DNA of 64,000 nucleotides, from positions 1 through 64,000 of the forward strand of contig JAURYL010000060.1 in NCBI GenBank assembly GCA_030653935.1. Direction: 5' to 3'. How positions within the stretch are numbered: position 1 is the first letter of the stretch; each line of letters opens with the position of its first letter. Origin of the DNA: Pseudomonadota bacterium. GTDB lineage: Bacteria; Pseudomonadota; Gammaproteobacteria; Burkholderiales; Thiobacillaceae. Below the pieces are notes generated by a model that worked only from the letters and a program-made list of their open reading frames with translations, did no database searches and was not told where the DNA came from. The position numbers were made by a program, and so were the translations under genes. This document shows, piece by piece, positions 1 through 64,000 of the stretch.

Positions 1-479
1 GCGTGAAATAGTATCCATTTGGCGGGCGTTCGATGATTTATAGAGAACTTCATCTTGCCAGAAATGGCACGCCCGCACCTCATAATTCGCCCCGAAATGC
101 GAAAAATCAGACACGGTATCGGGGTTTTGCAAGTACCTCAAGTGATTTCCGATACATTGACCAACACCCAGTGGCCTGCTTGACCAATATTGAAAAGGAC
201 ATAACGTATACCTCAATCACCGCATGACGACGTCATCCATATTCATGCTGATCAAGCGCTATCCGTCATATCCCCTTAGGCCATTCATTAACCCGGGGTG
301 ATTCGCAGGGTGGTGACAATATCGGATCGTAAGTGCACAATATGGCCTGTTTCCACTGCGCTCGGAGGCATTCTCGGCATTCTGTAGCGTTGAACCGTGC
401 GCTACCCGGATCAACGCCCTGACGGACTTCAGAACATCGTGCGCCAATTATCACACCGGGTAGACAATATTACCTTGGT

Positions 480-1139
480 TCATTTAACCGCTTCGAGATT
501 CAAACTAATCTTGAATTCACGGCCATCGAACGGGATGGTTCTGGAAGCCCAGTCCTCAAAATCGTGATGCTCACAGTTCTCAGGATCCCAACCACGCGCC
601 TCGCGAAACCCACTCTCCAACATCGCGGCCCTGAGATACGCGTCATTAAATACAGCATAATGATAATTAAAGGGGTAATCCTGCCCCCCCATGAGAGGCT
701 GCTCAATTGCGGCGATATTGTTACCGGTAGCCTGGTAAATGGTCAGAATATGATCAAAATCCGGAACCGAAACCCGCAGCACACCATTTGGCCTGAGTAT
801 TCTAAGAAATTCCCGCATGGTCGAGACCACATCCAGATGACTCACATGCTCCAGGACATGACTCATATAGATTAAATCCACGGCCCCATCCGGAATCATC
901 GACAGCTTAAACAGATTGGTCGTAACAATGTGGACATGCGGTTGCGGCCTTGCGTCCAGATTAACAAACCCAGGCGCATCAATATCACCACAACCAATAT
1001 GAAGCAGAATCTTTCCATCAGCACCCTGAGGCAGCCTTTCCAAATGCCTTGCCCATTGACGCCCGATTTGCCTTGACCTCCATTCCGCCATAATACGTCT
1101 GAGCAACTGCCTCAACCGCCACATATCACCCCTCCACAA
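480..1139 (-). CDS. SAM-dependent methyltransferase (class I)
   Basis: ORF with motif ILLHIGCGDIDAPGFVNLD and a DLIYMSHVLEHV segment typical of Methyltransf_11/WcaG-associated methyltransferases; next to O-antigen ABC exporter genes. Confidence 0.8.
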   Translation of the reverse strand: MWRGDMWRLRQLLRRIMAEWRSRQIGRQWARHLERLPQGADGKILLHIGCGDIDAPGFVNLDARPQPHVHIVTTNLFKLSMIPDGAVDLIYMSHVLEHVSHLDVVSTMREFLRILRPNGVLRVSVPDFDHILTIYQATGNNIAAIEQPLMGGQDYPFNYHYAVFNDAYLRAAMLESGFREARGWDPENCEHHDFEDWASRTIPFDGREFKISLNLEAVK

Positions 1140-1272
1140 TCAATACGGCGCATTAAAAACATCCATTCACCATGAGACACCTCAGCACCCTTGATTTGCC
1201 GTATGCGAGCAGCCGAACACAGTATTAATTACACTTGCCCGTCATTCTGGCGAATGGCATTTTTTCTAGTTC

Positions 1273-2568
1273 CTATGCCAGGGATTTCAGCTGCCACTCG
1301 CCCTTCATTTCGACAAACCCCTCCTGCATACTCTGTGTGCGATAACGATTTGCCGTGGTGACCTGAAAGTTACACACGCCCTCCTGGTAGAATATATTCT
1401 TCGTCAACTCTCCGGTATTGATGCCCAGCCGCACAGAATACACGCCGGGCAGAAATGGAAAGTTCCGTATATGAAGGCTTACGACATATTCGCCCGGTTC
1501 GTAAGTCCTGTTCTCAAAAATATTCTCGCTGATTTCAGTACTCAAGTACAAGAAATCCACGGTATGAATACCCAGCCCAAATATGGGATTCACCAACCGC
1601 TCACCCACCCTGAATGTGGCGCAAAGGGTTACATCAGAATTAAACTCCACGCGCTCAATCGGCGTACCTTCCGCGTCCATGAAGGTAACGCTTAGCAGCT
1701 CAACATCACCACTCGACTCACCCTTGGAGGACGCGGATAATTTGGCCGCAGTATCCTTCCTTACCTTTTCATCATTCTGCTCATAAAAATGATCGCAGAT
1801 CGGGCTAGGCTCCCCATCAGCCAAAATCCGCCCCTTATCAAACAGGATGACACGTGAACAGAGACGCTCTACCTGCCTGATGTTGTGGGATACCAGTAAA
1901 ACCGTTTTACCCTGCCTCTTGATCAGATCTTCCATCCGGTCAAAACACTTTCTCTGGAATGCCAAATCCCCGACAGCCAGCACTTCATCGACAATCAATA
2001 TATCTGCATCAATACTGGTCGCGACGGAGAAGGCCAATTTAACTTGCATACCCGAGCTATAGCGCTTGACCGGCGTATCGATGAATTCCCCCATTTCTGC
2101 GAAGGCGACGATCTCATCGAATTTCACGTCAATTTCTTTCCGTGAAAGCCCCATGATCGAACCATTCAAATAAACATTTTCTCGCCCGGTGAAATCGGGA
2201 ATAAAACCAGCCCCCACCTCGATAAGCGGCGCGATCCGGCCGTTAACCTTGACGGAGCCATGCGTGGGAGTGCTGATTTTGGCCAGCATCTTCAGCAGGG
2301 ATGATTTTCCTGCGCCGTTGTGACCGATGATGCCGACCACCTCGCCTGGCTCGATTGAAAAACAGACGTCGTCAAGAGCTTTGAAGAGCGGGCGCTCCGA
2401 AACCTGCCTGCCAGACAGTCGGGCAGCGGTGTTGAGCAGGGTCTGCTTGAGCCCCTGCATAGCGCCCAGGCGGTATTCCTTGGTGAGATGGTCAACTTCT
2501 ATGATGGGCATTTCAGAACCGGTTGTTTGTTGTCGTGTTAGGTGGTCAGATTTTCGTGGGGGGCACAT
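1273..2568 (-). CDS. wzt: O-antigen/polysaccharide ABC transporter ATP-binding protein with C-terminal carbohydrate-binding-like domain (Wzt type)
   Basis: Walker A GHNGAGKSSLLKML, signature YSSGMQVKLAFSVA, Walker B ILIVDEVLAVGD; long C-terminal extension; start may be internal (MPIIEVDHLTKEY). Confidence 0.88.
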   Translation of the reverse strand: MCPPRKSDHLTRQQTTGSEMPIIEVDHLTKEYRLGAMQGLKQTLLNTAARLSGRQVSERPLFKALDDVCFSIEPGEVVGIIGHNGAGKSSLLKMLAKISTPTHGSVKVNGRIAPLIEVGAGFIPDFTGRENVYLNGSIMGLSRKEIDVKFDEIVAFAEMGEFIDTPVKRYSSGMQVKLAFSVATSIDADILIVDEVLAVGDLAFQRKCFDRMEDLIKRQGKTVLLVSHNIRQVERLCSRVILFDKGRILADGEPSPICDHFYEQNDEKVRKDTAAKLSASSKGESSGDVELLSVTFMDAEGTPIERVEFNSDVTLCATFRVGERLVNPIFGLGIHTVDFLYLSTEISENIFENRTYEPGEYVVSLHIRNFPFLPGVYSVRLGINTGELTKNIFYQEGVCNFQVTTANRYRTQSMQEGFVEMKGEWQLKSLA

Positions 2569-2689
2569 GCCACGGTGTTACTCATGGCTATTAGTCAGTT
2601 CGGGGCTAGGCGCATGCCGGCTTCGATGGCCTTATGCCGGGTCGAACCAGGCTTGAACGGGGCGGCTGCTACATTCATGAGGCACATGG

Positions 2690-3508
2690 TCAGATGACGT
2701 CCGCGAAGTACGCTTCGGCGCGCTTGAAGTAGAGGTAGCTCAGCGGCAACAGGATGGAGATCATGATTGCGCCGGGAATCATGGCGGTCAGATCCGGTGG
2801 CTGGCTTCTGAGGACGACATTCTGGAACGCGTCGATGATGCCGGCCAGTGGGTTTATCGTATACAGGGTGTACAACATGTTGGACCACTCACCCGCCGCT
2901 TGCTGCGTCAGCAGCTTGTCCTTGACCAGTTGCAGGGGATAAATGACCGGCGAGGCGTACATCAACAACGAGAGCAATACCGGCAGTGCCTGTCCCATAT
3001 CGCGGAAATAAACGTTGATGGCGGCGCCGACGAAGGCGATGGTCAGCGCAGCCAGCATGGTGTAGGCAAGAATGATGGGTACCCACAGGACATGGGCGCT
3101 GGGCATCATTCCGTACCACACCATGAGGCCAGCCAGGATGATGAAATTGATGCCCAACTCCACCAGCTTGGTGAGTACTGCGGTAATGGGGAAAATTTCA
3201 CGCGGGAAGTAGATTTTTTTGATCAGGGCGGTGTTGCTGACCACGCTGTTGACGCCATCGGAGGCGGACTCCTGAAAGAAGGTCCAGGGCATGAGCGCGG
3301 CGAAGACCAGAATGGGATAGGGAATATCACCACTCTCAATGCCGACGAAGCTCTTGACCAGTGTGAAAATGAGCATGAGTGTGACCGGCTTGAGAATGGC
3401 CCAAGCGATGCCCAGATAAGCCTGCTTGTAACGCAATGCGATGTTTTTCCACGCGAGCGTGATCATGAGTTCGCGGTAAGCGTAGAGGTTTGTAGCTACT
3501 CTCAGCAT
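2690..3508 (-). CDS. wzm: O-antigen/polysaccharide ABC transporter permease (Wzm type)
   Basis: ABC2-type membrane protein; RYKQAYLGIAWAILKPV motif; adjacent to ATPase. Confidence 0.88.
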   Translation of the reverse strand: MLRVATNLYAYRELMITLAWKNIALRYKQAYLGIAWAILKPVTLMLIFTLVKSFVGIESGDIPYPILVFAALMPWTFFQESASDGVNSVVSNTALIKKIYFPREIFPITAVLTKLVELGINFIILAGLMVWYGMMPSAHVLWVPIILAYTMLAALTIAFVGAAINVYFRDMGQALPVLLSLLMYASPVIYPLQLVKDKLLTQQAAGEWSNMLYTLYTINPLAGIIDAFQNVVLRSQPPDLTAMIPGAIMISILLPLSYLYFKRAEAYFADVI

Positions 3509-3695
3509 GTATTGGGGCTTGGGTGGCGTTGGGAAACGATTGTATTACGGCGGGAAAGCGGCAAATGTTTACCTTTTTTCTTGATCCGTCAAACCGGCAG
3601 TGAACGCGATGCCCGTTCTGAAACGCGCGAAGCCGGCATTGGGGCAAGCTCGGGGAGGGCATTATCATGTACCTCTTTTTTGTACGAATTCAGCC

Positions 3696-4769
3696 ATGCA
3701 AACTCTTTCCGTCGACCTTGGCGACCGCGCCTACCCCATCCACATCGGCCCCGGCCTACTTGACCGGGGCGATCTGGTGCTTCCGCATTTGCGGCAGCAG
3801 CGCGCGGTCATCGTCACCAACACCACCGTCGGCCCGCTTTACCTGGAGCAGTTCACGCGCACCCTGGCCGGTACCGGTGTGCAGGTGGAGACGGTGGTGC
3901 TGCCTGATGGTGAGACCTACAAGAACTGGGAAACCCTCAACACCATTTTTGACGCCTTGCTGACCCAGCGCGCCGAACGCAAGACCACCTTGATCGCGCT
4001 CGGCGGTGGTGTGATCGGCGATCTCACCGGCTTCGCGGCGGCCTGCTATCAGCGCGGCATGCCTTTCATCCAGGTGCCCACCACCTTGCTGGCGCAAGTA
4101 GATTCTTCCGTGGGCGGCAAGACCGGCATCAACCATCCGCTCGGCAAGAACATGATTGGCGCCTTCTATCAGCCGCAACTGGTGCTGGCGGATATCGACA
4201 CGCTGGCGACTCTGCCCGACCGCGAGCTTTCCGCCGGCCTGGCGGAAATCATCAAGTACGGGCTGATCCGCGACCTGCCCTTCCTGGAGTGGCTGGAGGC
4301 GAACATGGAAAAGCTGGTGGCGCGCGATACCGAGTCGCTCATGTACGCGATCTATCGTTCCTGCCAGAACAAGGCGGAGGTGGTTGCCGCCGATGAGCGC
4401 GAATCCGGGCAGCGCGCCCTGCTCAACCTGGGCCACACTTTCGGCCACGCCATCGAGACCGGTATGGGCTATGGCGTATGGCTGCACGGCGAGGGCGTTT
4501 CGGCCGGCACCATGCTGGCGGCGGATCTGTCGCGTCGGATGGGCCTGCTGGCACAGACCGATGTGGAGCGCATGGCCGACTTGTTCCGACGCGCAGGGCT
4601 GCCGGTGGCTGCGCCCGATCTGGGCTACGACGCCTATATGAACTACATGGCGGTGGACAAGAAGGTGGAGTCGGGGCGCATCCGTTTCGTCCTGTTGCGC
4701 AAACTGGGCGACGCTTTCGTGACCGCCGATTACGACCCGGCCGCGTTGCGGGCAACGCTGACGCTGTAG
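3696..4769 (+). CDS. aroB: 3-dehydroquinate synthase
   Basis: [49 protein letters not shown] motifs; start ATG at 3696 (MQTLSVDLG) preferred over upstream ORF extension. Confidence 0.95.
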
Positions 4770-4827
4770 GAGCGGACCGCGTCCGCGATTGCCCACGCGA
4801 AAGATCGCGGACGCGGTCCGCTCCTAC
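4766..4827. repeat. REP pair / BIME (family 1, GTAGGAGCGGACCGCGTCCGCGATT)
   Basis: Inverted repeat GTAGGAGCGGACCGCGTCCGCGATT...GATCGCGGACGCGGTCCGCTCCTAC; aroB TAG stop is inside it. Confidence 0.9.
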
Positions 4828-4885
4828 GATGGTTGCCAAACACTAAGAAAACGATATGTGCCATTAACGTTGTTAAGAGCACATA

Positions 4886-5191
4886 ATGCACCTCATGTTT
4901 TCCGATAACGTGCATACACAGTTGACCCGAATGGGTGTTCGTCTGCGCGCCGAACGTCTGGCGCGCAACGAACCGCAGGCCCGCTTCGCTGCACGCCTGG
5001 GCATTTCCATCCCTACCTTGCGCCGCCTGGAGCAGGGCGATGCCAGCGCCCAGATCGGCCATTGGCTGGCGGCGCTGGAGGTGCTGGGCCGTTTGCCGGA
5101 GGCCGAGGCCCTGCTGGCACCGCGCTACAGCTTGTTCGATGCCGCCGCCGAAACGCCCAAGACCCGGCAACGAGCCAGGCGGCTGAAGTGA
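4886..5191 (+). CDS. hipB: HipB-like helix-turn-helix antitoxin/regulator
   Basis: Xre-type HTH (RLRAERLARNEPQARFAARLGISIPTLRRLEQG), directly upstream of hipA-like gene. Confidence 0.8.
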   Translation: MHLMFSDNVHTQLTRMGVRLRAERLARNEPQARFAARLGISIPTLRRLEQGDASAQIGHWLAALEVLGRLPEAEALLAPRYSLFDAAAETPKTRQRARRLK

Positions 5192-5269
5192 AACGCCCCC
5201 CTGACTCGCTCCGCTCGTTTCCCCCCGAGGGGGAGGTCAGTTCCTTCGGAACGGCCGTGCGGAACTGAC

Positions 5270-6475
5270 ATGATCCGCCTCGACATCTGGCTCACCCTGC
5301 CCACCGGCGAGCGCCTGCGCGCCGGCGAACTGGCCTGCACCGATGCCGACGGCCAGGGCCGCTACACCAGCGCTTTCCGCTACACCGCCGACTATCTCGC
5401 CGATCCGCGCGCCTTTCCGCTCGACCCAGCCGGCCTACCCCTGACACCCGGCGAATTCCAGTGCAACCGGCTGGAAGCACCGCTCATGGTTCTGGAAGAC
5501 GCCCTGCCCGACGACTGGGGGCGGCGTTTGCTGATCCAGCGTCATGGCCTGCCGCGCAGCCAACAGGCGGAACCCTTTCTGCTGCGCGCCCTGGCCGGGC
5601 AGGGGCTGGGTGCCCTGGCCTTCCTGGCGCCGGGAGCAACGCCACGGCCACAGGATGATTCCGCTCCGCTGCTCGATCTGGAAACCCTGGTCGAGGCCGC
5701 GCGCCGTCTGGAACAGGACGGCGAGGTGGAACTGACCCATCGCCTCCTGCTCGCTGCCGGCAGTTCACCTGGCGGTGCCCGCCCCAAGGCGCTGGTACGC
5801 GACGAACACGGCCACTGGATCGCCAAATTTTCCAGCCGCCGCGACGCGGTGGACATGGTCGGGCTGGAAGCCGCCAGCCTGGAACTGGCCCACCTGGCTG
5901 GCCTGGAAGTGCCGGAGTTCCGCCTGGAAAACCTGGCCGGTGGGCGCCGGGCGTTGCTGGTGAAGCGCTTCGATCTGGCGCTGCAAGGCGGCCGCCGCCA
6001 CATGCTGAGCCTGCGCGCCTTGTTGCAGGCCGGCGGATACTACGTGTTGCGCTACGCCGACCTGATCACCGCCCTGCGCCGCCACGGCGCGCAGCCGGAA
6101 ATCGACGTGCCGCGCCTGTACCGGCAGATGGTTTTCAATGCGCTGCTCGGCAACACCGACGACCATCTCAAGAATTTCTGGATGCTGGGTGGCCCGGATG
6201 GCCATACGCTCTCACCCGCGTTCGACCTGTTGCCCGACGTCGGCGGCCGACGTGAACACGTCCTCATCTTCGACCTGTCGCCCAGCCCGCCGGGGCCGGA
6301 TGGTCTCGCCGCGCTCGGGCGCAAATGGGGCGTTTCCGGCGCCGCCGGCATTTGCGGAGAAGTCGCGGCGGGCGTCGCCCGGTTCGGTGAAATTGCAGGC
6401 CAATATGCCGTCCCCAGTGAAGATGTAGCCCGCTTCGCCAGGGACATCGACCGTCGCTTGACCCGGCACTCGTAG
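5270..6475 (+). CDS. hipA: HipA-like serine/threonine kinase toxin
   Basis: HipA N and C domains: [56 protein letters not shown]. Confidence 0.9.
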
Positions 6476-6530
6476 GAGCGGACCGTGTCCGCGATTGCCC
6501 ACGGAAAAGATCGCGGACGCGGTCCGCTCC
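6472..6530. repeat. REP pair / BIME (family 1)
   Basis: GTAGGAGCGGACCGTGTCCGCGATTG...GATCGCGGACGCGGTCCGCTCC; hipA stop TAG inside. Confidence 0.88.
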
Positions 6531-6567
6531 CAAGAGCCACCTCAATAACGCATCGGATACGCACACC

Positions 6568-7692
6568 ATGACCGACCTTGCCTCCTACGCCGCGCTATCC
6601 GCCCGCACCCAGGGCCGCCGCCATCCGGAGCCAGCCGCCGCGCCGCGTTCCGAATACCAGCGCGACCGTGACCGCATCATCCATTCCACCGCCTTTCGCC
6701 GCCTGGAATACAAAACCCAGGTGTTCGTGAACCACGAGGGCGACCTGTTTCGCACCCGCCTCACCCACAGCCTGGAAGTCGCCCAGATCGGCCGCACCCT
6801 GGCACGGATGCTGGGCCTGGACGAAGACCTCGCGGAAACGCTGGCGCTGGCGCACGACCTCGGCCACACCCCGTTCGGCCATGTCGGCCAGGACGTGCTC
6901 AACGACTGCATGAAGGAACACGGCGGCTTCGAGCACAACCTGCAATCACTGCGGGTGGTGGACGAACTGGAGCAGAAGTATGCCGAATTCGACGGGCTCA
7001 ATCTCACCTTCGAGGCGCGCGAAGGCATCCTCAAACACTGCTCGCTGAAGAACGCGGCCAAGCTGGGCGATGTCGGGCGTCGCTTCGTCGAAGGCCGGCA
7101 ACCCTCGCTGGAAGCCCAGGTCACCAACCTGGCCGACGAGATCGCCTACAACAACCACGATGTCGATGACGGCCTGCGCTCCGGACTCATCACGGTCGAG
7201 CAACTGGAACAGGTGGACATCTTCGCGCGCCACCTGGACAGCGTGCGGGGCCTCTACCCCGCGCTCAACGACCGCCGCCTGATCCACGAAACCGTACGGC
7301 GCATGATCAACACCCTGGTGGTGGACCTGCTTGAACAGACTCGCCGCAACATCGCCCGGCACCAGCCGGAAAGCCTGGACGACGTGCGCGCCTGTCCGCC
7401 GCTGGCCGCGTTCAGCCCGGAAGTGCTGGAACAGCATCGCGAACTGAAGCGCTTTCTGTTCCAGAACCTGTATCGCCATTACAAGGTGGTGCGCATGAGC
7501 GAAAAGGCGAAACGACTGCTGCGCGAACTATTCCAGGCATTCACCCAAGAACCGCGCCTGATGCCGCCGGAACACCGCGCCCGCGCCGACCTCGACTCGC
7601 ACCGCGCTGTCGCCGACTACATCGCCGGCATGACCGACCGCTACGCCATCCGCGAGCATCGGCGGATTTACGACATCGAGGAACTGGCGTAA
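6568..7692 (+). CDS. dgt: deoxyguanosinetriphosphate triphosphohydrolase-like HD-domain protein
   Basis: [43 protein letters not shown] and [12 protein letters not shown] motifs. Confidence 0.93.
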
Positions 7693-7706
7693 CGGTCCAG
7701 GTAAAA

Positions 7707-7775
7707 GATCGCGGACGCGGTCCGCTCCTACGGGGTGGAATTGGCTCTCGTAGGAGCGGACCGCGTCCGCGATTG
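7707..7775. repeat. REP pair in opposite (tail-out) arrangement, family 1
   Basis: GATCGCGGACGCGGTCCGCTCCTACG followed by GTAGGAGCGGACCGCGTCCGCGATTG, immediately upstream of the RAYT gene. Confidence 0.88.
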
Positions 7776-7795
7776 TTTCCACAAGGGAGGGGGTT

Positions 7796-8248
7796 TTGAT
7801 GAATGACGCTCTGCATCCACATGGCGGCAATCTGCGCAAAGGCCGCGTTTCCGAACAGGGGTGCGTCTATCTGGTGACCTTTGTGGTGCGGGAGCGGCGC
7901 CCGATATTCCAGGATTTCGCGATGGGCAGGCTGCTGGTAAGCGAATTGAAGTCGGCCGATGCGGTGGGGCTGTCAAAAACCTGGGCCTTTGTCGTCATGC
8001 CAGACCATTGCCATTGGCTGCTGTCGCTGCAATCCCGTTCCTTGTCCTCGCTGATCGGCCGGGTCAAGGCGCGATGCGCCAAGGCCATCGGCCGGGGGCC
8101 GATCTGGCAGCCCGGCTTCCACGATCATGCCGCACGCCAGGAAGAGGACCTGCAAGCGATGGCTCGTTACATTGTTGCCAACCCGCTACGCGCCGGCCTC
8201 GCTACCCGTGTAGCCGATTACCCACTCTGGGACGCCGCCTGGCTGTAG
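7796..8248 (+). CDS. REP-associated tyrosine transposase (RAYT / Y1_Tnp family)
   Basis: HxH motif VVMPDHCHWLL, Tyr motif MARYIVANPLRAGL, WQPGFHDHAAR; flanked on both sides by REPs. Confidence 0.92.
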   Translation: MMNDALHPHGGNLRKGRVSEQGCVYLVTFVVRERRPIFQDFAMGRLLVSELKSADAVGLSKTWAFVVMPDHCHWLLSLQSRSLSSLIGRVKARCAKAIGRGPIWQPGFHDHAARQEEDLQAMARYIVANPLRAGLATRVADYPLWDAAWL

Positions 8249-8343
8249 GAGCGGACCGCGTCCGCGATTTACCACGCAAATGATCGCGGACGCGGTCCAT
8301 GTAAAAAAATCGCGGACGCGGTCCGCTCCTACAGCCAGGCGGC
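8234..8343. repeat. REP array at RAYT 3' end with 37-bp perfect inverted repeat
   Basis: 8234-8270 GCCGCCTGGCTGTAGGAGCGGACCGCGTCCGCGATTT is exactly reverse-complementary to 8307-8343; a truncated REP lies between (8283-8298). Confidence 0.93.
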
Positions 8344-8404
8344 TTGACAGTTTTCGGCGTTCATCCTTAACGTCCCGCCCCTCCAACCCTAACCTGACAA
8401 GCCG

Positions 8405-9994
8405 ATGCCCCGTTCAGCCGAAGACCGCACGCACTGGCTTCTCCCGGGGGGCGCCACAACCTTTATCGTCATCGCCCTGATTTTGTTCACGCTCGCGGCC
8501 GGCATTCGCGGTCTCGGCGTCGCCAAGGGGCCGGCGGAATTCCAGCCGGTGCGGCAGTATTTCTCCATGATGATCGCGCGCTATCTTCAGCACAGCGGCG
8601 ATCCCGGACTTTCCGCGGAACAGCGGACTTACCTCGAGAACACCCGGCAACCGATCCACGAGCCGCCGGTCACGGAATGGCTTTCCAACCAGGGTTTCAA
8701 ACTGACCGGTAGCGAGAGCCTCTGGCTACCGCGGCTGATCACCTCCAGCGCCTGGCTGGTGGGCGGGGTATTCCTGCTGCTGCTACTGCGTCGCCTGGTG
8801 CCGCCCGAAGCCGCGCTGGCGGGTACGGCGTTCTACCTGTTTCTGCCCTTCGCCATCGAGCAAAGCCTGAGCATCCAGCCGGATTCCCTGATGATGGCTT
8901 CGGGCCTGGCGGGCGTGTACTTCATCCTCCGGCACCATCAAAGCCCAACCCGGCGCAATCTCATCATCAGCGGCCTGGTCTGCGCCCTGGCGATCACGCT
9001 GAAATCCCAGGTCGTCTTTCTCATCGCCGGCAGCTTCGCCGGGCTGTCGCTGCGGCGCATGCCGCTGTCACGCCTGTTCATCTGCGGGGATTCCTGGCTT
9101 TTCGGCCTGCTCGCCCTGACGCCGCCGGTCTTGTATCTGCTCGGCAACATGCTGTTCATCGGCGGCATCGAGGCCCAGCGCGGCATCATCCCCGGCGCCT
9201 TGTTGAGTCCGCATTTCTACATCGCCTGGCTGTACCTGCTGGAAAAGGCCATCGGTTTTCCGATCCTGGTGCTCGGGCTGCTGGGTCTCGTGGCGATGCG
9301 GGGCGACCTGCGCAGCCTCGCGCTGGGTATGTGGGTGGGCTATGCCCTGCTGGGCATGATGTTCACCTACCACTTCGCGACTCATATCTACTATCACAGC
9401 GCGGTGATTCCACCGATCGCGCTAGGCCTCGCCGCTTTGAGCGCCAGCCTGGTGCGAACCCTGCGCGACCAGTCCGGCGCCTACGTGAGCACCGGGCTCG
9501 CGCTGGCGGCCATTCTTGCCATCGGCCTGCCTTTGGCGCAGACCGCGCGCAGCTTCGACCGGCCCGGCGTCGAGGACAAGGCGCGCGCCTTCGCTGAAAT
9601 AGGCGAGAGGGTGGCGCACAGCAACCAAGTGCTCATGTATGCGCAATCGGAAGGTCTGCCCTTGATGTATCACGCCCGGGTTTCCGGCTGGCTCTGGCCC
9701 ACGGATTTCCACCTGGCTGTGGAACGGGTGGGATTGAAAGGCATCAGCGTCGGCGAGGGCCAGCCGGTCGGGCTCGGCACCGAGGAAATCGGACGGCGAC
9801 TGGACGAGTACCGAGCGAAGGGGGCGCGCTACTTCATCGCCTCCTGGATGGAGGACTTCCAGCGCCATCCGGAACTGGAACGCTATCTTGCCGCGACCTA
9901 TCCGCGCCTGACCGCCACGGCGGATTACCAGATCTACGATCTTGCGACCCCGCTCCGGGCACCGGTTACCACAACGAGCACGGCGAATCGCTAG
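8405..9994 (+). CDS. ArnT/PMT-like membrane glycosyltransferase
   Basis: Multi-TM protein with EPPVTEWL periplasmic loop and PMT_2-like organisation. Confidence 0.75.
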   Translation: MPRSAEDRTHWLLPGGATTFIVIALILFTLAAGIRGLGVAKGPAEFQPVRQYFSMMIARYLQHSGDPGLSAEQRTYLENTRQPIHEPPVTEWLSNQGFKLTGSESLWLPRLITSSAWLVGGVFLLLLLRRLVPPEAALAGTAFYLFLPFAIEQSLSIQPDSLMMASGLAGVYFILRHHQSPTRRNLIISGLVCALAITLKSQVVFLIAGSFAGLSLRRMPLSRLFICGDSWLFGLLALTPPVLYLLGNMLFIGGIEAQRGIIPGALLSPHFYIAWLYLLEKAIGFPILVLGLLGLVAMRGDLRSLALGMWVGYALLGMMFTYHFATHIYYHSAVIPPIALGLAALSASLVRTLRDQSGAYVSTGLALAAILAIGLPLAQTARSFDRPGVEDKARAFAEIGERVAHSNQVLMYAQSEGLPLMYHARVSGWLWPTDFHLAVERVGLKGISVGEGQPVGLGTEEIGRRLDEYRAKGARYFIASWMEDFQRHPELERYLAATYPRLTATADYQIYDLATPLRAPVTTTSTANR

Positions 9995-10109
9995 GGAAGC
10001 ACTGAGTAATTCCTCTTCCGTCGTTCCCGCGCAGGCGTGAACCCAGGTAAATCAACAATCTGGATGCCCGCGTTCGCGGGCATGACGGAATAAATCAGCG
10101 TTTCCCTAG
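9991..10109. repeat. MITE-like nested palindromic element with CTAG termini
   Basis: CTAGGGAAGCACTGAGTAATTCC ... GGAATAAATCAGCGTTTCCCTAG terminal inverted repeats (about 19/23) enclosing hairpin CCGTCGTTCCCGCG...GCGGGCATGACGG. Confidence 0.75.
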
Positions 10110-10133
10110 CCCGCGCCCGCTTCCCGACGTGCA

Positions 10134-11165
10134 TTACTCGCTCTGCTCCATGGCGAGCAGTTTGCGCAGCGACATGCCGCCCAGCCAGGTAAACAGCAGG
10201 CCCAGGGCGACGATGGGAACCACACTGACGGCGTGCAGCATGATCGCGTAGCTGAGCGCCTCCGGGCGGGGCACGGCGTAGATCAGCAACACTACCAGGG
10301 TCGCGTAATGAAAGGTGCCGACCATGCCGGGCGCCGAGGGGAGGCTGACGCCGACCGCCAGCGCGACCAGCACCAGCCAGCCGGCGATCCAGGGCAGCTC
10401 CAGGCCCATCCCCTGCGCCAGCACCAGAATCTGCGCGACGGTGAGCACCCAGATCAGCAGGGTGAGGCAACCCAGCCAGAGCAGCGCCGCGTATCCCCGG
10501 CCCCAACGCAGCCCCTGGGTAAAGGCGCTGATGCGCCATGCCTGCCGGGCAATGCCCGGCGCGATACCGCCAAACCAGCGCACCAGCAGGTTGGTGAGAA
10601 GTTCGGTATGGCGGCGGAACACCAGGATCATGACCAGCGCGCCGATGCCGACCAGCGACAACAGAAAAGCGCCGCCTTGCAGGATTTCCAGCAGTGGCCC
10701 ATGCCCGTCCGGTAATGCCATGAACGGGCTGATACAGGCGAAGATCACCAGGATGCTGAGCACGTCGATGACCCGCTCCACCATCACCGTGGCCAGTGCG
10801 GCGGAACGGCTGAAGCCGCCGTAGGTGCCGACGAGATAAGCGCGGACCAGTTCGCCGACCCTGATGGGCAGGATGTAATTGATCATGTAGCCCAGCAGCG
10901 ATGCCTCGAACACATTGCGCAGCGACACCGGGCCGACGCCGCCCAGCAGCAAGCGCCAGCGCACGGAGCGCAGCCAGAGCACGAGATAGGTCAGGGCGAT
11001 GGACCAGAGCAGCGCCGGCATTTCCACCCGCCCCAGGGCGGTGCCGATCTCCCCGAGATCGGCACCGCGCAGCGCCAGCCAGGTGAGCAGGCCGCTGAGA
11101 ACGAACCCCGCGATGATCTTGGGGTCGGTCCAGAGTCGGCGCGTGGCCGCGGGAACTGCCGGCAT
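10134..11165 (-). CDS. Flippase-like integral membrane protein (lysylphosphatidylglycerol synthase TM region / UPF0104)
   Basis: Eight or so TM segments, GVSLPSAPGMVGTFHYA motif. Confidence 0.8.
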   Translation of the reverse strand: MPAVPAATRRLWTDPKIIAGFVLSGLLTWLALRGADLGEIGTALGRVEMPALLWSIALTYLVLWLRSVRWRLLLGGVGPVSLRNVFEASLLGYMINYILPIRVGELVRAYLVGTYGGFSRSAALATVMVERVIDVLSILVIFACISPFMALPDGHGPLLEILQGGAFLLSLVGIGALVMILVFRRHTELLTNLLVRWFGGIAPGIARQAWRISAFTQGLRWGRGYAALLWLGCLTLLIWVLTVAQILVLAQGMGLELPWIAGWLVLVALAVGVSLPSAPGMVGTFHYATLVVLLIYAVPRPEALSYAIMLHAVSVVPIVALGLLFTWLGGMSLRKLLAMEQSE

Positions 11166-11170
11166 GTCCG

Positions 11171-11965
11171 TCAGGCGCCGGGCTTGCGCTTGGCGAACAA
11201 GCCGCGTTCGGTGAATTCGCGGTGCATCCTGAGAATGCCGAGGAATTGCTGGAAGCACAGGCCAAACAGCTTGGAAATGAAGAAGATGGTGGTGCTGCCG
11301 ATCTTGCGCGCGTAGTGCGGGACCGGCACCTCAATGATGCGGGCGCCGTCATAGTGCGCGCGCACCACGAATTCGGCGGTAAAGAAGGACATTTGGCAAA
11401 CCTGCGGGGCGATGGATTCGACCAGTTCGCGCTTGAGCAGACGGAAGCCGGTGTCCATGTCGCGATAAGGCAGCTTGAAGAAGATGCGCAGCAACCAGTT
11501 GTAACCGCCGGACAGCCAGACGCGGTAGAACGGGTCCTTGCGTGGCGACTTCATGCCGAGGATCACGTCGTAGTCCTTGCGGTAGGGCTCCAGGCGCCAG
11601 AAATCAATCACCGCGAACTGATAGTCGGAATCGACCAGGAAAATCCACGGCTTGGTGGCATGGCTGACGGCATCCATCACCGCCTTCTGGTAGCCCTTGC
11701 GCTCGTCGCTGGTGAACAGGCGGATGGGCAATTCCTCCGCAAGCCGCTCCAGCACAGCCTTGGTGTCATCGGTACTACCATCCTCCGCGACGATGATCTC
11801 CAGATCCGTGACACGGGGTCCCAACTCCGCGATGTAGTTACGCAGGGTCTGTTCAATGATGAAGGACTCATTGAACACGGGAAAAACCATGGAAATGCCG
11901 CCCAACTCGGGATCGGCCGGGCCGCGCGGTGAAGTATTGACGCGAGCGGTGTCGGTTTGCGGCAT
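11171..11965 (-). CDS. Family 2 glycosyltransferase
   Basis: GISMVFPVFNESFIIEQTLRNY, EIIVAEDGSTDDTKAVL, DSDYQF, DMDTGFRLLKRE. Confidence 0.88.
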   Translation of the reverse strand: MPQTDTARVNTSPRGPADPELGGISMVFPVFNESFIIEQTLRNYIAELGPRVTDLEIIVAEDGSTDDTKAVLERLAEELPIRLFTSDERKGYQKAVMDAVSHATKPWIFLVDSDYQFAVIDFWRLEPYRKDYDVILGMKSPRKDPFYRVWLSGGYNWLLRIFFKLPYRDMDTGFRLLKRELVESIAPQVCQMSFFTAEFVVRAHYDGARIIEVPVPHYARKIGSTTIFFISKLFGLCFQQFLGILRMHREFTERGLFAKRKPGA

Positions 11966-12081
11966 GGCGGGGATTCTCGTGGCAGGTTAAAAAATGTTTA
12001 GTTATTTCGGGTTGCCCGCGCGGGGCGCGAGACCGGCCGGCACGATACTACCGTGACGACACCAGGGCGATGAAATCGGAT

Positions 12082-13158
12082 TCATCCAGCGCCGGTGCTT
12101 TCCTCCAGCATCGCCTTGATCTCCAGCGGCGTCATGCTTTGTCCGTTCAACTCGCGCATGAACCAGTCGAAATAGCCGCGCGTCTTGCCCAAAAAGCGTT
12201 CAAGGCCAGCCTCGTCGCGCACGTAGGGCGTGTAGCCGGGGTGGATCGAGGGGGAGTGGAAGCTGAACACGAAGATGCGCTGGCCGTCGTCCAGCATGGC
12301 GCGGGTCATGCGCTGCATTTCCGCCAGGGTGTAATCCTCCGGCGACAGGCGGATGCGCTCGAAGGCGCGCAGGCGCGAGGTGATGGCTGGCAGGCGCGCC
12401 CAGCGCAACCTGGAGTGGGTCAGCAGGCGGTAGAACGGCGCGCCGGCGCCCTTTAGCCAGCCGGCGTAGCAGCCGGCGCCGGGCAGGCCCAGCAGCTTGC
12501 GCTGACCGCCGAACCAGAACGGCGCCGCCGTATAGCCGGAGTAATCGGGGCCGCCGTCGGCGCTGTAGTCGATCGGTGGCGCCACGCTGATGTCGACCTC
12601 GTAACCCAGTTGTTCCAGGATGGCCGCGCTGTTGCGGCCATTGCCGTAGCGGCCGGCCAGATAGGTGAGGGGTCGCTTACCGAAGTTGGCCGCGATGGTC
12701 TCGCTGAGGATGCGCAGCTTCTCGTATTCCAGTTCGCGCGGCAGGTTGCCGGGATAGGTGTTGGCGCGGGTCAATGCTTCGCTCAACGGCGGCGACACCC
12801 AGGGATGCAGATGGGCGCCGATCAGGGCGCGGCCTTCGTCCTGGTAGCGGCGCAGGGTTTCGTAACCGAGCGGCTGGCTGGCGATGGGGTAGTCGATGAC
12901 GTAATTGGGGACGATGCCGAAGGCGTCGAACACTTCCTGCGCGCGGCCGATGTGGCGCATGTGCTCGACGCCGACCTCCTCGCGCGCGTGTTCGCGGCTC
13001 CAGTCGAACTCTTCCTCGGTGTGGATCACCACCGAAAGGATGGGCCGGGTGTCCTCCGGCACCGGGATGTGCCGGGCGTTGGGGAACAGATCAGATATCA
13101 AGGGCCGCGCTTTCCGAATAGAGGTTCTGGACATCCGCCTCGGTGATGCCTTCGCCAC
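12082..13158 (-). CDS. Polysaccharide deacetylase-like protein (WalW-type)
   Basis: LSVVIHTEEEFDWSREH, HLHPWVSPP, YLAGRYGNGRNSAAIL, HSPSIHPGYTPYV; likely true start internal, as 5' end overlaps the upstream gene. Confidence 0.75.
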   Translation of the reverse strand: MAKASPRRMSRTSIRKARPLISDLFPNARHIPVPEDTRPILSVVIHTEEEFDWSREHAREEVGVEHMRHIGRAQEVFDAFGIVPNYVIDYPIASQPLGYETLRRYQDEGRALIGAHLHPWVSPPLSEALTRANTYPGNLPRELEYEKLRILSETIAANFGKRPLTYLAGRYGNGRNSAAILEQLGYEVDISVAPPIDYSADGGPDYSGYTAAPFWFGGQRKLLGLPGAGCYAGWLKGAGAPFYRLLTHSRLRWARLPAITSRLRAFERIRLSPEDYTLAEMQRMTRAMLDDGQRIFVFSFHSPSIHPGYTPYVRDEAGLERFLGKTRGYFDWFMRELNGQSMTPLEIKAMLEESTGAG

Positions 13159-13954
13159 GGAAAACCTTGTTGCGGTAGCCCTTCAACTCGGTATGCGGCC
13201 AGGCCGGCTTGCCCGGCAGCAGGCGGCTTTCCACCCGCGTCGTGACCATGCCGGAGAGCAGAAAGTGGCAGCCGAGCACGGGCAGGTAGTTGAGAAACAC
13301 GTCGGGGTTGGTGAAGCCGATGATTTCCGCGCTGGGCAGGTGCTTCAGGGTGGCGCGCTTGTACACCACCAGGCTGCGCTGCTTGCCCTTGCCGACGGCG
13401 AGGCAGCGCAGCCAGGGGAAATGCTTGTGGTCCCGGTAGACCTTGAGCGACGCGGCATCCAGCACCGCCCCGATGCGCGCCGGATCGGTGATGACGCCGG
13501 CGCCGGTCAAGCGTTGGTGTGGCGCCGGCAGGTTGAACAGCACCGTGCGCGCCTCGTTCATCGGCTTGAACTTGAGGAATTTCAAAGACTGCTCGACCAC
13601 GGCCGTGGGCGACAGGTCGGTGAAATGGAAACCGGGCTGGGAGATCACCGCCATCGCCAGACGCATGCTCTGGGTACGGAAGGCGTCCAGCACCATCCAG
13701 CTGGTGATGTTGCAGAACTGTTCGAGCCGGCCGCGCACCGGGTAGGCGGCGTAGATGGCGCCAATGCCGCCGACGACCTGGCCGGCATCGTCACGGATCA
13801 GGAAACCGTTGTTCGGCTTGTCCACACCCCAGTTCTGGCGGAAGGCGTCGGCCCAGACATCGGCCGGGTGGCTGGGGTTGAGGTGGGCGCAAAGGAATTC
13901 GCAGAACGCCGGAAGATCCTCGTCGCGGATGGGTTCGAGCTTGGGCAGGGCCAT
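13091..13954 (-). CDS. GNAT-like acetyltransferase-fold protein
   Basis: ORF with GFLIRDDAGQVVGGIGAIYAAY and MRLAMAVISQPGFHFTDLSPTAVV; family call by resemblance only. Confidence 0.55.
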   Translation of the reverse strand: MALPKLEPIRDEDLPAFCEFLCAHLNPSHPADVWADAFRQNWGVDKPNNGFLIRDDAGQVVGGIGAIYAAYPVRGRLEQFCNITSWMVLDAFRTQSMRLAMAVISQPGFHFTDLSPTAVVEQSLKFLKFKPMNEARTVLFNLPAPHQRLTGAGVITDPARIGAVLDAASLKVYRDHKHFPWLRCLAVGKGKQRSLVVYKRATLKHLPSAEIIGFTNPDVFLNYLPVLGCHFLLSGMVTTRVESRLLPGKPAWPHTELKGYRNKVFRGEGITEADVQNLYSESAALDI

Positions 13955-14030
13955 ATCAGGGGAAGTCCGTGGGGGCGCCGGGACGTTAGCACAAAGGCCG
14001 GGAAAACTGGGTTAAGCTGCGCCCCAGCCC

Positions 14031-14093
14031 GTAGGAGCGGACCGCGTCCGCGTTAGCCCTACGCAAATGATCGCGGACGCGGTCCGCTCCTAC
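14031..14093. repeat. REP pair / BIME (family 1)
   Basis: GTAGGAGCGGACCGCGTCCGCGTT...GATCGCGGACGCGGTCCGCTCCTAC. Confidence 0.9.
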
Positions 14094-14110
14094 ACACCAC
14101 GCTATCCGCC

Positions 14111-16117
14111 ATGCCCAGCCTCTCGATTCCCGGTTTTTCCCGCGATGCCCACGGCAAGCCGATCATCGGCACGACGCCGGAAGATCTCTACGCCTACGGC
14201 CACCTGATTCGTTCCAGCGAGCAATTGGTGCTCGACCAGTTCTCGCGCGGCTTCGTCTCCGGCACCACCCATACCTGCCTGGGCCAGGAAATCTGCGCCA
14301 TGGCGGTGGTGCGGGCGTTGACTCATCCGGAAGACGCGGCGCTGTCCAACCACCGCAACCACGGCCATTTCCTCGCCTATTCCGGCGAATTCGTCGGCCT
14401 GGTGGCGGAAATCATGGGCCGCGCGGCGGGCGCCTGTGGCGGTCGTGGCGGCAGCCAGCACCTGGTCTGGCGCCACTTCCATTCCAACGGCGTCCAGGGC
14501 GGCATGACCGGCATCGGTGCCGGTCTCGCCCTGGCGCGCAAGCTGCACGGCAGCGGTGCCATCGTCGCCGCCATGATCGGCGACGGCACGCTCGGCCAGG
14601 GCCTGCTCTACGAAGCCATGAACCTCGCCTCGGTCTGGTCGGTGCCCTACCTGGTGGTGGTGGAAAACAACGGCATCTCGCAGACCACCGAGCCGCACCA
14701 GAACCTCGGCGGCGACATCCAGGCGCGCGGCGCCGCCTTCGGCCTGCAAACCTGGCGGCTGGATGATGCCGATCCGGCATTCTGCGAGCGGGTGGCCGCC
14801 GTGGTGCAACAGGTGCGCGACAGCCAGCGCCCCGGCTTTCTGGTGATCGACACCCAACGCATGGGGCCGCATTCCAAAGGCGACGACCTGCGCGACGATG
14901 CCGTGGTCGCGGCCATCCGCGCGCGCGACCCACTGGAGGCGATGGGCCGCCGGTTGCCCGATGCACTGCGCGCCGGCATCGAAGCGCGCAACGCCGCTTT
15001 TATCGAAGCAGTACGGGAAGCCGCCAACGCCTCGCCGGAAGCCGTCTACAGCGACACCCCAGAACACATCTTCGACCGCGCCGCCGAACTGGCGGGCGCC
15101 CCCCCCAGCTATCCGGAAGTGGCGGCAAAAACCAGCGTGCGTCTGGCCATCAACGCCGCGCTGAATCACCTGCTGACCACCTGGCCGGAAACCCTCCTGC
15201 TCGGCGAAGACCTGCACGACCCCTACGGCGGCGCCTTCAAGGTCACCCAGGGATTGAGCACGGCCTATCCTGGTCGCGTCATCTCGACGCCGATCTCCGA
15301 GGCCGGCATCACCGGCGCCGCCATCGGCCTGGCGATGGACGGCTTCCGCCCGATCCTGGAAATCATGTTCGCGGACTTCCTTTCCCTGTGCATGGACCAG
15401 CTCTACAACCATGCGGTGAAGTTCCCCGGCGTCTTCCCTGAAGTCACGGTGCCGCTGATCGTGCGCACCCCCTCCGGCGGCCGCCGCGGCTATGGCCCCA
15501 CCCACAGCCAGAGCCCGGAGAACATCTTCACCTCCATCCCCGGCCTCACTGTCCTTTACGGCAGCCAGCGCCACGATGTCGCCCGCCTGCTGGTCGATGC
15601 CGCGCGGCAATGGCCCTATCCCACCCTGTTCCTGGAGCACAAGCTGCTCTACGGCGAAACCCAGGATGGCGGCGACTATGAAGTGCTGGCGGCGGACCCG
15701 GACGACCTCGCCGCGCCCTTGTTTCCAACCCTGCTGCGCCGCCGCCCGGACGCGGACCTGACCATCGTCACCTACGGTGGCATGCTGCCAGTGGTGGAAG
15801 AAGCGGCGAAACGCCTGGAAGAGGAAGAGGAGTTGATGGTGGACATCGTCGTCCCCTCGCTGCTCTCGCCTCTGCCGCGCCGCACCCTGCTGGCGCACCT
15901 CATGAACAGTGAGCGGGTGGTCATCGCCGAGGAATCGCACCACGAATTCGGCGTCGGCGCTGAAATCGCCGCCAGCCTGCTGGAAGCCGGCTTCAAGGGC
16001 CAGTGCTTCCGCATCGGCACGCCGCCGGTGCCGATCGCCTCCGCGCGCAGCCTGGAACGGCAGATCCTGCCGGACGCCGACAAGCTGATCGAAGACATTC
16101 TGGACAACCTGTACTAA
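14111..16117 (+). CDS. Fused alpha/beta 2-oxoacid dehydrogenase E1 component (pyruvate/acetoin/branched-chain type)
   Basis: N-terminal alpha half with TPP motif GDGTLGQGLLYEAMNLASVWSVPYLVVVENNGIS; C-terminal beta half LLLGEDLHDPYGGAFKVTQGL, PISEAGITGAAIGLAMDGFRPI. Confidence 0.92.
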   Translation: MPSLSIPGFSRDAHGKPIIGTTPEDLYAYGHLIRSSEQLVLDQFSRGFVSGTTHTCLGQEICAMAVVRALTHPEDAALSNHRNHGHFLAYSGEFVGLVAEIMGRAAGACGGRGGSQHLVWRHFHSNGVQGGMTGIGAGLALARKLHGSGAIVAAMIGDGTLGQGLLYEAMNLASVWSVPYLVVVENNGISQTTEPHQNLGGDIQARGAAFGLQTWRLDDADPAFCERVAAVVQQVRDSQRPGFLVIDTQRMGPHSKGDDLRDDAVVAAIRARDPLEAMGRRLPDALRAGIEARNAAFIEAVREAANASPEAVYSDTPEHIFDRAAELAGAPPSYPEVAAKTSVRLAINAALNHLLTTWPETLLLGEDLHDPYGGAFKVTQGLSTAYPGRVISTPISEAGITGAAIGLAMDGFRPILEIMFADFLSLCMDQLYNHAVKFPGVFPEVTVPLIVRTPSGGRRGYGPTHSQSPENIFTSIPGLTVLYGSQRHDVARLLVDAARQWPYPTLFLEHKLLYGETQDGGDYEVLAADPDDLAAPLFPTLLRRRPDADLTIVTYGGMLPVVEEAAKRLEEEEELMVDIVVPSLLSPLPRRTLLAHLMNSERVVIAEESHHEFGVGAEIAASLLEAGFKGQCFRIGTPPVPIASARSLERQILPDADKLIEDILDNLY

Positions 16118-16182
16118 TGGCGGAACCGCTTCGCGTTCCGCCCTACGACGCATCCAACCCATCACGGTAACGAGGTAGATCA

Positions 16183-17289
16183 ATGGCATTCGCCCTCCAC
16201 GCCCCGCGCGTCAACAACAACGACGACATCGTCCAGGTCATCGCCTTCCGTGTCGGTGTCGGCGATTTCGTCAAGCAAGGCGACATCGTCCTCGACGTGG
16301 AAACCGACAAGGCCATCGTCGAAGTCGCCGCCGAAAACGACGGCTACGTGCTCAAGCTGATGTGCGAAGTGGACGACAAGGTCGCGGTCGGCGCCATCCT
16401 GCTCTGGCAGGGTGAAAGCGCCGATGAGGCGGTGCCGGAAACGCCGGTCGCGGCGCCGGCCGCCGGTGGTGGCAACGCCCGCCCCACCGCCAAAGCGCGC
16501 GCCCTCTTGAAGGAACTCGGCCTCGACGCCGGCGCGGTCGCCGCCTCCGGTGACCGGCTGACACTCGCCGATGTGGAAGCCTACATCGCCGCGCATGGCA
16601 TCCAGCGCCGCGACCACACCCCCGCCGTCACCGTCTCGACCCAGGAAAGCCTGCCCGACGTGCCCGGCCAGTTGGTCGACCTCAATGCCGAGGAACGCGG
16701 CATGCTGATCACCGTGTCCTGGCACCGTGACCACGCCGCCGCCACCTATCTGGAAGTGGAATACGACCCGAAGGCCTGGGAAGACCACGCCGCCGCCTAT
16801 GCCGCCGAAAACAAGCTGATGCTGTCGCCGCTGCTGCCGCTGCTGGCCTATCGCTACGTGCAATTGGTGAAAGCCAGCCCCCGGCTCAACGCCACCGTGG
16901 TCAACGGCAAGCGCTTCCAGTACCAGCCGGTGAACCTCGGCTTCACCGTGCAGGCCGGGGAAACCCTGTATCTCACCGTGGTACGCGACGCCGACACCCT
17001 GGATACCAAGCAATTCATCGAGAACCTCGGCGAGGTGCAGCGCCACGCGATCCAGCGCAAGTTGAGCCGCGAGGAAACCAGCGGCGCCACCATCGCCTTC
17101 TCCAGCATGGCGCGCTGGAACGTCAGCCGCCACATTCCCATCCTGCCGCCCTACTGCTCGTTGATGATCGCCCACGCCGCCCCCAAGGGCAGCGGCCGCG
17201 CCGTGCTCGGCGCCAGCTACGACCATCGCGTGCTGTCCGGCTTCGATGTCGCGCGACTGTTGATGGAACTGGCGAAGCCACCCCTGTAG
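16183..17289 (+). CDS. Dihydrolipoamide acyltransferase E2
   Basis: Lipoyl domain VETDKAIVEV, E3/E1-binding-like segment, catalytic YDHRVLSGFD. Confidence 0.9.
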   Translation: MAFALHAPRVNNNDDIVQVIAFRVGVGDFVKQGDIVLDVETDKAIVEVAAENDGYVLKLMCEVDDKVAVGAILLWQGESADEAVPETPVAAPAAGGGNARPTAKARALLKELGLDAGAVAASGDRLTLADVEAYIAAHGIQRRDHTPAVTVSTQESLPDVPGQLVDLNAEERGMLITVSWHRDHAAATYLEVEYDPKAWEDHAAAYAAENKLMLSPLLPLLAYRYVQLVKASPRLNATVVNGKRFQYQPVNLGFTVQAGETLYLTVVRDADTLDTKQFIENLGEVQRHAIQRKLSREETSGATIAFSSMARWNVSRHIPILPPYCSLMIAHAAPKGSGRAVLGASYDHRVLSGFDVARLLMELAKPPL

Positions 17290-17352
17290 TAGCGCAGGCT
17301 TCCAGCCTGCGTTCTTCTCAGAACTCCCGAGCAGGCTGGAAGCCTGCGCTAC
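17289..17352. repeat. REP-like hairpin pair (family 2, GTAGCGCAGGCTTCCAGCCTGCG)
   Basis: GTAGCGCAGGCTTCCAGCCTGCG...GCAGGCTGGAAGCCTGCGCTAC. Confidence 0.85.
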
Positions 17353-17368
17353 ATAAAAGGAAACCCGA

Positions 17369-17632
17369 ATGAACCTCGACCGTGATGCCATCAAGGCCGC
17401 CGTGCGCGCCAAAGTGATCGAACTGGCGAAGAACCTGGGCATGGATGCCAGCGACATCGGTGACGACGACCTCATCCCCGCCACCGGTTACGTCGATTCG
17501 GCCGCCATCCTGGAACTGGTGGTCTGGTACGAAGACGCCTACCAGATGCCGCTGAAGCAGGAAGAAATCAACATCGACAACCTCGGTTCGATCAACTCGA
17601 TGGCCGATTTCGTGATCAAGCGGAAAGGTTGA
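17369..17632 (+). CDS. Acyl carrier protein
   Basis: GYVDSAAILELVVWYEDAYQ phosphopantetheine-attachment motif, acidic, 87 aa. Confidence 0.85.
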   Translation: MNLDRDAIKAAVRAKVIELAKNLGMDASDIGDDDLIPATGYVDSAAILELVVWYEDAYQMPLKQEEINIDNLGSINSMADFVIKRKG

Positions 17633-17679
17633 CCGCGCCCCCGGCGCGACCGCCCGGCCCCTTCACATACAATCCCGCC

Positions 17680-18264
17680 ATGTCAGACGCCACTCCCGAC
17701 TTTCTTTTCGCCGCCGCCCTCAACACTGTGCTGGACAAGCAGCCGACCGCGAAAACGCGGCTGGAACGCCACGTCGGCAAGTGCGTGCGCCTGGTCCTGC
17801 CGCTGCTGCCGCTTTCCGTCCGCATCGAAGCTGACGGCGGTTTCGTCGCCGCCTCGCCCGAAGCGGCGGCCGACGTGCAGCTGTTTCCCGATCTTGCCGC
17901 CGTGCCGCAATGGCTCACCGGCGGCAAACTCGGCGATCTGTTCCGGGTAGCCGGCGACGGCGTGCTCGCCGCCGACCTGGCGCACGCACTGGCCGATTTC
18001 GACTGGGTGCTGGCGCTACGCCCCTACCTCGGCGACATCGCCGCCAGCCGCGTCGACCAGTTCATCCAGGGGCTCAGCGGCTGGCGCACCCAGGCGGTCG
18101 AATCCGCCGGCCGCAACCTCGCCGAATACGCCGTCTACGAACAGGCCATGCTCGCCGAACCGTTCGCCGTGCGCGAATTCATCAGCGAAGTCGACCGCCT
18201 GCGCGAGGACGCGGATCGGCTGGAAGCGCGATTGGCGTTACTCGAAACCCACCGCAAAACCTGA
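17680..18264 (+). CDS. ubiJ: Ubiquinone biosynthesis accessory factor UbiJ (SCP2 domain)
   Basis: SCP2-like N-terminus, C-terminal [19 protein letters not shown]; directly upstream of ubiB. Confidence 0.85.
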
Positions 18265-19793
18265 TGTACTTCTTCCGCCTTCTGCGTATCTTCCTCACCG
18301 CCGCCCGTTTCGGCCTGGATGAGTTTTTCCTCGGCCACGAACGGGTGAAGCTCGTGCGCTGGGCGGTGCAGACGCTGTTCTTCTGGCGCCGCCTGTCGGC
18401 GCCGCGCGCCGTTCGCCTGCGCCTGGCGCTGGAATCGCTGGGGCCGATCTTCATCAAGTTCGGCCAGATGCTCTCCACGCGGCGCGATCTGGTGCCGCCG
18501 GACATCGCCGACGAACTGGCGAAGTTGCAAGACCGGGTGCCGCCCTTCCCCAGCGAACAGGCACTGGCGGTGCTGCGCCGCGCCTATGGCCGCGACGCCG
18601 CCGAGGTCTTCGCGGAGTTCGATCCGACCCCGATCGCCTCGGCCTCCGTGGCCCAGGTGCACAAGGCACGACTGAAATCAGGCGATGGGGTTGGCAAACT
18701 CGTGGCGGTGAAGGTGTTGCGCCCCGGCATCAACAAGGTCATCGGCCAGGATGTGAAACTGCTCGATGCCTTCGCGCATCTGGTCGAACTGCTCTGGTGG
18801 GACGGCAAGCGTCTGAAGCCGCGCGAAGTGGTGGCCGAGTTCGCCAAGCACCTGGGCGACGAACTGGACCAGATGCGCGAGGCCGCCAACTGCTCGCAAC
18901 TGCACCGCAACTTCGCCACCTCTTCGCTGCTGGTGGTGCCCGAGGTGTACTGGGATTACTGCGGCCCGGAAGTGATGGTGATGACCTGGATGGACGGCAC
19001 CCCCATCTCGCGCACCGACGAGTTGCGTCGACAGGGCATCGATTTCCCCCGTCTCGCCCGGGCCGGGGTGGAACTGTTCTTCACCCAGGTGTTCCGCGAC
19101 GGCTTTTTCCACGCCGACATGCACCCCGGCAATATCCAGGTGACGCCCGACGGCAAATACATCGCCCTCGACTTCGGCATCATGGGCACCCTCACCGACG
19201 TCGATAAAAACTACCTGGCGCAGAACTTCCTCGCCTTCTTCCGCCGCGACTACAAGAAAGTGGCGCAGGCGCACCTGGATGCCGGCTGGGTGCCGGCGAA
19301 TACCCGGGTGGATGAATTCGAGGCGGCGATTCGCGCGGTGTGCGAACCGGTATTCGACCGGCCGCTGAAGGAAATCGCCTTCGGCAAGGTGCTGTTGCGC
19401 CTGTTCCAGACCTCGCGCCGCTTCGGCATGGAAATCCAGCCGCAACTGGTGATGCTGCAAAAAACCCTGCTCAACATCGAAGGTCTCGGCCGCGACCTCG
19501 ACCCCGACCTCGATCTCTGGTCCACCGCCAAGCCCTTCCTGGAACGCTGGATGAATGAGCAGATCGGCTGGCGCGGCTGGCTGCGCACGTTCCAGGAAGA
19601 AGCGCCCTACTGGGGCGCGCTGATTCCACAACTGCCGCGCCTCGCGCATCAGGCCCTGCGCGCGGACCGCCTGGAGCAACTGGAAGCCGGCATGGCCCTG
19701 ATGCTGCGCCAGCAACAGGCGCGTAACCGCTGGCTGGGCGTGATCGCCGGCCTGCTGGCGGTGCTGGTGGTGACGGGCTGGCTGGCCGGGTAA
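18264..19793 (+). CDS. ubiB: Ubiquinone biosynthesis kinase-like UbiB
   Basis: [61 protein letters not shown]. Confidence 0.95.
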
Positions 19794-19808
19794 TCCCCCT
19801 GTAGCGCC

Positions 19809-19888
19809 GTAGGGTGTGGTGAGGGACGAACCGCACCGCGTTACGCGAATGTGGGTGATGCGGTTCGCTACGCTCACCACATCCTACG
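19809..19888. repeat. Palindromic intergenic repeat (family 3)
   Basis: GTAGGGTGTGGTGAGGGACGAACCGCA...TGCGGTTCGCTACGCTCACCACATCCTAC; half copy at 49623-49655. Confidence 0.78.
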
Positions 19889-20027
19889 GGCTGATCAATA
19901 CCGCCCCGGGCGGCCGATCAGCCACACACCGGCGCTCCAGTTTCGACTTACGCGGCCCGCCACAACCGGGATGTATAAGCACTCGCTTATAATCCGGCCC
20001 GACCTTCATAGACCGCGTGTGCCTCCC

Positions 20028-20675
20028 ATGTTCCAGTTCTCTACATCCACCGCCGTCAACCTGGCGCTGACCGTCCTCATCCTGTTCTCCCTGATCACCT
20101 GGACGATGATCTTCGCCAAGGGCTGGCTGCAATGGCAGTTGCGCAAGTCCAATGCCGCCTTCGCCAGGCGTTTCTGGCAGGCCGCCGATCTGGAAGCGGC
20201 GGAGGTTGCCGCCAAGCAGGCGGACAGCCCGCTGGCGCGGCTGGCCAAGGCCGGCTTCGACACCCTCAACTCACTCGGCGACCGCCAGACCCTGGCGCAT
20301 GCTGGCGACCGCCAGGCAGTACTGGAGCGCAGCCTCTCGCAGCAGGTAAGGAAGGAACAGCACAAGCTGGAAGCCGGCCTCATGCTGCTCGCCAGCATCG
20401 GCAGCACGGCGCCGTTCGTCGGCCTGTTCGGCACCGTCTGGGGAATCATGAACGCGATGAGCAGCATCGCCATCTCCGGCGGCTCCGGCCTCGAAGTGGT
20501 GGCCGGCCCGGTGGGCGAGGCGCTGCTCGCCACCGCCATCGGCATCGCCGCCGCGATTCCCGCCGTGCTTGCCTACAACTACGGCGTGCGCGTCACCCGC
20601 CTGATGGTTTCCGAGATGGAAGGCTTCGCCAACGAATTCCTGCGCCTGGCCTGCCAGGGCCAGAAGGAGTCCTGA
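20028..20675 (+). CDS. exbB: MotA/TolQ/ExbB proton channel family protein
   Basis: ASIGSTAPFVGLFGTVWGIMNAM, AIGIAAAIPAVLAYNYG. Confidence 0.92.
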   Translation: MFQFSTSTAVNLALTVLILFSLITWTMIFAKGWLQWQLRKSNAAFARRFWQAADLEAAEVAAKQADSPLARLAKAGFDTLNSLGDRQTLAHAGDRQAVLERSLSQQVRKEQHKLEAGLMLLASIGSTAPFVGLFGTVWGIMNAMSSIAISGGSGLEVVAGPVGEALLATAIGIAAAIPAVLAYNYGVRVTRLMVSEMEGFANEFLRLACQGQKES

Positions 20676-20676
20676 G

Positions 20677-21096
20677 ATGGCAATCCGCCAGGAGTCCGAT
20701 TTCCAGCCCATGAGCGAGATCAACGTCACGCCGCTGGTGGACGTGATGCTGGTGCTGCTGGTGATCTTCATGGTCACGGCGCCGTTCATTCTGCAATCGG
20801 TGAAAGTGCGGCTGCCGGAAACCTCGCCGGTGGCGGTGCTGAAACCGACGCCGGCGCTGGTGGTCAGCGTGCAGGCGGACGGCCTGGTGTTTCTCGGCCG
20901 CGACGCGATTGACGTGACACTGCTGGAAGCGCGACTGAAAGGTGAAATGGACAAGAACGGCGAACTCACCCTGCAACTGCGCGCCGATACCGGCGTGCCC
21001 TACGGCCGCATCACCGAAGTGATGGCCGCCGCCAGCCGCGCCGGGGTAGCCAAGCTCACCTTCATCACCGCCGCCGCGCCGCGGGAGAAAAAGTGA
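20677..21096 (+). CDS. exbD: ExbD/TolR biopolymer transport protein
   Basis: MSEINVTPLVDVMLVLLVIFMVTAP. Confidence 0.94.
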   Translation: MAIRQESDFQPMSEINVTPLVDVMLVLLVIFMVTAPFILQSVKVRLPETSPVAVLKPTPALVVSVQADGLVFLGRDAIDVTLLEARLKGEMDKNGELTLQLRADTGVPYGRITEVMAAASRAGVAKLTFITAAAPREKK

Positions 21097-23438
21097 TTCC
21101 TGCCGTACTCGCACCGGTGGCCGCCCTGGCGGCGCGCCTCGGCCCGGCGCTGGCTCGTATGGAGACACGCCACTGGGTCGCCGTTGCCGGCAGCGCCGCC
21201 CTGCACCTGGGCGTGCTGCTCGGCTTCAACCAGGCGCCGCCGCCGTTGCCGCCGCCGCTGACCTTCGAGGTCAAACTGGAGCCGCCCCCCGACGCGAAGC
21301 CACCGAAACAACGCCTGGCCGAGGCCAAGCCCAAACCTAAACCCGAGAAGGCGAAGGCGAAAAAACGCGTGGAGAAAAAGAAGCCGGCCAAAACCCGGGC
21401 GCGTGAACCGCACACCCTGCAAGCGGAATGGAAAAGCGAAACGCGACCGGCCAAGGACACCCCGGCGGTCACCCTGCCGGACGCGCGCGCCCTCGGCGTC
21501 AACCTCGCCAGCGACATCGGCCGCGCCGCGCCCGCCAAGCTAGCCACCGCCAGCAACCAACCCGGCGCCGCCAGCCCCACGGCGGCGGCCCGCGCCAGCG
21601 CCGCGAGCGCGCTGAGCGAGCCCGGCGGCAAGTCCGGCGCTGGCCAGGGCGCGAGTAGCGGCACCGAACCCGGCATCACCCTGGCCGCCGCGCAGGGGCT
21701 GGGCAAGACCCAGGCGCTCGCCGCCAACACCGGTGCCGGCGCCCAGGGGAGCGACGCGCTGGCCGGCAGCATCGCCGCCTCCGGCAACCTCGCGGCCGCC
21801 GCACTGGCCGCCAGCAGCGCCGCCGGCACCAGTCTGAACCGCGCCAGCAGCGGCGGCAGCCAGAACGTGCAGGGCAGCGATTTCAGCAGCGCCAGCCCGG
21901 GCGCCCTGGCCAGCGGCGAACCGAGCGGCGTGCGCCTGACCATGGCCGGCGTGCTCTCCAGCCTGGCGGCCCTCACCAGCGGCGGCGGCAGCCTTGCCGG
22001 CGGCCAACTTGACGGCGCGGCCGGCGTCAGCAGCGCGACCGCCGGGCAGGGCAGCCAGGCCAGCCTGGCCACCGCCGCCGGCACTGGAGCCGCCGCCGTG
22101 GTGGCCGGCGCCGGGCCGACCCACGCCAGCAGCGGTGGCGAAACCCGCGCGGCCAGCGCGCATGGCGAAGCCGCGAGCGGTGTCGCCGCCGGCACCAGCC
22201 TGGCCAGCGCCGCGCACGCCGAGGTTGTCCCCACCCGGAAATCCGGCGGCGGCGAGAGCGGCAACGTTGCTGGCGGCGGCTTGGCCGGCGCCAGTAACGC
22301 GCCGCGCGCCGAGCAGACCGCCCTGGCTCGCGCCGCCGGTGCCGGCGACAGCGCCGGCAAGGCGCCGACGCAGCGGAAAACCCTTCCCGGCGGCGGCGAG
22401 GCCGCGAGCAAGACGGCCGCCGCCGAGTCCGGCCCCGCCAGGGACGGCGACAAGCTGGCTCGGACCACCGTAGCCGCCGCACCGGCCGCGGCCGGGAAGA
22501 GTGTTACCCAGGGCCGCAATGGTGCCGGTGGCGCGCCGGGCCAGGATGCCCTCGCCAGCGCGGGTGAAGCGCCGGGTATCAGTGACGGCGCGCGCGCGTC
22601 GGCTGGCGCGGGGCAAGCCGGCGCCGCCGGCATGTTCGCCGGCAGCCTCTCCCTGGGCGCGGCGTCACCGAGCCAGAGCCGCGCCGGAACCGGTTTCGCC
22701 GGCACCAGCATGGCCCCCGCCGCCCTCGCCCCCGGTGAGCCCGGCAGCGCGCCGGGTCTGGCGGTGGCCATGGCAACCGTGCCCGTGATCCTGGAAATGC
22801 GTGGCGGCGGCGCCCGTTCCAATTTCCGCGCCGACACCGGCGAAGGTGGCGGCGGCAGCCAGCGCGCGCCGACGCCGACACTGGCGCGGACCGATGCCGG
22901 CGCCGGCGAATCCCTGCCTGGCCGTGGCGGCGACTCGCCCGGAATCGCCTCGGCGCCGCGCCAGGCCAGCGCCGGGGGTGGCGGCAACAACCCCGCCGGC
23001 AGCGGTACCTTGCAAAGTGTGCGCGTGGCGGCGGTACAGCAGATGCGCGCGGACAGCCAGGTGCAGCCGCTCGACGTGTTGGCGCCCTCCACCTACTGCC
23101 CGCTGCCCGGCCTCACACAGCCGGACAACCGCCCGCACGACACGGCGCAACTGGCCAGCGAACAGCCGGCCTATGCCAACGAGAACCCCAGCTTTTCCTT
23201 CCCCATCCGCGCCTGGGCTTATGGCCACCAGGGCCGCGCCACGGTGCGCGTGCAGGTACTGGCCGATGGCACGCCGGGCCAGATATGGCTCAAGCAGAGC
23301 AGCGGCTCCGGCATACTTGATGTGGACGCGCGGGAACAACTCGCGAAATATCGCTTCAAACCCGCCCGCAAGAACGGCCAGCCGGTCGCGGCCTGGATCG
23401 ACGTTCCGGTGGAATACCGCCTGAACGCCGACAAATAA
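21093..23438 (+). CDS. TonB family protein with very long Ala/Gly/Ser-rich linker
   Basis: N-terminal TM plus Pro/Lys segment, C-terminal YPIRAWAYGHQGRATVRVQVLADGTPGQIWLKQSSGSGILDVDAREQLAKYRFKPARKNGQPVAAWIDVPVEYRL-like TonB domain; ATGA-type overlap with exbD. Confidence 0.9.
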   Translation: MIPAVLAPVAALAARLGPALARMETRHWVAVAGSAALHLGVLLGFNQAPPPLPPPLTFEVKLEPPPDAKPPKQRLAEAKPKPKPEKAKAKKRVEKKKPAKTRAREPHTLQAEWKSETRPAKDTPAVTLPDARALGVNLASDIGRAAPAKLATASNQPGAASPTAAARASAASALSEPGGKSGAGQGASSGTEPGITLAAAQGLGKTQALAANTGAGAQGSDALAGSIAASGNLAAAALAASSAAGTSLNRASSGGSQNVQGSDFSSASPGALASGEPSGVRLTMAGVLSSLAALTSGGGSLAGGQLDGAAGVSSATAGQGSQASLATAAGTGAAAVVAGAGPTHASSGGETRAASAHGEAASGVAAGTSLASAAHAEVVPTRKSGGGESGNVAGGGLAGASNAPRAEQTALARAAGAGDSAGKAPTQRKTLPGGGEAASKTAAAESGPARDGDKLARTTVAAAPAAAGKSVTQGRNGAGGAPGQDALASAGEAPGISDGARASAGAGQAGAAGMFAGSLSLGAASPSQSRAGTGFAGTSMAPAALAPGEPGSAPGLAVAMATVPVILEMRGGGARSNFRADTGEGGGGSQRAPTPTLARTDAGAGESLPGRGGDSPGIASAPRQASAGGGGNNPAGSGTLQSVRVAAVQQMRADSQVQPLDVLAPSTYCPLPGLTQPDNRPHDTAQLASEQPAYANENPSFSFPIRAWAYGHQGRATVRVQVLADGTPGQIWLKQSSGSGILDVDAREQLAKYRFKPARKNGQPVAAWIDVPVEYRLNADK

Positions 23439-23461
23439 CCCTTATCTGAGAGGACTTCGCC

Positions 23462-24937
23462 ATGAAATTACGCACCCTGCCCCTTCTGCTGGCGCTGCAC
23501 ACCGCCCCCCTGCTGGCCGCCGGCCCCGTGGTCGTCCCCGATCCCATGCAGGCCATGCAGATGGCGCTGCGCTATTACCAGATGGCCGCCAGCGCGGGCG
23601 ACGCCGAGGCGCAGACCAAGATGGGCTGGCTGTTCGAGCAGGGCCTGGGCGTGGCCAAGGATCTCGGCCAGGCGGCCAAATGGTACGAACTCTCCGCCAA
23701 GCAGAACGAGCCGATCGGCCTCTACAATCTGGCCCTGATGCTGATGCGCGGTGACGGCGTCACCAAGGATGCCGAGCAAGCGGCGCGACTGATGACCGGC
23801 GCCGCCGAACTCAACCTCGCCGCCGCTCAATCGCAACTGGCCATCATGTACGAGAAGGGCATCGGCGTCCCGGCCAACCCGGAAGCCGCCTTCACCTGGA
23901 CCCGCCGAGCCGCTGAACTCGGCGACGTGCCGGCGCAGAACAATCTGGGCATCAAGCTCGCCTATGGCATGGGCACCAAGACCGACTACGTGGAATCGGT
24001 GAAGTGGTTCACCAAGGCCGCCGAGGCCGGCAACGCCGAGGCCCAGGGCAACCTCGGCCTGATTTACAAGGAAGGCCTCGGCGGCGTCAAACAGGATCTC
24101 CTCGGCGCCGCCAACTGGCTGGCGCTGGCCGGTAGCCAGGGCCATGTGCAGTCACAGAACCGCCTCGGCTGGATGTTCGAGAAGGGCCAGGGCATTCCGA
24201 AAAACATGGCGGAAGCCGGACGCTGGTTCCGCATGGCCGCTGAAGCCGGCGACGCGCCCTCCGCCACCCACCTGGGCTGGCTGCTGGAAACCGGAGCGCT
24301 GGGCCAGGCCGACCTGAATGCCGCCCTGCCCTGGTACGAGCGCGCCGCCGCCGCCGGTGACGCCGCCGCCCAGAACAACCTCGGCCGCCTCTACCGCGAG
24401 GGCCAGGGCGTGGCCGCCGATTTCTCCAAGGCGCGCGACTGGCTGCTCAAAGCCAGCGCGAAAAACGAGCCGCTGGCCTGGTACAACCTGGCGCTGATGG
24501 CGGAACAGGGCCAGGGCCAGGCGCGCAACGAAACGGAAGCGATGGCGCTCTATAGCAAAGCCGCGGAAAAAGGCGTCGTCCTGGCGCAGAGCCGTCTCGG
24601 CTGGCTGTTGCAGAAGAACGGCAAGGCCGAGGAAGCCGTGAACTGGCTGACCCGCGCCGCCGAAGCCGGTGACATCACCGCCCAGAACAACCTGGGCGTG
24701 CTCCAGGAGCAAGGCAAGAACATGGCTGAGGCCGCGCGCTGGTACCGCAAGGCCGCCGAAGCCGGCGACAAGGTCGCCCAGCACAACTTGGGCGTACTCT
24801 TCCGCGATGGCCTGGGCATGGAGAAAAACGAAGCCGAAGCCCTCGCCTGGTTCCAGAAATCCGCCGAACAGGGCTACGCCAAGGCACAACTCAACCTTGG
24901 CCAGCTCTACGAAAAACTGGCGTCGCCGAAGAAGTAA
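23462..24937 (+). CDS. Sel1-like repeat (SLR) secreted protein
   Basis: Signal peptide then many repeats such as AEAGNAEAQGNLGLIYKEGLGG. Confidence 0.92.
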   Translation: MKLRTLPLLLALHTAPLLAAGPVVVPDPMQAMQMALRYYQMAASAGDAEAQTKMGWLFEQGLGVAKDLGQAAKWYELSAKQNEPIGLYNLALMLMRGDGVTKDAEQAARLMTGAAELNLAAAQSQLAIMYEKGIGVPANPEAAFTWTRRAAELGDVPAQNNLGIKLAYGMGTKTDYVESVKWFTKAAEAGNAEAQGNLGLIYKEGLGGVKQDLLGAANWLALAGSQGHVQSQNRLGWMFEKGQGIPKNMAEAGRWFRMAAEAGDAPSATHLGWLLETGALGQADLNAALPWYERAAAAGDAAAQNNLGRLYREGQGVAADFSKARDWLLKASAKNEPLAWYNLALMAEQGQGQARNETEAMALYSKAAEKGVVLAQSRLGWLLQKNGKAEEAVNWLTRAAEAGDITAQNNLGVLQEQGKNMAEAARWYRKAAEAGDKVAQHNLGVLFRDGLGMEKNEAEALAWFQKSAEQGYAKAQLNLGQLYEKLASPKK

Positions 24938-24980
24938 GCGCGGCGATAATGCGGGCCTCCTGCAACTCACCGAGCCCCGC

Positions 24981-25304
24981 ATGAAAGCCTTCCCATCCCT
25001 GTTCGCGACCGCCGCCTGCCTCGCGACGTTCACTTCCGCACAAGCCGCGGACGATTGGGGCGGCGCCGACAAGGCCCAGCACTTCGCGGTGAGCGCGGTT
25101 CTGGGCACGGCATCGGCCATGCACTTCGAGGATAAATGGGTCGCCTTCGGCGTTGCCATGATTCCCGGCGTACTCAAGGAAATCACGGACAGCCGGTTCA
25201 GCGGCAAGGACCTGGCCGCCGACGCCCTCGGCGCCGCGCTCGGCGTCCAGCTCGGCCACTGGATCGTGACCACCCGTGGCGTCGGCTACCGCGCCGCGTT
25301 CTGA
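24981..25304 (+). CDS. Small exported YfiM/DUF2279-like protein
   Basis: Signal peptide; DKAQHFAVSAVLGTASAM, GVLKEITDSRFSGKDLAADALGAALG. Confidence 0.65.
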   Translation: MKAFPSLFATAACLATFTSAQAADDWGGADKAQHFAVSAVLGTASAMHFEDKWVAFGVAMIPGVLKEITDSRFSGKDLAADALGAALGVQLGHWIVTTRGVGYRAAF

Positions 25305-25320
25305 ACCCCCAGGCACGCTT

Positions 25321-25344
25321 GTAGCGCCGGCTTCCAGCCGGCTG
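25321..25344. repeat. REP-like hairpin (family 2)
   Basis: GTAGCGCCGGCTTCCAGCCGGCTG. Confidence 0.8.
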
Positions 25345-25430
25345 TTTTTAAACGCGTGGCCCGCCCTCGAATGGGTCAATCAGGGCGGGAATGACGGAAA
25401 TTCCGGACGCCGTCATTTATCCACAGACGC

Positions 25431-25865
25431 TCAGGGCTTCAGATAGACATAGCCTTCACGCGCCTGGAGCTTGCCGATCTCGGCGACGCCGGAAGGCACC
25501 ACCTGGGCTTCCAGAATCACGGCGCTGTCATCCAGCTTGCGTCCGGTCAGGGTGTTGCGGCAGACATCGAAGATAACGCCGCGATCCTTCAGGCCGGCCA
25601 CTTGCGGTGCGAAGGCGCCTTTCTCGTCCTTCGCCTCGTTGAGCAGGAAATCGATGCCCTTGCCGTGGGTCACCACCGTGATCTTGACGCCGGGGCTGGC
25701 ATTGAGATGGTTCTCGATGTTGCGCATGGCGACACGAGCGACACTGGCGTCGTTGACGTGATAGACGACTTTTTCCTGTACCAACGGGTCCATGCCGGCG
25801 GCGGTGGCAGTGAGGGGAACGGCGCTCGCAACCGCCAACAGCGCGGCGAATAGGACTGATTTCAT
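25431..25865 (-). CDS. Periplasmic DsrE-family protein
   Basis: Signal peptide MKSVLFAALLAVASAVPLTATAA then KVVYHVNDASVARVAMRNIENHLN...ITVVTHGKGIDFLL...VIFDVCRNTL. Confidence 0.8.
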   Translation of the reverse strand: MKSVLFAALLAVASAVPLTATAAGMDPLVQEKVVYHVNDASVARVAMRNIENHLNASPGVKITVVTHGKGIDFLLNEAKDEKGAFAPQVAGLKDRGVIFDVCRNTLTGRKLDDSAVILEAQVVPSGVAEIGKLQAREGYVYLKP

Positions 25866-25930
25866 GATGTCTTCTCCAATGTCGGGTGACGAGCAAATCG
25901 CTCATCTGTGAGATAAGACGTCCCGGTTCA

Positions 25931-25966
25931 CGGATTTATTCCATAAAGATTTCTGGAATAAATCCG
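25931..25966. promoter_or_regulatory. Perfect 13-bp inverted repeat (candidate operator) in dsrE/ECF divergent intergenic region
   Basis: CGGATTTATTCCA - 10 nt - TGGAATAAATCCG. Confidence 0.6.
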
Positions 25967-26007
25967 CCCCCCGCACCGTCATACCTTCAAATGGCGAGGA
26001 GACGCTG

Positions 26008-26556
26008 GTGCATAACCCCTTATCTTTTCTGGATTTTTCCGCCCGACGACGGCTCACGGCCCTGCGCCCGCGCCTCTATCGGCTTGCCTATGCCTGGTGC
26101 CATGACGGCCATTTGGCCGACGACCTGGCGCAGGATGCGCTGGCCAAGGCGCTGGTGCGTGGCGGCCAGTTGCGCGAGGAAGAAGCCATGGAGTCCTGGC
26201 TGTTCTCCATCCTCAACAACTGCTGGCGCGACCACCTGCGTGCGCGGCGTGAATTCGCGGATATCGACACGCTCGATGAAGTGATTCTGTCCACCGAACC
26301 CGGGCCGGATCGACACTATGCCAGCCGCCAGACCACGGCCCGGGTGCGCGACGCCATCGCCGCGTTGCCCATGGCGCAGCGCCAGGTCATCACCCTGGTG
26401 GACATCGAGGAATGCGCTTACGCCCAGGTGGCGAAGATTTTGGAGGTGCCGGTGGGGACGGTGATGAGCCGTCTCTCGCGGGCGCGCCAGGCGCTGAAAC
26501 AACGTTTATTGGCGGAAGAGGCGAAATGCCCGCCGCTGCTCAGGAGGGTGAAATGA
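26008..26556 (+). CDS. ECF-type RNA polymerase sigma factor
   Basis: Region 2 RLYRLAYAWCHDGHLADDLAQDALAKAL; region 4 LPMAQRQVITLVDIEECAYAQVAKILEVPVGTVMSRLSRARQALKQRL; GTG start. Confidence 0.93.
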   Translation: MHNPLSFLDFSARRRLTALRPRLYRLAYAWCHDGHLADDLAQDALAKALVRGGQLREEEAMESWLFSILNNCWRDHLRARREFADIDTLDEVILSTEPGPDRHYASRQTTARVRDAIAALPMAQRQVITLVDIEECAYAQVAKILEVPVGTVMSRLSRARQALKQRLLAEEAKCPPLLRRVK

Positions 26557-27281
26557 ACGACAAGACGAAAGAACCCATCTCCCAGGAATATCTTGATGCC
26601 CTGGTCGATGGCGAATTGACCGCCGACGAACGAGACCGTGCCTATCGCCGCATCGAGGAAGACGCCGATTTCAAGGCCCGCGTCTGCGAAACCCGAACCC
26701 TCAAGGAAATGGTCAAGGGCAGCTATGCCGACGTGGCCCCGGCGCACGCCGCGACCCGCCGTCGCAGTAACGGCTGGCCTCAGGCCATGGCGGCCGTTCT
26801 GATGCTGGCCGTGGGGCTCGGTGGGGGCTGGCTGGCCCGGGGTGAACTTGACCCGGCACCCGTGGTGGATCGCCTGGCCGGGCTGCCTAACGGGTACCAA
26901 TCGGTGTCTTTGAGCAGCCAGGTTGATCCGGGCAAGGTCCTGCTGCACCTGGACTCCAACGAGCCGGCGCGTCTGGGAGCGGTGCTCGACCTGGCCGAGC
27001 GCATGCTCGCGTCGAGTGGCAATGAAGGCCGCGTCGAAGTGGTCGTCAACAGCTACGGCCTCAACCTGCTGCGCCAGGACACCTCGCCCTACCGCGAGCG
27101 CATCGAACGCCTCGCCGACCAACACGCCAATCTGACCTTCATCGCCTGCGGACAGACGGTGGCGCGACTCAAGCGCGAAGGCCTCGATGTGGTGCTGGTA
27201 CCGGAAGCCAACGTCGCCAGCAGCGCCATCGGCGAAATCATCGGCCGCATGCGCGAGGGCTGGGTCTATGTGAAAGTCTGA
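26553..27281 (+). CDS. Membrane anti-sigma factor with C-terminal periplasmic DsrE-like domain
   Basis: ATGA overlap with ECF gene; N-terminal YLDALVDGELTADERDRAYRRIEEDADFKARVCETRTLKEMVKGSY (anti-sigma type), TM, then KVLLHLDSNEPARLGAVLDLAERML...VEVVVNSYGLNLL...LTFIACGQTVARL...GWVYVKV matching the neighbouring DsrE protein. Confidence 0.75.
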   Translation: MNDKTKEPISQEYLDALVDGELTADERDRAYRRIEEDADFKARVCETRTLKEMVKGSYADVAPAHAATRRRSNGWPQAMAAVLMLAVGLGGGWLARGELDPAPVVDRLAGLPNGYQSVSLSSQVDPGKVLLHLDSNEPARLGAVLDLAERMLASSGNEGRVEVVVNSYGLNLLRQDTSPYRERIERLADQHANLTFIACGQTVARLKREGLDVVLVPEANVASSAIGEIIGRMREGWVYVKV

Positions 27282-27324
27282 GCGTCCCGCCCGGGACGCC
27301 TCCCGGCGGCGCCTCTGGACGGGG

Positions 27325-27430
27325 CTAGCAGCCTGTCGGACTTAGGAATCGTCGGCTGCAAATCCGGCAAAAACTGGCCTCGTCGGGGCCGATTTTCGCT
27401 ATCGACGACCAAAGCCCGACAGGCTGCTAG
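27325..27430. mobile_element. MITE-like element (106 bp)
   Basis: Terminal inverted repeats CTAGCAGCCTGTCGGACTTA / AAAGCCCGACAGGCTGCTAG (18/20), CTAG at both ends. Confidence 0.75.
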
Positions 27431-27638
27431 ATACGCCCTGCCCGGGGCCGCCCAGCCATCCGGGGCCGCCGGAACAAGCCCCTTCCAGCTTCACATGCCC
27501 AAGCGTCGAAACGCCCGCCCCGGGCCAGGGCAACGGCCATTGCAAAAAGCCATTCAACTTCCACGCCGCTGGCGCGAATTGCAATTTATTCGGCGCAGCC
27601 ACCTGGAACATATTCTATCCAATTGATTTAATTGAATT

Positions 27639-27663
27639 AAGCAGGTTGGCATGCAACCTGCTT
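27639..27663. promoter_or_regulatory. Perfect 9-bp inverted repeat upstream of tusA-like gene
   Basis: AAGCAGGTT GGCATGC AACCTGCTT in an AT-rich leader. Confidence 0.5.
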
Positions 27664-27697
27664 ATCTCCTGACGTACGAAGCCGATTGCGCGAGGTG

Positions 27698-28030
27698 ATG
27701 ATGGGATGGCTGACAAGATGGCTGGACAGTGGCGACAAGCATGAGCCCTTGATGTCTCGCCAGGAGTATCTGCCTGGTATGGGTCGTGTGTGCATTGCCT
27801 ACGTCGTCGATTGCATGGGTGCGATGTGCCCGCGGCCACAGTTGTTGACCATGAAAATCCTCGGGCAAATCGAAGAAGGTGAAGTGATCGAGGTGGTTTC
27901 CGATAACCCCGCCGCGGTCGAGTCATTCCCATCCCTGGCGGAAACCCTGGGGTGCGTGCATTTGCTGACGACACGGGTGGATGCCTGCTGGCAGATCTAT
28001 CTGCGCAAGGGCCTGAAGGCGGCGCATTGA
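27698..28030 (+). CDS. TusA-family sulfurtransferase
   Basis: CPxP motif CMGAMCPRPQLLTMKILGQIEEGEVIEVVSDNPAAVESFPSLAE; start ambiguous (27686 TTG or 27698 ATG). Confidence 0.85.
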   Translation: MMGWLTRWLDSGDKHEPLMSRQEYLPGMGRVCIAYVVDCMGAMCPRPQLLTMKILGQIEEGEVIEVVSDNPAAVESFPSLAETLGCVHLLTTRVDACWQIYLRKGLKAAH

Positions 28031-28073
28031 TGCGTTTTATCAACGAAACAAGCGAATTACAGGAGATCAAGTC

Positions 28074-29522
28074 GTGAACGTGAAAGCAGGCACGCTGCAA
28101 GAGGCGGGATGGATGCAACTGAATCGCCAAAAAATCTATCCGGCCGGCATTCTGCTGGCTGTAGCGGTGGGGTCCCTCTGGGCCCTGTCCATCGACACGC
28201 GCTTTTTATACCTGCTGGTCTATGTCTGGTTTGGCGTGATTTACGGCCTTTTCCTCCAGTACGGACGTTTTTGCATGGCCGCCGCGGTGCGCGACCTGTT
28301 CGCGGTGAAAGTGCCGCGCATGGCCGTCGGCATGATGATCGCGGTTGGCTTGTACGCGCTCGCGGCGGCGGCGGTGACCCTGACCGGCCACAACACCTTC
28401 CACGCACATGCGCTGGGCTGGCACGTGTTGGTCGGTGGCCTCGTGTTCGGATTCGGTTTCGTCTTCACCGGCGGCTGTGCCTCCGGCTCGCTCTACAAGA
28501 CGGGTGAAGGCAACCTCAACTCGGCCCTGGTGATTTTCTCGATCTCCTTTTCGCAAGCCCTGGTGGTCACCGCCGGCGGCTGGCTGGACGCGCTGGCCCC
28601 CTCGGCCTGGGCCGAGTCGGCCGCAGCCAAGGGCATGCCCGATGAGCTCTCCGTGACGCAGGGCTGGTTCGACATGTTTACCGCCGGCTACATCTGGGAC
28701 CGCAAGGGCGCGACGCTGGCCGAGATGCTGGGCATGGGCGAGCCGGGCATGACGGCGATCTTCATCAACACCTTCGTGAACGCCATCTTCCCCGTGCTGA
28801 TCATCCTGGTGGCGCTGTACTTCTTCTATTACCGCAAGAGCTACCTGCGCAAGACCGCGAAGACGGCGCCGACCCTGGCGGATGAACTGGGCGGCCTCTG
28901 GCACATGTGCATCAGCTCGAAGAACACCGCCATCGCCGGCGTCGGCCTCGGCATCTTCGCCGGCCTGCACATGTGGGTGACCGGCGTGCTGCGCGAGCAC
29001 TACAACATCTTCAACTTCGGCGAGCTGCTCTCCGCCATGGGCTACAACAACGGTCTCTCCATCGACGGTTCCGTATTCGACCCGGGCTATTGGTACATCA
29101 CCACCCAGGAAGCCCAGTGGGGCGGCTGGGTGCTGGAGAACCTGGGCTTCGAGATGCGTGACAACGTGTTCTTCGGCCTCGAGAACGGCCTGCCCAATCC
29201 CCTGCTCAACGCCCCCGGCTTCATGTCCATCGGCATCATCCTGGGCGCTGCCGTGCTGGCGCTCGCCCGGCGTGAGTTCAAGTGGAAGATGCCCACCGTC
29301 GAGACAGCGACCTTCGCCATCGTCGGCGGCATCCTGATGGGCATCGGCGCCCGTCTGGCGATGGGCTGCAACATCGGCGCCTTCTTCGCGACCGTGACCA
29401 ATGGAGACCCCAGCGGCTGGATATTCCTGATCGGCATGGTGGGAGGCGGCTATGTGGGGGTGAAGGTGTTCACCTACTGGATGGACTGGAAGATGGCCCG
29501 CGATGGCGGCTGTGGCCTGTAA
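28074..29522 (+). CDS. YeeE/YedE (TsuA-like) sulfur-compound transporter
   Basis: GGCASGSLYKTGEGNLNSALV and RLAMGCNIGAFFA conserved Cys motifs; multi-TM. Confidence 0.9.
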   Translation: MNVKAGTLQEAGWMQLNRQKIYPAGILLAVAVGSLWALSIDTRFLYLLVYVWFGVIYGLFLQYGRFCMAAAVRDLFAVKVPRMAVGMMIAVGLYALAAAAVTLTGHNTFHAHALGWHVLVGGLVFGFGFVFTGGCASGSLYKTGEGNLNSALVIFSISFSQALVVTAGGWLDALAPSAWAESAAAKGMPDELSVTQGWFDMFTAGYIWDRKGATLAEMLGMGEPGMTAIFINTFVNAIFPVLIILVALYFFYYRKSYLRKTAKTAPTLADELGGLWHMCISSKNTAIAGVGLGIFAGLHMWVTGVLREHYNIFNFGELLSAMGYNNGLSIDGSVFDPGYWYITTQEAQWGGWVLENLGFEMRDNVFFGLENGLPNPLLNAPGFMSIGIILGAAVLALARREFKWKMPTVETATFAIVGGILMGIGARLAMGCNIGAFFATVTNGDPSGWIFLIGMVGGGYVGVKVFTYWMDWKMARDGGCGL

Positions 29523-29557
29523 TGGCATTGATTTGAAAAGAGACCCAGGAGACAACG

Positions 29558-29809
29558 ATGGCAATGAGTTTTGAAAATACCGGCAACGGCGAATGGACGC
29601 TGAACGTAACCGGGTATTCCTGCCCGCATCCGCAGATGTACACCAAGAAAGCCCTGCAGAAGATCGCGAGCGGCGAGGTCCTGACACTGCTGTTCGACAA
29701 CCCTTCCTCTGGCGAGTCGATCGCATCCATGTGCGAAGCGGAAGGCAATGACCTGATCGATCGCCAGGAACAAGACGGCAACTTCGTCTGGAAAATCAGG
29801 AAGGTTTGA
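29558..29809 (+). CDS. TusA-family sulfurtransferase
   Basis: CPxP motif VTGYSCPHPQMYTKKALQKIASGEVLTLLFDNPSS. Confidence 0.87.
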   Translation: MAMSFENTGNGEWTLNVTGYSCPHPQMYTKKALQKIASGEVLTLLFDNPSSGESIASMCEAEGNDLIDRQEQDGNFVWKIRKV

Positions 29810-29812
29810 GTG

Positions 29813-30124
29813 ATGCGACTGGGAATTGTAGTGACCGACGCGGCTCATGCCGCCGCCGCCTCCGGCCTTATCAGCGCGGCACGCGCCCGCGACTGGGTGG
29901 CGGAGTGTTTTCTCACGGACACCGGCGTAATGCTGCTGGCCGACGCGCAATTCGTATCGCTGGCGCGCGCCGTACCCGGCAGCGTCATGGTCTGCGAGCA
30001 CAGTGTCGCTCGCTTTGCGGGCGGCGCTTTCGATATCCATGGGCTATCGGACGACGTCGTGGTCGGCGGCCAGTACCAGGATGCCGAGCTCGTTCACCGC
30101 TGCGACAAAGTGCTGGTTTTCTGA
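29813..30124 (+). CDS. DsrE-like small protein
   Basis: MRLGIVVTDAAHAAAASGLISAARARDWVAECFLTDTGVMLL; DsrE/F-like fold by pattern, position in tus/dsr-like operon. Confidence 0.6.
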   Translation: MRLGIVVTDAAHAAAASGLISAARARDWVAECFLTDTGVMLLADAQFVSLARAVPGSVMVCEHSVARFAGGAFDIHGLSDDVVVGGQYQDAELVHRCDKVLVF

Positions 30125-30133
30125 GGGGACGAC

Positions 30134-30385
30134 ATGGCCGAAGCAAAACGCATTCTGATGGTAGCCATCGACAAGCAAGTCGAAGCCCTGCGCATGGCCA
30201 GCGGCCTGACCCTGCTCGACGACCAGGTGGCAATCGCCGCCTGGGGCGCCCTCCCCGAGGGCCCCGAGGTGGTGGAACAACTGGAGGCCCTGGATTTCGC
30301 GGATGTTCCCGTGGAACGGGTGGGTCAGGACGTCGAAGCCCTGGCCAACAGGATTATCAATAGTGACGTGGTGTTTTTCGTATGA
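30134..30385 (+). CDS. DsrE/DsrF-like small protein
   Basis: RILMVAIDKQVEALRMASGLTLLDDQVAIAAWGALPEGPEV...VVFFV; position. Confidence 0.5.
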   Translation: MAEAKRILMVAIDKQVEALRMASGLTLLDDQVAIAAWGALPEGPEVVEQLEALDFADVPVERVGQDVEALANRIINSDVVFFV

Positions 30386-30564
30386 GCGCCAAGAAGAGGA
30401 TCGTCCTGATTCACACCTCGCCGGAGCAGACCGGCATGCCCGGCCTCGCGGAGGCGCTCAGTCGCGCGGGTGCCGATGTGACGCAGTTTGTCATGACGGG
30501 TGATTACGCCGCCTTGCTGGATGTACTTGAAGACGATGTGCTGCCGGTGGTGATCAAGGCATGA
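30382..30564 (+). CDS. Small DsrE/DsrH-like protein
   Basis: 60 aa, RIVLIHTSPEQTGMPGLAEALSRAGADVTQFVMTGDYAALL; overlaps preceding gene (ATGA). Confidence 0.5.
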   Translation: MSAKKRIVLIHTSPEQTGMPGLAEALSRAGADVTQFVMTGDYAALLDVLEDDVLPVVIKA

Positions 30565-30655
30565 AGTGGGATTCAACACCGCCGTTTTTGGCGAAAACCG
30601 GTCGCGCGGCAAGGCGGTTCGTCTTGCGCAGCACGCTTAATTTGAGGGGACTGGA

Positions 30656-32137
30656 ATGCAATATCGAATGAGTTTGAAACTGGCGGCATCGGCCGCGTTG
30701 GTGGCCGGAATAATCCTGGTCGGTTGCGGTGGTGGTGGCGGCAGCAGCGGCACCGTCAATGGCGTGACCTACACGATCAACAACGCGGGACAGATCGCTC
30801 AGGAATCCGATGCCAACTACAACAACAACCAGAACGGTCTGATCACGGCCACCACGCTGAAGAACTGGATCGCCGACTGGACCAACAACCGTCCCGCCGG
30901 CGTCACCGGCAAGCTGATCATCCTGCAAGTCGCTGCGGGACCGGCGGGCGCCGAGTACATCAAACCCAACGGCACCACGGTCTTCACCTACCTTTCCCCA
31001 TCCTCGGAATGGATACAGACCCGGAACAACGGCGTCATCGAAACGTCGAGCATGGTCCCCGACGGCGGCCAGATGGACGGTCTGTTCAAGAAATACAACA
31101 TCGACCCGACCAAGGACATGATCGTCGCGGCCATGGGCAACGGCAGCACCGGCAATGCCATGTCGCAAGGCCGCATCTGGTATGCGCTACGTTACTGGGG
31201 CGTCGACAAGAAGAACCTGGCGATCCTGAATGGCGGCAACCAGTGGCTGACCGGCAACGAGATCGCGCCCGCAGACTTCGCCGCCATCGCCAGCACGGCA
31301 CCCGACAACGGCACTCATGCCGTCAAGGAACTGACGGCGGACAATACCCAGCTGCAGGCCACGGTGGGCGACCTGCTGAGCGTCTTGCCCGGCTCCGACA
31401 GCAACGTCCTGAATGACGGCATCATGATCTGGGATGCCCGCAGCCTGCGCCAGTACAGCGCCGGCGAAATGTCCGAAAAGGGCGAGGACAACGATCCGGA
31501 TACGGCCGGCACCCAGGCATGCGCCACCGCTTACTGCGTCCCGACCAATACCAGCAACTATATCAACACGTTCCAGAGCAACGGCTCGCGCCAGGGCCAC
31601 CCCTGGGGCACGCTGCAGTTGCAGTACACCCACATGCTCGACGCCACCAAGGGCTACAGCTACAAGCCCAAGGCCGAGCTGGCCGCCTACCTCACCGGCG
31701 CCAGCGACGCCAACGGCATCGGCTTCGTGGGCGCGGTATGGCCTGGTCGGCAATGGCAAGGCCTATCAGAACGGTGACACCATCTTCGTCTACTGCGAGA
31801 CCACCTTCCGGGCCATGATCACCGGCATCGCCAGTGCCGTCATCCTCGGCAAGCCCACCCGCTTCTACGATGGCGCCATGGTGGAATGGAACACCTGTCC
31901 TACATCATGGACAAGGATGGCAAGTACATCCTGCCCAGCGACTCCCCGTGGCGCACCGATGTGAAGTCGTTCTTCCGGCCCTCCACCAGTACCGCCCTGG
32001 TCAACCCGCGCACCGTGACGGCCCCCTACGGTGCCAAGACCAATGCGATCATCACGGCCGACAAGGCGTACAAGACCGGGCAGAGTGTTCCCACCAGCGT
32101 TGGCAGCGGCCTCCCCGGCAATCCTTGTGGCGGCTGA
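30656..32137 (+). CDS. Rhodanese-like lipoprotein (interrupted by two compensating frameshifts)
   Basis: Lipobox GIILVGCGG; reading frame 30656-~31735, then ~31740-31880 in the next frame containing rhodanese loop VYCETTFRAM (CX4R), then ~31886-32137 back in the original frame (SYIMDKDGKYILPSDSPWRTD). Confidence 0.75.
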
Positions 32138-32270
32138 ACCGCTTCGCTCTCAAGTCAATCGCCGGGCCACCCCAAGATTGACTTGGCCCCCTCGGGGGGC
32201 GGCTCGGACGCTTTTTCCGAGCCGGGGGCACAGCTGATCCCTCAATCCAGGCCCATCTCAGCGTGATTGC

Positions 32271-33498
32271 ATGATGCAAACTTTCGTCACCCGCGGCTTC
32301 GCGACATTGGGCAGGTATTCATTGTTGATCGGCGCTGTTTCACTGCTCGCCATGGCGGGCTGCCAGCGCCAGCAGCCACCGGAATCGATCGAGGCCTTTC
32401 TCGACAGCCATTGGCGGGACCCGGTCCCCGCGCAGGGGCAGCCCCCCGCCCACTTCAGCCCGGTCGAAGCCTCGCTCGACCCGGAAGCGTGCGCGACCTG
32501 CCACGCCTCGCAATACCAGGAATGGCGTACCGCCCTGCACAGTCACACCATGGGCGCGGGCATCCGCTGGCAATTCGAACTGCTCGGCCAGGAGGAGAGT
32601 AACCGCTGCCTGCGTTGCCATGCGCCGCTGGCCGAACAGAAGGCCCTGGTTGCCCGCGCCCAGGGCTGGGGCAATGCGCCCAGTTCGCCCCCCCCCCGCT
32701 TACGTTCCCGAATCGCTGGCCACCAGCGGACTGAACTGCGCGTCATGCCATGTCCGAGGCCATCAACGCTTCGGGCCACCGGCCCGCGCCACTGCCGTCA
32801 AGGATGCGCCGCATGGCGGCTTCACCGCCTCCGCGGCCTTCCAGGACAGCCGCTTCTGCGCCCATTGCCACCAGTTTCCCGAGGACGGCCCGAGCCTCGC
32901 CGGAAAACTTCGGGAGGACACCTACCAGCAGTGGCTGGCAAGCGACTATGCCGGCAAGCAATCCTGCCAGAACTGCCATATGCCGGAGCGCAAGCACCTC
33001 TGGCGCGGCATCCATGACCCGGACATGCTGCGTCGGGGCCTGGCGGTCGACCTCAAGCTGACACGCCTGGAGGCCGGCGCCTATCGCGCGGAAGTGGAAG
33101 CCCGCAACCAGGGTGCCGGGCACCACCTGCCCACCTACATGGTGCCGAAGATCGACCTCGTCCTCACCCTGCATCAGGCGGGCGCCGCCCCGGTCGAACT
33201 GGCGCGCGACGTGATCGGCTGGAAAGCCGACGTGACGATGCAGCGGGAAGAATTCGACACCCGCTTGGCGGCGGGATCGGCCAGACACTACGCCCACGCC
33301 TTCGTGGCGCCAGGCAAGCCCGGCTGGCATGTCGAACTGAGCGTGGAAGTGGCCCCGCGGGAACACTACGAACGGATGTTCCAGTACAGCCTGGTCAATG
33401 TCTCCATGAGCCGCGCCTCCTCGAATTTGCTGAAGACCGCCATCGCCGAAGCCGCCGCCACCCGCTACACGGCCCTGCGCCTGACGGCGAAGCCTTGA
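32271..33498 (+). CDS. Pentaheme c-type cytochrome lipoprotein, frameshifted at a C10 tract
   Basis: Lipobox LLAMAGCQ; heme motifs CATCH, CLRCH (frame 1), CASCH, CAHCH, CQNCH (frame 2); frame change at poly-C 32688-32697. Confidence 0.8.
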
Positions 33499-33570
33499 TT
33501 GCAAATTGAAAGCGATAACGACGTGGAACCGGATATTGCAATCACCGCGCATCAAGCCATTGCCACAACC

Positions 33571-33583
33571 ATATGATTCATAT
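33571..33583. promoter_or_regulatory. Palindrome ATATGATTCATAT upstream of sigma54 promoter candidate
   Basis: Perfect 6+1+6 palindrome. Confidence 0.35.
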
Positions 33584-33595
33584 GAACAATATTGG

Positions 33596-33611
33596 TGGCA
33601 CGAAGAATGCT
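33596..33611 (+). promoter_or_regulatory. Sigma54 (RpoN) -24/-12 promoter candidate
   Basis: TGGCACGAAGAATGCT, GG-N10-GC spacing, matches consensus TGGCACGNNNNTTGCW except one base; ~50 bp upstream of the ORF at 33658. Confidence 0.75.
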
Positions 33612-33657
33612 TAAGGATGCGGGCAGTCCATGAACGGTTATCGGAGGGCGCTACAGA

Positions 33658-33918
33658 ATGCAATCACTTTGGATCGTAGGCCTGACGATCATCACCCTGA
33701 CCGCCCCCTCCGTGTCGGCGAGTGACCAGTCGCCGCGCCTGAAATACCGCTCGAAGGGCGCGCCGTGCGCCTGCGCTTCCGGGCTTGGAGAAGCGGAGAT
33801 CAGCAAGGCCATGTCGCGGCTGGATGCTTTACGTGAATCCGGTCCGGCTGCACCACCCGATTCGAAACATTTCACTGAGCAACAACCTAGGAGAGAGACT
33901 GATGAAAATAGGAAATAA
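33658..33918 (+). CDS. Small exported protein of unknown function
   Basis: Signal peptide MQSLWIVGLTIITLTAPSVSA, then KYRSKGAPCACASGLGEAEISKAMSRLDALRES; first gene after sigma54 promoter candidate. Confidence 0.6.
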   Translation: MQSLWIVGLTIITLTAPSVSASDQSPRLKYRSKGAPCACASGLGEAEISKAMSRLDALRESGPAAPPDSKHFTEQQPRRETDENRK

Positions 33919-34399
33919 GGCGAGTTTGATCGGTAAGTGGCTGCGTGCCGGCATGGTGTTTTCCATCCTGGCGGTGGGCGTCGCCTTGTTTGCGGCGGGG
34001 GGAAAATCGATCGAAGGCACGACGACGGCCCAGTCACAGGCCTGGGGCTCGGAATCACTGGCCGACCTGCGCAGCGGTCTGGACATGATTTCGCCCATCG
34101 CGTTGGCGAACGCCTGTGGCATGGGTGCTTCGAGCTGCTTCAAATGCCATAACGGCAAGCGGGCCAGCGCACCCAACATGGACGCGGCCAAGGCACCCTG
34201 GCATGCCCAACACAAGAAGGTGAACAACTCCTGCGTCGGCTGCCACAAGGGCAACCCGCGCCTCATGAAGGAAGACATGGCCCATGCCGGCATGCTCAAG
34301 GGTCCTCGCGCTGGCGCCGACGCGTGCGGGGACTGCCACAAGAGCGACCTCGCCAAACTCGAGGCCGTCTATCAATCCGTAACCGGCAGGAGCAAGTGA
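33902..34399 (+). CDS. Triheme c-type cytochrome
   Basis: N-terminal TM/signal, heme motifs CFKCH, CVGCH, CGDCH. Confidence 0.85.
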   Translation: MKIGNKASLIGKWLRAGMVFSILAVGVALFAAGGKSIEGTTTAQSQAWGSESLADLRSGLDMISPIALANACGMGASSCFKCHNGKRASAPNMDAAKAPWHAQHKKVNNSCVGCHKGNPRLMKEDMAHAGMLKGPRAGADACGDCHKSDLAKLEAVYQSVTGRSK

Positions 34400-34400
34400 A

Positions 34401-35576
34401 ATGAACAAGACAGCACACCAGATCAACAAGACCCTGCTGGCAGCTTTGTTGGGCAGCGGCTGTATCGCGATGGCGACGCCGGCGGCGCAGGCCGGCCCGA
34501 CCATCCAGTTCGGCGACGAAGGCTCCATGACCTTCACTTATGCCGTGCAGGGCTGGTATCAGAACCGCGAATACAGCGCCGCGAACACCAAGACGGAAAA
34601 CGATTTTTTCCTGCGCCGCAACCGTCTGGCCTTGTCCGGTCAATTCAACGATTACGTGGGCTACTACTTCCAGGTCGAAGGCGGCGGCTTCCCCGGCGCC
34701 GACAACAGCCTGTTCGTCCGTGATGCTTACGTCACCATCGACTACAAGGATGAATTGCGTTTCATGGTCGGCGAATTCAAGAACACCTTCTCCCGGGAAA
34801 ACCTGGAAGCCTGCCTTGAACCCCTGACTCTGGATCGCTCCGGAGTGCTGGCCTACACCCCCTTCGGTGGCACCCGCGACAAGGGCGTGGCGGTCTGGGG
34901 CAACCTGTTCGACGCCAAGCTGCAGTACCGGGCCATGCTGTCGGAAGGTCGCGACGATGCAGCTAAACCGGAAGACAAGCTGCGCGTTACCACCCGCGTC
35001 CACTACAGTTTCCTGGACCCGGAATACAACTACGGCTACCTGGGCACCTATCTGGGCACTCAAAAGGTGTTCACCATCGGCGCCGCCTATGACTATCAGC
35101 CGGACGTGGTCTACGCGGACTACCTGATGCGCAGCGACCCGAAGGATTACAAGGCCTGGACGCTGGATGCCTTCTTCGAGTACCCGACGGCGAGCGGCGT
35201 CTACACAGCCTCCGCAGCCTATTTCAAGTACGACTCCGGTGACGTGAGCAACGCCGCCCCGGATGCCAACTACCCGGTCAACGGCGACCTCAAGGGCTAC
35301 TACGCGAAGGTGGGTTACATGCTGCCCAACAAGGTCGGCATGGGCCGTCTGCAGTTCTTCGCCCGCCACGACAAGGCCGATTATGGTATCAAGACAGCCA
35401 ACACCGAATACTATGACCGCAGCATCAACAGCATCGGTGCGAACTACTACATCAACGGACAGAACCTGAAATTGACCGTGGAGTATTCAGATATTGATTT
35501 CGATACCCCGCACCCTTTGTTTGCACAGCTCCAAGACCAGAAGCTGCTAACCCTTGGGCTGCAATTCGTCTTCTGA
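34401..35576 (+). CDS. Outer-membrane porin (phosphate-selective porin O/P-like)
   Basis: Signal peptide; FFLRRNRLALSGQFNDYVGYYFQVEGG..., VRDAYVTIDYKDELRFMVGEFKNTFSRENLE, C-terminal LGLQFVF. Confidence 0.85.
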   Translation: MNKTAHQINKTLLAALLGSGCIAMATPAAQAGPTIQFGDEGSMTFTYAVQGWYQNREYSAANTKTENDFFLRRNRLALSGQFNDYVGYYFQVEGGGFPGADNSLFVRDAYVTIDYKDELRFMVGEFKNTFSRENLEACLEPLTLDRSGVLAYTPFGGTRDKGVAVWGNLFDAKLQYRAMLSEGRDDAAKPEDKLRVTTRVHYSFLDPEYNYGYLGTYLGTQKVFTIGAAYDYQPDVVYADYLMRSDPKDYKAWTLDAFFEYPTASGVYTASAAYFKYDSGDVSNAAPDANYPVNGDLKGYYAKVGYMLPNKVGMGRLQFFARHDKADYGIKTANTEYYDRSINSIGANYYINGQNLKLTVEYSDIDFDTPHPLFAQLQDQKLLTLGLQFVF

Positions 35577-35588
35577 AACAGCGGTGCC

Positions 35589-37064
35589 TTGTCCTCGGGC
35601 AAGGCCTTCATTTCCCCACAGACAGCGGCCCACAAGGCCGTTTTTCGTTGGTATCGGCTCGTCATGATCACTACGCTCTTCCTGGCCGTTCTCGCGCTGG
35701 GATGCCTCACTGCCCTTGCATCCGGGAACGTACCGTGGAACCTGCCCGAAGCCGTGCCCTGGCTGATCCTGGCCGCCAGCATCCTGGCCCTGCTGACGGG
35801 GCAGCTCGCTGAGCGACTGGCGATGCGACGCCTAACCCGGGGGGTGCTGAACGCCCGCGAAGGCTTGCTTGACCCGATCTCGCCAGGCTTGCTCGGATGG
35901 ACCGCCGCGGGCCGCGCCCTGGGCGAATACAACATCACCATCCATGCCTTGCAAACCATGTTCCGCACCGTTGAAGAATGCCAGGGGCGCTTTCTCAACC
36001 AGCGCAACAAGATGAACACCATTCTGCAAAGCCTGCCCGCCGCCCTGCTGAGTCTGTCCGACGACTTGCAGATCATCCTGACCAACAAGCATGCCGAGGA
36101 CATTTTCGCCGTGACCGGGCGCGGGCTCATCGGCACCAACCTGTTCGAACTCATCCAGCTGCGCGAGCGGGATCGTGAATTGCTGCGCGACGCCTTCCTC
36201 TACAAGCAGGTGATCCAGAACCAGGAAATCAGCCTGGATCTGGGCGGAAGACTGCGCTACTTCTCGCTCAACCTGGGCTTCTACAGCGACGAGGATGCCG
36301 ACATGGCGGGCGTGCTCATTCTCCAGGACATCTCGGAATATCGCGATCTTCAAACCAGCATCGCGATGCGGGAAAAACTGGTCGCCATGGGCCAACTGGC
36401 CGCGGGCGTCGCCCACGAGCTGAATACCCCATTGGGCAGCATTCATGGTTACGCGCAACTGCTCAGCCGCACCACGGGCAGTCACGAAAAACTGGGGGAA
36501 TATGCCAGCATCATCGCCGACGAAGCCCGGCGCTGTTCCCGCATCGTCCAGGATCTGCTCAACTATGCCCGGGACGAACCCTGCAGCGGCGAAACCTGCG
36601 AGGTCAATCAACTGGTCCACGACCTGATCGAGACCTTCCTCAACTGCCGCATGAGACGCTACAAGATCGAGATCAAACTCGATCTCACCGAAACCGCCCT
36701 GCTGGTGGAAGGCAGCTGCGGCCAACTGGATATCGTTCTGAACAACCTGGTCACCAATGCCATCCATGCCCTGGATGGCATCGCGAACCCCACCATCGTC
36801 ATCGACAGCCAGATAGAGGACACCTACGCCGTGATCAGCGTCGCGGACAATGGGCCGGGCGTGCCCCCGGAAGCGCGCTCCCGCATCTTCGATCCCTTTT
36901 TCACCACCAAGCAGGTCGGCCAGGGCAGCGGCCTGGGGCTGGCCATCAGCCAGGCCATCCTGGCCAAACGTGATGGTTACATCGTATACGACAGCGAGTA
37001 CACCGAAGGCGCCCGCTTCCGGATCAAGTTGCCCATGGTAGATCTACGCCGCGCGGGTTTGTAA
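35589..37064 (+). CDS. PAS-domain sensor histidine kinase (NtrB/ZraS-like)
   Basis: Two TM segments, PAS, AMGQLAAGVAHELNTPLGSIHGYAQLL, NNLVTNAIHAL, DNGPGVPPEARSRIFDPFFTTK. Confidence 0.92.
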   Translation: MSSGKAFISPQTAAHKAVFRWYRLVMITTLFLAVLALGCLTALASGNVPWNLPEAVPWLILAASILALLTGQLAERLAMRRLTRGVLNAREGLLDPISPGLLGWTAAGRALGEYNITIHALQTMFRTVEECQGRFLNQRNKMNTILQSLPAALLSLSDDLQIILTNKHAEDIFAVTGRGLIGTNLFELIQLRERDRELLRDAFLYKQVIQNQEISLDLGGRLRYFSLNLGFYSDEDADMAGVLILQDISEYRDLQTSIAMREKLVAMGQLAAGVAHELNTPLGSIHGYAQLLSRTTGSHEKLGEYASIIADEARRCSRIVQDLLNYARDEPCSGETCEVNQLVHDLIETFLNCRMRRYKIEIKLDLTETALLVEGSCGQLDIVLNNLVTNAIHALDGIANPTIVIDSQIEDTYAVISVADNGPGVPPEARSRIFDPFFTTKQVGQGSGLGLAISQAILAKRDGYIVYDSEYTEGARFRIKLPMVDLRRAGL

Positions 37065-37133
37065 CGTCCACGCCACGCCCCGCCTCCCGGCGCCTGATTC
37101 ACCCAGTCCAGGTCGACATCCCACGGAATCCCC

Positions 37134-38534
37134 ATGACCCCCAAGAAAGCCCCGACAACGCCCGAACCTGCCTCCCAACGTCCGACCTTGCTGGTCACCG
37201 AAGACGACCGGAACATGCGCGAGCTGATCATCACCGTACTGAAACAATCGGCGATGGAATTCGATGTCGTTGCCATGGATAACGGTAACGACGCCATGGA
37301 CTACATCGAGTCCAATGAAGTCGCGGTACTGGTCTCGGATCTGCGCATGCCCGGCACGGACGGCCTCGAACTCCTCAAGTTCGCGCAGAGCCATTCGCCT
37401 TTGACCCAGGTGGTGATGGTCACCGGACACGCCACTGTGGAAACCGCCGTGCAGGCGCTCAAATGTGGCGCGTACGACTATGTCCTGAAGCCTTTCGACA
37501 TGGATGAGCTGCGTTGCATCGTCGAACGGGCATTGGAACGCTATCTGTTGGCCACGGAAAACCAGCGCTTGCGGCATCGCCAGCGCCTCTACTCGGAGTC
37601 GGGGGAATTGATCGGCCAATCCCAGGGGCTGGAGCGGGTGCGCCGCCTGATCGACGCCGCCAGTCAGCATGATTGTGGCGTCTTCATCTACGGCGAGAGC
37701 GGCTGCGGCAAGGAACTAGTGGCGCGCCAGATCCACCTGCGCGGCAAGCGTCGCGACAATCGCTTCGTCGCCCTCAACTGTGCGGCCATCCCCGACAATC
37801 TGATCGAAAGCGAACTGTTCGGCTACACGAAAGGCGCCTTCACCGGCGCCGACAAGAACAAGGCCGGGCTGTTCGAAGTCGCCAGCGGCGGAACCTTGTT
37901 CCTGGACGAAATCAACAGCGCCTCACTGGCGTTGCAGGCAAAGCTGATGCGCGTCCTGCAAGATGGCAGCTACTACCCGATGGGCGCCACCAGCCCGGTC
38001 AACGTCGATGTACTGGTGCTCGCCGCCACCAACTGCCCCATCCGCGAACTGGTAGACCAGCGGGAATTCCGGGAAGACCTCTATTTCCGCCTGGTGATCA
38101 TGGAAATCAATGTCCCGCCCCTACGCGAGCGGCCCGAGGACATCGCCCTGCTGGCTTACTTCTTCCTGAGCAAGCACACCGCCCGGCTGAACAAGCCGGT
38201 CTCCGAAATCAGCACCGAAGTGCTGGCCAGCCTGATGCGCTACGAATGGCCCGGCAACGTGCGGGAGCTGGAAAACATCATCCAGCGCATGATCATCATG
38301 ACCGAAAGCGAACGGCTGGACGTGGATTGCCTGCCCGACAGCCTGCTCGCCCAGCGGGTTTCCAAGGGGCGCGCGCTGGATCACCTCCCCCCCAGCAGCC
38401 TGGACGACATCGAAGCCTATTTCATCCGGAAAACCCTGCGCGAGACCCAGGGCGACCGGGCGCTGGCGGCGGAAATCCTGGGCATCGACAAATCCACGCT
38501 CTGGCGCAAGATCAAGCGCTATCAGATCGAATAA
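37134..38534 (+). CDS. Sigma54-dependent response regulator (NtrC family)
   Basis: Receiver domain VSDLRMPGTDGLELL; AAA+ GESGCGKELVARQIH, ELFGYTKGAFTGADKNKAG; C-terminal HTH AEILGIDKSTLWRKIKRY. Confidence 0.95.
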   Translation: MTPKKAPTTPEPASQRPTLLVTEDDRNMRELIITVLKQSAMEFDVVAMDNGNDAMDYIESNEVAVLVSDLRMPGTDGLELLKFAQSHSPLTQVVMVTGHATVETAVQALKCGAYDYVLKPFDMDELRCIVERALERYLLATENQRLRHRQRLYSESGELIGQSQGLERVRRLIDAASQHDCGVFIYGESGCGKELVARQIHLRGKRRDNRFVALNCAAIPDNLIESELFGYTKGAFTGADKNKAGLFEVASGGTLFLDEINSASLALQAKLMRVLQDGSYYPMGATSPVNVDVLVLAATNCPIRELVDQREFREDLYFRLVIMEINVPPLRERPEDIALLAYFFLSKHTARLNKPVSEISTEVLASLMRYEWPGNVRELENIIQRMIIMTESERLDVDCLPDSLLAQRVSKGRALDHLPPSSLDDIEAYFIRKTLRETQGDRALAAEILGIDKSTLWRKIKRYQIE

Positions 38535-39111
38535 GCCCGGCGTCGGCGGGAGCATCCCGCATTGCCTCCACATCCAGCTTGACCTGGTACACCACGTCAC
38601 CGACCTTGACCAGGAAGGACACGACGGCCAGCGCCGGGCCCAGCTTTTCGAAGCCCGGCACCACATCCTGCACCAGCTTGAGCAGGTCCAGGGCCGCCGA
38701 CGAAGTCGTCAGCACCGCCTTGGTGTATCCCTTCTCGCCGACTTCCGACCACGCCTTTGCGGCGGCGATGCCGAGCAGCGCGACCTGGACGCCCTGGATC
38801 GCGCCGCCCAGTTGCGGGCTGATGCCGGGAAGCTGCGATCTGGCGAAATCCAGGGTGAGCGCGCCGATCTTGGTGACATGCCCGGTCATGTCGAGCACAT
38901 CCCTGGCCCTTACCGCCGTCGCGTCGGCAGCCGCCGGTGCCTCCATCAGCGCCTGCAACACCAGCCCGCCTGGCAAGGCAACCGGCTCGCACGGCGCGAG
39001 CCCCAACGCCGCCGCGATATCGGGAGATGCCGCGACATGCTGACCGGGATCGACGATCAGCGCGCTCAACCCGGGCGCGACCTGGCTGTTATGTGAGGTT
39101 GTGATCTTCAT
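38512..39111 (-). CDS. Hypothetical alanine-rich protein
   Basis: ORF beginning MKITTSHNSQVAPGL (approximate start); no family recognised; 3' end overlaps the convergent regulator gene. Confidence 0.5.
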   Translation of the reverse strand: MKITTSHNSQVAPGLSALIVDPGQHVAASPDIAAALGLAPCEPVALPGGLVLQALMEAPAAADATAVRARDVLDMTGHVTKIGALTLDFARSQLPGISPQLGGAIQGVQVALLGIAAAKAWSEVGEKGYTKAVLTTSSAALDLLKLVQDVVPGFEKLGPALAVVSFLVKVGDVVYQVKLDVEAMRDAPADAGLIRSDSA

Positions 39112-39247
39112 CCGGCACTCCTTGTATAGCGGTTTGCGTTTCCGCACATGGGCGGGTCAGCAATATCCAAGATAGGTGAAGCCCGCGCCCAGCCGTACAT
39201 TATTTCTCTCACGTCGCACTTGAAATAGCCTTGTCCCATCCCTACCA

Positions 39248-39274
39248 TTAGCACTCGCTGGAGGTGAGTGCTAA
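39248..39274. promoter_or_regulatory. CIRCE element (HrcA operator)
   Basis: Perfect TTAGCACTC-N9-GAGTGCTAA upstream of groES. Confidence 0.97.
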
Positions 39275-39339
39275 TCACACTGATTGCGGCACCCCGCCAC
39301 CGTCCCCTGTTAAACACGGATACCTGTTAGGAGCAAACA

Positions 39340-39630
39340 ATGAAGATTCGCCCGTTGCACGACCGCGTTGTTGTCAAGCGCATGGAAGAAGAGCGCAAAA
39401 CCGCCTCTGGCATCGTTATCCCCGACACCGCTACCGAGAAGCCCGATCAAGGCGAAATCGTCGCCGTCGGCACCGGCAAGAAAGATGATCAAGGCAAGCA
39501 CATCGCTCTCGACGTCAAGGTCGGCGACCGCGTGTTGTTCGGCAAGTACTCCGGGCAGACCGTGAAGGTCGATGGCCAGGAACTCCTCGTGATGCGCGAG
39601 GAAGACATCATGGGCGTGGTCGAGAACTGA
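39340..39630 (+). CDS. groES: Co-chaperonin GroES
   Basis: [44 protein letters not shown]. Confidence 0.98.
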
Positions 39631-39650
39631 TACGGATGTCCGCGCGCTAG

Positions 39651-41417
<1,767 letters not shown>

Positions 41418-41469
41418 GTCCGGTTGCTTTACCGGGCGCATTTGCCAGCAACTGCCCCGGTTGCCACAC

Positions 41470-41502
41470 AGCAAAACCCCGCTTCGGCGGGGTTTTGCTT
41501 TT
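41470..41502. terminator. Rho-independent terminator downstream of groEL
   Basis: AGCAAAACCCCGCTTCGGCGGGGTTTTGCTTTT. Confidence 0.92.
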
Positions 41503-41594
41503 GTAGCGCCGGCTGAGCGTGGTTGTTGCCGCTTCAGCGGCTTACAACCACGGCCTACCCCTCGCGGGTATCCAGCCTGCTCGCACCGCGCCAA

Positions 41595-42014
41595 CTACGC
41601 CGTAGGCACAACCACCCTTGGCGTGATGTCGAGACGCCGGGCGCGGCGCGCGAAGCGGCGGTCATCAAAGCTCAGGAATTCGGTGCAGTGGCTGCTCGCC
41701 AACAAATGCAGCGCATCGGCGAAGTCGAGTCCTTGCAAATGCCAGCCCAGGGCATCGGCAACGCGAGCCCATTCCTCGACGCTGACGTTGGGCAGCCCCA
41801 GCAAGTGTCTAATGACGCGCACGAAATCCTCGGCGGTGAAGCCATAAAACGCCCGCAACACCCATTCGAGTTCGAGAATCACCGTCAGGGGCACGAAAAC
41901 CTGCGCCGATTCACTCAGGATGCGGCGAGCAATCGGACGCTGCGCGGTGGCTTCGGGATCGGCCGGGTCATCAACGTAGAAACGCGCCAGGATGTTGGTA
42001 TCAAGCGCGATCAT
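41595..42014 (-). CDS. vapC: VapC-like PIN-domain toxin
   Basis: MIALDTNILARFYVDDP ... LTVILELEWVLR ... GLDFADALHL ... FLSFDDRRFARRA. Confidence 0.9.
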   Translation of the reverse strand: MIALDTNILARFYVDDPADPEATAQRPIARRILSESAQVFVPLTVILELEWVLRAFYGFTAEDFVRVIRHLLGLPNVSVEEWARVADALGWHLQGLDFADALHLLASSHCTEFLSFDDRRFARRARRLDITPRVVVPTA

Positions 42015-42261
42015 CTTCAGCTTCCCGCATGGCAAGCGCCACATCGAAATCAGCCAGCCGGCGCTCACCCGGCCGCCGGCAAACCAGCATGCCGAAGCCG
42101 TCATCGACCTGGGTTTGAACAACCTGACGCTTCACCTCGGCATGAATGACGCTCCCTTCCAGGCTGAAATCGAGCTGGCAACCCGGTGTGATACCCAGGC
42201 GTCGGCGAATCTCCACAGGAATGACAACCTGGCCCTTATCGGAAACAGTAACAGTCAGCAT
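42001..42261 (-). CDS. vapB: VapB/AbrB-like antitoxin
   Basis: MLTVTVSDKGQVVIPVEIRRRLGITPG; overlaps vapC. Confidence 0.9.
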   Translation of the reverse strand: MLTVTVSDKGQVVIPVEIRRRLGITPGCQLDFSLEGSVIHAEVKRQVVQTQVDDGFGMLVCRRPGERRLADFDVALAMREAEDDRA

Positions 42262-42449
42262 GTTGGTCTCTTTCTCTTACATGGTAAGAATAATGTAGCA
42301 CAGGGCAGGGCGGACGACGCTGATCACAGCGGCAGGGGGGATGTGCCGGCTACTTTATGGCGGTGCTGGAAGATATGACCATCCTTTGCAGGCGGCATGG
42401 ACTCCCAAGTTCGGTTGGCTCGGCTGGGCTCGCGCCTTGATTGGTCGTA

Positions 42450-42504
42450 CAGCAAACCCCGCTTCGGCGGTTTTGCTTTTGTAGCGCCGGCTTCCAGCCG
42501 GCTA
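42450..42504. repeat. Degenerate second copy of groEL terminator plus family-2 REP
   Basis: CAGCAAACCCCGCTTCGGCGGTTTTGCTTTTGTAGCGCCGGCTTCCAGCCGGC, compare 41469-41516. Confidence 0.85.
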
Positions 42505-42572
42505 TCTCACCTTCATAAGACATCAGCCACCGTGCTAATCTACATTTATGTAGATTTTCCTAGGACAAGGCC

Positions 42573-42830
42573 ATGCAAATTTCCGCCGTCGTCTCGGACG
42601 ACACCCAACGCCTGCTCGATGCCACGGTGCAGAAGCGCGGTCTAAAGAAGGGTTTCGTCATTGAAACTGCCCTGCGCCACTATCTTCTCGCCCTCAATGC
42701 CTTCCCCGGCGAATTCATCGTCCCGCCGGTGCTAACGGTTACCCCGGAAAGCTGGCAAACCGTCACCGATGCCCTCGCCGATACCTCGGAACCCACCCCG
42801 GCGCTGCGTCAATTGTTGAGCGATGCTTGA
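42573..42830 (+). CDS. Ribbon-helix-helix-like antitoxin
   Basis: MQISAVVSDDTQRLLDATVQKRGLKKGFVIETALRHYL; overlaps downstream GNAT gene. Confidence 0.72.
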   Translation: MQISAVVSDDTQRLLDATVQKRGLKKGFVIETALRHYLLALNAFPGEFIVPPVLTVTPESWQTVTDALADTSEPTPALRQLLSDA

Positions 42831-43344
42831 ACTGCGCACGCTTCGCCCGGAAGACGAGCGCGGCCAGTTTCGCTCGGGCAACCCGGCGCTGGACTATTTC
42901 TTCCAGCAATTCGCCGGGCAAAACAAGTTTCGCCACCACATCGGCACCACCTATGTCGCCGTCGAGGATGGGCTGATTCTCGGCTATGCCACGGTCAGTC
43001 CGGCGCATCTGGAATGTGCCGAGCTGGCCGAGTCGGAACGCAAGCGCCTACCCAACTACCCGCTACCGGTTCTGCGTCTCGCGCGCCTCGCCACCCATGA
43101 GGAGGCCCAGGGGAAAGGCATCGGAAAGGCCTTGCTGCACCACGTCTTCCTGCTGGCTACCCGAATGAGCGCGGATTTCGGCTGCGTCGGTCTGTTGGTG
43201 GATGCCAAGCCGGAAGCGGTGGGCTATTACGCGACATTCGGCTTTCTGCCCTTGCACCCGGTCACCGGCGAGTCGCCCATGCAGCCGCTGCCCATGTTCC
43301 TCGCCATCCAGAAATTGACTCGATTGTTGGCGAGTGGCCAATAG
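42823..43344 (+). CDS. GNAT acetyltransferase, putative TA toxin
   Basis: LARLATHEEAQGKGIGKALLHHVF, VDAKPEAVGYYATFGF; paired with RHH-like gene. Confidence 0.85.
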   Translation: MLELRTLRPEDERGQFRSGNPALDYFFQQFAGQNKFRHHIGTTYVAVEDGLILGYATVSPAHLECAELAESERKRLPNYPLPVLRLARLATHEEAQGKGIGKALLHHVFLLATRMSADFGCVGLLVDAKPEAVGYYATFGFLPLHPVTGESPMQPLPMFLAIQKLTRLLASGQ

Positions 43345-43535
43345 TTGCGCGGAGTGAGACAGGGGATGGGGAAATACCACATCCCGGGCAATACGGTTAC
43401 GGTAGCGGCGGCCTTGCGATGTGGTTTTGACCACCAGGGTAATGCCGTGGACACTGCCCAGAGCAATGAGGATTTTCTTGGCTTCTTCGCCGTCGTGAAG
43501 AGTGAAGTGTTGATCGACGAAGAGGGTGCCGGGAG

Positions 43536-44093
43536 TCATGCGTGGCGGAAGTGGGAAACGAATGCTTGCCGTTCGGCGATCACCTCATGCATGACTTCCA
43601 CCTCTTGCTTGCGCAAGGCGAGATCGTAGGGGATGTGTTGCTGCCGACCGCCTTGTTCAACGTAGATATTGTGCCAGGGTTGATTTTCGAGATGGGTCGC
43701 CTCGATCATGTCGTCGGCGCGGGTATCGCGAAACTCTTCCGCCAGGCCCTGCATGATGCGCAGTTCTCGCTTGCTGAATTGACTGTCATCAAACTCAGCC
43801 ACCGGCCTGACCACCAGCATCGTCCCATTGCGTGTGGGTTTCTCGACGAATTCCACTTTATCGGCCAGGTCAGGTTCCGGCATGTCGACTTCCTCGTAGA
43901 GATCGACCGGCACAGGCCCCATTTTCCAGGCGAAATACTCCATGCCCGTCACCGACCGCCCTGTTTCCTTGAAGTGCTCGAAGTCGAGGAAATAGAGCAG
44001 CTTGCAGAGCTTGATCTTGCCCAGAAAGCGGGTGTTCTTGGCGAAAAAGATGATGGCATTGATCAACTTATCGCGTTCGTGGGTAACTAGCAT
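43536..44093 (-). CDS. Panacea/SocA-like (DUF4065) antitoxin domain protein
   Basis: FLGKIKLCKLLYFLDFEHFKETGRSVTGMEYFAWKMGPVPVDLYEE. Confidence 0.8.
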   Translation of the reverse strand: MLVTHERDKLINAIIFFAKNTRFLGKIKLCKLLYFLDFEHFKETGRSVTGMEYFAWKMGPVPVDLYEEVDMPEPDLADKVEFVEKPTRNGTMLVVRPVAEFDDSQFSKRELRIMQGLAEEFRDTRADDMIEATHLENQPWHNIYVEQGGRQQHIPYDLALRKQEVEVMHEVIAERQAFVSHFRHA

Positions 44094-44350
44094 GGCTCTC
44101 TATGTTGGCTATTTGGGCATAAGCCGTAGACCGCCGCACTCTACCATGTGCGGTTGTTTTCTCGGTCTGATGCCGGCATGCGCATACGTGTGTATCTGTC
44201 GTTGATGTGCGGGGGCGCAATACCTCAGATACCTGCGTTTTAAACGTATTACATCCGTTGCCCTCTCCACGCGCTCCCTCTCCATCTGCCTCGACGAACA
44301 GACCGATGCTCTCCCGCGCGCCTTCCGCCCGTGCCCGCATGGCTGCCGGT

Positions 44351-44376
44351 TTGCCGGCTGGAAGCCGGCGCTACAA
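44351..44376. repeat. REP-like hairpin (family 2, reverse orientation)
   Basis: TTGCCGGCTGGAAGCCGGCGCTACAA. Confidence 0.8.
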
Positions 44377-44512
44377 GTGCGCGTCACGTTGCCGGTCAGT
44401 ACCATCGGCTTGCCGCCGCGATGGTTCCTGCCCTGTCTGTTACGATTTGACGCGATTGCCCGCGCGGCCGATTCACGGCGCGGCGTGGCGGTCCATTTCC
44501 CAGGAAAGCTTC

Positions 44513-47206
44513 ATGCACACCCCGAACACCATCCATCTCAAGGACTACACGCCGCCGGCCTGGCTGGTCGATACGGTCGATCTCCATGTCGCGATTCATG
44601 ACGGTTATGCCGAGGTGCGCGCGCGGCTGGCTTGCCGACGCAATCCGCTGGGGGGCGGCGGCGAGTTTGTGCTCGATGGCGAGGAACTCGCGTTGCGCTC
44701 GATCAGTTTCGACGGCGTGGCGCTCGCGCCCGACCGCTACGCGCTGGCCGACGACACGCTGACCATCGCCGCGCCCCTGGCCGATGCCTTCACCCTGGAA
44801 ACCGTGGTGCGTATCCTGCCGGACGCGAACACCCAGCTTTCCGGTCTGTTCCGTTCCCGCGACGGTTACTTCACCCAGTGCGAGGCCGAGGGCTTCCGCC
44901 GCATCACTTATTTCCCGGACCGGCCCGACGTGATGGCGCGCTACACCTGTACCGTCGAGGCGGAACGCGCGCGCTTTCCGCAACTGCTGTCCAACGGCAA
45001 TCTGGTCGCTTCCGGTGAGGTCGAGAGTGACGCCGCACGCCACTGGGCGCGTTGGGAAGACCCGTTCGCCAAGCCTTGCTATTTGTTCGCCCTGGTCGCC
45101 GCGAAACTGGATGTGCTGGAGGACCGTTTCGTTACCCGCTCCGGGCGCGAGGTGCGTCTCGCGGTCTATGTCGAACCCGGCAAGCTGGACCAGTGCGGCC
45201 ATGCCATGGACGCGGTGAAGAAGGCGATGCGCTGGGACGAGGAACGCTTCGGCCTGGAAATGGACCTCGACCACTACATGATCGTCGCGGTGGGCGACTT
45301 CAACATGGGCGCGATGGAGAACAAGGGCCTCAACATCTTCAACACCAAGTACGTGCTGGCCCGCCCCGACACCGCGACCGACAGCGATTACCAGAACATC
45401 GACCGCGTCGTCGCCCACGAGTATTTCCACAACTGGACCGGCAACCGCGTCACCTGCCGCGACTGGTTCCAGCTTTCGCTGAAGGAAGGCCTCACCGTCT
45501 TCCGCGACCAGGAATTCGGCGCCGACACCCATTCGCGCGCGGCCACCCGCATCCAGGAAGTACGCAACCTGCGCATCGGCCAGTTCCCCGAGGACGCGGG
45601 GCCGATGGCGCATCCGGTGCGGCCGGCCTCGTATGCCGAGATCAACAATTTCTATACCGCGACGGTGTACGGCAAGGGCGCCGAGGTGGTGCGCATGATC
45701 CACACCCTGATCGGCCGCGAGGCGTTTCGTGCCGGCATGGACCTGTATTTCCAGCGCCACGACGGCGAGGCCGTGACCTGCGAGGATTTTGTCGCCGCCA
45801 TGCGCGACGCTTCCGGCATCGACCTGGGCCAGTTCCGCCGCTGGTATGCCCGCGCCGGCACCCCGCGCCTGCAAGCCGTCGGCAACTGGGAGGCGGCGAG
45901 CCGCCGCTATACCCTGACCCTGACGCAAAGCCTGGCGCCGACCGCCTATGAGGCGCGTCTTCAGGACGCCGGCATGGCGATCGACATCGGCCCGCTGCAC
46001 CTTCCGGTGGCGCTCGGCCTGGTGTTGCCCGATGGCACGGATGCGCCGCTGCGCCTTGCCGGCGAAGTCGCGCCCCAGGGTGGCACGCGCGTGCTGGCGT
46101 TGACCGAGCCGGCGCGGACCTTCGTGTTCGAGGACATCGATGCCGCACCGGTCGCCTCCCTGTTGCGCGACTTTTCGGCGCCGGTGCATCTCGATTTCGA
46201 CCAGACGGATGCGGAACTCGCCCATCTGATGGCACACGATTCCGACCCCTTCAACCGCTGGGAGGCCGGCCAGCGTCTCGCCACCCGCGTGTTGCTCGCC
46301 GGCATCGATGCCGGCGGCGAGGGCACGGCCTGGATTCCCGAGGCCTTCGTCGCCGCCTGCGGTCGCGTGCTCACAAGCGGCCTCGACGAGGATGCCGCGC
46401 TCGCCGCCGAAGCTTTGATCCTGCCGGCCGAGCAGGTGCTGGCGGAGGAAATGGTCGGCTGCGGCCAGGTCATCGACCCGGAGGCGATCCACTGCGCCCG
46501 CGTCGCGCTGCGCCGCCAACTCGCCGCGCGGCTGCGCGACCCGTTCGAGACGGTCTGGGCGGCGTTGGCGCCGGTCGAACCCTACGCGCCGGACGCCGCC
46601 CAGGCGGGTCGCCGCGCCTTGCGCAACGTCTGCCTCGGCTATCTCGCGGAATCTGACTCGGCCGATCTGCGCGCTTCGGTGTTGCCGCGCCTGCTGGCCC
46701 AACTCGAACACGGCGGCAACATGACTGATGTGATCGCCGCGCTCTCCAGCCTCGCCAATCTCGACTTGCCCGAACGCGAAACCGCCCTCGCGGCGTTCTA
46801 CGCGCGCTGGCAGGATGAGGCGCTGGTGGTCGACAAATGGCTGTCGGTGCAATCGACTTCGCGCCTGCCCGGCACCGTCGCGCGGGTGCGCGAACTGATG
46901 CGGCACCCGGCTTTCGACCTGAAGAACCCGAACAAGGTCTATTCCCTGGTGCGCGGTTTTTCCGGCGCCAACCCGCGCCAGTTCCACGCGGCCGACGGTA
47001 GCGGCTATCAGTTGCTTGCCGATGTCATCATCGAATTGCAGGCGATGAACCCGCAAGTCGCCTCACGCCTGGCGCGCGGCTTTGACCGCTGGCGCCAGTT
47101 CGACGGCCAACGCCAGAACCACGCCAGGGCGGCGCTGGAACGAATCGCGGCCTGTGAACGTTTGGCCAAGGATGTTGCCGAAGTGGTCGGCAATGCCTTG
47201 AAGTAA
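44513..47206 (+). CDS. pepN: Aminopeptidase N (M1 family)
   Basis: GAMENKGLNIFNTKYVLA, VVAHEYFHNWTGNRVTCRDWFQLSLKEGLTVFRDQEF. Confidence 0.96.
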   Translation: MHTPNTIHLKDYTPPAWLVDTVDLHVAIHDGYAEVRARLACRRNPLGGGGEFVLDGEELALRSISFDGVALAPDRYALADDTLTIAAPLADAFTLETVVRILPDANTQLSGLFRSRDGYFTQCEAEGFRRITYFPDRPDVMARYTCTVEAERARFPQLLSNGNLVASGEVESDAARHWARWEDPFAKPCYLFALVAAKLDVLEDRFVTRSGREVRLAVYVEPGKLDQCGHAMDAVKKAMRWDEERFGLEMDLDHYMIVAVGDFNMGAMENKGLNIFNTKYVLARPDTATDSDYQNIDRVVAHEYFHNWTGNRVTCRDWFQLSLKEGLTVFRDQEFGADTHSRAATRIQEVRNLRIGQFPEDAGPMAHPVRPASYAEINNFYTATVYGKGAEVVRMIHTLIGREAFRAGMDLYFQRHDGEAVTCEDFVAAMRDASGIDLGQFRRWYARAGTPRLQAVGNWEAASRRYTLTLTQSLAPTAYEARLQDAGMAIDIGPLHLPVALGLVLPDGTDAPLRLAGEVAPQGGTRVLALTEPARTFVFEDIDAAPVASLLRDFSAPVHLDFDQTDAELAHLMAHDSDPFNRWEAGQRLATRVLLAGIDAGGEGTAWIPEAFVAACGRVLTSGLDEDAALAAEALILPAEQVLAEEMVGCGQVIDPEAIHCARVALRRQLAARLRDPFETVWAALAPVEPYAPDAAQAGRRALRNVCLGYLAESDSADLRASVLPRLLAQLEHGGNMTDVIAALSSLANLDLPERETALAAFYARWQDEALVVDKWLSVQSTSRLPGTVARVRELMRHPAFDLKNPNKVYSLVRGFSGANPRQFHAADGSGYQLLADVIIELQAMNPQVASRLARGFDRWRQFDGQRQNHARAALERIAACERLAKDVAEVVGNALK

Positions 47207-47289
47207 GGAGCCGAGAAACCCCCACGACAGGCTTCGCGGCCGCCGCCAGCCATCCCCATCACGACTCACGATTGACCCTCTGGAACCTC

Positions 47290-49050
47290 ATGCAACTCGA
47301 AAACACAACGAGCGAAAGCTTTATCTCCGGCAAGGATGCCTCGCTGGAATCCTCCATTCTCTCCATGCGGGCCAAGCTGGCGGCGCTGGGTTTCCAGATC
47401 GAGGAACGTTCCTGGCTGAACCCCATCGCCAATGCCTGGTCAGTGCACATCCGCGACAGCGACTGCCCGCTGTTGTTTACCAATGGCAAGGGCGCCTCGG
47501 AAAAGGCGGCGCTGGCGAGTGCCCTGGGTGAGTTTTTCGAGCGTCTTGGCTGCAATTATTTCTGGTCGCATTACTACCTGGGCGGCACCCTGGCGGCGCG
47601 CGCGCATGTTCACTACCCACGGGAACAATGGTTTCCCATGCCGGACGACGATGCCTGGCCGGAGGGCTTGCTGGATGCGGAACTCCGCGCTTTCTACAAC
47701 CCGGATGCGGCGGTACCCGCCAGCGCCCTGGTTGATCGCAACTCCGGCAACGCCGCGCGCGGCATCTGCGCCTTGCCCTACCAGCGGCAGCGTGACGGCG
47801 CGACGCTGTGGTTTCCGGTCAATCTGATCGGCAATCTGTATGTCAGCAACGGCATGTCGGCGGGCAATACGGCGGCCGAGGCGCGGGTGCAGGCGCTCTC
47901 CGAAATCTTCGAGCAGCAGGTCAAATTCCGCATCATCGGTGAGGGGCTGTGCCTGCCCGACGTGCCGGAGGCGGTGATCGCCCGTTACCCGAAAATCGCG
48001 GCCGGCATCCGCGATCTGCGCGCCGCCGGCTTCGGCATCCTGGTCAAGGACGCCTCGCTCGGCGGCCGCTATCCGGTGATGAACGTGACCCTGCTGAATC
48101 CGCATGACCAGGGCTGTTTCGCCAGCTTCGGCGCGCATCCGCGATTCGAGGTCGCGCTGGAGCGCGCGCTCACCGAACTATTGCAAGGCCGCGCGCTGGA
48201 CGCGCTGGGCGATTTTCCGGAGCCGGGTTTCGACCTCGATGAAATCGCCGACGCGCCGAATCTGGAGATTCATTTCGTCGATTCCAGCGGCATCATCAGT
48301 TGGGAATTCCTGCGCGCGACGCCGGATTTCGAATTCGCTGATTGGGATCATGACGGCGGGGTTGGCAAAACCACGGAACAGGAATTTGCCTGGTTGTGCG
48401 AGGCGATCCATGCCGACGAGCGCGACATCTACATCGCAGATTTCTCCCACCTGGGCGTTTACGCCTGCCGCATCCTGGTGCCGGGCATGTCCGAGATCTA
48501 TCCGCTCGACGACCTGGAATGGAACAACAACAGCGTCGGCAACCAGTTGCACGCTGCCATCCTGCATCTGCCGCAACTCGATGACGCCGCGGTCCGGGAA
48601 CTGCTCGATACCCTGAACGAACTCGGCCTCGACGATCAGCGTCTGGTCGCCGCGCTGATCGGCCTGGCCGCCGATGCCGGCTCGCTTTGGCAAGACCTGC
48701 GCGTGGGCGAATTGAAGACGCTGCTCGCCCTCGCCCTCCAGGACGCCGATGCCACGCGCGAGGGCTGCCAATGGGTCCGCCATTTCGAACAACTCGACCC
48801 GGCGCGCCGGTTGGTCTACCGCTGCATCGAAACGCTGCTGGAGATGGAGCAGGCCGGGAATTACAACGCCAGCCTGCTCTGCCTGTATGGCGCCGACACC
48901 CTGGATACGGCCCAGGCCATGCTGCGCGGCGAGCGCCGCTATTTCGGCCTGCAAGCCCCCGGCCTCGACCTGGCCGGCTGCGAGATGCATCAGCGTCTGC
49001 TCGCGGCTTATCGCAAGCTGGACTTCAGCGCTCCCGGCAACGGCGTTTGA
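47290..49050 (+). CDS. ycaO: YcaO-domain protein
   Basis: GKGASEKAALASALGEFFERLGCNYFWSHYYLG; GMSAGNTAAEARVQALSEIFEQQVK; ADFSHLGVYACRILVPGMSEIYP. Confidence 0.92.
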   Translation: MQLENTTSESFISGKDASLESSILSMRAKLAALGFQIEERSWLNPIANAWSVHIRDSDCPLLFTNGKGASEKAALASALGEFFERLGCNYFWSHYYLGGTLAARAHVHYPREQWFPMPDDDAWPEGLLDAELRAFYNPDAAVPASALVDRNSGNAARGICALPYQRQRDGATLWFPVNLIGNLYVSNGMSAGNTAAEARVQALSEIFEQQVKFRIIGEGLCLPDVPEAVIARYPKIAAGIRDLRAAGFGILVKDASLGGRYPVMNVTLLNPHDQGCFASFGAHPRFEVALERALTELLQGRALDALGDFPEPGFDLDEIADAPNLEIHFVDSSGIISWEFLRATPDFEFADWDHDGGVGKTTEQEFAWLCEAIHADERDIYIADFSHLGVYACRILVPGMSEIYPLDDLEWNNNSVGNQLHAAILHLPQLDDAAVRELLDTLNELGLDDQRLVAALIGLAADAGSLWQDLRVGELKTLLALALQDADATREGCQWVRHFEQLDPARRLVYRCIETLLEMEQAGNYNASLLCLYGADTLDTAQAMLRGERRYFGLQAPGLDLAGCEMHQRLLAAYRKLDFSAPGNGV

Positions 49051-49078
49051 CCCGCACCCCGTCAAAAGGATGAAACCC

Positions 49079-49543
49079 ATGCACCCGCGCAGCCTGCTCA
49101 TCGCCATGCTCATCACCTGCGCGACAACGCCCGTCGCGGCCGAAACCGTCGGCTGCGTCACCACCGCCTGGAAGCTGATCGGCGCCAATCACAAGGTTTG
49201 TGTCGAAGCCTTCGCCGACCCGAGGATCGCGGGGGTGACCTGCCATGTCAGCCAGGCCAAGACCGGCGGCGTCTACGGCTCGCTCGGCCTGGCGCAGGAC
49301 CCCTCCCAGTTTTCCCTGGCTTGCCGGCAAACCGGGCCGATCACCCTGCCCGCCAAACTGCCGGAGGAGGAGGAAGTGTTTTCCGAAGACACCTCCATCC
49401 TGTTCAAGGAAACCCGGGTCATCCGCCTCTGGGACGCGGCCAACCGCACCCTCGTCTATCTCGCCATCAGCCGAAGACTGATCGAGGGCGCCCCCGCCAA
49501 CAGCATTTCCACGGTTCCGGTGATGCCCTGGGGCGGGCGATAG
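49079..49543 (+). CDS. creA: CreA family protein
   Basis: Signal peptide; DPRIAGVTCHVSQAKTGGVYGSLGLAQDPSQFSLACRQTGPI. Confidence 0.9.
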   Translation: MHPRSLLIAMLITCATTPVAAETVGCVTTAWKLIGANHKVCVEAFADPRIAGVTCHVSQAKTGGVYGSLGLAQDPSQFSLACRQTGPITLPAKLPEEEEVFSEDTSILFKETRVIRLWDAANRTLVYLAISRRLIEGAPANSISTVPVMPWGGR

Positions 49544-49622
49544 GCGAGGGGCGGGGTTCGGCACCTCCCGGCACCTGTGGCCGTCGCCTTCGCGGGACGG
49601 CTTGCGGCGGTTCGGCAGACGT

Positions 49623-49655
49623 AGGATGTGGTGAGCGCAGCGAACCGCATCAAAC
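49623..49655. repeat. Half copy of palindromic repeat family 3
   Basis: GTAGGATGTGGTGAGCGCAGCGAACCGCATCAA. Confidence 0.65.
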
Positions 49656-49764
49656 ACGGTCGCGTGCGCTGAACCTGAACGTTCCGACCGCGCCGATGTG
49701 AACAACCCCGGTCAGGCCCACGAGGCCGGCGGGACGCCGGCGCTACAGGTGCCGTTGCGGCGGT

Positions 49765-50970
49765 TCAGGGGTAGAGCAATACCGCAGCCCTTTCCTCAAG
49801 CCAGGCGACTTCGTCGGTTTTGGCCAGGGCATCCAGGTCGTCCGGTGTCGCGCTGGGGTCGTCCACCCAGTGTCGCAGCAGCTCACTGCCGTTGATCAGG
49901 TCGATGGCGAGGCGGTCGTGTTCGTATTCGTAGCCGAAGTCGCGCCATAGCGGGTAGTCGGGCTGGAGTTGTCGGAGTGCCTTGAAGGCGAGGGCTTGCA
50001 GGCGCCAGGGGCGGAAGGCGGCGTGGTCGTAGGCTGCGTCCTCGACGTGAATCTGCACCCCGGCGCAGAGCTTTCCGGCGTGTTTGTGGAAGGTCGGCTC
50101 GAACCAGCATTCACGCAGTCGGCAGCCTCGCAGCCAGTGCGGCGCCAGCTCGAGCATGGCGGCGAGCAGGGCGCGGGCGTCAAGGTCGGGGGCGCCGAAC
50201 AATTCCAGCGGCCGCGTGGTGCCGCGCCCCTCGGACAGGGTGGCGCCTTCGAGCATGACGGTGCCGGCGTAGGCGCGCGCCATCCACAGGTTGGCGGCGT
50301 TGGGGCTGGGGTTGACCCAGGCGCGTTCGCCCAGCGGCCAGCCGTAACCCGGCGCGGCGTCCGGTTGCCAGCCGTGCATTTCGATCACCCGATAATCCAC
50401 ATCGAGTTTCAGCGTCCGGATAAACCAGTGCCCCATCTCGCCCAGGGTGAGGCCGTGGCGCATCGGCATGGGGCCGGCGCCGACGAAACTCTCCCAGCCG
50501 GGGCGCAGGATCAGCCCTTCCACCGGGCGGCCGACGGGATTGGGCCGGTCCAAAACCCAGACACTTTTCCCAGCCCTCGCCGCCGCTTCCAGCACATAGC
50601 GCAGGGTGGTGATGAAGGTGTAGATGCGGCAACCGAGGTCTTGCAGATCGACCAGCAGCACGTCGAAGGTATCCAGCATCGCCTGAGTGGGACGGCGCAC
50701 TTCGCCGTAGAGGCTGAATACCGGGATGCCGTGGACCGGGTCGAGGAAGTCGGGCGATTCCACCATGTTGTCCTGCTTGTCGCCGCGCAGGCCGTGTTGC
50801 GGGCCGAAGGCGGCGGTGAGCTGGAGGTCGGGCAGGGCGGCGAGGGCATCGAGGGCATGAGTCAGGTCTTCGCTCACCGAGGCGGGGTGGGCCAGCAAGG
50901 CGACGCGACGGCCGCGCAGGGGTTGCCGCAGGGCGGGATCGGCAAGGAAACGGTCGAGGCCGAATTTCAT
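49765..50970 (-). CDS. DUF1343 (NamZ-like) protein
   Basis: GRRVALLAHPASV, FGPQHGLRGDKQDNM, VDLQDLGCRIYTFITTLRYVLEAA, DRPNPVG; start MKFGLDRFLAD. Confidence 0.88.
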   Translation of the reverse strand: MKFGLDRFLADPALRQPLRGRRVALLAHPASVSEDLTHALDALAALPDLQLTAAFGPQHGLRGDKQDNMVESPDFLDPVHGIPVFSLYGEVRRPTQAMLDTFDVLLVDLQDLGCRIYTFITTLRYVLEAAARAGKSVWVLDRPNPVGRPVEGLILRPGWESFVGAGPMPMRHGLTLGEMGHWFIRTLKLDVDYRVIEMHGWQPDAAPGYGWPLGERAWVNPSPNAANLWMARAYAGTVMLEGATLSEGRGTTRPLELFGAPDLDARALLAAMLELAPHWLRGCRLRECWFEPTFHKHAGKLCAGVQIHVEDAAYDHAAFRPWRLQALAFKALRQLQPDYPLWRDFGYEYEHDRLAIDLINGSELLRHWVDDPSATPDDLDALAKTDEVAWLEERAAVLLYP

Positions 50971-51563
50971 GGGCGTATCAGCTCCAGAGCGAAGCAATCG
51001 GGATGGTGGAAATCAGGCTGTCCGGGCGGGTGGCGCAGCGCCCAGTAAGAGAGGCTGCCGTCGGCCGTCTCGATAACGGCGGAGAGGCCGAGGCGCAAGC
51101 GCGTACCCGACGGCAGTTCGGACGCCGGCAGCAGGACATCGAGTCCTAGTCCCACTTCGTCGACGCGGACAATGCGCGGCGCAATCGCCTCCGCCAACGG
51201 CCCGCCCTGGCGATAGGCCTGGAAGCCGTAGGCCTGCCAGGCGCCGGTGGGGGAAAAGTTGAATTCCCGATAGGCGGGCCCGTCGCCGGCCATGACGAAA
51301 ACCTCGAAGCAGGTGTGGCGCCAGAGGCCTTCGACCCGTTCCGGCGCGGCGCTGGCCGGGAAGCGCAGGTGCTCGCGCTCGCCGAGGAGGCGGTAACGCA
51401 GCGCCAGCGCGCCATCGCCGGTCCAGGCCGCGCCGACGTGGATGGCCCGCGTGGCCGGCGCCGGGTCGCGCGGGTGACGGATCAGTTCGAGCATGCCGTG
51501 CCCGGTCTCGGCGGCGGAAGTGAAGTCTTGGTGGTGCTTGGACATGGCGCGGATAAATACCAT
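50967..51563 (-). CDS. DOMON-like domain protein
   Basis: LWRHTCFEVFVMAGDGPAYREFNFSPTGAWQAYGFQAYR. Confidence 0.8.
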   Translation of the reverse strand: MVFIRAMSKHHQDFTSAAETGHGMLELIRHPRDPAPATRAIHVGAAWTGDGALALRYRLLGEREHLRFPASAAPERVEGLWRHTCFEVFVMAGDGPAYREFNFSPTGAWQAYGFQAYRQGGPLAEAIAPRIVRVDEVGLGLDVLLPASELPSGTRLRLGLSAVIETADGSLSYWALRHPPGQPDFHHPDCFALELIRP

Positions 51564-51616
51564 GAATTCAGGGAATGAATACGCTGCGGTGGCGGCCGCA
51601 TGCCCGCGCGCGGTGG

Positions 51617-52783
51617 CTACAAGCCCAGCATTTTTTCCAGGTGGTGGGTCTCGATGCCGAAATAGGCCTTGGCGGCCTTGATCCTCTCCAGAATGGCGGG
51701 GTCCGACGCGGGCAACTTCTTGTTTCTGGCGCCGACGATCAGAACGTTCTTCGGCGTGTGGGCATCCGAGACGAATTCGAAAACCTTGGTGGAATAACCG
51801 AAATACTCCAGAACCAGCGCACGCAGGGCGTCGGTCACCATCTCGGCCTGGCGCTCGACGAATATGCCGTGTTTCATCAGGAACGCCAGGTCGTTGTCCG
51901 CCCTGGATTTCTCGATTTCGCGGCGAATCTGTTTATGGCAGCAGGGGGCGACGACGATCAACTCCGCGCCCGCCGTGATGCCCTTGTAGATCGCGTCGTC
52001 GGTCGCGGTGTCGCAGGCATGGAGCGCGATCAGGATGTTCGCGTCGGCACAGTCGTAGCCGGCGATGGAGCCCTGGGCAAAGTGCAGACTGTGAAACCCG
52101 GCTTCCGCCGCGACCCGGTTGCACAATGCCACCAGGTCGGCGCGATATTCCACCCCGATCACGTCGGGGCGCAGGCCGATTTCACTCAGATAATCGTAGA
52201 GCGCGAAGGTCAGGTAGCCCTTGCCCGAGCCCATATCGACGATCTTCTTCAGGCGATCAGGCGCGATGCCTTGAATGAGGCCACTCAGAATTTCGACGTA
52301 TTTATTGATCTGGCGATATTTGTCCTGTGCGTTCTTGTAGACCTCCCCTTTGCCGTCGGTGATGTTCAGGGCATGGAGATAGGCTTTGTTCTGTGTGCCG
52401 ATCAGGCGTTTTTTGTCTCGGTCATGGCTGGATGACACCGGCGCGGTATGGCTCGGCGCCTTTTTCTTCAAGGACCGGTTTTCCAACACGAGGTCAAACG
52501 CGGTGGTGAACAGCGTCGCGGCGTGAAAGCCGTCGGTAAAAGCATCCCGAATCAGGATGATGCTTTGGTCGAAGGCATGGTTTTTCACGATGTCGCGTGT
52601 TTGATAGCGATACGTGAAGCTGAGTTTTTCTTCTCGCTTGATCAGAATTTTCCGGACATGGATGCTTTTCAGGCTGGCGTCCGCACCCTGGTAATTAGCC
52701 AGGGAAAGTTTCACAAAACTGCCGTCACCCAGGCTTTCTTCCAGGGCGGACAACAGGTTTTCAATGTTGCTGGTGGGGGTCAT
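51617..52783 (-). CDS. SAM-dependent methyltransferase
   Basis: KKIVDMGSGKGYLTFALYDYLSE, ILIALHACDTATDDAIYKGI, ELIVVAPCCHKQIRREI. Confidence 0.88.
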   Translation of the reverse strand: MTPTSNIENLLSALEESLGDGSFVKLSLANYQGADASLKSIHVRKILIKREEKLSFTYRYQTRDIVKNHAFDQSIILIRDAFTDGFHAATLFTTAFDLVLENRSLKKKAPSHTAPVSSSHDRDKKRLIGTQNKAYLHALNITDGKGEVYKNAQDKYRQINKYVEILSGLIQGIAPDRLKKIVDMGSGKGYLTFALYDYLSEIGLRPDVIGVEYRADLVALCNRVAAEAGFHSLHFAQGSIAGYDCADANILIALHACDTATDDAIYKGITAGAELIVVAPCCHKQIRREIEKSRADNDLAFLMKHGIFVERQAEMVTDALRALVLEYFGYSTKVFEFVSDAHTPKNVLIVGARNKKLPASDPAILERIKAAKAYFGIETHHLEKMLGL

Positions 52784-52931
52784 AAGAGGATCACCGCGAG
52801 TGATGCAGGGTCGATTGACGCCAATCTTGCCACGCTGGAGACGAATCGCCGCCAGCAAAGCGGGCGACGGCTGTTTCCAGGAAGAAAAAAGGCCGCCCGA
52901 TGGGCGGCCTGTTCCACGCGCGGACTCGAAC

Positions 52932-54074
52932 TCAGTTGAGTGAGCGCAATTCGACGCGACGGTTCTTCGTGCGGCCGGGTTCCAGATAGTTGCTGGCGAC
53001 CGGTTCCATCTCGCCGTAGCCCTTGGCGCTGAGTCGGTCGGCGGCGATGCCGCGAGCGATGAAGTAATCCATCACCGCCTGGGCGCGACGCTGGGACAGT
53101 TCGAGATTGTGCTCGTAGCTGCCGCGGCTGTCGGTATGGCCGGCCACTTCCACCTTGAGCGCCGGGTAGCGCTTCAGGGTCGCGGTGGCCACGTCGAGGA
53201 TGGCGAGACTGTCCGGGCGCAGCACATCCGCGTTGTAGTCGAAATTCACACCTTCCAGCGTCAGGTTTCTGGGCAGGGAACAACCCTTGTCATCGACGCG
53301 ATCTCCGGCGGGCGTATTGGGGCAGGCATCAACGGCATCGAGCACGCCGTCGCCATCGCTGTCCAGTTCGCAGCCCTGACCGTCGACCTTGCGGCCGGCG
53401 GGGGTGGTCGGGCAACGATCGAGTGCGTCGACGACCCCATCACCATCGCCGTCCAGCTCGCAGCCCTGGGCGTTGACCTGACGGCCAGCCGGGGTGGTCG
53501 GGCAACGGTCGAGTGCGTCGACGACACCATCGCCGTCACCGTCCAGCTCGCAGCCCTGGGCGTTGACCTGACGACCAGCCGGGGTGGTCGGGCAACGGTC
53601 GAGCGCATCGACGACCCCATCGCCGTCACCGTCCAGCTCGCAGCCCTGGGCGTTGACCTTGCGGCCGAGCGGAGTGGCCGGGCAACGGTCGAGGCGGTCT
53701 ACGACCCCATCGCCATCACTATCGAGCTCGCAACCCTTGGCATCCACCCGCGCGCCCTTGACCGTGCCGGGGCAGCGATCCAGCGTGTCGATGATGCCGT
53801 CGCCGTCGCTATCCAGAGGCGGCGCGACGGGCGGCGCGACTGGTTTGGCGACCGGCATCGCGACGGGCGCCGCCTTGGCCGCTGTCGGCACCGCGCAGGG
53901 CGCCTCCAGGATGCCGCGTCCGGGACAGCCGATGGTCTTGTACAACTCATAGCCGCTGGTCATGCCGCTGGGGCTGGCCGGGTTGGCCGGGTTGTAATAG
54001 GGCGCTTCCGCCGCCTGGGCATTGATGCTGGCAACCAGCGCCACGCCGAGGGCACTCAATACGGTCATACGCAT
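52932..54074 (-). CDS. OmpA-family protein with thrombospondin type-3 repeats
   Basis: Repeats DGDGVVDALDRCPTTPAGRQVNAQGCELDG; C-terminal VEVAGHTDSRGSYEHNLELSQRRAQAV. Confidence 0.93.
   Translation of the reverse strand: MRMTVLSALGVALVASINAQAAEAPYYNPANPASPSGMTSGYELYKTIGCPGRGILEAPCAVPTAAKAAPVAMPVAKPVAPPVAPPLDSDGDGIIDTLDRCPGTVKGARVDAKGCELDSDGDGVVDRLDRCPATPLGRKVNAQGCELDGDGDGVVDALDRCPTTPAGRQVNAQGCELDGDGDGVVDALDRCPTTPAGRQVNAQGCELDGDGDGVVDALDRCPTTPAGRKVDGQGCELDSDGDGVLDAVDACPNTPAGDRVDDKGCSLPRNLTLEGVNFDYNADVLRPDSLAILDVATATLKRYPALKVEVAGHTDSRGSYEHNLELSQRRAQAVMDYFIARGIAADRLSAKGYGEMEPVASNYLEPGRTKNRRVELRSLN
53281..53770. repeat. 90-bp tandem coding repeats (TSP3)
   Basis: CAGCCCTGGGCGTTGACC recurring at 53461, 53551, 53641 (exact 90-bp period), weaker units on both sides. 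Confidence 0.92.
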
Positions 54075-54100
54075 ATTCGACTCCTGTGCAAATGTGGGTA

Positions 54101-54787
54101 TCAAAACACTTTGGCACGCTCGACCCGCAACCCGAACACGCCAGTGGCGTGCTTATTGGGCAATGCGCGCAGGGCGTGTTCTTCCGCGGCGATCAGGGTG
54201 TAGAACCCGTCCAGCGCCTTGCGGCTTACATAATCTTCTACCGTGGCGAGCTCGCTCTTGAGGCCGGCCAGCTTGAGCAGTTTGCTCGACAGCGCGTTGT
54301 AGGCACGCGCGAGGTCACTTTGTTCCGCGACACCGTGGATGAGCGGCAGCATTTTCGCGGCAAGCTGGTCTTCGCTGTGCTCGCGGAACCAGGCGCTGGC
54401 GGCACCGTCAGCGGTGGAGAGTAACACCCTGGCATCGACCGGCGGCAGCTTGCGTACCGCGTCCAGCACCGCTTCGAGCAGTTGCGGGATGGCCGCTTCG
54501 GCGGCGCGGTTCATCGCCAGGATCAGATCATCGACCCGCCCGCCCATGCCCAGGGCGCGCAGATAACGGTCGGCCTTGGCGAAGTTTTTCGGCAGTCCGA
54601 TCTTGATCCGGGCATCGCCGAAATAGCCGTTTTCACGGCCCAGCCTGGCGATGGCGACTTGCGCGACTCGGCCAAGATTGTCGCGCAGCGCCCGAATCGC
54701 CTCGTCGACGACGCCGGCGGCCAACACCCTTGGAGCAAGGGCGAGGCCGACCAGTACGAGGGTGAATTGGCGGCGGGACGAATTCAT
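54101..54787 (-). CDS. DUF4197 family protein
   Basis: Signal peptide; [39 protein letters not shown]. Confidence 0.85.
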
Positions 54788-55203
54788 TTTTTCAGGGAAT
54801 CGCGAATTTCCCGCAGCAGGGCGATGTCCTCGGGTGTCGGCGGCGGCGCGGCGGGAGCTGCGACTTCCTGGCGCTTGAGGCTGTTGATGCCCTTCACCAC
54901 CAGGAAAATGGCGAAGGCGATGATGATGAAATTCACCGTGCTGTTGATGAACAGACCATATTTGACCAGCGGCGCGCCGGCCGCTTCGGCGGCTTCCAGG
55001 CTGGCGTATGCCTCACCGCCGAGATTCAGGTAGAGGTGCTTGAAATCGACACCGCCAGTGAGACTGCCGACCACCGGCATGACGATGTCCTTGACCAGCG
55101 AGTCGACGATCTTGCCGAAAGCGGCGCCGATGACGACCGCCACGGCGAGATCGACAACGTTGCCACGCATGGCGAATGACTTGAATTCCTGGACGATGCT
55201 CAT
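54784..55203 (-). CDS. mscL: Large-conductance mechanosensitive channel
   Basis: [40 protein letters not shown]. Confidence 0.97.
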
Positions 55204-55367
55204 GGGTTTCTCCTCACATTGACAGGTGGCTGGATGGAAACACGGTGACCAAGGGCCGATCTATGAAGCAACTCACTCGCGGGCCTGGAAGATGTACCAG
55301 ACGCCGAGCAGGAGATATGGGTGCCTGAGGCTCGCTATTGATTCAAACGGGCAAGGATCGTCGCCGC

Positions 55368-56435
55368 TCAATCCGCGCTCCGCCCGGCGAGGGCGATGCC
55401 GCTCTGGCCGGCGAATGCCAGCATGCGGTTGATGGCATGCACGGCGCGGGCGCGCGTAGCTTCGGCGACCTGGATTTCGTTGCCGCCGTGTTCCAGCACG
55501 GCAAGCAGGTTCTTCAGCCCATTCATGGCCATCCACGGACAATGGGCGCAGGACACGCAGGTGGCGCCGGTGCCGCCGGTGGGGGCTTCGAGCAGGTGCT
55601 TGCCGGGCGCGGCTTCGCGCATCTTGTGGAAGATGCCGTTATCGGTGGCGACGATCAGCACCGGGTTTGGCAGTTCGGCCGCCGCGCGAATGAGTTGGGT
55701 GGTGGAGCCCACCACGTCGGCCATGGCGATCACCGCTGCGGGTGATTCCGGGTGCACCAGCACGGCCGCGTTCGGATATTCCGCCTTCAGCGCCCGGATG
55801 CCGTCGGCCTTGAAACGCTCATGCACCACGCAGGAGCCTTGCCAGAGCAGCATGTCGGCGCCGGTGGTCTTTTGCACGTAATCGCCGAGGAAGCGGTCCG
55901 GTGCCCAGATCAGTTTTTCGCCGCGCGCCTTCAGGTGTTCCGCCACTTTCACGGCGATGCTGGAAGTCACCATCCAGTCGGCGCGCGCCTTCACTTCGGC
56001 CGAGGTGTTGGCGTAGACCACCACGGTGCGGTCGGGATGGGCATCGCAGAAGCGGCTGAATTCGTCCGCCGGACAGGACAGGTCGAGCGAGCATTCGGCG
56101 TGGAGGTCCGGCATCAGCACGCGTTTTTCCGGGTTGAGGATCTTGGCGGTCTCGCCCATGAATTTGACGCCGGCGACGATCACCGTCTTCGCCTTGGAGG
56201 CATGACCGAAGCGGGCCATTTCCAGGGAATCGGAGACACAACCGCCGGTTTCCTCGGCCAGCCGCTGCAAGTCGCTCGAGACGTAGTAATGCGCCACCAG
56301 CACCGCGTCCTGCTCGCGCATGCGTTGCTTGATGCGCGCGATCAACGACTCCCGCTCGCCGGGAAGCAAGGTCTCTTCCAGCACCGGCGGGACATCGGTG
56401 ACGGGATGGGCGGGTGGAATCAGTACGGCGGACAT
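55368..56435 (-). CDS. nadA: Quinolinate synthase A
   Basis: [46 protein letters not shown]. Confidence 0.95.
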
Positions 56436-56536
56436 AGCTGAACATTGAACAAGTAGAGGGAGGAATGGTTTATGGGGTTGGGAATGGGGACTGTCAAGCC
56501 GACACCTGACCGCCGCCGCGTTTCGCCGCTTCCGTT

Positions 56537-56750
56537 AGGGCTCGTTAATGAATAACCTGGGCGATTATGGGTACGTTGGCGGGATGCGATGCAAGGCGCC
56601 GGTTGCGCGCATGGCCACTCCCTGCAAGCGACCGACAGCGGAGTCGTTGCGCTTCAGCGCTTACGAATCCGGCGTGCCCCTTGCGGGTGCAACGCGGCAG
56701 CGTGCCCGATGGCGCAGCCAGAACGTTCAGGTTATTCATTGACGAGCCCT
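56537..56750. mobile_element. MITE-like element (214 bp)
   Basis: Terminal inverted repeats AGGGCTCGTTAATGAATAACCTG / CAGGTTATTCATTGACGAGCCCT (22/23), no transposase inside. Confidence 0.82.
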
Positions 56751-56760
56751 TATAGTCCCG

Positions 56761-57696
56761 ATGCCCCTCCAAACCGGAGCCGACGTGCCCGCGACGTTAT
56801 TGCTTTCCACCCTTTCCGACGCTTATCTGAACGCGCTCAAGGCGCGCCAGTACAGCCCGGCCACGGTCTCCACCTATGCCATCGACCTCGCGCATCTGCT
56901 GGAACTGGTCGGCGATGTCGATCCCGCCGGGCTGGCCGTCCACGACATCCGTCGCGCCCTGTCCAGCCTCCACGCGCGCGGCCAGAAAGCGAAAACCCTG
57001 GCGCGGACGCTGTCGGCCTGGCGCGGTTTCTATCACTACCTGGCGCGCCAGGGTTGGGTCGCCGCCAACCCCTGCCTCGGCCTACGCCCGCCCAAGGGTG
57101 AGCGGCGCCTGCCCAACGCGCTCTCCGTGGACGAAATGGCGAAATTGCTGGAAGGGCCGGCGGAGGATATCTGGGCCTTGCGCGACCAGGCCATGTTCGA
57201 GCTGATGTACTCCTCCGGCCTGCGCCGCGCCGAGTTGATCGGCCTCGATCTGGGGAGTGTCGACCTGAGCGCGGCCGAGGTGACGGTGACCGGCAAGGGG
57301 CGCAAAACCCGCATCGTGCCGGTCGGCCAGCAGGCGCTGACGGCCGTGCGCGCCTGGCTGGAGCAACGCGGCACGGTGGCGAAGGCGCCGCCGCTCGATA
57401 CGGCGGCACTGTTCCTGGGGACCCGCGGCGGTCGCATCTCGGCCACGGCGATCCGCCAGGCGCTGAAAACCATGGCCGCGCGACATGGGGTCACGGCCCA
57501 TGTGCATCCGCATGCCTTGCGCCATTCCTTCGCCTCGCATGTGCTGCAATCTTCCGGCGATCTGCGCGCGGTGCAGGAAATGCTGGGCCACGCCAGCCTC
57601 TCCACCACCCAGGTCTATACCCATCTTGATTTCCAGCATCTGGCCAAAGTCTATGACCTGGCCCACCCGCGCGCGAAAAAGAAGCCAGGCAATTGA
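56761..57696 (+). CDS. xerC: Tyrosine recombinase XerC/XerD
   Basis: LMYSSGLRRAELIGLDL, HPHALRHSFASHVLQSSGDLRAVQEMLGHASLSTTQVYTHLD; C versus D not resolved. Confidence 0.93.
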   Translation: MPLQTGADVPATLLLSTLSDAYLNALKARQYSPATVSTYAIDLAHLLELVGDVDPAGLAVHDIRRALSSLHARGQKAKTLARTLSAWRGFYHYLARQGWVAANPCLGLRPPKGERRLPNALSVDEMAKLLEGPAEDIWALRDQAMFELMYSSGLRRAELIGLDLGSVDLSAAEVTVTGKGRKTRIVPVGQQALTAVRAWLEQRGTVAKAPPLDTAALFLGTRGGRISATAIRQALKTMAARHGVTAHVHPHALRHSFASHVLQSSGDLRAVQEMLGHASLSTTQVYTHLDFQHLAKVYDLAHPRAKKKPGN

Positions 57697-57770
57697 TAAA
57701 AACATACTGACACCAGGCCGGGGTAGCGCAATAAAATCAACGCATATCTATATATACAACGGGAGTCGCC

Positions 57771-58868
57771 ATGAAAAAAACGGCGTTCATCATCGAAGGC
57801 AGCGACCACACCCTCGAACGCATCAACGAGATTCTCGGCGAAGCCGGCATCACGGCCCGCTTCATGCCCTGCGGCCTGGAACATGCCCGCGCCCATTTTT
57901 CCGGGCCGGTGGATTGCGTCAAGCTGGCGCACAAGGCCAACGAGTTGGAGCATGCCCACGAACGGTTGAAATGGAGCGAGGCGCGCATGCGGCATTTCGC
58001 CCGGATCGCCGCCGACTGGTTCTGGGAGACCGACGAGGATCACCAGATCATCTGGTCCAGCGATGGGCCGATCCGCGAGGGTGACCGCCTGAGCGATGCC
58101 TTCAGCGGCGGTCTGCCGGGCTTGCTGCCGGTGGATCACGACATGGAAGCACTGGCCTCACTCAAGGAAGGCCGGCCTTTCCAGGAGGCCGTTCTGGAAG
58201 TGGAACTGGAATCGGGCGAGCGCGCAGCCTTCCGCCTCTCCGGCGAACCGCTGTTCGATTCAAACGGTCATTTCGCCGGCTATCGCGGTGTCGGCCACGA
58301 CATCACCGAGGCGCTACAAATCAGCCGCCAGATCAGCCACGAGGCCAACCACGACACCCTCACCGGGCTGGCCAACCGGCGCGAGTTCCAGCGCCGCATG
58401 CAGCGCGCCTGGCTGCGCTCGCGCCAGGAGGGCGCGGTCCATGCCTTGTGTTTTCTCGATCTCGACCGTTTCAAGGCGGTGAACGATCATGCTGGCCACG
58501 CCGCCGGCGATGCCTTGCTGACGCAACTGGCCACGGTCATGCGCGGCCATGTCCGTGGCGCCGATACCCTGGCCCGCCTTGGCGGCGACGAGTTCTGCGT
58601 CCTGCTGGAGAACTGCGCCCTGGAGTATGCGATACGCGTCTCGGACAACCTGATCAGTACCTTGCGCGAGCTCGAATTCGAGTGGCAGGGCCAGCGTTAT
58701 TCGGTCGGCGCCAGCGTCGGCATCACGCTGATTACCCCGCAGACCGAGGACGCGACCCGCGCCCTGGCGGAGGCCGATGTGGCCTGCTACGCCGCCAAAA
58801 AACTCGGCCGCAACCAGGTGCAGGTCTACCATGCGGCGGAGAGCGGCGGCCAGGTCGTGGGTGGCTAG
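57771..58868 (+). CDS. PAS-GGDEF diguanylate cyclase
   Basis: HDTLTGLANRREFQRRM, LARLGGDEFCVLLE. Confidence 0.92.
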   Translation: MKKTAFIIEGSDHTLERINEILGEAGITARFMPCGLEHARAHFSGPVDCVKLAHKANELEHAHERLKWSEARMRHFARIAADWFWETDEDHQIIWSSDGPIREGDRLSDAFSGGLPGLLPVDHDMEALASLKEGRPFQEAVLEVELESGERAAFRLSGEPLFDSNGHFAGYRGVGHDITEALQISRQISHEANHDTLTGLANRREFQRRMQRAWLRSRQEGAVHALCFLDLDRFKAVNDHAGHAAGDALLTQLATVMRGHVRGADTLARLGGDEFCVLLENCALEYAIRVSDNLISTLRELEFEWQGQRYSVGASVGITLITPQTEDATRALAEADVACYAAKKLGRNQVQVYHAAESGGQVVGG

Positions 58869-58945
58869 GGGCTCGTTAATGAATATGTTGGAGTTATATG
58901 AGTGCGCTGGCGGGATGCGCTGCAAGGCGGCGGTCTGTTCGACCG
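58868..58945. repeat. Partial second copy of the 56537 element (left end only)
   Basis: GGGGCTCGTTAATGAATA...GCGCTGGCGGGATGCGCTGCAAGGCGGCGG versus GGGCTCGTTAATGAATA...CGTTGGCGGGATGCGATGCAAGGCGCCGG. Confidence 0.72.
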
Positions 58946-58988
58946 CCGCCGCGAGTCGCACAATGGAGCCATTTTTTGGAGCACACGC

Positions 58989-59840
58989 ATGGGCCAATAT
59001 TCTTTCGATGTCGACGCCGGCGATTTCCAGCATAAGGTGGTCGAGGCTTCGCGGCAGGTGCCGGTGGTGGTCGATTTCTGGGCGGAATGGTGCGGCCCCT
59101 GTCGCGCGCTGAAGCCCATCCTGGAAAAACTGGCTGAGGAGTTCCAGGGCAAATTCATTCTGGCCAAGGTGGACTCCGACAAGAACCAGGAGATTGCAGG
59201 GCAGTTTGGCGTGCGCGGCATTCCCAGCGTCAAGGCCTTCTTCGGTGGCGAGATCGTCGACGAGTTCTCCGGCGCGATTCCCGAATCCGAAGTCCGCGCC
59301 TTTCTCCAGCGCCTGATTCCCTCGCCCGCCGGTGAATTGCACATCGCCGCCGGCCGCGCCCGTGATCAGGGCAAGCTGGCGGAGGCCCTGCAACTGCTGG
59401 GCGAAGCCGCGAAGCTGGATCTGCAAAACGAGGTGGTGCGCCTGGACGCGGCCGACATTCTGGTGGAACTGGGACAACTGGACGAAGCCCGGAGCCTGTT
59501 CAACAGCCTCTCGCCCTTGCTCCGCATGGAAGCACGCGCGCGGCAGGTCGAGGCGCGCCTGACCTTTGCCGAGGCCGGTGAGGGCGACGAAGCGGCATTG
59601 CGTGACCGTCTCGTGGCGCAACCGGACGATATGGAAAACCGCATGCAACTCGCCAACCTGCTGATCGCCAACGGTCGCCATCAAGAGGGGCTGGAGCAGT
59701 TGCTGGACATGGTGCGGCGTGATCGCGCCTGGAACGACGAAGCGGCGCGCAAGGCGATACTCGCGGTGTTCAGCCTGCTTGGAGACCAGGGGCCGCTGGT
59801 AGCCGACTATCGGCGTAAGCTGGCGCGCGCCTTGAATTGA
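58989..59840 (+). CDS. cnoX: Thioredoxin-domain co-chaperone (CnoX/YbbN-like)
   Basis: VVVDFWAEWCGPCRALKPILEKLAEEF plus C-terminal TPR-like half. Confidence 0.9.
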   Translation: MGQYSFDVDAGDFQHKVVEASRQVPVVVDFWAEWCGPCRALKPILEKLAEEFQGKFILAKVDSDKNQEIAGQFGVRGIPSVKAFFGGEIVDEFSGAIPESEVRAFLQRLIPSPAGELHIAAGRARDQGKLAEALQLLGEAAKLDLQNEVVRLDAADILVELGQLDEARSLFNSLSPLLRMEARARQVEARLTFAEAGEGDEAALRDRLVAQPDDMENRMQLANLLIANGRHQEGLEQLLDMVRRDRAWNDEAARKAILAVFSLLGDQGPLVADYRRKLARALN

Positions 59841-59864
59841 TTTCTTTTCAGCGGGGAGCACTGC

Positions 59865-60605
59865 ATGAACCTGCATCGTCTGGACAAACTGAAAGAGCTC
59901 GCGGGCTTCGAGCCCAACGGTCGATTCGAGGACAACCTCTACCGCCTGACCTGCATCACCGGTGACGCCATGGCCGCGCGCCGGGTCTCATTGATGTTGC
60001 TGGATACCGACAGCGGCAAGGGCGTGCGCCTCAAGCTCGCCGCCGTCTATGGCGAATTGCCGGAAGTAGCCTGGCGTGACGACACGCCCGCCGAACAAGG
60101 CATCGCCCAGCATGTTCTCGAGCTGGGCCAATGCCTGCATGTTCAGGACATCGGCCATTCCCGCTGGCGGTCGCTGGCGCGGCGTCTGGGCGGCACCGCC
60201 AGTTTCATCGCCTGCCCCATCCAGATCGCCGGCAAGGTGGCGGGCGTGCTCAACGTCAGTGAGCCGATCGAGCGCGCGCATTTCACCCGATCCGACCTCG
60301 ATACCGCCGAATTCGCCGCCCGCCTGATCGGCCGCAGCATCCACGCCGCGCGCCTCGACCGCATGCTCGACTCGCGCTTCGCGCAGATGGCCTTTACCCT
60401 GGAAGGCCGCGCCGATGCCTGTTCGGTGGTGTCGATGTCCAGCCACGAACCGGACAAGGTGGCGCGCATGCTGGCGAAAGCGTTCTTCAAGGAAATGCGC
60501 CACTGCGGCTTCACCCCCAACCAGATCATCCGCGCGGCGGGCGAAATCATCTCGGAACTGACCGGCAGCCTGAACCGGCACAAACACCGCCTGGATCGGG
60601 AGTAG
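59865..60605 (+). CDS. GAF-domain protein
   Basis: GIAQHVLELGQCLHVQDIGHSRWRSLARRLGGTASFIACPIQIAGKVAGVLNVSEP. Confidence 0.8.
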   Translation: MNLHRLDKLKELAGFEPNGRFEDNLYRLTCITGDAMAARRVSLMLLDTDSGKGVRLKLAAVYGELPEVAWRDDTPAEQGIAQHVLELGQCLHVQDIGHSRWRSLARRLGGTASFIACPIQIAGKVAGVLNVSEPIERAHFTRSDLDTAEFAARLIGRSIHAARLDRMLDSRFAQMAFTLEGRADACSVVSMSSHEPDKVARMLAKAFFKEMRHCGFTPNQIIRAAGEIISELTGSLNRHKHRLDRE

Positions 60606-60671
60606 GTCGGGTTAGCGCGGCGTAAGCCATCATGGCGGTATCAGCCGCTTCGCAAGCGTGAAACGGGAGAG

Positions 60672-60739
60672 GTAGGAGCGTCCGCTTGCGGCGCGCATCT
60701 CGGCACGTGGAATATCGCGCCGCAAGCGGACGCTCCTAC
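60672..60739. repeat. REP pair / BIME with shared GTAGGAGCG foot and different stem
   Basis: GTAGGAGCGTCCGCTTGCGGCGCG ... CGCGCCGCAAGCGGACGCTCCTAC. Confidence 0.85.
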
Positions 60740-60758
60740 CTCATGCGCGGGTGCACAG

Positions 60759-61295
60759 CTAACCCGCCCCGCCCAGATACTCCCGCGCCAGACGCACGTA
60801 ATTGCCGGCCTGATAGGCAAAATAGTCCAGTTCTTCCGGCGTCAATCGACGCACCGCCTTGGCCGGCCGCCCCAGATACAACCAGCCAGATTCCAGCACC
60901 CGCCCCTCCGGCACCAGGCTACCGGCGCCCAGCAGCACACGCGGCTCCAGCACCGCCTTGTCCATCACCAGGGAACCCATGCCGATCAGGCATTCGTCGC
61001 CAATCACGCAACCATGCAGGATCACCGCATGGCCAACGCTCACGTCGCGGCCGATCAGCAGCGGTGAACCTTCCGGATTGGCGGCGCGGCGATGGCTGAC
61101 ATGCAGCACCGAGTTGTCCTGGATGTTGCAGCGGGCGCCGATGCGGATGTGGTTCACATCGCCGCGGATCACGACGCCGGGCCACACCGAGGCTTCGTCA
61201 CCCAGTTCCACATCGCCGATGACCGTGGCGCTGGCATGTAGAAAGACGCCCTCGCCCAGCTTGGGATGGCTATTCAGGTAGAGCTCGATCAGCAT
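60759..61295 (-). CDS. Gamma-class carbonic anhydrase family protein
   Basis: Hexapeptide repeats; VWPGVVIRGDVNHIRIGARCNIQDNSVLHVSH; VGHAVILHGCVIGDECLIGMGS. Confidence 0.93.
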   Translation of the reverse strand: MLIELYLNSHPKLGEGVFLHASATVIGDVELGDEASVWPGVVIRGDVNHIRIGARCNIQDNSVLHVSHRRAANPEGSPLLIGRDVSVGHAVILHGCVIGDECLIGMGSLVMDKAVLEPRVLLGAGSLVPEGRVLESGWLYLGRPAKAVRRLTPEELDYFAYQAGNYVRLAREYLGGAG

Positions 61296-61422
61296 GGCGA
61301 CATTCAGGCGGGAAAATTGCTGGTAAACCCGAGTATATCGGTCGGATTCGCCTTGACCACTGCGCTTTGTCCCTCCCCCCATTGCGTATAAAATGCGCAG
61401 CCTTTTTCCCGTTGGCCCCCTC

Positions 61423-62448
61423 ATGCGCATCGGCCCCCACCAACTGAAGAACAATCTGATCGTCGCCCCCATGGCGGGCGTGACGGATCGGCCGTTTCGT
61501 CAGTTGTGCAAGAAAATGGGCGCTGGCATGGCGGTGTCGGAGATGGTTACGTCCAACTCCCTGCTCTATGGTTCCGCCAAAACACTCCGGCGCGCCAATC
61601 ATGAGGGCGAGGTGGAGCCGATTTCCGTGCAGATCGCCGGCAGCATTCCGGCCATGATGGCCGAGGCGGCGCGCCACAACGTTGACAACGGCGCCCAGAT
61701 CATCGACATCAACATGGGTTGCCCGGCGAAGAAAATCTGCAACGTGATGGCCGGCTCGGCGCTGTTGCAGGACGAACCCCTGGTGGCGCGCATCCTCGAA
61801 GCCGTGGTCGCCGCCGCGAAGGACACGCCGGTCACCTTGAAAATCCGTACCGGCTGGGACAAGGCGCACAAGAACGCGCTGGCCATCCTGCATATCGCCC
61901 AGGAATCCGGCATCCAGGCGCTGGCCATCCACGGTCGCACCCGGGCCTGCGGTTATTCCGGCGAAGCCGAGTACGAAACCATCACGGTGGTGAAAGCCGA
62001 AGCGCGCATTCCCATCATCGCCAACGGTGACATCACCACCCCGGAAAAAGCGCGTTTCGTGCTGGCCGCGACCGGCGCCGACGCGATCATGATCGGCCGC
62101 GCCGCGCAGGGGCGGCCCTGGCTGTTCCGTGAGATCGCGCACTACCTGGCGACCGGGGAGCACCTGCCAGCGCCCGAGGTGGCGGAGATTCACGACGTTC
62201 TGCTCGCCCATCTCGACGACATTTACCAGTTTTACGGCGCGATCAGCGGCGTGCGCATGGCGCGCAAGCACATCGCCTGGTACACCCGCGGCCTGGCCGA
62301 TTCAGCCAGCTTCCGCCACGCCATGAACCGCCTGGAACACACCGCCGAACAACTCGACGCGGTCAATGATTTCTTCTGGCGCGCACGCGGCCGTGACAAC
62401 CGCCTGGTGTACCTGGACGCAGCCACCGGCGAACGCGCCGCCGCATAA
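61423..62448 (+). CDS. dusB: tRNA-dihydrouridine synthase B
   Basis: APMAGVTDRPFRQLCKKMGAGMAVSEMV, INMGCPAKKICN, IHGRTRACGYSGEAEY, ANGDITTPEKA. Confidence 0.96.
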   Translation: MRIGPHQLKNNLIVAPMAGVTDRPFRQLCKKMGAGMAVSEMVTSNSLLYGSAKTLRRANHEGEVEPISVQIAGSIPAMMAEAARHNVDNGAQIIDINMGCPAKKICNVMAGSALLQDEPLVARILEAVVAAAKDTPVTLKIRTGWDKAHKNALAILHIAQESGIQALAIHGRTRACGYSGEAEYETITVVKAEARIPIIANGDITTPEKARFVLAATGADAIMIGRAAQGRPWLFREIAHYLATGEHLPAPEVAEIHDVLLAHLDDIYQFYGAISGVRMARKHIAWYTRGLADSASFRHAMNRLEHTAEQLDAVNDFFWRARGRDNRLVYLDAATGERAAA

Positions 62449-62473
62449 AAACGACAGACGAGACAAGTACCCA

Positions 62474-62725
62474 ATGGCAAGCGAACAACATATCGACGAA
62501 AGCGAACTGGCGGCCTGCGTGCGCCGTGTTCTGCTCGAATACTTCAAGGATCTCGACGGCGAAGCGCCTGCCGGCATTTACGACATGGTGCTGAACTGCG
62601 TGGAACGCCCGGTTCTCGACCTGGTTCTCTACCACTCCGACGGCAATCAGAGCCGCGCCGCGGAATGGCTGGGCATCAACCGCAATACGCTGCGCAAGAA
62701 AATGCAGCAGCATGGAATCAAGTAG
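62474..62725 (+). CDS. fis: DNA-binding protein Fis
   Basis: YDMVLNCVERPVLDLVLYHSDGNQSRAAEWLGINRNTLRKKMQQHGIK, downstream of dusB. Confidence 0.96.
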   Translation: MASEQHIDESELAACVRRVLLEYFKDLDGEAPAGIYDMVLNCVERPVLDLVLYHSDGNQSRAAEWLGINRNTLRKKMQQHGIK

Positions 62726-62766
62726 GAGCGGCCTTGGCCGCGATTCGCGAGCAAGCTCGCTCCTAC
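62722..62766. repeat. REP pair / BIME (GTAGGAGCG foot)
   Basis: GTAGGAGCGGCCTTGGCCGCGATTCGCGAGCAAGCTCGCTCCTAC; fis stop TAG inside. Confidence 0.88.
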
Positions 62767-62798
62767 CCCCTCACACCTCAGCCTGACGACTTGAAATC

Positions 62799-64000
62799 AT
62801 GATCAAACGCGCTCTCCTCTCCGTCTCCGACAAGACCGGCCTCATCGACTTCGCACGCGCGCTTTCCGCCGCCGGCGTGGAACTCCTTTCCACCGGCGGT
62901 ACTGCCAAGGCCATCCGCGATGCCGGCCTGCCGGTGATCGACGTTGCCGATTACACCGGCTTTCCGGAAATGCTCGACGGCCGGGTCAAGACCCTGCATC
63001 CCAAGGTCCACGCCGGCATCCTGGCGCGACGCGACCTCACCGCCCACGTCGAGACCATGAGCGAGCACGGCATGGGCTACATCGACCTGGTCTGCGTCAA
63101 CCTCTATCCCTTCGTGGAAACGGTGTCGAAGCCGCACACTCTGGACGACGCCATCGAGAACATCGACATCGGCGGCCCGGCCATGGTGCGCTCTTCGGCC
63201 AAGAACTACCGGCACGTCGCCATCGTCACCGACCCGGCCGATTACCCGGCGCTGGTCGCGGAAATGCAGGCCAACGACGGCGCGCTGCTGGATGCCACCC
63301 GTTTCGAGCTGGCGAAAAAGGCGTTCACCCACACCGCCCAGTACGACGGCCACATCAGCAACTACCTGACCGCTTTGAACGCGGAAGGCGCCAAGGAACA
63401 ATTCGGCGAGAAGCTCACCCTGCAATTCAGCCGCGCGCAGACCTGTCGTTATGGTGAAAACCCGCATCAGAACGGCGCCTTCTACGTCGAAGCCAACGCG
63501 CCCGCCGGCACCATCGCCACGGCCCGCCAGATCCAGGGCAAGGAGCTTTCCTACAACAACATCGCCGATACCGACGCGGCGCTGGAGTGCATCAAGCTGT
63601 TCGACGCCGGCCCCGCCTGCGTCATCGTCAAGCACGCCAACCCCTGCGGTGTGGCTTACGGCGCCAGCCTGATGCAGGCCTACGACCGTGCTTACCAGAC
63701 CGATCCGGAATCCGCTTTCGGCGGCATCATCGCCTTCAACGGCCGCCTCGATGGCGAGACCGCGAAGGCCATCGTCGAGCGCCAGTTCGTCGAAGTGATC
63801 ATCGCCCCCGAGGTGAGCCCGGAAGCCAGTGAAGCCGTGGCCGCCAAGAAGAATGTGCGTCTGCTTGAATGCGGCGCCTGGACGGGTAGCGTGGCGCAGA
63901 TGGACATGAAACGGGTGGCCGGCGGCCTCCTGGTACAGGATGCCGACATCCTGCTGCACGGCGACCTGAAGGTTGTGACCAAGCGCGCGCCGACTGCGAA
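62799..64000 (+). CDS. purH: Bifunctional AICAR formyltransferase/IMP cyclohydrolase, 3'-truncated by window end
   Basis: [97 protein letters not shown]; open to window end. Confidence 0.95.

Follow-up and report, generated by a model that had tools for sequence, protein, structure and literature searches.

An anti-sigma factor with a predicted DsrE-fold domain, a likely sensor of external sulfur food in sulfur-oxidizing bacteria

ECF sigma factors are held at the membrane by single-pass anti-sigma factors. The described pairs closest to the locus reported here are those of ECF26, namely RpoE1-EcfR1 and RpoE4-EcfR4 of Sinorhizobium meliloti, along with SigE of Starkeya novella. They resemble it in having an ECF sigma factor with an adjoining single-pass anti-sigma factor, GGAAT/CGTC promoters, a small regulon, a link to inorganic sulfur and, in S. 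meliloti, autoregulation (PMC3511301, PMC6180224, PMC6527743). For the sulfite-responsive RpoE4 and SigE, a -35 of GGAAT and a -10 of CGTC were mapped together with the start sites (PMC6527743), and the promoter of the S. meliloti rpoE1 operon is GGAATAAATCC...GTCTTATC (PMC6180224). How the anti-sigma factors of ECF26 sense sulfite is stated to be unknown (PMC6527743), and the sensing of external sulfur by regulators of sulfur oxidation has been described as poorly understood (PMC11582611).

Two further systems bear comparison. In Hyphomicrobium denitrificans, as proposed below for the present system, sulfane sulfur controls sox genes, through SoxR, sHdrR and the YeeE-like SoxT1B (PMC11582611, PMC12423496). 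SoxR and sHdrR, however, are ArsR-type repressors and SoxT1B is a membrane signal transducer, whereas the sensor described here would be periplasmic and joined to the regulator. In Arcobacter butzleri, which belongs to another phylum, sox genes are activated by ECF sigma-2 (PMC3445524). No fusion of an anti-sigma factor with a DsrE domain was described in the open-access literature that we searched (most subscription papers lay outside this scope). The component parts are known; their combination, its breadth and the sox link have probably not been described.

The locus lies in a stretch of 64,000 nucleotides, referred to as the window (contig JAURYL010000060.1 of assembly GCA_030653935.1, Thiobacillaceae). 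Its features are as follows.

25431 to 25865, minus strand: divergent gene for a secreted DsrE-family protein with C102 (Pfam DsrE, 5.8e-10; signal peptide judged by eye).
25917 to 25942, minus strand: predicted ECF promoter of dsrE, GGAATAAATCCG-N10-CGTC as read on that strand (motif search).
25931 to 25966, no strand: perfect 12-bp inverted repeat CGGATTTATTCC / GGAATAAATCCG, made by two back-to-back -35 elements (sequence).
25955 to 25980, plus strand: predicted ECF promoter of the sigma/anti-sigma operon, GGAATAAATCCG-N10-CGTC (motif search).
26008 to 26556, plus strand: ECF sigma factor gene, with a GTG start and an SD-like gaggag just 5' (Sigma70_r2, 4.2e-13; Sigma70_r4_2, 1.7e-15).
26553 to 27281, plus strand: anti-sigma factor of 242 aa with a C-terminal DsrE-fold domain (BLASTP, profile search, AlphaFold2 model, Foldseek).
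26553 to 26747, plus strand: putative N-terminal cytoplasmic anti-sigma domain, containing C45 (codon 26685-26687; helices 11-18, 24-36 and 38-59 in the model, weak profile matches).
26775 to 26846, plus strand: single transmembrane helix, aa 75-98 (AlphaFold2 model and sequence).
26898 to 27278, plus strand: DsrE-fold domain, aa 116-242, inferred to be periplasmic (Foldseek, 1l1s at E=2.3e-9, TMt 0.86, rmsd 2.0).
27147 to 27149, plus strand: codon of the invariant Cys199, which aligns with a Cys in both MTH1491 (ACSNT) and the partner DsrE (VCRNT).

The sigma factor has regions 2 and 4 only, as judged by its Pfam matches. Its stop codon TGA (26554-26556) is overlapped by the anti-sigma ATG at 26553, giving ATGA. 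Translational coupling of the two genes had been claimed on this ground; the coordinates and the overlap held, and the overlap is retained in most relatives.

The original prediction was that the protein combines an anti-sigma-type N-terminus and one transmembrane segment with a DsrE-like C-terminus, that the latter parallels the DsrE protein encoded next door, and that both retain one Cys at the same place. When the fused domain was compared with the neighbouring DsrE protein by BLASTP, 28% identity was found over 120 aa (E=9e-8), and C199 was aligned with C102. The solved DsrE-like protein MTH1491 was also matched by sequence (4.6e-11, or 2.4e-13 using the family profile). The AlphaFold2 model, run on an alignment of 53 sequences, showed helices 11-18, 24-36 and 38-59 bundled at the N-terminus, then a membrane helix (75-98) and, at the C-terminus, an alpha/beta domain with a pLDDT of 94-98 over most of its length. 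The top five Foldseek matches of the model in the PDB were all DsrE-like, the best being 1l1s (TM-score 0.86). Hence, all three parts of the prediction held, the N-terminal sequence match being weak, and the comparison of folds, which could have refuted it, found a DsrE fold. The C-terminal domain of the 26553-27281 product has this fold according to the model. As the full-chain pTM was only 0.59, no prediction is made of how the domains are arranged. The fused domain resembles the MTH1491-type DsrE/DsrF-like proteins (1l1s, 2pd2) in its fold, the position of its Cys, a conserved Arg in an L-R-D stretch and a C-terminal G-W-x-Y. Those proteins are free-standing, whereas the domain described here is tethered to a membrane helix and an anti-sigma domain.

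The window's anti-sigma protein fell below the cut-off of Pfam DsrE (PF02635), whereas the neighbouring DsrE passed; at E<0.001 the same model recognised 2/53 fusion relatives. The fused domain has been left unannotated because Pfam DsrE misses both the window protein and nearly all of its relatives. Neither Pfam nor NCBIfam gave anything above cut-off for the 242-aa protein, and no NCBIfam model matched more than one of the 53 relatives. Curated anti-sigma and DsrE families were considered as a ready name for the fusion protein, and none fits. We assign the domain, by its fold and its profile match to 1l1s, to a divergent DsrE subfamily.

Sequence matches of the N-terminal part were weak (zf-HC2, 0.046; MucA 6in7, 0.099; RseA 8z6g, 0.16). 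Its assignment as an anti-sigma domain rests, therefore, on the operon position, the membrane helix and the helical model. Two features of class I anti-sigma factors were seen, namely a helical domain (by model) and a cognate sigma gene in the same operon. The ZAS motif HxxxCxxC was not present, the N-terminal part of the window protein having the single cysteine C45. RseA and MucA share the layout of an N-terminal helical sigma-binding region, a transmembrane helix and a periplasmic regulatory part; their periplasmic domain and signal, however, are unrelated to those of the window protein. An Arg-rich stretch precedes the membrane helix on its N-terminal side, from which an N-in/C-out orientation is inferred by the positive-inside rule. 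That the product binds and inhibits its ECF sigma factor is also an inference, made without binding data.

Conservation of the cysteine in homologues was a check that could have spoken against a role for it, and it did not. C199 was invariant in 50/50 distinct full-length close sequences and in 36/36 of a class-level set. In the close sequences D19, L22, G88, G92-W93, L145, G169, R174, L215, W237 and Y239 were invariant as well; in the class-level set H132, W237 and Y239, like C199, were each found in 36/36, while the residues right after the Cys varied. The cytoplasmic C45 was nearly as constant (49/50 and 34/36, respectively), and this near-invariant second Cys stands as a counterpoint to sensing by C199. 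A scan of genome contigs employed a peptide pattern that includes C199; the set so obtained was left out of these counts.

Among the relatives, 83/150 matched the anti-sigma/DsrE protein, and most of the best matches were full length. The full-length fusion was present in 67/369 Gammaproteobacteria (GTDB sense) when genomes were drawn evenly from the class, some of the fusion genomes carrying two or three copies. In a phylum-wide draw it occurred only in genomes from the window's own order and none was found outside the Gammaproteobacteria; the other Pseudomonadota in that draw had stand-alone secreted DsrE proteins and RsiW-like anti-sigma factors. No relative of the fusion protein was found in IMG/VR, and the plasmids searched held stand-alone DsrE only. 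Partial matches confined to the DsrE part, considered as split or other fusions, turned out to be secreted stand-alone proteins, or genes cut by an N run or a contig end. The fusion is carried by genomes of Thiobacillus, Sulfuritalea, Sideroxydans and Hydrogenophilales, among others. Many of the genomes sampled are metagenome bins; isolates with the fusion include T. thioparus DSM 505 and Thiobacillus denitrificans RG and DSM 12475. One genome (G229; L201, L202, L203) has three divergent fused anti-sigma genes, every one of them paired with a separate sigma gene, possibly for several parallel sulfur signals.

In a tree of 84 DsrE domains, all 44 fused domains formed one clade (support 100/99), with soluble DsrE proteins from alphaproteobacteria as nearer relatives than the divergent partner. 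The resemblance to the neighbour thus held as a similarity, but the tree rules out that the fused domain is a recent copy of the neighbouring dsrE. The fusion is an old family with a single origin. As a side observation, the near relatives of the fused domain include alphaproteobacterial secreted DsrE proteins (L179-L185; TSPVK ... GWSYVRP), two of whose genes (L179 and L184) adjoin a gene resembling that of a solute-binding protein.

The secreted DsrE partner itself had 69 distinct homologues, with the Cys kept in 68/69, and a divergent DsrE gene adjoined the sigma/anti-sigma pair in 52/69 loci. The neighbour position was held by different DsrE subfamilies in different groups. At about one quarter of loci no divergent DsrE was detectable, and there too the Cys of the anti-sigma DsrE domain was kept. 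These data bear on a reading in which the DsrE domain does no chemical sensing of its own and is a docking site for the secreted partner, serving as negative feedback or as a sulfur-loaded ligand, as RseB does on RseA. DsrE-family proteins form oligomers; the divergent dsrE gene is conserved, has a promoter in common with the operon and is supplied by different subfamilies in different groups, all of which would suit docking. Nevertheless, the retention of the anti-sigma Cys at loci without a detectable partner speaks against it, and we consider this reading very unlikely.

Genes of sulfur oxidation accompanied the fusion. In the class sample soxB was present in 66/67 fusion genomes versus 85/302 others, and dsrA in 55/67 versus 66/302; one or the other was present in 67/67. 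The sample was spread over families and is phylogenetically non-independent, so that p-values are indicative. The protein could alternatively be an anti-sigma factor for general envelope or redox stress. Its DsrE fold would then serve as a scaffold, C199 being a relic of that fold, or the redox sensor would be the cytoplasmic C45. The near-equal conservation of C45 and C199 favors this. Against it, the fusion is restricted to soxB/dsrA genomes, sulfur genes stand behind the promoter motif (see below) and C199 is invariant although the residues directly after it vary. Such a role seems very improbable, and sensing through C199 remains the preferred reading.

The dsrE/sigma intergenic region contains two divergent predicted promoters of ECF type, GGAATAA-N15-CGTC, whose -35 elements are the arms of the 12-bp inverted repeat. 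When motif sites were sought in 50 distinct loci, they faced the sigma gene in 48/50, the dsrE side in 38/50 and both in 36/50, against a shuffled-sequence control of about 0.1 sites per set. The base after CGT had been left free in the search pattern and was C in 77/77 sites with the main spacing. The predicted promoters match the ECF26 criterion of GGAATA / CGTC (PMC6180224, PMC6527743), a promoter mapped for sigma factors of that group responding to sulfite/thiosulfate, and the S. meliloti rpoE1-operon promoter nearly equals the window's minus-strand site. In the window's own genome, GGAATAW-N15-CGTC matched only the two divergent sites at the locus.

Further sites were found elsewhere in other genomes. 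In Thiobacillus-type genomes (L072-L078, L082, L083) the motif recurs before a second secreted DsrE paralogue, the distance being 45-84 bp in almost every case read. In 38 fusion genomes of other families there were 82 exact sites, 27 at fusion loci and 55 elsewhere; eight of these 55 lay upstream of soxB, on the same strand and within 3 kb (expected 0.026). The distance to soxB was 60-172 bp for three of them and about 2.4-2.6 kb for five. Where the longer-distance cases were read, sox genes lay between, SoxX, SoxY, SoxZ and SoxA scoring above curated cut-offs at individual loci. Another site preceded a Sulf_transp (YeeE/YedE transporter) gene, and another a secreted DsrE gene. A site before soxB or a sox cluster was thus present in 8/38 fusion genomes and in 0/40 soxB genomes without the fusion (Fisher p=0.002); in the latter, 17 sites were counted, fewer than the 38 of a reversed-pattern control, and soxB had none upstream. 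Of the other sites that fusion genomes carry away from the fusion loci, many are not followed by any obvious sulfur gene and could be due to chance. In the own genome of the window, the sox region and soxB had no convincing promoter match. Direct control of sox is therefore not general; what stays constant in the regulon is the sigma/anti-sigma operon, in most cases joined by the secreted DsrE, and some lineages have sox in addition.

The link to sulfur that had been part of the original prediction is supported by the promoter motif, the sox and dsrE target genes and the co-occurrence with soxB/dsrA. Its other part, that a persulfide on C199 releases the sigma factor, remains an inference; thiosulfate, sulfite, tetrathionate or docking of the partner DsrE are not excluded. 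In one alternative the switch is the same but the inducer is sulfite (or tetrathionate), with C199 as an S-sulfonate or S-thiosulfonate and no persulfide. In its favor, S. meliloti and St. novella have sulfite-inducible ECF26 relatives with this promoter, and RpoE1 of St. novella is linked to tetrathionate (PMC6527743). Against it, the ECF26 systems have a different, RsiW-like periplasmic domain (PMC6180224), and the targets found here were sox, YeeE-type transport and DsrE proteins, not sulfite oxidase (no genome-wide search for sor was made). Known ECF26 targets, by comparison, include sulfite oxidase (sorT, sorA). We regard this alternative as unlikely and prefer sulfane sulfur as the signal.

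Sigma relatives at 35-42% identity, some with the same promoter, adjoin anti-sigma factors with an RsiW-like C-terminus; such proteins end differently from the window protein, whose corresponding domain has the DsrE fold. The most fitting description of the system is that of an ECF26-like pair whose RsiW-like periplasmic sensor domain has been exchanged for a DsrE sulfur-relay domain, and it is likely that sulfane sulfur on C199 frees the sigma factor, although ligand, persulfide step and release are inferred. Through its N-terminal helices, the coupled anti-sigma factor would keep the ECF sigma factor (26008-26556) at the inner membrane. The periplasmic part of the anti-sigma factor would be a sulfur-relay domain of DsrE type, in which C199 is the one cysteine that never varies. 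A Cys serves as the sulfur carrier in DsrE-family proteins. Thiosulfate or another reduced sulfur compound would place sulfane sulfur onto C199, directly or via the co-induced secreted DsrE. The DsrE domain, altered or re-assembled, would make the anti-sigma factor let go of the sigma factor, or be cleaved off. The freed sigma factor would then transcribe genes with GGAATAA-N15-CGTC, i.e., its own operon and usually the divergent secreted dsrE, to which various relatives may add further secreted dsrE genes, a YeeE-family sulfur transporter and the sox genes of thiosulfate oxidation. There is no direct evidence for ligand, persulfide or sigma binding, and the binding of a persulfide and the formation of oligomers by the fused domain are inferred without protein data.

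The fusion protein would then, as appears likely by inference, be a sensor that tells sulfur-oxidizing bacteria of external sulfur food. A bolder reading, for and against which we would give equal weight, is that of a new class of periplasmic sulfur receptor. Throughout the sulfur-oxidizing Gammaproteobacteria, the DsrE domain of such a membrane anti-sigma factor would be loaded with sulfane sulfur by the Sox system or by secreted DsrE carriers, and thiosulfate outside the cell would thus be signalled straight to transcription with no sulfur having to be taken up. What the family offers is a specific candidate for the receptor, in which a single cysteine is invariant and for which a promoter is defined and targets are available. 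Since the fusion is present in the cultured strains T. denitrificans DSM 12475 and T. thioparus DSM 505, it can be tested by point mutation and a reporter. Secreted DsrE proteins of unknown function gain a candidate role through this family, which may also lend itself to use as a modular sulfur biosensor.

Some observations were made on the surroundings of the locus. A cluster of TusA, a YeeE/YedE transporter, TusA and a DsrE-like ORF lies just downstream (27686-30121); it was rejected as a conserved part of the system, being found beside the sigma pair in 0-1 of 92 loci. A 22-nt inverted repeat (91%, CTAGCAGCCTGTCGGACTTAGG ..., arms 62 nt apart) lies at 27325-27430, after the anti-sigma gene and before the next ORF, and resembles a small mobile or REP-type element. 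The region 30656-33498 encodes an ExtH-like lipoprotein (selenite/tellurite operon type) followed by multihaem MtrC/c554-like cytochromes, with a rhodanese-like stretch at 31434 in another frame. On the other side, a 781-aa ORF at 21093-23438 reads as TonB-type with a very long Ala/Gly/Ser-rich middle, and a Sel1-like repeat protein comes next at 23462-24937; both names rest on reading alone.
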